Shown here piece by piece: positions 1 through 43,447 of a DNA stretch of 43,447 nt. The stretch spans positions 1 through 43,447 of the forward strand of contig QNFE01000012.1 in the NCBI GenBank assembly GCA_003645455.1. Direction: 5' to 3'. Both the position numbers and the translations under genes were made by a program. Position 1 is the first letter of the stretch; every line of letters starts with the position of its first letter. A model generated the notes under the pieces. It saw nothing but the letters and a program-made list of their open reading frames with translations, was not told where the DNA came from and made no database searches. This stretch comes from Gammaproteobacteria bacterium (GTDB lineage: Bacteria > Pseudomonadota > Gammaproteobacteria > QNFE01).

Positions 1-122
1 AATAAAATGCACCTATTTTACCAAAAAATTCGTCCAATAGATTGCAAGCTTCCTCATTTTTTAATAAAATATGCACTATTTTCTTATTATTCTAAATCGC
101 ACTTGAATTATGCAAAGGTCTC
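1..122. mobile_element. Truncated end of an IS/MITE with IS5-like terminal repeat
   Basis: Positions 99-122 hold a terminal repeat ending in GAATTATGCAAAGGTCTC. It is almost identical to the right end of the 162-bp element at 43157-43318. Read on the minus strand, the following 75 bases (an AGTGCAT segment and then AAAATGAGGAA) also resemble the interior of that element. The rest of this element lies outside the window, so it could be a full insertion sequence or another MITE. No transposase reading frame can be proven here. Confidence 0.6.
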
Positions 123-137
123 ATTTTATATTTTTTG

Positions 138-521
138 TTATTTTGCCTGCTGAATGATTTTAATACTAATCTCTTCGGCTTTGCTGGCATGTTTTGTTAC
201 ATCAGCAGACGATGATAGATTAGTTAATAAATCCATCGGTTTTATCATGCTTATTTTGGTCTGATTACCCACAGAATAGATGCTAATCCGACAAGGAAGT
301 GCCATAATTAAATCCATATCTATGCTTAGTATGTCCTTTGCTATATGGGGATTACATACTTCATACACATAACACTCATGAGGAAAATCCACATTTTTTT
401 TTGCCATGGTTGCTTTAACATTATGGACATGTAAGATGCCAAAACCGTTATTTGTGATGGCTTTTTCTAAATCAATTATTGCCTGTGTTATTGGTTTGTT
501 TGATGTTACAATATATTTCAT
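138..521 (-). CDS. DUF302 family protein
   Basis: This is a protein of about 127 residues resembling the DUF302 family: small alpha/beta proteins of unproven function often found near sulfur, redox or metal genes. Family-like features are an N-terminal MKYIVTSNKP strand, a central FGILHVHNV segment, and the ALPCRISIY stretch containing the single conserved Cys. The open frame reaches further upstream, but I chose the ATG at 521 because a CTCCTTT complement (AAAGGAG on the gene strand, 528-534) lies 7 bases before it and the family homology begins there. It has no signal peptide, so it is probably cytoplasmic. The gene stands alone next to an IS end, and its biochemical role is unknown. Confidence 0.8.
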   Translation of the reverse strand: MKYIVTSNKPITQAIIDLEKAITNNGFGILHVHNVKATMAKKNVDFPHECYVYEVCNPHIAKDILSIDMDLIMALPCRISIYSVGNQTKISMIKPMDLLTNLSSSADVTKHASKAEEISIKIIQQAK

Positions 522-557
522 TGTTCGCTCCTTTATTATAAAATTTAAAAACAGTCC

Positions 558-566
558 ATTATACCA
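558..566 (-). promoter_or_regulatory. Extended -10 promoter of the DUF302 gene
   Basis: On the minus strand the sequence reads TGGTATAAT, a perfect extended -10 element, 37 bases before the chosen start codon at 521. No good -35 hexamer is visible at the normal spacing, which is acceptable for an extended -10 promoter. Confidence 0.45.
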
Positions 567-660
567 AATAATTTGAGAAAAAAATGATATTAATAATTGT
601 TGCAAACATACGACATTTTTTGATTTTTTTTAAGTTTTATTTGTAAAAAAAAAAACGGTT

Positions 661-666
661 TATAAT
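661..666 (+). promoter_or_regulatory. Probable -10 box of the PEBP lipoprotein gene
   Basis: A perfect TATAAT lies 28 bases before the ATG at 695. It sits opposite the divergent DUF302 gene. The -35 element is unclear: a TTGTAA at 641 is too close at 14 bases. The call rests on the -10 match and on its position in the divergent gap. Confidence 0.4.
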
Positions 667-694
667 GGTAGTTTTTACTTTGTGAGGTATTGTT

Positions 695-1276
695 ATGAAT
701 ATATATTTAAAAATGACTATGGTAGTTGTTGTGCCGATATTGTTGTTGGCATCAGGATGTTCGGATGATGATGACAGCTCTTCTGGTGGCGGTGGTGATA
801 GCAGCAACCTATCAATAACATCGACTAATTTCAATGAAGGTGGGGCAATTCCCACAAATAACATCTCTAATGTCTGTAGTGGTGGCAACCAATCACCCCA
901 ATTAAGTTGGACAAATGCTCCATCTAACACCGTTGAGTTTGCTATTGTTATGGATGACGAGTCTACTCCTGGTTGTAACACAGGAATTAATGCTTGTGTG
1001 CATTGGGGATTATTTAATATAAAGTCTAGCACTACCAGCCTTATTGAAAATGCCACTATTAATCCTCCTATGACTGAGAGCCAGAACGGTGCCATTGGCA
1101 AAGATTATGAAGGACCATGTCCTCCAAGCACACACATATACAAATTTACTGTTTATGCTTTGAGTAGTGATATAACACCTGATATGGACGCCATGTGGAC
1201 CAGAGCAAGCTTTAGCTCTACTTACTCAGGTCAAATCGTCGACAGTGCCACACTTAGCGGAACTTATACTCCTTAG
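695..1276 (+). CDS. YbhB/YbcL-type PEBP-fold lipoprotein
   Basis: The product has 193 residues. The first 22 form a lipoprotein signal (hydrophobic VVVVPILLLASGC), so Cys22 should be lipidated and the protein membrane-anchored in the envelope. An acidic Asp run and a Ser/Gly linker follow. The rest matches the phosphatidylethanolamine-binding/RKIP fold (YbhB-YbcL family): the VMDDEST segment corresponds to the DPDAP motif, followed by VHWGLFNI and then YEGPCPP near residue 148. Bacterial members have no settled enzymatic role; ligand binding is inferred from the fold. A GAGGT ribosome site precedes the ATG at 695. The extra Cys residues suggest disulfides in the periplasm. It is monocistronic, with its own terminator. 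Confidence 0.85.
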   Translation: MNIYLKMTMVVVVPILLLASGCSDDDDSSSGGGGDSSNLSITSTNFNEGGAIPTNNISNVCSGGNQSPQLSWTNAPSNTVEFAIVMDDESTPGCNTGINACVHWGLFNIKSSTTSLIENATINPPMTESQNGAIGKDYEGPCPPSTHIYKFTVYALSSDITPDMDAMWTRASFSSTYSGQIVDSATLSGTYTP

Positions 1277-1312
1277 TTTTTGTCATTAAAAAGATTAGTA
1301 ATATTTTTGATT

Positions 1313-1345
1313 ACAACAAGGGGGCATGCTCCCTTGTTGTGTTTT
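1313..1345 (+). terminator. Rho-independent terminator after the PEBP gene
   Basis: ACAACAAGGG (1313-1322) pairs perfectly with CCCTTGTTGT (1331-1340), extended by a G-T and a G-C pair around a CATG loop. GTTTTT follows immediately. It lies 37 bases after the PEBP stop codon. Confidence 0.85.
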
Positions 1346-1402
1346 TATAAACACCACACACCCACAAAATACCCCAATATCTACATAAAAATAAAAAAGA
1401 AT

Positions 1403-1534
1403 CCCGTCATTGCGAGGAATTCACCCCAAGGCGAAGATAGAAGCAATCCCATGAGACGTCTACAAAACCTGTAAACAAGACAGGACAAAACCCCATAAGA
1501 TTGCCACACTCGCAGGCTCGTTCGCAATGACGGG
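1403..1534. repeat. 132-bp palindromic intergenic repeat (REP/MITE type)
   Basis: CCCGTCATTGCGA (1403-1415) and its exact reverse complement TCGCAATGACGGG (1522-1534) bound a 132-bp unit. Inside, a GAAGCAATCCCATGAG stretch is partly mirrored by AAGATTGCC. The GTCATTGCGAG...GCAATCCC pattern is a widespread intergenic palindromic repeat in AT-rich proteobacteria. No gene is supportable here, and short open frames on both strands are side effects of the palindrome. Together with the terminator, this accounts for most of the 1277-1643 gap. Confidence 0.75.
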
Positions 1535-1604
1535 CTTTTTTTTGCTTTTTATCTCTAAATATATATTTGGAAAATAACAATATAAAACACCCTCTTTTAA
1601 ATTG

Positions 1605-1613
1605 TGTTATCAT
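1605..1613 (+). promoter_or_regulatory. Possible extended -10 promoter of leuS
   Basis: TGTTATCAT (TG, one base, then TATCAT) lies 30 bases before the leuS ATG. No convincing -35 hexamer is present. It is proposed because the palindromic repeat isolates leuS from upstream transcription. Confidence 0.3.
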
Positions 1614-1643
1614 ATCAAGTTTTTATAGTCCTTAAATTTAAAA

Positions 1644-4106
1644 ATGCTTGATAATTATAATCCTGCTGAGATTGAACCTGAGATTCAACAACAATGGGAT
1701 ACATCCGCTGTTTTTAAAGCCACCGAAGACACCACCAAAGAAAAATATTATTGTCTTAGTATGTTCCCCTATCCCTCTGGCAAATTACATATGGGACATG
1801 TCAGAAACTATACCATCGGTGATGTTCTGTCACGTTTTCACAGGATGCAAGGTAAAAATGTCCTGCAACCTATGGGCTGGGATGCGTTTGGAATGCCCGC
1901 TGAAAATGCTGCCAGAGCTCACAAAACCTCGCCTGCTAAATGGACTAAGCAAAATATTTCTTATATGAGGCAGCAACTCAAAAGATTGGGCTTTGCGTAT
2001 GATTGGTCGCGTGAATTTGCCACCTGTGATAAAGAATATTATCAATGGGAGCAGTGGTTTTTTATTCAACTTTATAACCTAGGATTGGTTTATAAAAAAG
2101 TCTCAAATGTTAATTGGTGTGAGTTTGATCAGACTGTATTAGCAAACGAACAGGTTGTTGACAATAAATGTTGGCGTTGTGATAATCCTGTTATTCAAAA
2201 ATCTATTCCGCAATGGTTTTTAAAAATAACTGATTTTGCTGATGATTTGTTGGCAGATTTGGATAAGTTAGATAAGTGGCCAGATGCAGTTAAACTTATG
2301 CAAAAAAATTGGATTGGTAAATCCTATGGGGTTGAATTTTCTTTTTTGAACTCCCAAAACAAAGATGAGATCAAGGTATATACAACCAGGATTGATACGA
2401 TTATGGGGATAACTTTTGTGGCTTTGAGCCATGAGCATCCGCAGGTTATAGAGGCGGCTAAAAAAAATCAACAAATAGCTGACTTTATTGACGAAAATAG
2501 TGGGATTTCCAATGCCGAGGCTGATATCCAAAACCGTGAAAAAAAAGGATTAAGTTTAGGGTTTGATGTTATTCATCCGATTACAGCAGAGAGTATTCCG
2601 GTCTGGGTGGCAAATTTTGTCTTAGCAGGTTTTGGCACAGGGGCTGTGATGTGTGTTCCCGCCCACGATAGCCGAGATTATGAATTTGCTAAAAAATATA
2701 ATTTACCAATTAAACAGGTTATTAAATCTGCTAGTGATATTGAGGCGGATATAACAAAAAATGCTTTGGTTGACAAAGGGACTTTAATAAATTGCGGCAA
2801 TGATTTTGATGGCAAAAACTTTAAACAGGCTTTTGATGTTTTTGTTAAAATATTAGAGGATAAAAAACAAGGGGCAAAAAAAACAAATTATCGTCTGCGT
2901 GATTGGGGTGTCTCACGGCAGAGATACTGGGGTGCACCTATTCCTATTATTCATTGTGATGATTGTGGGATGGTGCCAGAGAATGAGACTAATCTACCGG
3001 TTGTGTTACCAACTGATATTGATTTTAAAGATGACAACAATCTTAATGTTTTGCAAAACAACCCTGATTTCGTTAATACTAAATGCCCCAAATGCTCCAA
3101 AAATGCCAAAAGAGAAACTGATACTCTTGATACTTTTTTTGAGTCCTCTTGGTATTTTGCCAGGTTTTGTTGTCATGACAACAAAAAATCTATGTTAGAT
3201 CAGAGAGTTGATTATTGGATGAATGTGGATCAATATATCGGTGGTATTGAACATGCGATTTTACACCTCTTATATGCCAGGTTTTTTACAAAACTCTTAA
3301 AACAAGAGAGATTATTAAAATCATCTGAGCCATTTGCAGCTTTATTAACCCAAGGTATGGTTTTAAAAGATGGGGTTAAGATGTCAAAATCAAAGGGTAA
3401 TACGGTCGACCCACAACAACTAATTGAAAAATATGGTGCGGATACTGTGCGTTTGTTTATAATGTTTGCAGCCCCTGCTCGCCAAAGTTTAGATTATAGT
3501 GATTCAGGAGTGGAGGGCTCATATCGTTTTTTAAATAAATTTTGGGCTTTGGTATATGATTTTACTAATAATTACCCCACTCAAAAAAAGATAATATTTA
3601 ACCTACCACTCACCGCAGGACAACAAGAGTTACGATTTAAAACCCATAGTGTGATTAAAAAAGTCAGCGATGATATAACTCGGCGGTATAGTTTTAATAC
3701 GGCTATCTCTGCTATTCGGGAATTATTAAACCAGAGTGCCTTGTTAAACCAAAAAGAAGATGCTGCGGTAAAACAAGAGGCTCTACAATCGTCAATTTTA
3801 ATGTTATCTGTTTTCACCCCTCATATCTGCCAAAAACTATGGGAGGCTTTAAATAACAAAGGTTTGATTGTTGAACAAAAATGGCCGATTGTTGATGAGT
3901 CTTGTTTGGTTCTTAAAAACACCCAGATGATCGTGCAGGTTAATGGTAAATTACGCGATAAAATAACTGTCAATATTGATATGCCAAAAGAAATTTTGAT
4001 AAAAACCGCCCAAAATTCAGAGAAAATAACCCAGTTTTTACAAAATAAAGAAATTATAAAAACGATTGTTGTGCCTTTGAAAATTATAAATTTTGTTGTT
4101 AAATAA
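1644..4106 (+). CDS. leuS: Leucyl-tRNA synthetase
   Basis: The product has 820 residues, close to the usual length of 800-870. It charges tRNA-Leu with leucine using ATP in the cytoplasm and edits mischarged products. Visible signatures are the HIGH-type motif in PSGKLHMGHVRNYTIGD (about residues 40-58), a zinc-knuckle-like CDDCGM...CPKCSKNA region, the WYFARF block, and the class I KMSKS loop VKMSKSKGNTV near residue 578. The C-terminal anticodon and LeuS-specific domains are complete, ending in the VQVNGKLRDK block. The ATG at 1644 fits the conserved N-terminus (YNPAEIEPEIQQQWD). It has no strong Shine-Dalgarno sequence. It lies 24 bases before hldE and probably shares its transcript. Confidence 0.98.
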   Translation: MLDNYNPAEIEPEIQQQWDTSAVFKATEDTTKEKYYCLSMFPYPSGKLHMGHVRNYTIGDVLSRFHRMQGKNVLQPMGWDAFGMPAENAARAHKTSPAKWTKQNISYMRQQLKRLGFAYDWSREFATCDKEYYQWEQWFFIQLYNLGLVYKKVSNVNWCEFDQTVLANEQVVDNKCWRCDNPVIQKSIPQWFLKITDFADDLLADLDKLDKWPDAVKLMQKNWIGKSYGVEFSFLNSQNKDEIKVYTTRIDTIMGITFVALSHEHPQVIEAAKKNQQIADFIDENSGISNAEADIQNREKKGLSLGFDVIHPITAESIPVWVANFVLAGFGTGAVMCVPAHDSRDYEFAKKYNLPIKQVIKSASDIEADITKNALVDKGTLINCGNDFDGKNFKQAFDVFVKILEDKKQGAKKTNYRLRDWGVSRQRYWGAPIPIIHCDDCGMVPENETNLPVVLPTDIDFKDDNNLNVLQNNPDFVNTKCPKCSKNAKRETDTLDTFFESSWYFARFCCHDNKKSMLDQRVDYWMNVDQYIGGIEHAILHLLYARFFTKLLKQERLLKSSEPFAALLTQGMVLKDGVKMSKSKGNTVDPQQLIEKYGADTVRLFIMFAAPARQSLDYSDSGVEGSYRFLNKFWALVYDFTNNYPTQKKIIFNLPLTAGQQELRFKTHSVIKKVSDDITRRYSFNTAISAIRELLNQSALLNQKEDAAVKQEALQSSILMLSVFTPHICQKLWEALNNKGLIVEQKWPIVDESCLVLKNTQMIVQVNGKLRDKITVNIDMPKEILIKTAQNSEKITQFLQNKEIIKTIVVPLKIINFVVK

Positions 4107-4130
4107 AAAATATGGTTAGAATAAAAAAAT

Positions 4131-5549
4131 ATGAATAGTTGTCCTGATTTTTCTAATGCTCGTGTTTTGATTGTCGGTGATGTTATGTTGGATGAATTTT
4201 ATTATGGCTCAACTGATAAAATATCCCCTGAGGCACCTGTTCCTGTGGTTAAAATTAAAAACAACAAATATAAACCAGGAGGGGCGGGCAATGTTGCCTG
4301 TAATATAACCTCGTTAGGCGGTAAGGCTGTGATATTATCTATTGTAGGTGATGACAAAGATGCAGATATTTTATCGGATTTATTACAACAACATAATGTT
4401 GAATGCTGTTTCAATAAACAAAAAGAATATACCACCATCAAAAAACTGCGGATTATGAGCCAAAACCAACAACTAATAAGGTTGGATTTTGAAAACAACA
4501 GGACAAATTTAAACGATAATTTACTAATAGATAAATTTAAAACATTGTTAAATAATGTTGATGTTGTGGTTTTGTCTGATTATAATAAAGGGGTATTAAA
4601 TAATCCGCAACTTTTTATTAAAATCGCCAATAAAAAAAACATTCCAGTTTTAATTGATCCTAAAACAGATGATTTTAAAAACTATCAAGGAGCAACTTTA
4701 ATTACTCCAAACCTCAAAGAATTTGAACAGGTTGTTGGTAAAACCAGGACAAACAAAGACATAACAACCAAAGCTTTTGATTTATTATTAAAACACAATA
4801 TAAAATCACTCTTAATCACGAGAAGTGAAAAAGGGATGACACTTGTGCAGAACCACAACAATAAAGCTGTTATCCGACATCTGCCAACTGAGGCCCAAGA
4901 TGTGTATGATGTAACAGGGGCAGGAGACACAGTTATTGCTCTTATGGCTTTATCTCTTGCTATCAAAATTTCGTATGAAACAGCTATGAAATTTGCCAAC
5001 ATAGGAGCAGGCATTGTTGTTTCAAAAATAGGCACAGCAACAACCAACATCAACGAGATAAATCAACAATTATTATCGCCGTATTTGCACCACTCTTTTA
5101 TTGTTGATAAAAAAACCCTTAAAGAAAATATTGATAATTGCCACCTGAAACAAGAAAAAGTAGTTATGACAAACGGTTGTTTTGATATAATTCATGCAGG
5201 ACACATATCTTATCTAAACCAAGCTGCCTCACTGGGAGATAGGTTAATAATTGCTGTGAATTCAGATCAATCCGTTAAAAAATTAAAAGGTGACAACAGA
5301 CCGATAAATTCTTTATCTGATAGAATGGCAGTATTATCATCATTATTAAACGTGGACTGGATTATAAGTTTTGATGATGATACCCCGAAAGATTTGATTT
5401 GTTTTTTAAAACCTGATATTTTGGTTAAGGGTGGTGATTACAAAAAAGAAGAAGTGGCAGGTTTTGATTGTGTTAAAGAGGTAAAGATTTTAAATTTTGT
5501 TGATAATAAATCAACAACTAAACTGATAAATAAAATAAAGGGAGAGTAA
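4131..5549 (+). CDS. hldE: Bifunctional heptose-7-phosphate kinase / heptose-1-phosphate adenylyltransferase
   Basis: HldE performs two steps in ADP-heptose synthesis for the LPS inner core. It phosphorylates D-glycero-beta-D-manno-heptose 7-phosphate at C1 and, after dephosphorylation by GmhB, adenylates heptose 1-phosphate. Residues 1 to about 315 are a PfkB-type sugar kinase with GGAGNVACN near the N-terminus and the catalytic TGAGD motif at 262-266. Residues from about 340 to 472 are a nucleotidyltransferase with NGCFDIIHAGH starting at 348 (the HxGH motif). At 472 residues it is the normal fused length. hldD starts one base after its stop, so the two should be co-translated. Confidence 0.97.
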   Translation: MNSCPDFSNARVLIVGDVMLDEFYYGSTDKISPEAPVPVVKIKNNKYKPGGAGNVACNITSLGGKAVILSIVGDDKDADILSDLLQQHNVECCFNKQKEYTTIKKLRIMSQNQQLIRLDFENNRTNLNDNLLIDKFKTLLNNVDVVVLSDYNKGVLNNPQLFIKIANKKNIPVLIDPKTDDFKNYQGATLITPNLKEFEQVVGKTRTNKDITTKAFDLLLKHNIKSLLITRSEKGMTLVQNHNNKAVIRHLPTEAQDVYDVTGAGDTVIALMALSLAIKISYETAMKFANIGAGIVVSKIGTATTNINEINQQLLSPYLHHSFIVDKKTLKENIDNCHLKQEKVVMTNGCFDIIHAGHISYLNQAASLGDRLIIAVNSDQSVKKLKGDNRPINSLSDRMAVLSSLLNVDWIISFDDDTPKDLICFLKPDILVKGGDYKKEEVAGFDCVKEVKILNFVDNKSTTKLINKIKGE

Positions 5550-5550
5550 A

Positions 5551-6504
5551 ATGATAGTGGTTACAGGTGGAGTAGGTTTTATAGGATCAAATCTTGTCAA
5601 GGCTCTAAATAAAAAAAATCAAAACGATATATTAGTTGTTGATGATTTGACAGACGGCACCAAAGTTATAAATTTAGCAGATTGTGATATCGCTGATTAT
5701 CAAGATAAAAATCTTTTTATTCAAAATATTAAAAACAACAGTCTGCCAAAAAATATTACGGCAATAGTGCATCTTGGAGCTTGCTCTTCTACCATAGAGT
5801 GGGACGGACATTTTATAATGAATAATAATTATGAGTATTCAAAAACTCTTTTTCATTATGCTGTTGATAATAATATTCAATTTATATATGCCTCATCTGC
5901 ATCTGTTTATGGTGCAGGCGACAAATTTGCCGAAAAAAGAGAACACGAAAAACCGATAAATATGTATGCTTATTCAAAATTTTTGTTTGATGTTTATGTG
6001 CGTAATTTTTGGCAAAAATATGGTAAAAACTCACAGGTTGTGGGCTTGAGATATTTTAATGTGTATGGGCCGCGAGAACAACACAAAGGGGATATGTCCT
6101 CTGTGGCTTATAAACTAAACTCACAAATTCCAAAAACAGGGGTTGCAAAATTATTCAAAGGCACAGATGGTTATAAAAATGGCGAACAATTGCGAGATTT
6201 TGTGTATGTCGGTGATACAGTTAATGTAAAATTATGGTTGTTAGAAAATCCTGCAATATCTGGAATTTTTAATGTTGGAACGGGGGTAGCCCAAAGTTTT
6301 AAAGATGTCGCAAACGCTGTAATAGACTACCATAAAACAGGTAAAATTGAATATATAGACTTCCCCAAACATTTGATAGGATATTACCAAAGTTATACCC
6401 AAGCTGATATTTTATCCCTTAAAAAAGCAGGATATGATAAAAATTTTAAAAATGTTCAGCAAGGTGTGTTAGAATACTTGACTTTACTAAACAAAAAAAT
6501 GTAA
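5551..6504 (+). CDS. hldD: ADP-L-glycero-D-manno-heptose 6-epimerase
   Basis: HldD epimerises ADP-D-glycero-D-manno-heptose to the L-glycero form, the last step before heptosyltransferases use it in LPS core assembly. The 317-residue protein is a short-chain dehydrogenase/reductase of the extended type. The N-terminal nucleotide-binding motif is VTGGVGFIGSN (residues 4-14), with NADP expected as cofactor. The catalytic Tyr and Lys lie in YAYSKFLFD, the substrate-binding region includes LRYFNVYGPRE, and GEQLRDFVYVGD is the family C-terminal block. GGGAGAG before the ATG serves as ribosome site inside the hldE end. A glycosyltransferase that could use the product lies at 24716-25735. Confidence 0.97.
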   Translation: MIVVTGGVGFIGSNLVKALNKKNQNDILVVDDLTDGTKVINLADCDIADYQDKNLFIQNIKNNSLPKNITAIVHLGACSSTIEWDGHFIMNNNYEYSKTLFHYAVDNNIQFIYASSASVYGAGDKFAEKREHEKPINMYAYSKFLFDVYVRNFWQKYGKNSQVVGLRYFNVYGPREQHKGDMSSVAYKLNSQIPKTGVAKLFKGTDGYKNGEQLRDFVYVGDTVNVKLWLLENPAISGIFNVGTGVAQSFKDVANAVIDYHKTGKIEYIDFPKHLIGYYQSYTQADILSLKKAGYDKNFKNVQQGVLEYLTLLNKKM

Positions 6505-6696
6505 AATTTTGACAACAACAACTTGTTAATAAGTATATAATAAACATATTATAAAAATAAACATGTTCATTATTAACAACTTATCAACAATTTTTGTTTT
6601 ATAAAAATACATAAGTTTAGTGTTGTATTGCTACGATTAAAAGCATAATACTAAATTTACGAACAACCCTAACTATAACTCTTTAATATATATAAT
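6505..6696 (+). promoter_or_regulatory. AT-rich control region before dnaN with DnaA-box-like 9-mers
   Basis: This 192-base gap is extremely AT-rich. It holds three 9-mers close to the DnaA-box consensus TTATNCACA: TGTTAATAA (6524-6532, reverse), TTATTAACA (6570-6578) and TTATCAACA (6581-6589), each with one C-to-A change or more. A possible promoter is TTGTTA (6524-6529), 17 bases, TATTAT (6547-6552), and a TTGACA also occurs at 6509. dnaN has no visible Shine-Dalgarno sequence; the stretch before its ATG is only A and T. Whether this is the replication origin or only a DnaA-regulated promoter cannot be told here. Confidence 0.35.
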
Positions 6697-7803
6697 ATGA
6701 TATTTAAAATTAACAATAAAAAACTTATAGACATTCTTTCACCTCTTATAGGAGCAATAGATAAAAAACAATCTATTCCTGTATTGAGTCATTTTTTAAT
6801 AGAAGTAAAAGATTCTCAAATCAAAGCGATTAGTAGCGATATGGATATTCAAGTTCAAAGTGTTGCAAGACTTGAAACTATTAAAGAGGAAGGTAAAGCT
6901 ACCGTGGTAGCTGATAAATTATTCTCTCTGATAAAAACTTTCGAAGACGATGATGAGTTATCAATAACCACCGAAGATGAAATTTTTGTTATTACCACCA
7001 AAGACAATAATACGTTTAAAATAAATTCTTTAAATCCTGCCGAATATCCTCTGGTAACTCCCGATGAAAACTTAAAAAACATAACTACCGACAGACAACT
7101 ATTTTTAGATGTTGTTAATAATGTTCGTTCTACTATGGCAGACAATGATGCACGTTATTATCTAAATGGAATGTATATAGATATAAAAAATAACAACACC
7201 ATAGTTGTGGCAGCTGATGGTCATAGGCTTACCAAATCATACATAATAAATAAAATGGAAGATTTTTCTAACTCATGTATTATTCCTCGTAAAGCTGTTT
7301 TAGAGTTAGTTAGAATTTTATCCTCAGATGCATCTGAAAATATAAACATACTTTTTTCTGATAATTTTTTATCAATCAAAACCCAAAATATAGATTTTGT
7401 AACAAAAGTAATTAATGGAACGTTTCCTGATTATGAGAATGTTATTCCAGTTTTAAATAACAATTCTCTTATTTTAGATTTAAATAAAATAAAAAAAGCA
7501 CTTAATAAAATATCTATTTTGGTAGATGATGAGTTTCCAAGTGTCAGGTTTACTGTCGGTAAAAACAAACTGATTTTAAAAACCAATAATACCGACAAAC
7601 AACAAGCTAATATTAGTATGGATTTTAACTATGAAGGGCAGGAGATAGATACTGGTTTTAATGTAAAGTATTTGTTAGATATTTTAGGACATATAAAAAC
7701 AAAAAATGTAATTTTTAACTTAAAAGATGGTAATAGTAGTTGTTTAATTAGAAATGATGGAGATAACAAAACATCTTTTGTGATTATGCCTCTTGTTTTA
7801 TGA
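6697..7803 (+). CDS. dnaN: DNA polymerase III beta subunit (sliding clamp)
   Basis: The beta clamp encircles DNA and tethers polymerase III and many other proteins through QLxLF-type peptides. The product has 368 residues, the normal size for three repeated clamp domains of about 120 residues. Recognisable parts are the N-terminal PVLSHFLIEV, the mid-protein YYLNGMYIDI and VVAADGHRL blocks, TFPDYENVIP, and the C-terminal SCLIRNDGDNKTSFVIMPL ending, which matches the conserved VxMPxxL tail. It overlaps recF by four bases (ATGA), indicating translational coupling. dnaA, its usual upstream partner, is absent; hldD occupies that place. Confidence 0.97.
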   Translation: MIFKINNKKLIDILSPLIGAIDKKQSIPVLSHFLIEVKDSQIKAISSDMDIQVQSVARLETIKEEGKATVVADKLFSLIKTFEDDDELSITTEDEIFVITTKDNNTFKINSLNPAEYPLVTPDENLKNITTDRQLFLDVVNNVRSTMADNDARYYLNGMYIDIKNNNTIVVAADGHRLTKSYIINKMEDFSNSCIIPRKAVLELVRILSSDASENINILFSDNFLSIKTQNIDFVTKVINGTFPDYENVIPVLNNNSLILDLNKIKKALNKISILVDDEFPSVRFTVGKNKLILKTNNTDKQQANISMDFNYEGQEIDTGFNVKYLLDILGHIKTKNVIFNLKDGNSSCLIRNDGDNKTSFVIMPLVL

Positions 7804-8858
7804 TCTTTAAATCAATAGAGATTTTAAGATACAAAAATATATCAAAAATTAATATAAAACCTGAGCGAATTAACTTTATTGTAGGTGAGAATGGTAGTGG
7901 TAAAACAAGTTTGCTCGATGCTTTTTATTACTGTGCACATGGAAAGTCATTTATTAGTTCTGATGTCAGGCATCAAATACAATACAACGAGAGTGATTTT
8001 AATTTAATCACAAAAATAAAAAATAATAATAATGAGCTTAAAGTGGCTTACAACAAAAACACCAAAATAAAAAAAATAAAAATAAATAACAAAAACATTC
8101 AAAGACAATCTGATATAACAAAACACATACCATTAAAAACTCTCCATCCTAATTCAATTTTATTAATTAACGGACAAGAATCTCACCGTCGTGATTTTGT
8201 AAACTGGGGGCTGTTTCATATGAAACATAGTTTTAATGATATTTGGTCTAAATACTTACAAACACTAAAACAACGAAACAACTCTTTAAAAACAAAAGAG
8301 ATAAGTCTGATTCAGGTTTGGGATAACAAACTATCATTTTTATCTCAAGAGATTGATAATCTAAGGTTGGAGTATATCGAAATATTAACACAAACAATTC
8401 AACAGTATACTCAAAAATTCTTTGTAAAAGAAGTATCTATAGTGTATTATCGTGGCTGGCGACAAGGTGTGGAGTTATTAGAAAATCTTAAAAAAGAAAT
8501 AAATAACGATATTAAAAAAGGTTGGACGGGTGTAGGACCACATAAATTCTCATTAAAAATAATGCATAACAACAACGAGTGTCGTTATAACTTTTCAAGG
8601 GGTCAACAAAAAATATTATCCTATTGTTTGGTTTTGGCTCAAATAAAATTATTAGAGGTTGTAACTGGTAAAATATCGGTGTTACTTATTGATGATATTT
8701 TATCTGAACTGGATCAAAAAAATACTATGACAATTTTAAAAATAATAAAAAAATTAAATAATCAGGTTTTTTTATCTTCAATTAGTTATACTAAAGAACT
8801 CAAGAGTGTTAAAAATCACAAAATGTTTCATATGAAACAAGGGTCTATTATAATATAA
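7800..8858 (+). CDS. recF: DNA replication and repair protein RecF
   Basis: RecF is an SMC-like ATPase. With RecO and RecR it loads RecA at single-strand gaps. The 352-residue protein has the Walker A motif GENGSGKTS (residues 29-37), an ABC signature-like FSRGQQK near residue 275, and the Walker B/D-loop LLIDDILSELD near residue 297, all intact. It starts in the last codon of dnaN (4-base overlap), the classical dnaN-recF arrangement. The usual next gene, gyrB, is missing; a c-type cytochrome gene follows 11 bases later. Confidence 0.96.
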   Translation: MIFKSIEILRYKNISKINIKPERINFIVGENGSGKTSLLDAFYYCAHGKSFISSDVRHQIQYNESDFNLITKIKNNNNELKVAYNKNTKIKKIKINNKNIQRQSDITKHIPLKTLHPNSILLINGQESHRRDFVNWGLFHMKHSFNDIWSKYLQTLKQRNNSLKTKEISLIQVWDNKLSFLSQEIDNLRLEYIEILTQTIQQYTQKFFVKEVSIVYYRGWRQGVELLENLKKEINNDIKKGWTGVGPHKFSLKIMHNNNECRYNFSRGQQKILSYCLVLAQIKLLEVVTGKISVLLIDDILSELDQKNTMTILKIIKKLNNQVFLSSISYTKELKSVKNHKMFHMKQGSIII

Positions 8859-8869
8859 GGAGCAACAGC

Positions 8870-9436
8870 ATGATTAAAATTATAAAAAATAATAAACAAA
8901 AAATTATGATTGGCATCTCTTTGTTTGTTGTGGGGGTTTTATTTTCATTAGGTTTTAGTGTTGGTTTGCAAACAACAAACCAGATGGAGTTTTGTATTTC
9001 GTGTCACTCTATGCAGGTTAATTTTAAGGAATACAAAGAAACAGCACATTACAAAAACTCATCAGGGGTAAGGGCAACCTGTGCTGACTGTCATGTGCCC
9101 AAAGAGTTTTTACCTAAGATGTTAGCAAAAATTATGGCAGCAAAAGACGTGTATCACGAGATTTTAGGAACAATAGATACTCCGGAAAAATATGAAAAAC
9201 ATCGTTGGGATATGGCAAACAGAGTGTGGGATAAAATGAAAGCTACTGATTCAAGAGAGTGCAGAACTTGTCATAATTTTGATCAAATGGATTTAAGCTC
9301 ACAAGATAAATCAGCACGAAAAAAACACGGCAGAGCAGAGGACAAAAACCAAACTTGTATTGATTGTCACAGGGGCATAGCACATGAAGAGCCAGATGAG
9401 CCAGACGAGGAAGAGGAAAAAAATGAAAATAAATAA
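8870..9436 (+). CDS. NapC/NirT-family tetraheme c-type cytochrome
   Basis: This is a membrane-anchored multiheme cytochrome that passes electrons from quinol to a periplasmic reductase. The 188-residue protein has one N-terminal membrane helix (about residues 12-33). It then has four CxxCH heme sites: CISCH, CADCH, CRTCH and CIDCH, the last in the typical CHRGIAH context. The length and spacing fit NapC/NirT. The C-terminus is an unusual run of Glu and Asp. AGGAGC stands before the ATG. No terminal reductase (nap, nir, tor) lies nearby, so its partner cannot be named. The ankyrin gene starts inside its last codons. Confidence 0.9.
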   Translation: MIKIIKNNKQKIMIGISLFVVGVLFSLGFSVGLQTTNQMEFCISCHSMQVNFKEYKETAHYKNSSGVRATCADCHVPKEFLPKMLAKIMAAKDVYHEILGTIDTPEKYEKHRWDMANRVWDKMKATDSRECRTCHNFDQMDLSSQDKSARKKHGRAEDKNQTCIDCHRGIAHEEPDEPDEEEEKNENK

Positions 9437-10256
9437 AATCATCATATTTTTTTGTTTTTTATTTTTGTTGCAACCTATCAAGGCTGACGACAAACTTGAT
9501 AAAGATCTCAGATTGTCTGCTATGTTAGGAGATGTTGATGAGGTTGTAACACTAATAAGAAGTGGTGCGAACATAAACTCTGCTAATAAGTTTGGTAAAA
9601 CAGCTTTAATGATGGCGATTGAAAATGAAAATCAAGATGTTGCCAACACACTATTAAACCTCGGAGCAGATCCCAATTTAAAAACCGTAGCAAACTGCAC
9701 AGCATTAACTTTCGCTGCTGAAAACAATCATATATTAACAATTGTAAGACTACTTAAAAGAAATGTTGATATAGACAACAGAACTCGTCAAGGATGGGAT
9801 GCTATGATGATTGCTGCTAAAAACGGCTATGTTGGCATTGTTGAGCTGTTGTTAAGAGCAGGCTCTGAGATAAATATAAAAAACAAAGATGGTGATACCG
9901 CACTCTTAATGGCGACCAAGGCTCGTAAAATTGATGTTGTGAGAACTTTGTTATATCATCGTAGCGATCTTGCAGAGGCAAACAAAAATCTACAAACTTC
10001 TTTACACATAGCAACCAACAACAAAGATTATGAATTAGTAAGGTTATTATTAAATCATCGCGCTAATATCAACGCTCAAGATAACATAGGAGAGACTCCC
10101 CTTATGTATGCTGTTGATAACAACGATTATAGTTTGGTTGATATGTTGTTGTTTAGAGGGGCTAATAAAAATATCACCAATAAACAAGGAAAAACAGCAA
10201 AACAACTTTCTGTTGAAAACAAATTTTCCAACATTACAAATCTACTTAAAAGGTAA
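9423..10256 (+). CDS. Exported ankyrin-repeat protein
   Basis: The product has 277 residues. It begins with a Sec signal peptide (MKINKIIIFFCFLFLLQPIKA), followed by about seven ankyrin repeats. These are visible as repeated GxTALMMAxxNxxxDVxxxLLxxGAx patterns, for example GKTALMMAIENEN and GETPLMYAVDNND. I chose the ATG at 9423 rather than an earlier in-frame ATG because it directly starts the signal peptide and is preceded by an AGGAAGAGGA purine tract. It overlaps the cytochrome gene by 14 bases, so coupled expression is likely. The role is presumably protein-protein contact in the periplasm. A link to the cytochrome or to AsmA is inferred only from gene order. Confidence 0.9.
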   Translation: MKINKIIIFFCFLFLLQPIKADDKLDKDLRLSAMLGDVDEVVTLIRSGANINSANKFGKTALMMAIENENQDVANTLLNLGADPNLKTVANCTALTFAAENNHILTIVRLLKRNVDIDNRTRQGWDAMMIAAKNGYVGIVELLLRAGSEINIKNKDGDTALLMATKARKIDVVRTLLYHRSDLAEANKNLQTSLHIATNNKDYELVRLLLNHRANINAQDNIGETPLMYAVDNNDYSLVDMLLFRGANKNITNKQGKTAKQLSVENKFSNITNLLKR

Positions 10257-10262
10257 AAAATT

Positions 10263-12785
10263 ATGAAAGTCTTAAAATGGATAGTTTTAATCTCAGTTAC
10301 GGTTGTTCTTTTAATAACAATAGTGCTTGCATCTGTTTTATACTACATTGATCCTAATGATTACAAACCACAAATTCTTGAGTTGGTTAAAAAAGAAACA
10401 GGCAGAGATATTGAAATCAACAAACCCATAACACTATCAGTATTTCCATGGTTGGGTTTAGAAGTTGGTGGAATAAAAATATTAAATCATCCAAAATATA
10501 ATAAGAAACTTTTTGCTTCACTTGGTGCAGCCCAAGTTAAGGTTAAAATCATACCTCTTTTTAAAAATGAGATTGTAGTGGATACAGTTGTCATTAAAGA
10601 TTTAAAAGCATTTTTAGAGATAAACAAACAAGGTATAAATAACTGGCAAGACCTGCAAAACCTTAAAAAAGTTGATAATAAAAAATCAACAAAAAAACCA
10701 GACAATAAATTACCAAAAATTGCTTTAGCAGGAATCAATATCCAAAATGCTAACTTAGATTATATTGATAAATCAACTAATAACACTATAAAAGTTCGCA
10801 AGTGTAATTTATTAACTGGTGCAATAGATATTAAAGCTCCTATATCTTTGGATTTTGATTGTCAGGTATCGTTGCCAAAACTTACCAGCAACATTAAACT
10901 TTCCGCTCAAACAAAAATAGATACAGAAAATGAAAATTATGCCCTGAATGATTTGAAGCTCACCATAGAGGCCGAAGGTGAAAAAATTCCCAATAAAAAA
11001 CAAACCATTAACCTATTAACAAATATAACCGTAGATCTTAAAAAAAACACAATTCAATTGACTGATTTTATATTAAAAGCTCTTTTAGTGGAATTAACAG
11101 GATCAATAAATGTTTTAAATTTAAATACAGATCCGTCAATAGCAATTGCTTTGAACTCAAATAAATTTAACCTAAACCAAGTGTTGCAACAAGTTAAGAT
11201 TGTGTTGCCAAAAAATAATATAATTAATTTACAATTACAAACAAAATCATTATTAAAGCCCATTCAGCAAATATATAACATCCAATCATTAGTTGTTGCA
11301 GGTGATATCAAAAGTGGCAAGCATAAAACTCCGATAAACATTAATGCTCAGGCCAACATTAACCTAAATCTGGATAAAGTTAATATCGATAAACTCACGA
11401 TAAATACAGACGACATTAAATCAAGTGCTAAAATCAACATTAATAACTTAACAAAATCACCAACTACAAATATAGTGTTTAAAACCAATACTTTTAACCT
11501 TAAAAATATATTAAATAAGTTGCAAATAAAGCTACCACCGATGAGTGATAAAAATGCATTGCAAAAGTTATCAGTAAAATTCAACGGTAAAATTACCGAC
11601 AAAAATGTAAACATACATAATCTTTTGGTGTTATTGGATCAAAGCAAAATTAACTCATCGGCAAAAATATCAAATCTGCAAAGCAAAACATCTCCTGCAA
11701 TTTCGTTCAACACAACAATAAATAACATAAATGTAGATAATTATCTGCCACCTATTAGCACAACCAAAAAAGATAAGCCTAAAAATAATAAAACCAACAA
11801 GGAGGACATCCCAATAGATCTACCAAAAGAATTATTGAAATCTTTAAATATCGCAGGCTCATTAAAAATTGGAACATTTCAAATCAACAAAATTAAAGCC
11901 CAAAATGTTAATTTAAAAATTAAAGCCCAAAATGGCGACATAAAAATAAACCAAGCAAAATTTAATTTATACGGTGGTGCATTTGCCACCAAAGCAAGAC
12001 TAAATGTTAAAAACAAACAAACAAAATATAATATCAATGGCTCATTTAATAATATCAATATAGAGCCTTTATTGAAAGCGTTAATGGAAGAGGATAGAAT
12101 ATTAGGTAAAACCAAAGCAAACTTTAATATCACAACCGCAGGAGAATCTGTGAACCAACTAAAATCTAACCTTAATGGTAAGGTAGGATTTTTATTAAAA
12201 AATGGAGCAATAAAAGGTTTTAATCTTGCAAAAACCCTTGATGAGGCAAAAGCAAAACTAAAAAGACAAAAAATCAAAAAAGATAAAAAATATCCACAAA
12301 CAGATTTTTCAACCGCCAGTGCATCTTTAATTTTTAAAAATGGTGTTGGTTATAATAAAGATTTAAACTTACAAGCGCCGCTAATAAGAGTAGGTGGTAG
12401 AGGCTCGGTAAATCTCAAATCAGATTCATTAAATTATCTCGCCAAGGTTTTACTCACAGATAAAAAAACCGGACAATCTGGCAAGAGTATCCAACAAAGT
12501 AGTAAGTTAAAAATCCCTATAAAAATAAAAGGTCCATTTTCAAATCTTGATATTAGTATTTTAATAGCAGATGCACTCAAAGAGCAATTAAATCAAGCAT
12601 TAGATCAGAAAAAAGCAGAGTTAAAAAACAAATTAAATAAAAAAGTTGATGCAGAAAAAGCCAAACTAAAAAACAAAGCAGACAAAGCCAAAGCAGAACA
12701 AAAAGCAAAATTAAAAGCAAAAGTTGATAAAGAAAAACAAAAACAACAAGATAAATTAAAAAATAAACTAAAAAATCTATTTTAA
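10263..12785 (+). CDS. AsmA family protein
   Basis: This is an 840-residue AsmA-type protein. Such proteins are anchored in the inner membrane by one N-terminal helix (residues 5-28) and extend into the periplasm as a long beta-rich groove; the family is implicated in phospholipid transport to, or assembly of, the outer membrane. The N-terminal block after the helix (DPNDYKPQILELVKKETGR) is characteristic. The C-terminal AsmA domain includes GSFNNINIEPLLKAL and a TAGESVNQLKSNLNGKVGF block (about residues 610-650). The last 60 residues are an odd Lys/Ala-rich helical tail (KADKAKAEQKAKLKAK). It starts 6 bases after the ankyrin gene. Confidence 0.92.
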   Translation: MKVLKWIVLISVTVVLLITIVLASVLYYIDPNDYKPQILELVKKETGRDIEINKPITLSVFPWLGLEVGGIKILNHPKYNKKLFASLGAAQVKVKIIPLFKNEIVVDTVVIKDLKAFLEINKQGINNWQDLQNLKKVDNKKSTKKPDNKLPKIALAGINIQNANLDYIDKSTNNTIKVRKCNLLTGAIDIKAPISLDFDCQVSLPKLTSNIKLSAQTKIDTENENYALNDLKLTIEAEGEKIPNKKQTINLLTNITVDLKKNTIQLTDFILKALLVELTGSINVLNLNTDPSIAIALNSNKFNLNQVLQQVKIVLPKNNIINLQLQTKSLLKPIQQIYNIQSLVVAGDIKSGKHKTPININAQANINLNLDKVNIDKLTINTDDIKSSAKININNLTKSPTTNIVFKTNTFNLKNILNKLQIKLPPMSDKNALQKLSVKFNGKITDKNVNIHNLLVLLDQSKINSSAKISNLQSKTSPAISFNTTINNINVDNYLPPISTTKKDKPKNNKTNKEDIPIDLPKELLKSLNIAGSLKIGTFQINKIKAQNVNLKIKAQNGDIKINQAKFNLYGGAFATKARLNVKNKQTKYNINGSFNNINIEPLLKALMEEDRILGKTKANFNITTAGESVNQLKSNLNGKVGFLLKNGAIKGFNLAKTLDEAKAKLKRQKIKKDKKYPQTDFSTASASLIFKNGVGYNKDLNLQAPLIRVGGRGSVNLKSDSLNYLAKVLLTDKKTGQSGKSIQQSSKLKIPIKIKGPFSNLDISILIADALKEQLNQALDQKKAELKNKLNKKVDAEKAKLKNKADKAKAEQKAKLKAKVDKEKQKQQDKLKNKLKNLF

Positions 12786-12795
12786 GAGTTGAATT

Positions 12796-13329
12796 ATGAC
12801 ATTAAAATTTACTAAACTATTGGCTGTATTGGTGGTTTTATTTATGCAAGTTGATATAGTGAGGGCATTAGAAACCCAGACAACTGATGACTTACCAACA
12901 CCAACAAAAAAATTAGACTTGTATCCTACTTATCTTATAAGTCCAAATATCTCATTTGCCAACTATCCTTTAATTTTTTCAGGTAGTGTGTCTTTAGTAT
13001 ACCCCTTGGGACAACAAGAATCACACCATATAGCAACCTCAACCTCAGTATTGGCAGGCATAGAAGCCGGCATAGGGGGAGGCATATTATCAACAGGTTT
13101 GTTTTTTCCATACTACCAAAATTCAACAAGTTATGGTGGCTTGAGTTTAAAAATAGCCAGATTAAACACTTGGTTAATTCCATCCAGAAAAAATAAAACC
13201 TATAATGGTATAATAATCAAAGAATCAATTTATAACAAAGGTTCAGCGTTTTTTGTAGGACTCGGATATTTTAAATCGGTTGATGGTTATAAAGATATAC
13301 CTTATATATCGTTCGGTATAGGATGGTAA
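12796..13329 (+). CDS. Small exported protein, possibly a beta-barrel or outer-membrane protein
   Basis: I do not recognise this 177-residue protein. It starts with a signal peptide (about residues 1-25, ending near VRALE). The mature part is rich in Gly, Ser, Tyr and alternating hydrophobic residues (FSGSVSLVYPLG, SYGGLSLKIARLN, SAFFVGLGYFKS). It ends in an aromatic residue (ISFGIGW), as outer-membrane barrel proteins often do. It lies 10 bases after the AsmA gene with a GAGTTGAATT leader, so it probably closes the same operon. A role in the envelope is inferred. Confidence 0.7.
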   Translation: MTLKFTKLLAVLVVLFMQVDIVRALETQTTDDLPTPTKKLDLYPTYLISPNISFANYPLIFSGSVSLVYPLGQQESHHIATSTSVLAGIEAGIGGGILSTGLFFPYYQNSTSYGGLSLKIARLNTWLIPSRKNKTYNGIIIKESIYNKGSAFFVGLGYFKSVDGYKDIPYISFGIGW

Positions 13330-13398
13330 AAAACTCTCATTATGAGCAAAATTCATAAAATCATTATTATATATCAATAATTTTCATAGTATAAAACC

Positions 13399-13404
13399 TA
13401 TAAT
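13399..13404 (+). promoter_or_regulatory. Possible -10 box of the metK operon
   Basis: TATAAT lies 24 bases before the metK ATG in a 99-base AT-rich gap. No convincing -35 is visible. A short palindrome CTCA-TTA-TGAG lies near 13337-13347. No SAM or SAH riboswitch fold could be recognised. AAGAGAA before the ATG is the ribosome site. Confidence 0.35.
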
Positions 13405-13428
13405 TACTAATTTTTAAGAGAATAAATT

Positions 13429-14583
13429 ATGGTAAATTCATATCTTTTTACCTCCGAATCCGTATCTGAGGGACATCCAGATAAAATGGCAGATCAAATC
13501 TCAGATGCTGTTTTAGATGCAATAATCATCAAAGACAAACATGCCAGAGTCGCTTGCGAGACAATGATAAAAACGGGTATGGTGATTCTTGCAGGAGAGA
13601 TTACAACCGATGCTTGGGTAGATGTTGAACAAATTGTTCGCAAAACCGTGCTTGACATAGGTTATAACCATTCGGAGTTGGGTTTTGATGGCAATACCTG
13701 TGCTGTTTTAAATGCCATTGGTAAACAATCATCTGATATTGCTATGGGGGTTGATAGAGCCACTGATGAAAACCAAGGAGCAGGCGACCAAGGTTTGATG
13801 TTTGGTTTTGCCTCAAACGAGACAGATGTGCTGATGCCTGCCACTATTACCTATGCCCATCGGTTAGTGCAACAACAAGCAAAAATGCGTAAAAGTGGCA
13901 AGGTTAAGTGGTTGCGGCCGGATGCCAAAAGCCAAATAACACTAAAATATGAAAATGATCAACCAGTTGGCATAGATGCTGTTGTTTTATCCACTCAACA
14001 CGATGACAATATCTCCCACAAGCAAATTTATGATACAGTGATGGAAGAGATTATAAAACCCATTTTACCAAAAAATTGGTTAGATAAGTGTGCCAAAGAA
14101 AATATTCATATCAATCCTACTGGTAATTTTGTCATCGGTGGACCTATGGGGGATTGTGGTTTGACAGGACGCAAAATAATAGTTGACACCTATGGGGGAG
14201 TTGCCCGTCACGGTGGTGGTGCTTTCTCTGGCAAGGACCCATCAAAGGTCGACAGAAGTGCCGCTTATGCGGCGCGCCATGTAGCAAAAAACATTGTCGC
14301 CGCAGGTTTGGCAGACAAATGTGAATTACAAATATCCTATGCAATTGGAGTGGCTCGCCCTACATCAATTAGCATCAACACCTTTGGTACCGGCAAAATA
14401 TCTGATGATAAAATTATTCAACTAATAAATGATAATTTTGATTTGCGTCCATATGGACTAATAAAAGAGTTGGATTTAATTCAACCAATTTATCAGGCAA
14501 CTGCCAGTTACGGGCATTTTGGCAGAGAAGACATCAATCTCTCATGGGAGAGATTAAATAAAGTTAAAAATTTACAAGGATAA
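13429..14583 (+). CDS. metK: S-adenosylmethionine synthetase
   Basis: MetK makes S-adenosylmethionine from methionine and ATP in the cytoplasm. At 384 residues it has the standard length. The signatures are present: [14 protein letters not shown] (about residues 13-26), the nucleotide-binding hexapeptide in [12 protein letters not shown] (about residues 118-129), and the P-loop-like [19 protein letters not shown] (about residues 262-280). It opens a three-gene cluster with ahcY (3 bases downstream) and metF, so one transcript covers SAM synthesis, SAH removal and methyl supply. No intein, frameshift or missing residue was noticed. Confidence 0.98.
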
Positions 14584-14586
14584 AAC

Positions 14587-15876
14587 ATGACAAACGATTA
14601 CAAAGTAGCAGACATCAGTTTGGCTGATTGGGGGGCAAAAGAGGTAAAAATTGCCGAAATAGAAATGCCAGGCTTGATGGCTTTGAGAGAAGAACATAAA
14701 GGCAAGAAGCCTTTAAAAGGTGCTAGAATCGCAGGATGTTTGCATATGACAATCCAAACCGCAGTTTTAATTGAAACCTTGATTGATCTCGGAGCAACAG
14801 TGCGTTGGTCGTCTTGCAATATATTTTCAACCCAAGATCATGCCGCAGCCACAATAGCCGCCCAAAATATTCCAGTTTTTGCCTGGAAAGGCGAGAGTGA
14901 TGAGGAGTTTTGGTGGTGTATAGAGCAAACAATCAAAGGGCCTAATGGCTGGTTGCCAAATTTAATTTTGGATGACGGAGGGGACTTGACCCAAATTATG
15001 CACGATAAATATCCAGAACTTTTAAAAGATATAAAAGGTTTGTCTGAGGAGACGACAACTGGCGTGCATCGATTATATGAAATGGCAAAAGAAGGTAGTT
15101 TGAAAGTGCCAGCCATCAATGTTAATGATTCTGTGACAAAATCAAAATTTGATAATTTATATGGTTGTCGTGAATCACTTATGGACGGCATAAAACGAGC
15201 CACAGATGTAATGATTGCCGGCAAAAAATGTGTAGTTTTGGGTTATGGAGATGTCGGCAAAGGTTGTGCCGCAGCCTTCAAAGGTCTCGGTGCACAAGTA
15301 TTTATAACCGAAATTGATCCAATTTGTGCATTGCAAGCCTCCATGGAGGGTTTTAGTGTGGTGTCAATGGACGAGGCTACCAATTACGGTGATATTTTTG
15401 TCACTACCACCGGCAATGTCCATGTTATAACTCACGACCATATGGTGAATATGAAAAATGAGGCGATAGTTTGTAATATAGGGCATTTTGATTCAGAAAT
15501 TGATATAGCATCTTTGCGACAATACAAATGGGATAACATAAAACCGCAGGTAGATCATGTTATCTTTCCAGATGGTAAAAAAATAATTGTGCTTGCCGAA
15601 GGACGGTTAGTGAATCTCGGTTGTGCCACAGGACATCCGAGTTTTGTTATGTCAGCTTCTTTTACCAATCAAGTTTTGGCGCAAATTGAATTATGGCAAA
15701 ATAGCGAGAATTATCAAAATCAAGTTTATGTTTTACCAAAAATTCTTGATGAAAAGGTCGCCCGTTTGCATTTATCAAAACTTGGAGTTTATCTTACAGA
15801 GTTAAATAACACCCAAGCGGAGTATTTGAATATTAATAAAAAAGGTCCATATAAATCTGATACATACAGATATTAA
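14587..15876 (+). CDS. ahcY: Adenosylhomocysteinase (SAH hydrolase)
   Basis: AhcY splits S-adenosylhomocysteine, the product of methyl transfer, into adenosine and homocysteine using a tightly bound NAD. The 429-residue protein has the substrate domain ([13 protein letters not shown]), the NAD Rossmann motif [18 protein letters not shown] (about residues 219-236), and the C-terminal [10 protein letters not shown] tail whose Lys and Tyr reach into the partner subunit. It belongs to the type without the long eukaryote-like insertion. The only leader is the 3-base gap from metK, so an SAH riboswitch directly before it is excluded. Its stop codon directly abuts the metF ATG. Confidence 0.98.
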
Positions 15877-16710
15877 ATGGAATTAAAAACGATGATAAGT
15901 GTTGAATTTTTCCCACCCAAAACAACAAAAGGAATTGAAAACTTATCATCTGCTATTGATGAATTACAACAAATCAAGCCTGCATATCACTCGGTAACCT
16001 ACGGTGCAGGCGGTAGCGGACAAAACTTTACTCAAACAACTGTCTTATCAATCCAAAAAAAAGGTTTTACAGTTGCCCCCCATATATCCTGTGTAAATAG
16101 CACAAAATCTAATATCAAAGAGCAGTTAGATCAGTATAAAAATAATCAAATTGATAGATTAGTAGTTTTAAGAGGAGATTTACCATCAGGCGCCCGTGAA
16201 TATGGTGAATTTAATTATGCCTCTGAATTAGTGGAATTTATTAACATACAATATCAAGGCTTTTTTAAAATTGAGGTAGCAGCCTATCCTGAGCAACACC
16301 CCCAAACCCTAAACCCTATTACGGACATAAAAAACTTTAAAAAGAAAATAGATGCCGGTGCCACAGGTGCAATTACCCAATATTTTTATAATCCAGATAG
16401 TTTTTATCAATTTATCGACGAGTGCCAAAAACAACAAATCAATATCCCAATTGTAGCCGGAATTATGCCAATCACCAACAGCCAAAATCTCAAAAGATTC
16501 TCACAAATCTGCGGTGCTGAAATTCCTCGTTATTTAAATAATTATCTTAATCTGTATGAATACAAACCTGATGAGTTGATAAAATGGACGACCCCCATCG
16601 TGGCAAAAATGTGTCAAAATCTAATTGATAATAATGTTGCAGGCTTGCACTTTTACACAATGAATAAAGCCCGGCCCACGACAGACATATACAATTTATT
16701 AAAACTATAA
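15877..16710 (+). CDS. metF: 5,10-methylenetetrahydrofolate reductase
   Basis: MetF reduces methylene-THF to methyl-THF with FAD, supplying the methyl group for homocysteine remethylation. The product has 277 residues, a normal bacterial length. Typical motifs are SVEFFPPKT near the N-terminus, YGAGGSGQNFT, LRGDLP and the C-terminal GLHFYTMNK. The first ATG directly follows the ahcY stop; a second in-frame ATG 15 bases later (before ISVEFF) is an equally possible start. It completes the methyl cycle with metK and ahcY. Its 3' end overlaps the convergent hemC gene by 6 bases. Confidence 0.95.
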   Translation: MELKTMISVEFFPPKTTKGIENLSSAIDELQQIKPAYHSVTYGAGGSGQNFTQTTVLSIQKKGFTVAPHISCVNSTKSNIKEQLDQYKNNQIDRLVVLRGDLPSGAREYGEFNYASELVEFINIQYQGFFKIEVAAYPEQHPQTLNPITDIKNFKKKIDAGATGAITQYFYNPDSFYQFIDECQKQQINIPIVAGIMPITNSQNLKRFSQICGAEIPRYLNNYLNLYEYKPDELIKWTTPIVAKMCQNLIDNNVAGLHFYTMNKARPTTDIYNLLKL

Positions 16711-17631
16711 ACCAATTGAGGATAATATCTCGCCTGCTCCTTGTTTTAATAAATCATCTGCCACTTTGTTACCAATATTCACAGCATCAGTCATATCTCC
16801 ACTGCCACAAGCTTTGAGTAATGCGGTGCCATCAATGCTTATAACTCGTGCATTTAAAGTAATTTTATTGTTATCATCAATCGTGGCATATCCTGCAATC
16901 GGCACTTGACAACCGCCATTTAATTTTTTATTTAATGCTCGCTCAGCGGACACACAATAATAAGTTTTTTTATCACTAAGCTGTTGAATTAAACCCTCAA
17001 CTACTTTATCATTATCACGAATTTCAATCCCCAGCGCACCTTGTCCGACCGCAGGTAAAATAATCTGTTCTGAGATAGAATGCTTAATTCTATCATTAAA
17101 ACCCAATCTTATCAAACCTGCCTCTGCCAAAATAATCGCATCATATTGTCCGTCATCTAATTTTTTAAGCCGAGTATTAACATTGCCACGCAAATCCATT
17201 ATTTTCAAATTAGGATATAAAAATTTTAATTGAGCGCCGCGGCGAAGAGATGAGGTGCCAATAACAGCATCCACAGGAATTTGTTCTAATTTTTGATATT
17301 TATTAGAAACAAAAGCATCAAAGGGAGATTCTCGATTACAAATCGCTCCGAGTTTCAAACCGGTCGGAAAATCCATCGGCACATCTTTGATTGAATGCAC
17401 CGCAATATCTGCTTTTTTATCTAATAAACCCTGCTCTAATTCTTTGACGAACAACCCCTTGCCGCCAATTTTTGCCAAAGGGGTGTCTAAAATTTTATCA
17501 CCCTGGGTTTTCATTTTAAGCAAATCAATTGTTAAATTAGGTTGGATTTTTAAAAGTCGTTGTTTGATATATTCTGCCTGCCATAAAGCCAACGGACTGA
17601 CTCTGGTAGCGATTGTTAATTTTTTTAACAT
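16705..17631 (-). CDS. hemC: Porphobilinogen deaminase (hydroxymethylbilane synthase)
   Basis: HemC joins four porphobilinogen molecules into hydroxymethylbilane for heme and siroheme synthesis. The 308-residue protein starts IATRVSPLALWQAEYI, the family N-terminus. It has the KTQGDKILDTPLAKIGGKGLF block shared by the family and the cofactor-binding Cys in NGGCQVPIAGYA (about residue 240), to which dipyrromethane is attached. All key regions are intact. It is transcribed away from yebC and convergent with metF. hemD is not next to it. Heme demand fits the c-type cytochrome at 8870. Confidence 0.97.
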   Translation of the reverse strand: MLKKLTIATRVSPLALWQAEYIKQRLLKIQPNLTIDLLKMKTQGDKILDTPLAKIGGKGLFVKELEQGLLDKKADIAVHSIKDVPMDFPTGLKLGAICNRESPFDAFVSNKYQKLEQIPVDAVIGTSSLRRGAQLKFLYPNLKIMDLRGNVNTRLKKLDDGQYDAIILAEAGLIRLGFNDRIKHSISEQIILPAVGQGALGIEIRDNDKVVEGLIQQLSDKKTYYCVSAERALNKKLNGGCQVPIAGYATIDDNNKITLNARVISIDGTALLKACGSGDMTDAVNIGNKVADDLLKQGAGEILSSIGL

Positions 17632-17656
17632 AAATTTTTTCTATAAAAAACAACAC

Positions 17657-17681
17657 ACTATAACAATTTTTTATGTATAAT
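17657..17681. promoter_or_regulatory. Divergent promoters for hemC and yebC
   Basis: On the minus strand TGTTATAGT (17665-17657) is an extended -10 element 26 bases before the hemC start. On the plus strand TATAAT (17676-17681) lies 27 bases before the yebC start. Both sit within the 77-base gap between the divergent genes. No clear -35 hexamers are present. Confidence 0.4.
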
Positions 17682-17708
17682 GTTGCTTTTAATTTTAATT
17701 TGATAATT

Positions 17709-18449
17709 ATGGCAGGACATAGCAAATGGGCGAACATTCAACATCGCAAAAAAAAGCAAGACAATAAAAGAGGCAAGGTTTTTACAAAAATTATCCGTGA
17801 AATAACCGTAACATCAAGAATGGGAGGGTCAGATATGACATCCAACCCTCGCTTGCGGCTTGCTGTTGATAAAGCTCTGGGTGCGAATATGCCAAAAGAT
17901 ACAATTGAGCGCGCCACCAAAAGAGGAGCGGGCGAATTAGAGGGTGTGCAATATGCTGAGGTGCGATATGAGGGTTATGGTCCGTGCAGTGTCGCTTTTA
18001 TGGTGGATTGCCTGACAGATAACCGCAACCGCACAGTCGCCGAAATCCGTCATGCTTTTTTAAAACACAACGGCGAATTAGCCACCGCAGGATCAGTTGC
18101 TTTTTTATTCAACAAACAAGGACATATTTTATATCCACCAGAATCAGATGAAGATAAAATAATGGAAATAGCGATAGACAACGGAGCCACAGATGTTATA
18201 ACCGAAGACGATAACAGCATCACAGTCATCTGCAATGAAGAGAGTTTTTTCAAACTAAAAGAAGAGTTAATAAAAAATAATCTCAATCCCACAGATAGCG
18301 ATATTACGATGCAAACCACGACAAGTGTCGATTTAAATCAAGACGATGCCACCAAAGTTTTAAAACTAATTGAAACCTTAGAGGATTTAGACGACACCCA
18401 AGATGTCTGGACGAATGCCAATATCCCAGACGAGTTTTTTGATGAATAA
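17709..18449 (+). CDS. yebC: YebC/PmpR family protein (TACO1-type)
   Basis: The product has 246 residues and belongs to the TACO1/YebC/PmpR family. Members act as transcription regulators or, as shown more recently for some, help ribosomes through proline-rich stretches. The unmistakable N-terminus MAGHSKWANIQHRKKKQD begins at the ATG at 17709; an upstream in-frame ATG would add 12 unrelated residues and is rejected. Further blocks are GAGELEGVQYAEVRYEGYGP and DCLTDNRNRTVAEIRHAF. RuvC, often encoded downstream, is absent; a possible small RNA follows instead. Confidence 0.95.
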   Translation: MAGHSKWANIQHRKKKQDNKRGKVFTKIIREITVTSRMGGSDMTSNPRLRLAVDKALGANMPKDTIERATKRGAGELEGVQYAEVRYEGYGPCSVAFMVDCLTDNRNRTVAEIRHAFLKHNGELATAGSVAFLFNKQGHILYPPESDEDKIMEIAIDNGATDVITEDDNSITVICNEESFFKLKEELIKNNLNPTDSDITMQTTTSVDLNQDDATKVLKLIETLEDLDDTQDVWTNANIPDEFFDE

Positions 18450-18477
18450 AGGCAATTAAAAAACAAACATATATTGT

Positions 18478-18628
18478 AATGCGATCTGGTTGAGGGCAGA
18501 TATAAAATACATCACAATTGGAAGTGGGACTTTAATCCCGCCCATAGTTCCGTATAAAAACAATGGGTTACAAGTTAAAAATAGAACCGCGATTTTATGG
18601 GTGGGAGGTTTTCAGAGCCTCCTTTTTT
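18478..18628 (+). ncRNA. Candidate structured small RNA with its own terminator
   Basis: This 150-base stretch downstream of yebC has no plausible reading frame but several pairable segments: TCTG...CAGA (about 18485-18500), GGAA...TTCC enclosing the hairpin GGGA-CTTTAA-TCCC (about 18520-18551), and a final terminator. It is less AT-rich than the gaps elsewhere in the window. GGGTTACA near 18565 recalls a conserved 6S RNA segment, but the overall resemblance is weak. It could alternatively be the 3' UTR of yebC. No confident promoter was found. Confidence 0.35.
18604..18628 (+). terminator. Rho-independent terminator
   Basis: GGAGG (18604-18608) pairs with CCTCC (18618-18622), extended by T-G, T-A and T-G pairs around a 3-base loop. 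Six T residues follow directly. It ends transcription from yebC or from the candidate RNA before the next gene's promoter. Confidence 0.8.
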
Positions 18629-18655
18629 GAAAAACTATACGAAAATAATGAATAT

Positions 18656-18664
18656 TGGTATAAT
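18656..18664 (+). promoter_or_regulatory. Extended -10 promoter of the gene at 18688
   Basis: TGGTATAAT is a perfect extended -10 element just after the terminator and 23 bases before the ATG. It predicts a short leader of about 17 bases. Confidence 0.5.
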
Positions 18665-18687
18665 AGTTATTAGGCAAAAAATTCAAT

Positions 18688-19335
18688 ATGTTAGAATATT
18701 TTAAAAAATTTCCAATGATGGTGCCTAGAATAGGATGTGATTATAAAAATAAACTTCATAAACGTTTACTAATAGTAGGAGAAAGTCATTATTTGCCAAA
18801 TGAATCATCTACTCATTTGAATTCAGAAAATTGGTATAGAGATGTTAGTAAAAAAGATTTAACCGTCAAAGAAATACAATGGATTTCTACCGAAAATATT
18901 ATTACAAGCTCATTAAAAGATAATTTTAAAAATAAAGCTCACTGGATATATAAAAATATTGCTTATGAGCTAAATGAATCAGGACTAAAATTGGATAATT
19001 TTAGAAGTGCTATAAATCATATTTGTTATTATAATTATTTTTTAAGACCTGCGAAGCAAGGAAAAAGTCTTGAAGTAGCAAAAAAAGATATTGAGACTGC
19101 AGAAGAAGTTTTAAAATGGTTTATTGAAAAATATAAACCTGAACTTATTATATTTACATCTTCGCTTGCAGGAATCAAAGCCAAACCAATACTTGATAAA
19201 GCAGAAATATCTTATGTTATAACTCCTCACCCTACTTGTCAATGGTGGAACAGAATTGCTAAAAAATATGGAAATATACGAGGTCGTGATTTATTTAGAA
19301 AGTTTTTAAATGAAAATAAATGGCATAATGTATAA
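18688..19335 (+). CDS. Uncharacterised protein, possibly uracil-DNA-glycosylase-like fold
   Basis: The product has 215 residues and is not confidently assigned. It is soluble, with no signal or membrane segment. RLLIVGESHYLPNE near residue 30, a FLRPAKQG segment in the middle, a LIIFTSSLAG strand, and TPHPTCQWWNR near the C-terminus recall the spacing of uracil-DNA glycosylase superfamily proteins (a GExP/GESH-like first motif and an HPS/HPT-like second motif). That is a pattern impression, not a proven homology. It stands alone between a terminator and a REP-type repeat, with its own extended -10 promoter. Base composition and Lys-rich usage resemble the R-M island genes, so acquisition is possible. 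Confidence 0.6.
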   Translation: MLEYFKKFPMMVPRIGCDYKNKLHKRLLIVGESHYLPNESSTHLNSENWYRDVSKKDLTVKEIQWISTENIITSSLKDNFKNKAHWIYKNIAYELNESGLKLDNFRSAINHICYYNYFLRPAKQGKSLEVAKKDIETAEEVLKWFIEKYKPELIIFTSSLAGIKAKPILDKAEISYVITPHPTCQWWNRIAKKYGNIRGRDLFRKFLNENKWHNV

Positions 19336-19380
19336 GCTAAAATATTACAAAAACAAGCATTAAGTAAAACATTTTTTGAA

Positions 19381-19483
19381 CTAGTTCCCACTCTGTGAGT
19401 GTGTGGGAACGCCTATCTTGGTTTTATTTTTAAAACTCGTTGTTTATTTGGGTATGCATTCCCACTCACAGAGTGGGAACGAG
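19381..19483. repeat. Pair of inverted REP-type hairpins
   Basis: GTTCCCACTCTGTGAGTG (19384-19401) is the exact reverse complement of 19463-19480. Each arm also folds on itself: GTTCCCAC/GTGGGAAC at 19384-19410, and TTCCCACTC/GAGTGGGAA around ACA at 19459-19479. Two head-to-head REP-like hairpins separated by about 50 bases are typical of REP doublets mobilised by RAYT transposases. The unit lies between two convergent genes and may serve as a bidirectional terminator. Confidence 0.75.
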
Positions 19484-19509
19484 GGAGGTGTTCAAATATG
19501 TTGGCTGAT

Positions 19510-19953
19510 TTATTTGATATATAAAACTAAACTACCAGTGGCGATTTGTTGATTATTGTTGTTAAGGGATAAAGCGATAAAATCATAACAATTGATGGTA
19601 TTGTTTTGGTTGGTAAGTTTTGATTTTATAATAATTTTTGGTGGGACATCATCTAAAAAATCTATTTTTAAAATAATATTACTTGCCTTTATTAAGAATC
19701 CATCTTGGGTTTTGTCGTGGTTATTATTTTCTGTTGGTGTTGATAAAAACTGATGAGCTGCCATTGTTTGGGCGGCGAACTCGATAATATGAATTGTCGA
19801 TAATTTATTGTTAAATCTCAGTGGGTTTTGTTGATCTAAATGTTTGGTTGTCTCGCAGATAATATTATTTTTGTCAAAACTTATTATTTTATCAATCATA
19901 ATCGCCGTCCCTGAGTGCGGAATAATATCTGTTATATTTATATCATCAGTCAT
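19510..19953 (-). CDS. Hotdog-fold 3-hydroxyacyl-ACP dehydratase-like protein (ApeP/FabZ type)
   Basis: The product has 147 residues. The N-terminal IIPHSGTAIMIDKII segment matches the FabZ/ApeP hotdog family (PHxxPxxxID pattern), and IHIIEFAAQTMAAHQFL is the central hotdog helix. These enzymes remove water from 3-hydroxyacyl-ACP, making a double bond; ApeP-type members act in aryl polyene synthesis. It overlaps the chain-length-factor-like gene by four bases (ATGA) and is last in the minus-strand run. A catalytic Glu corresponding to the family is plausibly the one in IIEFAAQ. No ketoreductase or ACP gene is adjacent. Confidence 0.75.
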   Translation of the reverse strand: MTDDINITDIIPHSGTAIMIDKIISFDKNNIICETTKHLDQQNPLRFNNKLSTIHIIEFAAQTMAAHQFLSTPTENNNHDKTQDGFLIKASNIILKIDFLDDVPPKIIIKSKLTNQNNTINCYDFIALSLNNNNQQIATGSLVLYIK

Positions 19954-20741
19954 AATAATTTTATCTGTAAATCACTATTTTTTAAATATTGATAATTTTG
20001 AATTTGGTTTTTATTATTGATTTGTTGTAAAAACTGCCAAGCTTGATGAGCAGGATTATGCCAAAATGGGATATTTTCATTTTTAACTCTGTTATCTTTA
20101 TTTTTTGGAGTTTTGTTGATTTCAATCTGGCAGATGTTTTTATTGTCTTTATTTTGTGAGTTGTTGCTATCCATTAAAAAAGAGATAGCACCGAGTGTTC
20201 GTTTACGGCTGGTAGTAATTTGTGGGTGAATATTATCATCAAACAAAACAATCAAAATTGGTTTTTGATATAGTTTAACTTTGATAGCTGCCTCCATTAA
20301 AGTTGTCGTGAACATATTATTATAATCTGTGCTAATGCTATTTATCGGCAAGTGAGATTTTATAGCAATACTACAATAACCAGATGGTGCATTATGGACG
20401 CTGTTATGAAAGTCCGCAGGAGAGATAAATTTATCAGAAGATGAGACGGCTTGACATAGTTTATGGGATATGTTGGTATCACCATCACAACTGGCAAAAA
20501 TAATCTGAGTATCTTGAATATCTTGGTGCTGCAAAGCGACATTCACCGCAATTTTAATATGATTATTGGTCCGTCTTCGCTCGTTGCGTGGTAGGTTTTC
20601 AATTGGTTTTAAATCAATATCTTGGTTTTTTAAATCTGCAAAATTATTATTATTTTTTAAAAATTTTATTGCCTGTTCATAATTATCAATGCCATAGGTT
20701 AAAACACCGATAGATTTAATAGTAAGCTTGATAGGTTTCAT
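19950..20741 (-). CDS. Beta-ketoacyl synthase chain-length-factor-like protein
   Basis: The product has 263 residues and resembles the short N-terminal ketosynthase-like family (Pfam Ketoacyl-synt_2). This family occurs as a partner of a full ketosynthase in aryl polyene and related clusters. The marker stretch is SPADFHNSVHNAPSGYCSIA (about residues 107-126); the catalytic Cys of true ketosynthases is absent from the corresponding ISTDYNN region. It is about 130 residues shorter than a complete ketosynthase, as usual for this family. It lies between the ketosynthase gene (6 bases upstream) and the dehydratase (4-base overlap). It probably shapes or supports the active ketosynthase. Confidence 0.75.
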   Translation of the reverse strand: MKPIKLTIKSIGVLTYGIDNYEQAIKFLKNNNNFADLKNQDIDLKPIENLPRNERRRTNNHIKIAVNVALQHQDIQDTQIIFASCDGDTNISHKLCQAVSSSDKFISPADFHNSVHNAPSGYCSIAIKSHLPINSISTDYNNMFTTTLMEAAIKVKLYQKPILIVLFDDNIHPQITTSRKRTLGAISFLMDSNNSQNKDNKNICQIEINKTPKNKDNRVKNENIPFWHNPAHQAWQFLQQINNKNQIQNYQYLKNSDLQIKLL

Positions 20742-20747
20742 TATTAT

Positions 20748-21929
20748 TTACGAACTCCCTAAAATAAGACAACAATTATTGCCACCAAAACCAAAAGAAT
20801 TACTCAAAGTTGTGTTGATTGCCGCCGGAGTATTTTTTAAGATAATATTTGCTGATAATTCTTTGTCAATTTTTGTCGTATTCATTGTGCCAAAAGCCAT
20901 ATTATTTTGAATTGATAACATACAAATAATTAACTCTACGATGCCAGAGGCTGCTAAGGTATGCCCGCTCCCGCCTTTGGTAGAGCTTGCCATAGTGTCA
21001 TTAGAAAAAATATTTTTTATTGCCAAATCTTCTGTTTTATCATTGATAGCAGTGGCTGTGCCGTGCAAATTTATATAATCAACATCACAGGCGGACAAAC
21101 CTGCGTTATCAAGAGCAGAGTTAATAGCAAGTTTTGCCCCCAGGGCATCAGGATGTGGCGTTGACATATGAAAACCATCAACACTTTCGCCAAAACCTTT
21201 GATTTTTATTATCTCTTTATTTTTATCATTGTCATCACATTTTTCTAAGATTAAAAATGCTGCCGCCTCGCCAAGCGATGTGCCACCACGATTCTCATCC
21301 CACGGTGCACATTTTTGTGCGGACAATAATCCCAAAGAATGAAAACCATAAATTGTTGTCAAACACAAACTATCACAAACCCCGACAATTGCCACATCAG
21401 ATAAGCCAGCTTGAATATACTCCATCGCCGAGACCACCGCTTTGGCAGAGGAGGAACAGGCGGTTGATATCAGCGACATATGGGAGTTGATATTCAAATA
21501 AGACGAGACAAATTTTGCCAAAGAAAAAAATTGATGAGTGTTTTGGTAATTATCATTTTTGCTGTTATTTTGATAGGCTTGCTCGGTAGTTGTGATGCCA
21601 GAGGTGCTGGTGGCAAGAAATAGCGGAATATTATCGGAGCCGTATTTTTGTTTAATCCCCTCTACTTTTTGTTTAAAATTATCGGTATTGAGACAAAGTT
21701 GCGTCAGGCGATTATTGCGACAATCAGATTTTTTATAATCATCATCAATTTGATAACTTTTTAATTCTTTGACCTCGCCCAAATAGGTTTCAAAATCTAC
21801 CTGTGAATAGTTTTGTGGTTTAAGTCCGCTTTTAAATTCCAGCAAAGATTTCAAAGTCGCATCAATACCGCAGCCTAAGGCACTTACCAAAGTTGCAGAT
21901 GATATTTTAATTTCAGGTTTCATTATCAT
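20748..21929 (-). CDS. Beta-ketoacyl-ACP synthase (FabF/ApeO-like)
   Basis: The product is a 393-residue condensing enzyme that extends an acyl chain on ACP by decarboxylative Claisen condensation. The triad is intact: Cys158 in STACSSSA, His289 in NLHGTATA, and His323 in KGGSGHTLAASG, with Lys318 nearby. The last block, NSFGFGGNN, is typical. I chose the ATG at 21929, which shares one base with the Fic stop (TGATG); a TTG one codon earlier and an ATG two codons later are alternatives. With the chain-length-factor-like protein and the dehydratase it forms a mini polyene/fatty-acid cluster, not the housekeeping fab operon. Confidence 0.88.
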   Translation of the reverse strand: MIMKPEIKISSATLVSALGCGIDATLKSLLEFKSGLKPQNYSQVDFETYLGEVKELKSYQIDDDYKKSDCRNNRLTQLCLNTDNFKQKVEGIKQKYGSDNIPLFLATSTSGITTTEQAYQNNSKNDNYQNTHQFFSLAKFVSSYLNINSHMSLISTACSSSAKAVVSAMEYIQAGLSDVAIVGVCDSLCLTTIYGFHSLGLLSAQKCAPWDENRGGTSLGEAAAFLILEKCDDNDKNKEIIKIKGFGESVDGFHMSTPHPDALGAKLAINSALDNAGLSACDVDYINLHGTATAINDKTEDLAIKNIFSNDTMASSTKGGSGHTLAASGIVELIICMLSIQNNMAFGTMNTTKIDKELSANIILKNTPAAINTTLSNSFGFGGNNCCLILGSS

Positions 21930-22996
21930 CAAGTTTGAAAATAAGTTTTAACAGCAAAAGCAAATTGTCCGACAAATATATCTTTGATAACACTAATATT
22001 ATTTTGTTCATAAAACAATAACATAGCTTTTTTGTAATCAAGACTATCAACAGTGCGATACGATAAAGGGCATATTTTTTGGCTGATTAAAATTGCATTA
22101 GATACGATACGGGCAGTCCTTTTATTGCCATCGCTAAATGGTTGAATATATGAGATAAGAACCAAAGCTATCAAAGCGGCAGCAAAAGTATTTTTTTGTT
22201 CTTTGATAATATTACACATTGTATTAAGTGTCCCTTTAATTTGAAACTCATTGTCAAGAGGTTTAAAATTTGTTCCTTGAATTGCTACTAATCTTTGGCG
22301 AATATTCCTATCAATATTAAGGTTTTTTGTCAAAAGCATATGAATATTTTCAATTTTTGCAACAGAAATATCCTGCAAATAATCTGGGTTATCAACAATA
22401 AAATCCAAAGCACTTTTGTGGTTCAAAAGCATCGTTGCCTCATTATGAGTTTTACCTTTGGCAGTAATTTGCTCTTTTATTAAATTTTCAGTTTCTAATA
22501 ATGAATAGGTATTGCCCTCTATCTGTGATGACTTCCATGACAAATCTATCGCTAATCTTTCTTGCTCTTGGTTAAACTCCCTCTGGCTTAATTTTTGAGT
22601 ATTGTTTTGATGTTTTTTTTGTAGTTTTTGTAATTTTTTTTGTTCAGCTTGGGTAAATATTTCAACACCCATAAGATTACCCAACAAAGAAAAATTAAAA
22701 CCTTTGATAATCTTTCTGTCGTCTATTTCTTGTTTATAATACTTCTCTATATCAACTCCCTCAAACAATTTGTAATGATTAGATAGCTGGTATTTGGTGG
22801 CTCTGCCGGCACCATTTGCCACAATAAATTTATTTTCTATCGCTTCTTTTAAAGCTCGTTTAACAGTCGCAAGCGATTTTGTGCCAAGTTTTTCAACAAT
22901 AACAGATGAGGATATATTAGGGTTCAGTTTTAAAATTTCAATTATTTGGCTGTCAATTGGCATAATCGGCTCATCAGTTGTTAAAATACGGCTCAT
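21929..22996 (-). CDS. Fic-domain protein with N-terminal winged helix and altered catalytic motif
   Basis: The product has up to 355 residues. Residues 12-75 look like a winged-helix DNA-binding domain (ISSSVIVEKLG...TVKRALKEAI). A class II inhibitory motif, SSQIEGN, is at 156-162 and the Fic core follows. The catalytic loop reads QPFSDGNKR (285-293); the canonical loop is HPFxxGNxR, so the AMP-transferring His is replaced by Gln (CAA). Loss or change of AMPylation is expected. The ATG at 22996 directly abuts a TATAAT, so transcription may start inside the frame. The ATG at 22963 (residue 12) is then the better start. It shares one base with the ketosynthase gene downstream. Confidence 0.85.
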   Translation of the reverse strand: MSRILTTDEPIMPIDSQIIEILKLNPNISSSVIVEKLGTKSLATVKRALKEAIENKFIVANGAGRATKYQLSNHYKLFEGVDIEKYYKQEIDDRKIIKGFNFSLLGNLMGVEIFTQAEQKKLQKLQKKHQNNTQKLSQREFNQEQERLAIDLSWKSSQIEGNTYSLLETENLIKEQITAKGKTHNEATMLLNHKSALDFIVDNPDYLQDISVAKIENIHMLLTKNLNIDRNIRQRLVAIQGTNFKPLDNEFQIKGTLNTMCNIIKEQKNTFAAALIALVLISYIQPFSDGNKRTARIVSNAILISQKICPLSYRTVDSLDYKKAMLLFYEQNNISVIKDIFVGQFAFAVKTYFQT

Positions 22997-23043
22997 ATTA
23001 TAGCAACATTGTTTTATATTTGTTTATTTTTTGAGCCGTATTT
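22984..23043. promoter_or_regulatory. Inverted-repeat operator around the fic promoter
   Basis: AAATACGGCTCA (22984-22995) and its exact reverse complement TGAGCCGTATTT (23032-23043) lie 36 bases apart, flanking the fic promoter region. A minus-strand TATAAT (23002-22997) sits just inside the left arm. Two operator half-sites around a promoter suit repression by looping or by a large dimer, perhaps by the Fic protein's own winged helix. A long-loop terminator for mtaB is a weaker alternative. Confidence 0.5.
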
Positions 23044-23068
23044 ATAAAGAAGCCTCTCCATAAATAAA

Positions 23069-24310
23069 TCAAATTTTTATTTCTGTAATCGTATTTGTTA
23101 GGTTTTTTTGGCTGTTATTAAATACCTTTTGATAATTTTGGGTATATCCCTCATAAATACCCTGTTTGTTTTTGTTCTCCCACAACACCTTATGTTTAAT
23201 GTATTTGTTGTTTTTAATAAAATTTTGGATAAGGTTTTGGTTTAAAAGATCTAATTTTTGATATCTTTGTTTTTTAGTTTTTTCATCTATTTGCTCTGAC
23301 ATTAAAGCGGCTTTGGTATTCTCTCTTGGTGAGTATTTAAAAATATGAAGATTGCCAAATTGTGCTTTCTTACAAAAATTATAAGTTGCCATAAAGCCAT
23401 CATCACTCTCGCCCGGATGCCCTACTATTATATCAGTAGTAATATTAAAATTTTTATCCGTATTTTTGAGTTTTTTAAAAGTATTGAGATAATCGCTCGT
23501 TTTACCACGGCGGTTCATAAGTTTTAACACCCTATCACTACCGCTTTGCACCGGTAAATGTAAGTGGGGCATAAGACGAGGATTTTTAAAAAGCCTTATA
23601 AAATCAGCGGATAATTCCCACGGCTCCAAAGATCCTAATCTTATTCTTTGGATTTTGGTCTTTGATAAAATCTCTTTGATGAGTTGGGTTAAGGATAGGT
23701 TTATATCGCTGCCATAACCGCCCAGATGAATGCCCGTTAAAATTACCTCTTGGATTTGTTGCAACTCTAATTTTTTTATCTGTTGAATAATGTGGCGAAT
23801 ATCAACACTTTTTTCACCACCTCTCAATTTGGTAATAATACAATACGAACATTGATAACGACAACCGTCTTGCACTTTTAAAAATGCTCTTTGTCTTTTA
23901 AAACTCAAAAGATTATAATCAAAAGTTGTTTTTTGTGGTTCTAAGTTTAATTTGTCAATTACAATAGATGGTAAATTATGTTTGTGTTGATTAGGAATGC
24001 ACAAAGATATTTTTATATTATCAGTGATAAAATCAGATTCAATAGTAGCAAAACAACCAGTTAAAATTATTTTTGCCGAAGGGTTATTTTGATGTAAAGA
24101 TGAGATAATTTGTCGCGATTTTTTGCAAGCTGCAACAGTTACTGCACAGGAGTTTAAAATTAAAATGTCACAATTTATAGGTTTTGGTGAGACAATAAAG
24201 CCACAACTGGCAAACACGGATGCCCATTGATGAGATTCTGCCTCATTAACACGGCATCCTATGGTTTGGAAGTTTACCTGTATGGGTTTGGGATTAGGGC
24301 TTGAGACCAA
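23069..24310 (-). CDS. mtaB: tRNA t6A37 methylthiotransferase MtaB
   Basis: The product is a 413-residue radical-SAM methylthiotransferase that converts t6A37 to ms2t6A37 in ANN-decoding tRNAs. It has the N-terminal UPF0004 domain with Cys19 (QTIGCRVNEAES), Cys55 (NSCAVT) and Cys86 (TGCFA) for the auxiliary cluster. The radical-SAM motif is CRYQCSYC (Cys150, 154, 157), and a short TRAM-like C-terminus follows. GCRVNxxE and SCAVTxxAxxKSRQ favour MtaB over MiaB or RimO. No ATG precedes the conserved start; the frame opens with TTG at 24310, inside the end of the DUF2892 gene (17-base overlap). TTG initiation by coupling is likely. Confidence 0.88.
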   Translation of the reverse strand: MVSSPNPKPIQVNFQTIGCRVNEAESHQWASVFASCGFIVSPKPINCDILILNSCAVTVAACKKSRQIISSLHQNNPSAKIILTGCFATIESDFITDNIKISLCIPNQHKHNLPSIVIDKLNLEPQKTTFDYNLLSFKRQRAFLKVQDGCRYQCSYCIITKLRGGEKSVDIRHIIQQIKKLELQQIQEVILTGIHLGGYGSDINLSLTQLIKEILSKTKIQRIRLGSLEPWELSADFIRLFKNPRLMPHLHLPVQSGSDRVLKLMNRRGKTSDYLNTFKKLKNTDKNFNITTDIIVGHPGESDDGFMATYNFCKKAQFGNLHIFKYSPRENTKAALMSEQIDEKTKKQRYQKLDLLNQNLIQNFIKNNKYIKHKVLWENKNKQGIYEGYTQNYQKVFNNSQKNLTNTITEIKI

Positions 24311-24482
24311 GTTTTTGAAAAATTGTAGCAGCAGGACAAATGCCCGTGAAAGCAGATTGAAGTAAATTAGCCCCTACAAAAACTGTAAGCCATACAAAAT
24401 ATGGACTCACATAATAGGTAAGCACGACTGATAATAAAATCATTGCCCCTGCCATAGCACGGACAGCATTTGAAACACTCAT
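24294..24482 (-). CDS. YgaP-type DUF2892 inner-membrane protein
   Basis: The product has 62 residues and matches DUF2892, the transmembrane module otherwise attached to rhodanese in YgaP. The typical parts are VRAMAGAMILLSVVL (first helix), a second helix around FVWLTVFVGANLLQSAFTG, and the FTGICPAATIFQKLGLKP ending. An earlier ATG at 24542 is rejected because AAGGTG lies just before the ATG at 24482 and the family begins there. Here it stands without rhodanese and directly precedes mtaB. A sulfur-related role is family-based inference. Confidence 0.85.
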   Translation of the reverse strand: MSVSNAVRAMAGAMILLSVVLTYYVSPYFVWLTVFVGANLLQSAFTGICPAATIFQKLGLKP

Positions 24483-24506
24483 AAAATACACCTTAAAATA
24501 AAAAAC

Positions 24507-24515
24507 TGCTATAAT
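24507..24515 (+). promoter_or_regulatory. Divergent promoter for DUF2892 and the small membrane gene
   Basis: TGCTATAAT is a perfect extended -10 element for the plus strand. The core GCTATAATAGC is palindromic, so the minus strand also carries TATTAT at the same place, 25 bases before the DUF2892 start. One element could serve both directions. Confidence 0.5.
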
Positions 24516-24545
24516 AGCAAATTTTAAAATAATAATATACAAAAA

Positions 24546-24719
24546 ATGAAAACATTGCTGTTGATGGCTTTGGTGTCCTTAATATTTTTTGCAATCTGGC
24601 AAAGAGTTGATGATAAAGATGAGATAAAAATTATAAAATATTTTGCCTATTATGCTGGCTGGTTTTTTGCGATAATGGCAGCTATATCAATTTTAATTGC
24701 ATTTTTTGCTGGATTATGA
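24546..24719 (+). CDS. Small two-helix membrane protein (57 residues)
   Basis: This short gene reads MKTLLLMALVSLIFFAIWQR, then an acidic and basic loop (VDDKDEIKII), then a second hydrophobic helix (about residues 32-55) ending FFAGL. Evidence that it is real: an extended -10 promoter lies 30 bases upstream, and its stop overlaps the glycosyltransferase ATG by four bases (ATGA). No strong ribosome site is seen. I do not recognise the family. Position suggests an inner-membrane partner or anchor for the LPS glycosyltransferase. Confidence 0.65.
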   Translation: MKTLLLMALVSLIFFAIWQRVDDKDEIKIIKYFAYYAGWFFAIMAAISILIAFFAGL

Positions 24720-25735
24720 ATAACAAAATTAAAAAAATTCTTATTGTTCGCCCTGATAAAATAGGAGATTTGGTTTTAATTTTGCCTGCCATTTTATCTT
24801 TGCAAAAAAACCTACCGACTTTACAAATTAGTTTATTAGTGTCCTCATATGCAAAAGATTTAACAGATTTTATGGAGAACATTGACAAAATTATTATTGA
24901 TAATCAAGATATAAAAAAATTAACTACTGAAATTAAAAAATATCAATTTGATGCTGTGATTAGCCTATTTTCTACTTTTCATATTGCCAGAGTTCTCAAA
25001 AAAACAAAAATCCCGATAAGGATTGCTCCTGCTACTAAAATCTGGCAATTTTATTATAATCATCGCATTCCCCAAAGACGTTCACTGTCATTAAAACCAG
25101 AATATGAATACAATACAGATTTAATCTCTTATTTTGTCACAGCATTTTTTAAAACAGATTTACAACAAAAATCTCCACCTTATTTAAAATTAGAGCAAAA
25201 AACAAAACAACAGGTTTTAAGTCAATTTTATCAAAATTATCCAGAATTAGAAAATAAAAAAATAATCTTTGTTCATCCAGGATCTGGTGGCTCGGCACAA
25301 AATTTAAATTTGGAGCAGTATGCCAAAATTATTATTTCTTTGATAAAAAAGGGATATGTTCCAATTATAAGTCCAGGAGTATCGGTAACAGAACAAGAAA
25401 ATGCTTTAATTTTACAAAATATAATAAAAAATAAAAAAATAAAAATTTATCAACCAGAAAAAAAACACAGCAGTTTAAAAGATTTTATCAAGCTCCTATC
25501 AATAGTGGATGTTTTTATCGCAGGTTCGACAGGACCTTTACACATAAGCGCTGCTTTTAATAAAAAAACAATTGCTTTTTATCCTAATCGGCAATCGGCT
25601 ACTGCTATCCGCTGGCAAACAATAAATGCCAAAAACAATCGACTATATTTCTCTCCACCGCAAAGCTGTGATGATATGACCAAAATTGATATAGATAAAA
25701 TAATTCCTCAAATAATCTCATTCATCAAACAATAA
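24716..25735 (+). CDS. Glycosyltransferase family 9 (ADP-heptose:LPS heptosyltransferase-like)
   Basis: The product has 339 residues and the GT-B fold of family 9. The N-terminus ILIVRPDKIGDLVLILPAI is the typical acceptor-side motif. HPGSGGSAQNLNLEQYAKI (about residues 186-204) and IAGSTGPLHISAAF (about residues 265-278) form the ADP-heptose binding side. It probably adds heptose to the LPS core at the cytoplasmic face of the inner membrane, using the product of hldE and hldD. The exact acceptor (WaaC, WaaF, WaaQ-like or other) cannot be decided. Translation is coupled to the small membrane protein upstream. Confidence 0.9.
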   Translation: MNNKIKKILIVRPDKIGDLVLILPAILSLQKNLPTLQISLLVSSYAKDLTDFMENIDKIIIDNQDIKKLTTEIKKYQFDAVISLFSTFHIARVLKKTKIPIRIAPATKIWQFYYNHRIPQRRSLSLKPEYEYNTDLISYFVTAFFKTDLQQKSPPYLKLEQKTKQQVLSQFYQNYPELENKKIIFVHPGSGGSAQNLNLEQYAKIIISLIKKGYVPIISPGVSVTEQENALILQNIIKNKKIKIYQPEKKHSSLKDFIKLLSIVDVFIAGSTGPLHISAAFNKKTIAFYPNRQSATAIRWQTINAKNNRLYFSPPQSCDDMTKIDIDKIIPQIISFIKQ

Positions 25736-25856
25736 ATTTTTTTACTTCCTCGTTTTTGTATTTTTTTTAAATAAAATTATCAAAAATTTTTAATAACAAA
25801 TAAAATGAGATGTTCAAATGTAACCCTATAAGTTAATATGATTTTATGATAGATAA

Positions 25857-25903
25857 CCACTATATATTGTATAAAAAATATTATAACAATCTATATATAG
25901 TGT
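25857..25903 (+). promoter_or_regulatory. Two NrdR boxes upstream of nrdA
   Basis: The cores CTATATATTG (25860-25869) and CTATATATAG (25891-25900) both fit the NrdR-box consensus core CwATATaTwG. Their centres are 31 bases apart, about three helix turns, which is the classical spacing for tandem NrdR sites. They lie 65-110 bases before the nrdA ATG in a 232-base gap with no gene. NrdR with bound ATP/dATP would repress nrdA here. The nrdR gene is not in this window. The rest of the gap is AT-rich without other recognisable structure. Confidence 0.8.
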
Positions 25904-25967
25904 TTCTTTTATTTGCATAAATTATTAAAAAGATTTACAATTCATTATTTTTTACAAAATATTTTAT

Positions 25968-28900
25968 ATGTCACAGTTATTAAATTCTAATCATTCATCT
26001 TCATACAGGGTCCTACGTCGCAACGGAAAAGAAACAGATTTCAATGTCGATAAAATCAAAAATGCACTTACCAAGGCATTTGTTGCTACCGAGGGCGATG
26101 ATGGATCGCGCGCCCAACACATTCACGATATTGTCGCAAAACTTACCAACCAAGTATGGGATGCCCTCACTCGCTCACGCATTGAAGGTGCTATTTTTCA
26201 CATTGAAGATATTCAAGATCAAGTAGAATTATCTCTTATGCGAGAGGGGCATCAAAAAGTAGCCCGTGCTTATGTTTTATACCGTGAGAAAAGAAACCAA
26301 GCCCGTCCTGACAGCAACCAAAAAACAAAAATAAAATCCACTGGTTTATCTACCATCACTGATGATAATAAAAAAATAATCCTTGATTTTGCCGAGTTAA
26401 AAAACATATGTAAAGATGCCTGTCATCATCTTGCCGGAGTGTCGGCAGATATTATCTATCAAGAAATTAAAGAAAACTTGTTTGATGGTATGCAACAGAG
26501 TAAAATTATAGATGTTGCCATTATGGTTGTAAAAACTATGATTGATAAAAACCCCAATTATGGTTTTGTTGCCAGCCGTTTATTATTAAACAAAGCTCGC
26601 ACCGGGGCAACTGGTTTTTTATATGGCAACAATCAACAAAGAAAATCAAACTTAGAATGGCAGGATTTTTATAAAAAATATTTTAAAGACTATATCAACA
26701 AAGGTTGTGAACTAAACCTTTTAGATAGCAGATTATGTAGCGAATATGATCTGAATGTTTTATCAGATGCGATTGATGGCAACCGTGATTTAAATTTTAA
26801 TTTTTTAGGATTACAAACACTATATGATAGGTATTTAATTCATCAAGGAGAGACGAGGATTGAATTACCGCAGGCATTTTTTATGCGAGTAGCGATGGGG
26901 CTTGCTATTAACGAGATAAACCGCGAGCAAAAAACAATTGAGTTCTATAACTTATTATCAAATTTTGATTTTATGTGTTCCACCCCGACCCTTTTTAATT
27001 CAGGAACATTACGACCACAATTATCCTCCTGTTATTTAACTACTATCCCCGATGATTTACAAGGAATATTTGAGGGCATAACAGACGATGCAATGCTCTC
27101 CAAATTTGCAGGAGGGCTTGGCAATGATTGGACGCAGGTGCGAGCGATGGGTTCACATATCAAAGGCACCAATGGCAAATCACAAGGAGTTGTGCCATTT
27201 TTAAAAGTAGCCAACGATACCGCTGTGGCAGTAAATCAATGTTTTGCAACCGATACTAATGTTTTTATCCCAGATGGCATCTGTCAAATAAGCAAGATTA
27301 AAAAAGGAGATTTAGTGCTTGGAAATAGTGGTAATTATCGTGAGGTTACAGATACTTTTACTTACAACCAAAAAGATAAAATGTTACAAATCAATATCGA
27401 GCATTCTATCAAACCATTAAAAATAACAGATGGTCATCCTTTGTATGCCCTGCAAAATGTGCCATTAAAACAAGCAAATCACCGCACTTATGATTGGTTA
27501 AAAAAAGGCAAAATCAAAACACAATGGACTGATGCAAAAAACCTTAAAAAAGGAGACTTTGTAGCTCAGGTTATCCCCCAAGAAGTTGTGCCAGTTGCTG
27601 ACTTTGACTGTGATGATGCTCGTATGTATGGAATTATGTTAGGCGATGGACATCTATCAAAAAATGGCTCTGAGTGGGGAATATCATTTAATCCTGCCAA
27701 AGATAAACATATTAAATTTGTTGAAAGCTATCTAAAAACTCGTAATATTCATTTTTATAAACATCAAAGAGATGCAAATTATTGTCAATTGAAGTGGGCG
27801 GCAGGTTGTGGAGTTGTGCGGTGTGCGACAACTGGCAGATTTGTTGAGGCAGGTGAAGACACCATGCCATTTTCTTATGATGATATTTATAATAAAAATC
27901 ATCAAAAAATTATTGCCAGAAAATTTAACCATTTACCACCACCACAAACATTATCTCTTATTCATGGTTTGTTAGAGACGGATGGCGGAATATCAAGAGG
28001 TTGCGAGATATATTTTACGAACACCTCTGAATCTCTGGCTGAGGGTTTGCGATATCAACTTTTGCGTCTTGGTGTTCCAAGTGCAGGACAATATAGAGAG
28101 CATAAAAATGATCACACCGCTACAAGAGTAGATGGCACAAAAATAGAATTTAAAGGCATAACAAAGGCTTATGATATTCGCATTCCAGCTACGGCAGAAA
28201 TTGCCCCTCTTGTAGATTGCAAAGTTATAAAAAAACAAAATTGGTTAAAAATTAACAATCATATTTTTTCACGCATTCGTGATATAAAATCTATCCGGCC
28301 TAATTCTTTTGTTTGTGATTTAAAAGTAGAAGGTGATGAATCTTATATGACAACATCAGTTTTAGCCCATAATGGCGGAAAAAGAAAAGGCGCTATGTGT
28401 GCTTATTTAGAAACTTGGCATTTAGATATTGAAGACTTTTTAGAGCTTCGCAAAAATACCGGCGATGAGAGACGGCGAACTCATGATATGAATACCGCCA
28501 ACTGGATTCCAGATTTATTTATGAAACGGGTCATAGAAGAGAAAAACTGGACTTTGTTCTCCCCTGAGGAAGTGCCAGAATTACACGACTTATACGGCGA
28601 TGACTTTGATAAAAAATATGCAGAATATGAAGACAAGGCAAATCAAGGCAAAATAAAACTTTTTAAAACTATGCCTGCGGTGGATTTATGGCGAAAAATG
28701 CTCGGTATGCTGTTTGAAACCGGACATCCGTGGATTGCATTTAAAGACCCTTGTAATATTCGCTCACCTCAACAACATTCAGGAGTTGTCCACTCATCAA
28801 ATCTTTGCACCGAGATAACGCTCAATACGAACAAAGATGAAATTGCTGTTTGTAATCTAGGCTCAATCAATCTACCGGCTCATATTGATGAAAATGGATT

Positions 28901-29900
28901 AAACACCAAAAAACTTAAAAAAACAATCAAAACTGCAATGCGAATGTTAGATAATGTCATAGATTATAATTATTATTCAGTAGCCAAAGCACGCAATTCA
29001 AATCTCAAACATCGCCCGGTCGGCATAGGTTTAATGGGATTCAATGATGCACTTTATAAACAAAAAATCCCCTATTGCTCCCAAGAGGCGATTGATTTTG
29101 CTGATACTTCAATGGAGCAAATAAGTTATAATGCGATTGAGACATCTGCTGATTTATCAGTTGAGAGAGGCTCATATGATAGTTTTGCAGGGTCCACTTG
29201 GAGTCGTGGAGAAGTGCCAATTGATAGCTTAAAAGATTTAAAAAAATATCGTGGTGATTATTTGCAAACAGATACCGGCTCTAAATTAGACTGGGATAAA
29301 CTGCGCCAAAAAGTTAAAAACGGGATGCGAAACTCCAACACCATGGCAATCGCGCCGACTGCCACTATCTCTAATATTTGTGGAGTAAGCCAATCTATTG
29401 AACCAACTTATCAAAATCTCTATGTAAAATCAAATCTCTCTGGTGAATTTACCGTTATCAATCCATATCTTGCCAAAACTCTGCAAGAGAATAATTTGTG
29501 GGATGATTTAATGATAAATGATTTAAAATTTTATGACGGTAGCATCCAAGACATAAAACGAGTGCCAGATAACATAAAAAAATTATTTCCTTGTGCTTTT
29601 GAGGTAGATTCAAGATATTTAATAGAGGCAGCCGCTCGTCGCCAAAAATGGATCGACCAAGCCATAAGTTTAAATTTATATATGGAAGAAGCATCAGGCA
29701 AACTATTAGACAATTTATATAAACTTGCCTGGGTGCGAGGTTTAAAAACAACCTATTATCTAAGATCAAAAGGCGCCACAGGCGTCGAAAAAAGCACGGA
29801 GGCAACCGCCATGAATACCGAATCCACGACAACCAACAATGAAACAAGAGAGCCTGCCGCCTGTTCCATCTTAGATCCCGAATGCGAGGCTTGCCAATAA
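25968..29900 (+). CDS. nrdA: Class I ribonucleotide reductase alpha subunit with intein
   Basis: The precursor has 1310 residues: 932 of reductase plus a 378-residue intein at 425-802. NrdA reduces ribonucleoside diphosphates to deoxyribonucleotides with the radical from NrdB. The order is an ATP-cone (residues 10-105, YRVLRRNGKETDF), the all-alpha region, and the barrel with Cys in LSSCYL and later in NLCTEITL and AVCNLGSINL. The C-terminal redox tail is ACSILDPECEACQ. The fragment STPTLFNSG is the substrate-phosphate region. The intein splits AVNQ/GGKRKGA. Two NrdR boxes lie upstream. The nrdB partner is 10 kb away, beyond two R-M operons, and a second diverged copy of this gene's 3' end lies at 35555. 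Confidence 0.96.
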   Translation: MSQLLNSNHSSSYRVLRRNGKETDFNVDKIKNALTKAFVATEGDDGSRAQHIHDIVAKLTNQVWDALTRSRIEGAIFHIEDIQDQVELSLMREGHQKVARAYVLYREKRNQARPDSNQKTKIKSTGLSTITDDNKKIILDFAELKNICKDACHHLAGVSADIIYQEIKENLFDGMQQSKIIDVAIMVVKTMIDKNPNYGFVASRLLLNKARTGATGFLYGNNQQRKSNLEWQDFYKKYFKDYINKGCELNLLDSRLCSEYDLNVLSDAIDGNRDLNFNFLGLQTLYDRYLIHQGETRIELPQAFFMRVAMGLAINEINREQKTIEFYNLLSNFDFMCSTPTLFNSGTLRPQLSSCYLTTIPDDLQGIFEGITDDAMLSKFAGGLGNDWTQVRAMGSHIKGTNGKSQGVVPFLKVANDTAVAVNQCFATDTNVFIPDGICQISKIKKGDLVLGNSGNYREVTDTFTYNQKDKMLQINIEHSIKPLKITDGHPLYALQNVPLKQANHRTYDWLKKGKIKTQWTDAKNLKKGDFVAQVIPQEVVPVADFDCDDARMYGIMLGDGHLSKNGSEWGISFNPAKDKHIKFVESYLKTRNIHFYKHQRDANYCQLKWAAGCGVVRCATTGRFVEAGEDTMPFSYDDIYNKNHQKIIARKFNHLPPPQTLSLIHGLLETDGGISRGCEIYFTNTSESLAEGLRYQLLRLGVPSAGQYREHKNDHTATRVDGTKIEFKGITKAYDIRIPATAEIAPLVDCKVIKKQNWLKINNHIFSRIRDIKSIRPNSFVCDLKVEGDESYMTTSVLAHNGGKRKGAMCAYLETWHLDIEDFLELRKNTGDERRRTHDMNTANWIPDLFMKRVIEEKNWTLFSPEEVPELHDLYGDDFDKKYAEYEDKANQGKIKLFKTMPAVDLWRKMLGMLFETGHPWIAFKDPCNIRSPQQHSGVVHSSNLCTEITLNTNKDEIAVCNLGSINLPAHIDENGLNTKKLKKTIKTAMRMLDNVIDYNYYSVAKARNSNLKHRPVGIGLMGFNDALYKQKIPYCSQEAIDFADTSMEQISYNAIETSADLSVERGSYDSFAGSTWSRGEVPIDSLKDLKKYRGDYLQTDTGSKLDWDKLRQKVKNGMRNSNTMAIAPTATISNICGVSQSIEPTYQNLYVKSNLSGEFTVINPYLAKTLQENNLWDDLMINDLKFYDGSIQDIKRVPDNIKKLFPCAFEVDSRYLIEAAARRQKWIDQAISLNLYMEEASGKLLDNLYKLAWVRGLKTTYYLRSKGATGVEKSTEATAMNTESTTTNNETREPAACSILDPECEACQ
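27240..28373 (+). other. Intein with LAGLIDADG homing endonuclease inside NrdA
   Basis: Block A starts at Cys425 (CFATDTNVFIPDG), and block B is LKITDGHPLY with the TxxH. The two endonuclease motifs are YGIMLGDGHL (block C) and IHGLLETDGGI (block E). Block F is FVCDLKVEGDESY, and block G ends SVLAHN at Asn802. Removing residues 425-802 restores the conserved AVNQGGKRKGA exactly, so the borders are firm. The odd point is the +1 residue: Gly803, not Cys, Ser or Thr. Standard branch formation would be impossible, so an alternative route or defective splicing must be considered. Confidence 0.9.
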
Positions 29901-29945
29901 TTATAAAACAAAATGCCAAAAATAAAAGACATTCCAAAAGTTGAT
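29499..29945 (+). repeat. Long direct repeat, copy 1 (nrdA 3' end plus start of radC fusion)
   Basis: These 447 bases cover the last 133 codons of nrdA, the 12-base gap, and the first 11 codons of the following gene. They recur at 35555-35992 with roughly 88-90% identity by eye and one 9-base in-frame difference near the nrdA C-terminus. Most differences are at third codon positions. Identity stops abruptly at TTGAT on the right and at TGGGA on the left. Confidence 0.9.
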
Positions 29946-31691
29946 AGACCGCGTGAGAGATTGCTTGCAAAAGGAGCAAATGCTCTATCAAAAACAGATT
30001 TGTTAGCAATTATGCTAGGCAGTGGTATAAAAGGCATAAATGTTCAATCTTTGGCTAAAAAAATTATTACCAAATTTAATAAGAGTTTTTTAGATATAAG
30101 TATTGATGATTTGTTAAAAATTAAAGGAATAGGACAAGCCAAAGCCTTGCAAATTTATAGTGCCATAGCCCTTATCAAACGTTTTTATCAAGAACAAAAC
30201 AGCACCGATTTAATTGTCAAAAATATCCAAGATGTTTTAACCTTGACATTTGATATTAGAGACAAAAAAAAGGAGCATTTGATTTGTTTGCACCTTGATA
30301 GTCGTAATGCTTTAATTAAAAAAGAAACTTTGAGTATTGGTGTATTGGATAAAAGCCTTGTTCATCCAAGAGAGATTTTTGCAAGTAGTTTAAAATGTAA
30401 AAGTGCCAGCATAATTCTTATTCACAACCACCCAAGTGGCAACCCTGCTCCCAGTGAACAAGACCAAAAAATAGCAAAAAATATTAACAAAGCCGCTCAA
30501 ATTATGGGTATTGCTCTATTAGATTTTGTCATAATAGCCAAAGACGGACACACCAGTTTTTATCAAAAAATACAACCCAATAAAAATTTAGATTATGTTG
30601 CTGATGGTTTTCAAATGGGTTTGTTTGATTTGTCAGAAATTGAAAAACCTATTTATAAAAACAATAAGCATTATTTTCAACAAAAAAAATCAAAGTTAGG
30701 GCATTTTCAATTACAAAATCGCAGATATTTGGGCAATAAATACAAATTACTTGGTTTTATTGAAGATATTGTCAATCAAAAATGCTCTGGAATAAGATCA
30801 TTTTGTGATATTTTTGCTGGCACTGGTGTGGTTGGAGAACGTTTTAACAACAGAAACATTAGCATTATTTCTAACGACTTTTTGTCTGCAAACCATATCT
30901 GTTTGCAAACTTTTTTAAATACAACAAAACAAATAAACATAAAAGAAAAAATAAACTATTTAAATAATGTAAAATATGACGAAAACTATTTCTCGAAAAA
31001 TTTTGGTAATCGTTATTTTTCTATGAAAAATGCTAAAAAAATCGGTTCAATCAGAGAAGAGATTGACAATATAGCTGGCAACAATCAAGAAAAAAATATT
31101 TTAATTTGTTCTTTATTGTATGCTACTGATAAAGTTGCTAATACAGTAGGACATTACGATGCTTTTCGTAAAAAAATAGATTCAATCAAACCAATTCATT
31201 TACTTGTTCCAAATATTGATTATTCACACAACACCGACAATCAAATTCACCAAGAAGATGCCAATAAGTTAATAAAAAAAATATCTTGTGATGTGTTGTA
31301 TATTGACCCACCATATAATTCACGTCAATATTCAGATGCATATCATTTATTGGAAAATCTGACAGAGTGGAAAAAACCAGAAGTGGTTGGTATTGGTAAA
31401 AAAATGGACAGGAAACACATAAAAAGCGACTATTGTATAACAAAAGCAACTTTAGCATTTTCTAACTTAATCAATGATGCAAATTGTAAACATATTTTAT
31501 TTTCATACAATAATACAAAAGATTCAAAAGATGGTCGTTCAAATGCTAGAATTAGTGATGAAGATATTTTGAATATTTTAGATAACAAAGGAAAGGTGGA
31601 TATTTTCGAAAAAGATTATAAGACATTTACTACTGGTAAAAGTAATGGCGATAATAATGCAGAAAGAGTTTTTTATTGTGAGGTTGAATGA
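29913..31691 (+). CDS. RadC (JAMM) - adenine DNA methyltransferase fusion
   Basis: The product has 592 residues in two parts. Residues 1-225 are a full RadC/DUF2466 protein: MPKIKDIPKVDRPRERLL, a helix-hairpin-helix (LLKIKGIGQAKAL), and the JAMM metal motif HNHPSGNPAPSEQD (171-184). Residues 270-590 are a D12-type N6-adenine methyltransferase with RRYLGNKYKLL, FAGTG (301-305) and DPPY (465-468). Between them lies FQMGLFDLS (233-241), resembling a beta-clamp binding peptide. It overlaps the next gene by four bases and opens a four-gene operon with an AlwI-family endonuclease. It should methylate one strand of that enzyme's site. The use of RadC here is unknown. Confidence 0.88.
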   Translation: MPKIKDIPKVDRPRERLLAKGANALSKTDLLAIMLGSGIKGINVQSLAKKIITKFNKSFLDISIDDLLKIKGIGQAKALQIYSAIALIKRFYQEQNSTDLIVKNIQDVLTLTFDIRDKKKEHLICLHLDSRNALIKKETLSIGVLDKSLVHPREIFASSLKCKSASIILIHNHPSGNPAPSEQDQKIAKNINKAAQIMGIALLDFVIIAKDGHTSFYQKIQPNKNLDYVADGFQMGLFDLSEIEKPIYKNNKHYFQQKKSKLGHFQLQNRRYLGNKYKLLGFIEDIVNQKCSGIRSFCDIFAGTGVVGERFNNRNISIISNDFLSANHICLQTFLNTTKQINIKEKINYLNNVKYDENYFSKNFGNRYFSMKNAKKIGSIREEIDNIAGNNQEKNILICSLLYATDKVANTVGHYDAFRKKIDSIKPIHLLVPNIDYSHNTDNQIHQEDANKLIKKISCDVLYIDPPYNSRQYSDAYHLLENLTEWKKPEVVGIGKKMDRKHIKSDYCITKATLAFSNLINDANCKHILFSYNNTKDSKDGRSNARISDEDILNILDNKGKVDIFEKDYKTFTTGKSNGDNNAERVFYCEVE

Positions 31692-32959
31692 TGAATGAAA
31701 AAATAGAACAATTAAGTCAAGATATATCAGAATCCAATGAAATTAATCCACATGTTATCGATGTTGATTTAATAGAAAGCCATTCTAAAATAGTGGTAAA
31801 TTTGCTTAATGGCAACGAGACAACTAGCGAAATATTGCACAATCGATACTATCATTTTAAATTTAAAGAACCAATTTACATTCATGAAATTATGTTTGTG
31901 CCAGAAGATGGCACAAATTTATTAGGTTTAGAGGTAACAAGCACTGATTTTAAAGACGAAGAATCAACAATAATATTTTCTAAAAAAGAACATGTAACTG
32001 CACTACCGAGAAAGGTTATTAAAGAGTTTAAAATTAAACCTAAAAAAAGATTGCTACAACAAGCTAAACTAAAAAAAATAGAATTAACAGGTTTTTTAGT
32101 AGATGAGTTAGATTCTGTAAAAAACAAAGTTAAAGAAGTTGCAAAATATAAAGTTGATTTACAAAAAAAATTAGATGAGTTAGTAGAAAAAAACAATGAT
32201 TTTAAGGCTAAAGAGAATACATTAAATGCACTAAATGAGAATATACCAAAATTAAAAGAGAATAAGGCAGAGCTTGAAAATGCCATGAGCAAACTAGAAG
32301 CCCAAAGAACATTGTCAAAAGAAGACAATCAGACTTTGAAAGATAGCACTGCCCAACTTCAAGCAAAATCTGATAATCTTAATCTAGAAATATCAACAAA
32401 TAAGCAAAATTTAAAAAAATTAATAGCCGATAAAAATATATTTTCTACTGAAATGAAAGAATATATTAAGCAGGCAAACCAGCACATAAGAACATATTTT
32501 TTTTTAGCATTTATACCTTGGTTTTTGATAGCATGCATTTCTTACCTGTTATTTAATAATGCTGCCGATTTGTCTGCGATATACAACACAACTGATGGTG
32601 TTGATATATTTGCTATATTTTGGACAAGACTACCATTTGCAATAATAACAATATCTATATTGTTTGTTTCTTATGAAATATCAAAAGTATTTGTACAAAA
32701 CATGATGAAAATACAATCTCAAAAGAGAATATTTGCAAAAATTGGAATTGTTGCTAAAGATGTTGCCGACAGTTCAGTTTTAGAATTAAAAGATCTATCT
32801 GATAGCGATAAATATGAGTTAAGAATAAGATTAAAAATGGACTTACTTAAAGCACATTTGAGCAATGATATTGGTGAAGATTATGAATACAAAATAAAAA
32901 CATCTCTGATTAGTCATTTGCTGAAGTTATACAACAAACAACCTAACAAGAAGCAATGA
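31688..32959 (+). CDS. Coiled-coil two-helix membrane protein of unknown function in R-M operon
   Basis: I do not recognise this 423-residue protein. Residues 30-130 look like a compact beta-rich domain (KIVVNLLNG, YIHEIMFVPEDG). Residues 137-262 form a long charged coiled coil rich in Lys, Glu, Leu and Asn. Two membrane helices follow (about 270-289 and 313-332), and then an alpha-helical cytosolic tail of about 85 residues. It overlaps both neighbours by four bases (ATGA at 31688 and at 32956), so it is translated together with the methyltransferase fusion and the endonuclease. A second ATG at 31691 is an equally good start. A role in controlling or locating the restriction complex is inference only. 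Confidence 0.8.
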   Translation: MMNEKIEQLSQDISESNEINPHVIDVDLIESHSKIVVNLLNGNETTSEILHNRYYHFKFKEPIYIHEIMFVPEDGTNLLGLEVTSTDFKDEESTIIFSKKEHVTALPRKVIKEFKIKPKKRLLQQAKLKKIELTGFLVDELDSVKNKVKEVAKYKVDLQKKLDELVEKNNDFKAKENTLNALNENIPKLKENKAELENAMSKLEAQRTLSKEDNQTLKDSTAQLQAKSDNLNLEISTNKQNLKKLIADKNIFSTEMKEYIKQANQHIRTYFFLAFIPWFLIACISYLLFNNAADLSAIYNTTDGVDIFAIFWTRLPFAIITISILFVSYEISKVFVQNMMKIQSQKRIFAKIGIVAKDVADSSVLELKDLSDSDKYELRIRLKMDLLKAHLSNDIGEDYEYKIKTSLISHLLKLYNKQPNKKQ

Positions 32960-34752
32960 AAAAACTTTGGTCAATATCAACAACACTTAGAAACCCTGAA
33001 AGATTGAGAAGCTTTCTGGCAGTGTTGCGAGAAATGGAGGGGCAAGTTTGGACAAAGAAAAACCAAATTAACTTCCAAATTAAACTAATTCAAAATAGAG
33101 TTTATGGCTTTGGCAAGCCCCAGTTTTACAATGGGTTAATGCAGAAACAGATAGACTTAGTAGACGACACAACTTGGCCTATTTCTTTTCAGCAAGCAAC
33201 AGAAATTTTTAACCAAAAACAATATACTGACCCTGCAATGCGTGGCAGAACATCATACAAGCCACTTGAAAAAATTGGGTTGGCTAATATCATTGATGAT
33301 AAAATTAACATAACTAGTTTAGGAGAATATTTGTTGGGCTATAATTATGATCTTGGAGAATTGTTTTTCAAAAGTTTTTTAAAATGGCAATATCCAAACC
33401 CAGTAGATAGAGAATTCAGTGACGGCAACATTTACAACCTTAAGCCATTTTTAGCAACGTTGCACCTAATCAACAAAGTTAATAAAATTTGTAAAGAAAA
33501 AAATATTAAAGAAAAAGGCATATCAAGGCTTGAGTTTGAACTGTTTGCTTTAACTTTGATAAACTACAAAGATATAACAACACAAGCAAAAAAGTTAATT
33601 AAATTTAGATTGGCTTTGTTAAAAATAACCACACATAAAGATAAAAACGATTTCATTTCAAACTACAAAGAAGAATTATCTCTGAAGTTCAGCAATGTTT
33701 ACAATTCAAGAGATTATGTTGATAATGCAATATGGTATTTTAGAATGACTCGTTATATTTATATTAGAGGTGGCGGTTATTATGTTGATTTGGAGCCTCG
33801 CAGAATGGTTGAAATTAATAGTTTGCTTAATACTTATGATGGTGGCTGTGAAACCTTATCAAAAAAAGAATATACAGAGTATATTTCAAACATTGATTTA
33901 CCAATTTTACCGTGGGAAACAAAAGAAAAACTTACCGAAATCTATAACAAATTAGCACAAGATGTTAATAATTTAGAATTTGAATTAGAGCAAAACTCTT
34001 CTGTTTTTGAAGCAATAACCAATATTAGTGATTTAAAAAATACAATAGAAAACATTAGGGAGTATAGAACCAAATTACAAAATTTAATACTTAAAAATGA
34101 ATTAACTGAGATTTCTAAAATAGATGAGGTTGTAAAAAACTTAACAAATATCAGAAAATCAGCAGATTTAAAACCAAGCATTGCATTAGAAAAATATATC
34201 ACCATAGCCCTAAACATTATCAATGATGCCAAAAATATTCAAGCAAATGCTAAAGTCGGAGATGATAATGAATTTATTTTTACTGCTCCATCAAACAAGC
34301 CAGATATAGAGTGTTATTATGATAGTTTTAATTCTATTTGTGAGGTTACCATGCTAATTGGCAGAGATCAATGGCATAATGAAGGACAGCCAGTAATGAG
34401 ACACTTTAGGGATTTTGAAATCAAATCAAATCAAAAACAAAATTATTGTTTGTTCGTAGCCCCCAAAATACACCGCGATACCATAAACACTTACTGGACT
34501 TCTACTAAGTATGAATATGAAGGCGCTAAACAAAAAATAGTGCCATTTACAATAAATCAAATAATTGAAATACTAAAAATAATTAAAGATATTAGAAATA
34601 ATAGCAACGATATAACAAATCTGCAATTCAAACAATTATTAGATGATATTGTCAATATAACAAACAAATCTACAAAATCAGATGACTGGTTGAGAAAAAT
34701 TCCAGAGTGCATAGTGGAATGGAAAGATAATATTGAAAGTGTTGCAACATGA
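32956..34752 (+). CDS. AlwI-family type II restriction endonuclease
   Basis: The product has 598 residues and closely follows the AlwI family pattern: KLWSISTTLRNPERLRSFL at the N-terminus, then QIKLIQNRVYG, MRGRTSYKPLEKIGLA and FLKWQYPNP. A PD-(D/E)xK-like core is visible as PDIE (449-452) and CEVTML (Glu463). Family members (AlwI, and relatives of the BstNBI type) are type IIS-like enzymes that cut or nick beside short asymmetric sites. Such sites need two methyltransferases, and the operon supplies two. The actual recognition sequence cannot be read from the protein. It overlaps both neighbours by four bases. Confidence 0.88.
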   Translation: MKKLWSISTTLRNPERLRSFLAVLREMEGQVWTKKNQINFQIKLIQNRVYGFGKPQFYNGLMQKQIDLVDDTTWPISFQQATEIFNQKQYTDPAMRGRTSYKPLEKIGLANIIDDKINITSLGEYLLGYNYDLGELFFKSFLKWQYPNPVDREFSDGNIYNLKPFLATLHLINKVNKICKEKNIKEKGISRLEFELFALTLINYKDITTQAKKLIKFRLALLKITTHKDKNDFISNYKEELSLKFSNVYNSRDYVDNAIWYFRMTRYIYIRGGGYYVDLEPRRMVEINSLLNTYDGGCETLSKKEYTEYISNIDLPILPWETKEKLTEIYNKLAQDVNNLEFELEQNSSVFEAITNISDLKNTIENIREYRTKLQNLILKNELTEISKIDEVVKNLTNIRKSADLKPSIALEKYITIALNIINDAKNIQANAKVGDDNEFIFTAPSNKPDIECYYDSFNSICEVTMLIGRDQWHNEGQPVMRHFRDFEIKSNQKQNYCLFVAPKIHRDTINTYWTSTKYEYEGAKQKIVPFTINQIIEILKIIKDIRNNSNDITNLQFKQLLDDIVNITNKSTKSDDWLRKIPECIVEWKDNIESVAT

Positions 34753-35519
34753 AAACTAATATTGTTTACAATGATGATTGTGTAAAAATTCTCAATTCAA
34801 AAATTGATAAAAACTCTGTTGATCTTATTTTTGCAGATCCACCATATAATTTATCAGGAAATGGTTTAAAGTGGAAAGGCAATAAAACAGGCGGTGATTG
34901 GTATATGGTTGACGAGGCATGGGACAAGATGACAGCACCAGAATTTTTGAAATTTACAAGGCAATGGATTGGTGCTTGCGATAGAGTATTGAAAAGCAAA
35001 GGTTCAATATATATTGCTTGTAGTTATCATAATATTAGTGAATCCATGCTTGTTTTAAAACAATTAGGCTTTAAAATTAACAACATCATTACTTGGTATA
35101 AAACCAATGCTATGCCAAATATGACAAAACGAATTTTTACTCATTCTACAGAATTTGTTATTTGGGCGGTTAAGGGCAGTGGCTGGACTTTTAATTACGA
35201 AACTTTAAAAGACATTAATCCAGAAAAACAAAAAAATGGCAATAAAAAACAAATGCGAGATTTTTGGCAAATGCCATTAGTGCAAGGCAAGGAACGTATA
35301 AGAGGTGAAGATGGCAAGGCTATGCATCCAACACAAAAACCAGAAGAGATGCTAAAAAGAATTGTTCTTGCTAGCTCAAATGAAAAAGATACCGTGCTCG
35401 ATCCTTTTGCAGGTAGTGGCACAACAGCATATATTGCGAAAAAATATAATAGGAGATACATAGCAATTGAAAATAGTTTAGAATATCTTAAAATTATTGA
35501 AAACAGATTAAAAAAATAA
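34749..35519 (+). CDS. Site-specific DNA methyltransferase (beta-class, N6-adenine or N4-cytosine)
   Basis: The product has 256 residues. Motif IV, DPPY (30-33), precedes the SAM-binding motif (DPFAGSGTT near residue 218), which is the permuted beta-class order. HPTQKPEEMLKRIV lies just before it. DPPY favours N6-adenine, but N4-cytosine cannot be ruled out. As the fourth gene of the operon, overlapping the endonuclease by four bases, it should protect the second strand of the asymmetric site. The first strand would be covered by the RadC fusion. The operon ends here; 35 bases later the duplicated nrdA fragment begins. Confidence 0.92.
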   Translation: MKTNIVYNDDCVKILNSKIDKNSVDLIFADPPYNLSGNGLKWKGNKTGGDWYMVDEAWDKMTAPEFLKFTRQWIGACDRVLKSKGSIYIACSYHNISESMLVLKQLGFKINNIITWYKTNAMPNMTKRIFTHSTEFVIWAVKGSGWTFNYETLKDINPEKQKNGNKKQMRDFWQMPLVQGKERIRGEDGKAMHPTQKPEEMLKRIVLASSNEKDTVLDPFAGSGTTAYIAKKYNRRYIAIENSLEYLKIIENRLKK

Positions 35520-35545
35520 CAAATGAAAACTAAACACAAAATTAC

Positions 35546-35947
35546 ATGTTTTTATGGGACGACTTAATGATAAATGATTTAAAATTTTATGATGGTAGCA
35601 TCCAAGATATAAAACGAGTGCCAGAGGATATAAAAAAACTTTTCCCTTGTGCTTTTGAGGTGGATTCAAGATATTTAATAGAGGCAGCCGCTCGTCGCCA
35701 AAAATGGATAGATCAAGCCATAAGTTTAAATTTATATTTGGAAGAAGCATCTGGTAAAATGCTTGATAATTTATACAAACTTGCCTGGGTGCGAGGTTTA
35801 AAAACAACCTATTATCTAAGATCAAAAGGTGCCACCGGAGTAGAAAAAAGCACAGAGGCAACCGACAATAACCCCACCACGAATAACGAGCCACGAGAAC
35901 CTGCCGCCTGTTCCATCTTAGATCCCGAATGCGAGGCTTGCCAATAA
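35546..35947 (+). pseudogene. Duplicated 3' fragment of nrdA
   Basis: From Trp at 35555 on, this reads as the last 130 residues of NrdA, including LIEAAARRQKWIDQAISLN and the redox tail ACSILDPECEACQ. It lacks the ATP-cone, barrel and active-site Cys residues, so it cannot be a reductase. The frame is intact and a chance ATG stands at 35546, but no promoter or ribosome site supports expression. Compared with the nrdA end it is three codons shorter (EATDNNPTTNN against EATAMNTESTTTNN). It is best explained as the scar of R-M insertion by homologous recombination. Confidence 0.9.
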
Positions 35948-35992
35948 TTATAAAACAAAATGCCAAAAATAAAAGACATTCCAAAAATTGAT
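35555..35992 (+). repeat. Long direct repeat, copy 2
   Basis: These 438 bases match 29499-29945, including the 12-base gap ATTATAAAACAAA and the first codons MPKIKDIPK of the next gene. The distance between copies is about 6.06 kb, and the AlwI-type operon lies exactly between them. Recombination between the copies would delete that operon cleanly and leave an intact nrdA. Confidence 0.9.
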
Positions 35993-38608
35993 TCTGCGGT
36001 TAATCAAACAAAAAAAAGACCAACAAAATCTTTTCAGTCAGAATTGTTTGATTTTTCAAAACCACAAAAATCTATTTTTGAATCAAGCTCCAAAAACAAA
36101 ATTAAAAAAATGCCAACATATATTAGTTTATTCAGTGGTGCTGGAGTTGGTTGTTATGGTTTTAAATTGGAAAATTTTAATTGCATCTCAACGGTAGAAA
36201 TATTAAAAAAAAGACTCAGCATTCAAATGCTTAATAATAAATGTTTATTTGAATCTGGCTATATTTGTGGGGATATTAGAAATACAGACATTAAAGATAG
36301 GTTAAAAAATAATCTGAAAAATTTTCTGAAAAATTCTAATAGAAAAGAGTTAGATGTATTGATTGCGACTCCCCCATGTCAAGGAATGTCTGTTGCAAAC
36401 CACAAGAAAAAACATGAAAAAAGCAGAAATTCATTAGTTGTTGAATCAATAACATTGACAAAAAAGTTTTTACCTAGATTTTTTATTTTTGAAAATGTTA
36501 GCTCGTTTTTAAATACAATTTGCACGGATGTAGATGGAAAAGATAAAAAAATTAGCAAAGCAATACAGGGAAATTTATCTGGAAATTATAATATTTTTTC
36601 TAAAATCATAAACTTTAAAAATTATGGCAACAATTCAAGCAGAACCAGAACTATCGTTATTGGAGTAAGAAAGGATCAGCAAAATATAACTCCGTTTGAT
36701 TTGTTTCCAGACATGCAAAAAGAAAAAAAATTGTATGATGTGATTGGAAAATTGCCATCATTAAAAATAATGGGGGAGATTTTAAAAGAGGATATCTATC
36801 ATCAGTTTAAAAAATATACACCCCATATGAGAAATTGGATCTCTGGCATTAAAGAGGGAGAGTCTGCTTTTGATAATGCTGATGAAAACAAAATTCCACA
36901 CAGAATTGTAAACGGAAAAATTGTTATAAATCAAAATAAAAATGGAGACAAGTATAAAAGACAATCATTTAATAAAGTGGCTCCATGCATCCACACAAGA
37001 AATGATATATTGTCAAGTCAAAATACAATTCACCCAAAAGATGATCGTGTATTTAGCATAAGAGAAGTAATGAAAATGATGACTATTCCAAAAAAATTTC
37101 GTTGGGGTCATCAATCAAAAGACGAATTAAATAATTTGTCGCTCATAGAAAAACAATTATATCTAAAAAAAGAAGAGATGAATATTCGTCAGTCTATTGG
37201 TGAAGCAGTTCCTACAAAAATTTTTCAACAAATTGCCAACAAAATAAAAAAACAGATTCTTAAAAAAAATATAACCAAAAAAGATGTTTTATCAATTGTT
37301 GATGACAATGATTTAAAACAAAATGACCACCTTAAATTATTTATTGAAAGCAACGAGTTAAAATTAGACTATACAACGTTATTAACAATAGCAGAGTTAT
37401 CCAACTCAAAAAGAATTCAAAATTCAGCATACTACACAACACAAAATATTGTTTATTCTATTGTAAAGAGGTTACCGGACTCTAAAAACTATAAGAATCT
37501 TTCAATTTTAGAACCATCAGTTGGTATCGGTGCTTTTTTACCACTATTGCTAAAAAAATATGAAGATGTAAATAGTGTAACTATTGATGTAATAGATGTT
37601 GACAGTAACTCTATTGAGCTGCTTAAAATTATGCTTAAAAAAATTAAAATCCCCCACAATATAAAAATCAATTTTTTAAATGATGATTTTTTAACACATA
37701 AGTTTAACAAAAAATATGATATTGTAGTTGGAAATCCGCCATTTGGCAAAATAATAAAAAATAAAAAAAAGTTATCTAAATACACAACGGAGACCGAAAA
37801 CAAAAAAACAAATAATATTTTTTCATTTTTTATAGAAAAAAGTTTAAAAGTAGGTAAAGCAGTTGCATTGATTGTGCCAAAATCATTGTTAAGCTCTCCA
37901 GAATTTAATAAAACAAGAGAAATATTATCCAAATATAACATTAAATGTCTTATCGATTATGGAGAAAAGGGTTTTAGTGGTGTAAAAATTGAAACTATTT
38001 CTTTTGTTTTGGATGCAGCTAAAAAATCTAATTCAGAAAATATGATTGAGGTAGAATCTTATATTACAAACAACATTAAAACTAAAAAACAAAAATATAT
38101 TTTTGATAAAAATTTTCCATATTGGCTGATATATCGTAATCATTTTTTTGACAGCATTTCTAACAAATTAATATTTAATATTTTTATGTCTTTCAGGGAC
38201 AGGCAAATTACAAAAAAACACACAACTAATATTGGAAAAATAAGAGTGTTGAAATCTAGGAACATTAAATCTAACAAGATTATCAATATTCCAGATTATG
38301 ATTGTTTTGTTAACGATGTAGATAATTTTTCTGTAGGTAAGTTTTTAAATAAGCCTGATTTGGTGTTAATTCCAAATTTAACCTATAATCCTAGGGCTTG
38401 TTTTTTGCCTAAAAACAGCATTACCGATGGATCTCTTGCTATTTTATCACCAAAAGACAATAAAATAAATATCACCAACAAAGATTTGGATTACTTTAAT
38501 ACTGATGAGTTTTCAAAATTTTATTCAATAGCTAGAAACCGAGGAACAAGATCACTAAATATTGATAATAATTCTGTATTTTATTTTGGCAAATTAAAAC
38601 AACCATGA
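35960..38608 (+). CDS. Fused C5-cytosine and N6-adenine DNA methyltransferase
   Basis: The product has 882 residues. Residues 1-10 are MPKIKDIPKI, copied from the RadC start, followed by a linker with FQSELFDFS (25-33), a beta-clamp-like peptide. Residues 53-430 are a C5-cytosine methyltransferase: LFSGAGVG, the catalytic Cys140 in ATPPCQGMS (PCQ), ENV (178-180), and the C-terminal GEAVPTKIFQQIANKI block. Residues 488 to about 880 are an Eco57I/TaqI-like N6-adenine methyltransferase with YYTTQNIV, LEPSVGIGAFLP and NPPF (592-595), plus a target-recognition-like tail (RVLKSRNIKSNK). One polypeptide can therefore methylate C and A, as needed for an asymmetric site. It overlaps the HNH gene by four bases. 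Confidence 0.9.
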   Translation: MPKIKDIPKIDSAVNQTKKRPTKSFQSELFDFSKPQKSIFESSSKNKIKKMPTYISLFSGAGVGCYGFKLENFNCISTVEILKKRLSIQMLNNKCLFESGYICGDIRNTDIKDRLKNNLKNFLKNSNRKELDVLIATPPCQGMSVANHKKKHEKSRNSLVVESITLTKKFLPRFFIFENVSSFLNTICTDVDGKDKKISKAIQGNLSGNYNIFSKIINFKNYGNNSSRTRTIVIGVRKDQQNITPFDLFPDMQKEKKLYDVIGKLPSLKIMGEILKEDIYHQFKKYTPHMRNWISGIKEGESAFDNADENKIPHRIVNGKIVINQNKNGDKYKRQSFNKVAPCIHTRNDILSSQNTIHPKDDRVFSIREVMKMMTIPKKFRWGHQSKDELNNLSLIEKQLYLKKEEMNIRQSIGEAVPTKIFQQIANKIKKQILKKNITKKDVLSIVDDNDLKQNDHLKLFIESNELKLDYTTLLTIAELSNSKRIQNSAYYTTQNIVYSIVKRLPDSKNYKNLSILEPSVGIGAFLPLLLKKYEDVNSVTIDVIDVDSNSIELLKIMLKKIKIPHNIKINFLNDDFLTHKFNKKYDIVVGNPPFGKIIKNKKKLSKYTTETENKKTNNIFSFFIEKSLKVGKAVALIVPKSLLSSPEFNKTREILSKYNIKCLIDYGEKGFSGVKIETISFVLDAAKKSNSENMIEVESYITNNIKTKKQKYIFDKNFPYWLIYRNHFFDSISNKLIFNIFMSFRDRQITKKHTTNIGKIRVLKSRNIKSNKIINIPDYDCFVNDVDNFSVGKFLNKPDLVLIPNLTYNPRACFLPKNSITDGSLAILSPKDNKINITNKDLDYFNTDEFSKFYSIARNRGTRSLNIDNNSVFYFGKLKQP

Positions 38609-39804
38609 TAAAAATTGAAAAACATTTGTCACAACATAACTTAGACATCCGCAAAAGTGGAGATGCTCGTTTTATGGATCAAAAAGTGACCCCTGATGTT
38701 TTATGTGTTGTGGCAGATTGTGTTTTGCAGTTTTCAAAAGATGGGAACAAAAAAGAATTTTCAACAAAAAACATTTGGGAGAGTGAATATGCTAACGAAA
38801 ATATAAAAGATATTTTTAATAAACCAGATGTATTAGATAAAAAAGCTAGTAGTGAATATGATAAGTTTTTTGCACAACCTTTAAGAATGTTAGCTTATTC
38901 CAAAATATTAAAATTAAGAAAAAAAGGAGGTAAAAATATTTTTACAATCAACAACAAAGAATTGCTGGAATTTATTTCTGTAAAAGAAAGAAATGCACTA
39001 ACTTTTATTGTTTTGTATTTAGAAAAAATATTAAAAGACAGCGGTATTTTGCATTTATTCGAAACCTTTTTTAAAGACAACACTAAAAATAATTTCAATA
39101 ACCTAAAAGGAGAATATGAAACATTTATAATTAAATGGACTCCAATAAATGGCAAAACTGAAGTTAGGAGAATTTTTACCAAAATTATAAACCCACTTTC
39201 ATACAACAGAAAATCACACGGAACAAAAGGTGGTTTTTTTTCACAAGATGTTATCGGCTATGATGAGCTGATGTATAACAGAAAAAATTGGAGAGATGTT
39301 ACTAAAATAAAAGGCGAGACAAGACAAGAGTATGAAAATAGAGCAAAACAGATTATTGAAGCACGAAAAAATGCTTTTGTTAGATTTACGATGGAAAAAG
39401 CAAAAAGATTGATAAGGGCAAGACATGTTGACATTAGTGAGGTAAAAGATAAATTAGCAGTCGGACAAGCAACACAAATTCATCATATTTTTTCAAAGTC
39501 AGATTATCCTGAAATTAAATCTTATTTGGAAAATTTGATATTATTGACAGCCACACAACATTCAACAAAAGCACATCCAAATAACAATACGAGATTAATC
39601 GACAAGGATTATCAGTTGCTGTGCTTGCTATCCAAAATGATTTCAATTAAAAAATCAGTAAAAGAATTAGATGATGGTTTTTATTCAAAAGACGATTTGA
39701 TTCTTGTTTTAAATGCTGGAATTAAACCGCAAGAAAAATTTATTGCGAATAAAACTTTTGATGATATAGAGCAAAAAATAACTTATGAATATCACAGAAA
39801 TTAA
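38605..39804 (+). CDS. HNH-type restriction endonuclease, partner of the fused methyltransferase
   Basis: The product has 399 residues. The C-terminal third contains a classical HNH core: QIHHIFSKSDYPEI (His293, His294), ENLILLT (Asn310), QHSTKAHPNN (His319, His324). This arrangement occurs in restriction enzymes. The N-terminal 250 residues have no motif I recognise and probably read DNA. The four-base overlap with the dual methyltransferase makes a two-gene R-M operon. It resembles in logic the Eco31I type, where an HNH enzyme pairs with one C5 and one N6 methyltransferase; sequence relation to Eco31I is not shown. nrdB starts 26 bases later. Confidence 0.8.
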   Translation: MIKIEKHLSQHNLDIRKSGDARFMDQKVTPDVLCVVADCVLQFSKDGNKKEFSTKNIWESEYANENIKDIFNKPDVLDKKASSEYDKFFAQPLRMLAYSKILKLRKKGGKNIFTINNKELLEFISVKERNALTFIVLYLEKILKDSGILHLFETFFKDNTKNNFNNLKGEYETFIIKWTPINGKTEVRRIFTKIINPLSYNRKSHGTKGGFFSQDVIGYDELMYNRKNWRDVTKIKGETRQEYENRAKQIIEARKNAFVRFTMEKAKRLIRARHVDISEVKDKLAVGQATQIHHIFSKSDYPEIKSYLENLILLTATQHSTKAHPNNNTRLIDKDYQLLCLLSKMISIKKSVKELDDGFYSKDDLILVLNAGIKPQEKFIANKTFDDIEQKITYEYHRN

Positions 39805-39830
39805 AAAATTTTAAAATTAAGGAGTAAAAA

Positions 39831-41879
39831 ATGATAAACTGGGATGACCCATTAGCACCAATAACTCATGCGGATTCGGATGATAATCTGTTAATGGATG
39901 AGGCAAATGAGATACAAGAGGATAAAAAACAAGTTGATGAATCTGCGGAATTATTATCCATCGAGCCGATTAACCCTGACCACAAAAGAGTCGTAAACGG
40001 CCAGACGGATATAAATCAACTTGCCCCTTTTAAATATCCGTGGGCATGGGATTACTTTCTTAATGCTAATAAAAACCACTGGACGCCACTTGATATAAAT
40101 ATGACGCAAGATATTGCCGATTATAATCAAAAACTCACTATTGAAGAAAAACATGTTTATGATAATGTGTTGGCATATTTAACCACCTCAGATATTTTGG
40201 CGATGCGGAATATCGGCTTGGCAGTGATGGAGAAAATGACAGCGCCTGAATTACAAATTTATCAAGCTCGACAAGTATACGAAGAGGCTTTGCATTGTTA
40301 TATTGACGGCACCCAAGTTTTAAGTGAAAATGGTTTTATTGATTTTAAGGATATCAAAAAAAGGACAAAAATAGCCCAATATAATGAAGACGGTAGTATT
40401 GAATTTGTTAATCATCTGGGTATAACTGCTGATGATTATACAGGAGATATGATAAGTTTTAAATCCGCAGTGTATAACAGTTGTGTGACTCCTAATCATC
40501 GTTGTGTAAGTATCAATGAAAGGGACAACAACAAATTAGAGATAATAGTTGCAGAGAAATTATCGCCCAGTAATAGAAAATTTCCAGTTGCAGGTTGTGT
40601 GCAAGATACAAAAAAACAAAAATTCTCTGATATAGATAAATTAAAAATTGCCTATCAAGCAGATGGCACAATTTGTAATGATGGTAATAAGTTAAAAGAT
40701 GGCACAATTATGTATCGTTGGCATTTTAAAAAACAAAGAAAAATTGATAGATTATTAAATATTCTACAAGATTTAAAACTAAAAAATAAAATAAGTGATA
40801 ATGAATATATTTATGCTTGGGTACCTGCAAACTACAATCTTGGCAAAGATTTTTCTTTTGTTGATTTAACTAATATTTCATATAACTATGCCAGAAATTT
40901 TATCAATGAACTTACTCTATGGGACGGCTCACAAAGCTCCCAAATGTTAAGATATTCATCAACTAATGAGTCGTGCATAAATATAACAAGTGCCGTAGCA
41001 ACTCTTGCAAATTATAGAACAGGAGAGCACAAAACTAAAACCAAAACAGACACGGACTATTGGACTTTAAACTTTGTTGACAAAAATTATACATCTGGCA
41101 GAAGCATTAAAAAAACATATCAAAAATACCGGGGCAAGGTTTATAGTGTTGGTGTGCCATCAACTATGATAATCACCAAATATCAGGGCAAAATTTGCAT
41201 AAGTGGCAATACCTGGACATATCAACATTGTATTGAAAGTTTAGGATTAGATCAAGCGGAGGTTTATAACCGTTATCGTGTTGTGCCACAAATAAACAAA
41301 AAAATTCAAATTACTAACCGCAGATTAGCCTCAATTTTGCGAGCAGATATTGACTTAAAAGATAGAAAAGAATTGGAAAATTTTGTTATGGCATATATCT
41401 TTTTTGCAGGGATTTTTGAGGGAGTTTGGTTTTATAATGGTTTTTCACCCATTTTTGCTTTGCAAAGACGTGGGATTATGAAAGGCACTGCCGAGCAATT
41501 TCAATACATTATGCGAGATGAGGTAATGCACTGCTCGTTTGGGATTAAAGTCGTCCGACAAATCATCAAAGAGGAGAATATAAAATTAGATCAAAAATTA
41601 TTAGACGAGATGTTTGCCGAGAGTCTCGAGGCTGAGTCCGCTTATGCAAATTATTTATTGCCAGAGCCTATGATAGGATATTCTGCTCAAAATCATATTG
41701 ATCAGTTTAAATATATTTGCAATCGCCGTGCTCGTCAGTTAGAAATTAAAGAGCCATATGATGATGCCATAAATGCCCTGCCGTGGTTAGATGAGCAAGC
41801 GAATTTACGCAAAGAGAAAAACTTTTTTGAAACTCGGGTTACCGAATATCAAACAGGTGGCGCATTAAAATGGGAATAA
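39831..41879 (+). CDS. nrdB: Class I ribonucleotide reductase beta subunit with intein
   Basis: The precursor has 682 residues: 377 of NrdB plus a 305-residue intein at 156-460. NrdB holds the metal centre and the tyrosyl radical that starts NrdA catalysis. Ligand motifs are EEALH (Glu152, His155) and the second RDEVMHCSFG pair. The radical Tyr is Y464 in TWTYQH, four residues after His155 once the intein is removed. The C-terminus GGALKWE is the usual NrdA-binding tail. AAGGAGT stands before the ATG. The gene once probably followed nrdA; two R-M operons now separate them, so its expression may depend on read-through from the R-M genes or on a promoter I cannot identify. Confidence 0.96.
   Translation: MINWDDPLAPITHADSDDNLLMDEANEIQEDKKQVDESAELLSIEPINPDHKRVVNGQTDINQLAPFKYPWAWDYFLNANKNHWTPLDINMTQDIADYNQKLTIEEKHVYDNVLAYLTTSDILAMRNIGLAVMEKMTAPELQIYQARQVYEEALHCYIDGTQVLSENGFIDFKDIKKRTKIAQYNEDGSIEFVNHLGITADDYTGDMISFKSAVYNSCVTPNHRCVSINERDNNKLEIIVAEKLSPSNRKFPVAGCVQDTKKQKFSDIDKLKIAYQADGTICNDGNKLKDGTIMYRWHFKKQRKIDRLLNILQDLKLKNKISDNEYIYAWVPANYNLGKDFSFVDLTNISYNYARNFINELTLWDGSQSSQMLRYSSTNESCINITSAVATLANYRTGEHKTKTKTDTDYWTLNFVDKNYTSGRSIKKTYQKYRGKVYSVGVPSTMIITKYQGKICISGNTWTYQHCIESLGLDQAEVYNRYRVVPQINKKIQITNRRLASILRADIDLKDRKELENFVMAYIFFAGIFEGVWFYNGFSPIFALQRRGIMKGTAEQFQYIMRDEVMHCSFGIKVVRQIIKEENIKLDQKLLDEMFAESLEAESAYANYLLPEPMIGYSAQNHIDQFKYICNRRARQLEIKEPYDDAINALPWLDEQANLRKEKNFFETRVTEYQTGGALKWE
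40296..41210 (+). other. Intein inside NrdB
   Basis: It starts at Cys156 (CYIDGTQVLSENG) and has block B NSCVTPNHRCVS. Endonuclease-like blocks follow (KIAYQADGTICNDG and LTLWDGSQSSQ), then block F KVYSVGVPSTMII, and it ends ICISGN at Asn460. The +1 residue is Thr461, a normal nucleophile. The penultimate residue is Gly instead of the usual His. Removal restores YEEALHTWTYQH, so the borders are exact. It sits between the metal-ligand His and the radical Tyr; unspliced protein would be inactive. Confidence 0.9.
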
Positions 41880-41882
41880 ATT

Positions 41883-42476
41883 TTAATATTTTTTCGGTTT
41901 ATATCTGAAATGCCCGCTAATTGGATAGTTAAAAAGCATATCATCTAATTTTGGTCCTAATCCTATGTTGTGAGCGATGATAGGGTTCAATGTTATTTTT
42001 GAGATTTTGTTGGTGACTATGCCAATATGAGGCAAGTGTCCCGGCAGCATCCAAGTTACTATATCGCCCGGTTTATAATCTTCGGAGTTTTTAGTGACAG
42101 GTAGTTTTTTGCCAAATCTTTTAAAAAAAACTTGTAAATTCGGCACTCGGCGATGATCAATGTTCTTATCAGTTGATTTCAAACCCCATATTCGTTCAGA
42201 TGGATATTTAGAAAAGTTCTTTTTCATATCAATATGCACCAATTTTTGTAAATCTGTGCCAACTTTACGATAAGAGCGGATTATTACATCAGTGCAGACC
42301 CCAGTATTTGCAGGCACATCTCCATTAGGGTATGCAATTTTTTTGTATGAGCCATCATAAACTACATTTTGTGTGGTTCGTTCAATTGCCGCTTTAACAA
42401 AATCTTGTTGAAAATTATCAGCATAAATATCATTTGATAAGAAAAAAAGCAGGAAAAAGAAAAGTAATTTTTTCAT
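41883..42476 (-). CDS. DUF1287 family exported protein
   Basis: The product has 197 residues. A Sec signal peptide (about residues 1-19, ending DIYA) is followed by the DUF1287 domain. Marker stretches are YDGSYKKIAYPNGDVPANTGVCTD, IRSYRKVGTDLQ, and NIDHRRVPNLQVFF, with PGDIVTWMLPGHLPHIGIV near the C-terminus. The conserved Cys (GVC) and His residues resemble an NlpC/P60-like amidase layout, so a periplasmic cell-wall hydrolase is possible but unproven. Its ATG overlaps the nitroreductase stop by four bases, so the two are co-translated. It is convergent with nrdB, three bases apart. Confidence 0.85.
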   Translation of the reverse strand: MKKLLFFFLLFFLSNDIYADNFQQDFVKAAIERTTQNVVYDGSYKKIAYPNGDVPANTGVCTDVIIRSYRKVGTDLQKLVHIDMKKNFSKYPSERIWGLKSTDKNIDHRRVPNLQVFFKRFGKKLPVTKNSEDYKPGDIVTWMLPGHLPHIGIVTNKISKITLNPIIAHNIGLGPKLDDMLFNYPISGHFRYKPKKY

Positions 42477-43129
42477 ATATGCACCAAAATATCAGATAAA
42501 TTATGGCGAGATTTGGGTAACACAGCATTAAAATCTTGTTGTTGGTGATGATAACCGATACACAATGCCAGCTCACATTTAAAACCTGCTAATTCTTTTT
42601 TAAATTCTTTATTTACTAATTCGGTATCTATACCCTCCAAAGGTGTGGAATCAATTTGCAGCCTTGCCAAGGTATGCAGGGTATTACCCAGTGCAAGATA
42701 AATTTGGTTTTTGCACCAATTGCCGGTGTCTCCTTTTTCATCAGTATTGAGTTCGGCAAACATAAAACTTTTAAAAGCTGTCCCATGATTTTCAGGTTTT
42801 AATCTTTCATCAATTATGGCTTTATTTATTATTTTGTCATAATCATTTTTATTATACTGTGGATTATGGGCGAACAAAATTGTCTGGCAACTCTTGATAA
42901 TATGCGGTTGATTGAACTGGTGTTTATTGGCAAAAGTCTCACTCATCCGCTGTTTTGCCTCATCGCTTGATATTACCACAAATTTCCAGGGTTGCGAGTT
43001 TATTGATGATGGCGATAATCGTATTGCCTCATATAAAATATCCAAATTCTCTGTTGATATTTTCTTATTAGGGTCATATGCTTTGGTGGCATGTCGCCAA
43101 AGTAAGTCTTTTATAATTGGATGTGTCAT
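42473..43129 (-). CDS. NfsB-like FMN nitroreductase
   Basis: The product has 218 residues and belongs to the nitroreductase family: NAD(P)H-dependent FMN enzymes that reduce nitro compounds and quinones. The N-terminal WRHATKAYDPNKKIS (FMN phosphate binding), LSPSSINSQPWKFVVI, the dimer region around FMFAELN, and the C-terminal LALCIGYHH match NfsB-type proteins. The length is normal. It is cytoplasmic, with no signal peptide. It stands upstream of and overlaps the DUF1287 gene. A MITE begins 23 bases before its start codon and may influence its promoter. Confidence 0.92.
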   Translation of the reverse strand: MTHPIIKDLLWRHATKAYDPNKKISTENLDILYEAIRLSPSSINSQPWKFVVISSDEAKQRMSETFANKHQFNQPHIIKSCQTILFAHNPQYNKNDYDKIINKAIIDERLKPENHGTAFKSFMFAELNTDEKGDTGNWCKNQIYLALGNTLHTLARLQIDSTPLEGIDTELVNKEFKKELAGFKCELALCIGYHHQQQDFNAVLPKSRHNLSDILVHI

Positions 43130-43151
43130 TTTATGTTAAATCTCCTAGATT

Positions 43152-43323
43152 TATTAGAGACCTTTGCATAATTCAAGTGCTGTTTAGAGAATGTGCGAGC
43201 ATAGTGCATTTTTATAGCAAAAATGAGGAATATGGTAATTCCCCTTTGATGAATTTTTGCTATGAGTATATGCAACCTATTTGTTTTGTAAATTGTGCTT
43301 GAATTATGCAAAGGTCTCTATTA
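43152..43323. mobile_element. 162-bp MITE with IS5-like ends and TATTA duplication
   Basis: GAGACCTTTGCATAATTC (43157-43174, continuing CAAG) and its inverted copy ending at 43318 bound a 162-bp element. The direct repeat TATTA stands at 43152-43156 and again at 43319-43323. The element carries no transposase frame; the open frames across it are chance. The ends match the partial element at 1-122, so at least two copies frame this window. GAGACCTTTGC-type ends are known from IS5-group elements. The remaining bases 43324-43447 are AT-rich with nothing recognisable. Confidence 0.8.
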
Positions 43324-43447
43324 GTTAGTCAGTCCTTAAAAACCCACATAGTACCACACTAAATTTTCATTCTTTGTTTTTTGTTTTGTTTTATAAGTTT
43401 TTCTTGTCATTAATATGATTTTTTTGATTTATTTTCGGATATTCACT

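What the first reader, a model, noticed from the sequence alone, without database searches (positions are those of the whole stretch)
21929..22996. Fic protein with the catalytic His replaced by Gln, coupled to a ketosynthase gene
The loop reads QPFSDGNKR rather than HPFxxGNxR, while the inhibitory SxxxEG motif and a winged helix remain. The protein may have lost AMPylation and become a pure regulator, or may use another reaction, as known for Fic proteins with altered motifs. Its one-base TGATG overlap with the ketosynthase suggests control of the small polyketide/fatty-acid cluster.
Basis: partly seen in the sequence, partly recalled or inferred. Interest (0 to 1): 0.55.

Follow-up and report, generated by a model that had tools for sequence, protein, structure and literature searches.

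The report
Self-regulated Fic protein with Gln motif
This gene encodes a DNA-binding Fic protein whose usual catalytic histidine is a glutamine; the glutamine is shared by its whole family, and a conserved set of binding-site repeats in front of the gene suggests that the protein switches off its own gene, while its neighbouring fatty-acid genes look like a chance association.

Summary
In detail: the minus-strand Fic ORF reads QPFSDGNKR (Gln codon CAA, 22142-22144), keeps SSQIEGN and begins with a winged helix. It is neither an error nor a private change: Gln is present in 102 of 102 aligned homologues, with Asp, Asn, both Arg and the inhibitory Glu also invariant. A Gln-motif clade ("D2") was described in 2015 without a function. 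New here: in front of the short homologues lies a conserved operator, GCTCA-22-GCTCA-19-TGAGC-22-TGAGC. Three or more phased half-sites occur in 72 of 77 loci and in 2 of 449 other gene starts, both sharing the fic intergenic region. In the window three sites flank a sigma-70-like promoter (22964-23041), placing the probable start at ATG 22963, not 22996. The perfect site pair occurs once in the 2.06 Mb genome. Best reading: a mobile, solitary, self-repressing winged-helix/Fic protein, probably not a standard AMPylase, whose pocket may still bind a nucleotide-like ligand. The ketosynthase link is not conserved (no other fic locus, none of four ketosynthase loci from class relatives), so control of that cluster is at most local read-through. 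DNA binding and chemistry remain unmeasured.

The parts
21929..22963 (-). Gln-motif winged-helix/Fic protein, probable true extent (344 aa, start Met12 of the reported ORF); the reported ORF runs to 22996
   Evidence: homologues start at Met12; commonest homologue lengths 346 and 344 aa; residues 1-8 low confidence in the model
22784..22963 (-). N-terminal winged-helix DNA-binding domain (residues 12-71 of the 355-aa ORF)
   Evidence: AlphaFold2 secondary structure; PF13412 21.7 bits against cut-off 21.9; homologues L042, L078, L031, L005 over the PF03965 cut-off
22511..22531 (-). SSQIEGN, N-terminal inhibitory-helix motif (Glu160)
   Evidence: Glu160 in 101 of 101 rows that reach it; 1 truncated row lacks it
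22118..22144 (-). Fic loop QPFSDGNKR, Gln285 codon CAA at 22142-22144
   Evidence: Gln in 102 of 102 rows; Asp289, Asn291, Arg293, Arg296 in 102 of 102
23032..23041 (-). operator half-site 1, ATACGGCTCA
22986..22995 (-). operator half-site 3, TGAGCCGTAT, inverted repeat of site 1 (36 bp between them); site 2, expected near 23010-23014, is lost (reads AAACA)
22964..22973 (-). operator half-site 4, TGAGCCGATT, 22 bp after site 3 and directly before ATG 22963
   Evidence: sites 3 and 4 are the only perfect TGAGCY-N16-TGAGCY in the genome
22997..23026 (-). sigma-70-like promoter, TAAACA-18-TATAAT, lying between half-sites 1 and 3
   Evidence: consensus scan only; 36 such sites in the 4 kb scanned against a mean of 20.6 in shuffles, so weak on its own
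20748..21929 (-). ketosynthase gene (NCBIfam PRK09185); ATG 21929 overlaps the fic stop by one base; not a conserved partner

Best explanation
A solitary, horizontally spreading, self-regulated DNA-binding Fic protein of the His-to-Gln Fic clade. (1) Its N-terminal winged helix binds an array of half-sites (22-19-22 bp register; sites 1, 3 and 4 remain in the window) that brackets its own promoter, and represses its own transcription. (2) The Fic domain keeps the residues that by analogy with FICD hold a nucleotide's phosphates and metal (Asp289, Asn291, Arg293, Arg296) and the self-inhibitory Glu160, but lacks the histidine general base, so ordinary AMPylation should be absent or very slow. 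(3) The pocket most likely binds a nucleotide-like ligand; competition between the ligand and the Glu160-Arg296 contact would reposition the inhibitory helix and alter DNA binding, so that the level of the protein tracks that ligand. (4) The fic-ketosynthase overlap in this genome is a by-product of insertion; the ketosynthase genes may be read from the fic promoter. Shown here: domain anatomy, invariance of Gln and pocket, operator conservation and register. Inferred: DNA binding and repression (strong), loss of AMPylation (moderate), ligand sensing (weak to moderate), incidental ketosynthase link (strong).
For: Gln285 in 102 of 102, pocket residues in 102 of 102, Glu160 in 101 of 101 rows; the peptide patterns that found the 80 genome-contig loci did not include the Fic loop, so this is not circular. 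Operator: 75 of 77 loci have at least 3 half-sites against 11 of 3850 shuffles; 72 of 77 phased against 2 of 449 other gene starts, both divergent neighbours sharing the fic intergenic region (coordinates). Between sites 3 and 4 the loci carry TAnnTTTG in 40 of 70 and TAnnTT in 56 of 70, which I recall as the Bacteroidota -7 element; the window has a sigma-70-like promoter between sites 1 and 3 instead, so sites overlap the promoter in both hosts. One perfect site pair in the own genome, at fic. In 12 homologue genomes 22 of 41 perfect pairs lie within 260 bp upstream of fic, at least one per genome; reversed-pattern control: 1 match. L084 (47% identical, different recognition helix) has four ATGTCGC words, forming two pairs again 22 bp apart. 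Mobility: LeuS is 57-59% identical to two Gammaproteobacteria and 38-40% in the main segment to two Bacteroidota, whereas the nearest fic homologues are Bacteroidota; 7 of 369 class genomes (own included) have a match at E <= 1e-40, and of these only one besides the own has a short-type gene. No recurrent neighbour family in more than 5 loci among 445 neighbour genes.
Against: No binding, repression or enzyme measurement exists. The window has lost half-site 2, and its promoter call is only a consensus match in AT-rich DNA. A repressor whose only site is its own promoter explains dosage control, not benefit: some other activity must exist, which favours the rival of a still-active enzyme. The general repeat test did not single out the short group (6 of 78 at p <= 0.01); only the specific half-site tests do. 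In the 20 longer relatives the second motif Gly is Val, Ile, Met or Cys, so phosphate binding may be altered there. In the quick tree the window sequence branches at the base of the short group, so its donor is not identified.
Confidence: 0.66

Rival explanations
1. A still-active enzyme or toxin-like effector (AMPylation with a weak base, another transfer, or removal of a modification) whose dose is capped by self-repression, as in the Fic-HTH protein CccR.
For: Every other catalytic-pocket residue and the inhibitory Glu are invariant, as expected of a site under selection for chemistry. CccR has the same logic with His: H192 needed for toxicity, 10-bp inverted repeats in its promoter, 3.3-fold higher promoter activity in the deletion strain, and independent regulatory and toxic activities (PMC9755527; passages, section 10 part 1). 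Khater and Mohanty argue that the Gln clade might not be dead (PMC4454073 section 6).
Against: The general base is absent in all members; no conserved antitoxin-like neighbour.
Confidence: 0.38
2. A dedicated regulator of the adjacent ketosynthase/dehydratase genes.
For: One-base TGATG overlap and common strand; read-through from the fic promoter is likely if no other promoter intervenes.
Against: No ketosynthase within the fetched flanks of any other fic locus; no fic in the four class-relative ketosynthase loci examined; the perfect site pair is absent elsewhere in the genome.
Confidence: 0.12
3. A sequencing or assembly error, or a decaying Fic pseudogene, produced the Gln.
For: None found.
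Against: Gln in 102 of 102 homologues; full-length open frame with no internal stops; model pLDDT 94.
Confidence: 0.01

Closest known systems
Gln-motif Fic/Doc clade D2 (Khater and Mohanty 2015, PMC4454073)
   Same: His replaced by Gln; the published consensus Qx[F/Y]x[D/E][G/V]NKR fits the window; published as function unknown (section 6 read)
   Different: Described there as 45 sequences, usually single-domain; here a winged helix is fused and a conserved promoter operator is present. No D2 sequences were compared directly
CccR of Yersinia pseudotuberculosis (PMC9755527)
   Same: Fic domain plus DNA-binding domain; represses its own promoter through widely spaced 10-bp inverted repeats near the -35 and -10 boxes (passages, section 10 part 1)
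   Different: Has catalytic His192 and AMPylates FtsZ; HTH is C-terminal; two half-sites with a 26-bp spacer rather than a four-half-site 22-19-22 array
CbFic2 of Coxiella burnetii (PMC10628234)
   Same: Fic enzyme coupled to an HTH; DNA binding changes its state (abstract and outline, section 15 part 1); its structure 8cil aligns at Z 21.7, rmsd 3.3, 242 residues
   Different: HTH is C-terminal; catalytically active (AMPylation and deAMPylation)
Human FICD/HYPE
   Same: Closest solved Fic core: Z 26.5, rmsd 2.2, 237 residues (6zmd); inhibitory motif N-terminal to the core aligns
   Different: Catalytic His present; no winged helix; 17% identity

Membership tests
Fic/Doc (Fido) fold | Fic domain profile and fold | tested here: met
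   PF02661 41.4 bits over cut-off 24; Z 26 to FICD
Canonical Fic AMPylase | catalytic His in HxFx(D/E)GN(G/K)R | tested here: not met
   Gln in the window and in 102 of 102 aligned rows
Canonical Fic AMPylase | AMP transfer to a protein | not testable with these tools
   needs an assay
Class II (N-terminally self-inhibited) Fic | (S/T)xxxE(G/N) motif N-terminal to the Fic core | tested here: met
   SSQIEGN; Glu160 101 of 101. Class name and motif definition recalled
Gln clade D2 of Khater and Mohanty | Qx[F/Y]x[D/E][G/V]NKR | tested here: met
   window QPFSDGNKR; definition in PMC4454073
Gln clade D2 of Khater and Mohanty | place inside that clade on a tree with its 45 sequences | not tested
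   the 45 sequences were not at hand
Gln clade D2 of Khater and Mohanty | usually single-domain (a stated tendency, not strictly defining) | tested here: not met
   N-terminal winged helix
CccR-like self-repressing Fic | inverted repeats overlapping the own promoter | tested here: met
   72 of 77 short-type loci phased; window sites; promoter by consensus only
CccR-like self-repressing Fic | DNA binding, and derepression in a deletion | not testable with these tools
   needs EMSA and a reporter
CccR-like self-repressing Fic | C-terminal HTH and catalytic His | tested here: not met
   winged helix is N-terminal, Gln in the motif
Two-gene Fic toxin-antitoxin module | conserved adjacent antitoxin gene | tested here: not met
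   no neighbour family in more than 5 loci among 445 neighbour genes of at least 80 aa; smaller genes were not examined
Dedicated ketosynthase-cluster regulator | conserved association with the cluster | tested here: not met

The most novel reading that the evidence does not exclude
The Gln-motif Fic clade is a widespread class of one-protein nucleotide sensors: the former AMPylation site has become a ligand pocket (or performs a new Gln-dependent reaction) wired to a winged helix that reads a self-owned 22-19-22 operator, and the gene with its operator moves between phyla as a self-contained regulatory unit whose DNA specificity diversifies while the spacing of site pairs near 22 bp is kept.
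Probability: 0.3. Interest if true: 0.75.

Novelty: new variant of a known kind. Interest (0 to 1): 0.48.

Why it matters
The Gln-motif Fic clade has been in print since 2015 without a function. A conserved, cross-phylum operator in front of these genes gives a concrete first function (self-repression) and a reporter with which the unknown ligand or reaction of the altered Fic site can be sought. It also shows how a pocket that lost its catalytic base could be kept by selection.

Tried and rejected
Sequencing error or private mutation: rejected, Gln is invariant. Designed coupling with the ketosynthase cluster: rejected as a conserved feature. Two-gene toxin-antitoxin module: no conserved partner among neighbour genes of at least 80 aa. 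Defence island: PADLOC tallies over 123 neighbour proteins show scattered hits (largest family 3 of 123); Pfam tallies likewise (largest 3 of 123); no enrichment claim is made, as no background set was scanned.

General repeat statistic: at p <= 0.01 it flags 6 of 78 short loci, 11 of 19 long loci, 4 of 29 His-type Fic loci and 2 of 67 other genes. It supports repeats in front of the long relatives but did not find the short-group operator, which was seen by eye and then tested with the fixed words GCTCA/TGAGC. So the word was chosen on the same loci on which it was counted; the shuffles, the 449 other gene starts and the 22-19-22 register are the controls.

Host naming by 16S failed: no 16S found in the window's genome nor in 6 of the other 7 searched; LeuS identity was used instead. 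The plasmid copy L184 (Bacteroides finegoldii) is matched only from inside the winged helix on, and I saw no operator in the stretch read. Viral-contig hits were found with a pattern that includes the Gln motif and are not counted as evidence for it. The phage collection gave only 5 partial relatives.

Rows dropped: the best 80 of 301 relatives were kept by the tool and all 80 were used in the residue counts; L018 (split frame), L026, L043 and L068 (too little upstream DNA) were left out of the operator count, and L084 was treated apart. L018 and L086 were left out of the tree, and L001 there stands as the window row. Loci missing the strict register: L019, L031, L038, L062, L081.

Full report
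Observation. Pfam assigns Fic (41.4 bits). AlphaFold2 with a 58-row alignment gives pLDDT 94.1, with a winged helix over residues 14-71 and a helical Fic core. The core is closest to human FICD (Z 26.5, rmsd 2.2, 237 residues).

The Gln is a family hallmark. 102 proteins were aligned: the window, 80 loci from genome contigs (the best 80 of 301 relatives), and 21 more distant relatives from genomes of the same class or phylum. Position 285 is Gln in 102 of 102. Phe287, Asp289, Asn291, Arg293 and Arg296 are also invariant, Lys292 is found in 101, and Glu160 in 101 of the 101 rows that reach it. The peptide patterns that found the 80 loci did not touch the Fic loop. Of the 21 distant relatives, L084 is short (347 aa, QAFEDGNKR); the other 20 (443-495 aa, one 313-aa fragment) read Q[PAT]FxD[VIMC]NKR. 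As a control, 29 of 30 Fic loci found by Pfam profile in the same class have a His motif; for the thirtieth the script printed IPPFLDGNGR. Khater and Mohanty (2015, PMC4454073; section 6 read) described a clade D2 with Qx[F/Y]x[D/E][G/V]NKR, 45 sequences, no known function. A full-text search for 'fic domain', 'histidine' and 'replaced by glutamine' returned only that paper. Searches for a self-regulating or pseudo-enzyme Fic returned CccR and no account of the operator described below; the library lacks most subscription papers.

A conserved operator. Reading the DNA in front of the homologues showed GCTCA, GCTCA, TGAGC, TGAGC with starts 22, 19 and 22 bases apart. Of 77 short-type loci with enough upstream DNA (window included), 75 have at least three such words, against 11 of 3850 dinucleotide shuffles. 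With the register enforced, 72 of 77 qualify against 2 of 449 other gene starts in the same loci, and those two are divergent neighbours that share the fic intergenic region (coordinates). Over 70 loci aligned on the last site pair, TAnnTT stands before the last site in 56 of 70 and TAnnTTTG in 40 of 70, which I recall as the Bacteroidota -7 promoter element. So the last site abuts the probable promoter. Five loci miss the strict register (L019, L031, L038, L062, L081).

The window's operator. Half-sites stand at 23032-23041 (ATACGGCTCA), 22986-22995 (TGAGCCGTAT) and 22964-22973 (TGAGCCGATT); the second site of the array is lost (AAACA at 23010-23014). Distances 41 and 22 match the family register. 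A sigma-70-like TAAACA-18-TATAAT lies at 23026-22997, between sites 1 and 3 (a consensus match only). The longer start ATG 22996 directly follows the TATAAT, so transcription should begin inside it; Met12 (22963), where the homologues begin, is the probable start. In the own genome the pair TGAGCY-N16-TGAGCY occurs once without mismatch, here (ten further places have one mismatch, and the reversed control pattern gave one). In 12 genomes of homologues it occurs 41 times, 22 of them within 260 bp upstream of fic and at least one per genome. The other 19 were not assigned to genes; a family of near-identical copies sits in G753.

The same arrangement with other words. L084, 47% identical and with a different recognition helix, has four ATGTCGC words that form two pairs 22 bp apart. 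Repeated seven-base words with at least three copies were printed for 13 of 19 long loci, and the general test flags 11 of 19 at p <= 0.01 against 4 of 29 His-type Fic loci and 2 of 67 other genes. In L090 and L119 three copies lie 20-21 bp apart. The same general test did not single out the short group (6 of 78), so it is supportive only for the long one.

Mobility and context. LeuS of the window is 57-59% identical to two named Gammaproteobacteria (genomes of L038 and L051) and 38-40% in the main segment to two Bacteroidota, yet the closest fic genes are in Bacteroidota. Only 7 of 369 class genomes, the own included, have a match at E <= 1e-40, and of these only G047 has another short-type gene. 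In the quick tree near-identical fic genes sit in different families, for instance L042 (Marinilabiliaceae) and L048 (Cyclobacteriaceae), and the window copy branches at the base of the short group. Among 445 neighbour genes the commonest recurring family occurs in 5 loci. PADLOC and Pfam tallies over 123 neighbours show only scattered hits. Four full-length short-type relatives occur on IMG/VR contigs.

The ketosynthase link. The ketosynthase (PRK09185), a Ketoacyl-synt_2 protein and a small third gene follow fic with a one-base overlap at the first junction. In four class relatives the same ketosynthase and Ketoacyl-synt_2 pair occurs without fic within the 6.9-12 kb taken, and no other fic locus has a ketosynthase within the fetched flanks. 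I recall this gene set as aryl-polyene-like; no call names it so. The overlap is best read as an insertion that may place these genes under the fic promoter in this genome.

Mechanism. Shown: anatomy, invariance, operator and register. Strongly inferred: self-repression. The published Fic-HTH protein CccR does this through 10-bp inverted repeats 26 bp apart and keeps regulation separable from catalysis (PMC9755527, section 10 part 1). Moderately inferred: loss of ordinary AMPylation. Weakly inferred: ligand sensing through the Glu160-Arg296 contact; no distance was measured in the model, whose coordinates were not at hand. The main open point is that a repressor with itself as only target needs a further activity; a still-active enzyme kept at low dose is therefore a serious rival.

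Noticed in passing
window 25968-29900 (+): Ribonucleotide reductase large subunit ORF of 1310 aa carries an intein (Intein_splicing and LAGLIDADG_3 matches between the reductase domains).
   Followed up: no
window 39831-41879 (+): Ribonucleotide reductase small subunit ORF is 682 aa against a 383-position model; the best match covers residues 461-682 only, so about 300 extra residues without a Pfam match lie in or before it.
   Followed up: partly
window 29913-31691 (+): RadC and a D12-class N6-adenine DNA methyltransferase are fused in one ORF; downstream lie an AlwI-type restriction enzyme and a C5-methylase/Eco57I-type fusion.
   Followed up: no
L002 (G000:C28:16365-16961): The same genome has a second, short (230 aa) Fic protein with Gln at the His position, NQFFYDGNKR.
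   Followed up: no
L046, upstream of fic: Two copies of the operator array stand in tandem in front of fic; L034, L061 and L063 have an extra TGAGC pair further upstream.
   Followed up: no
G753 (genome of L078): Seven similar copies of a repeat with TGAGCY-N16-TGAGCY pairs away from fic; the one copy read is part of a longer run of similar words (L152).
   Followed up: no
L195-L198: Four IMG/VR contigs encode full-length short-type relatives at 52-55% identity.
   Followed up: no
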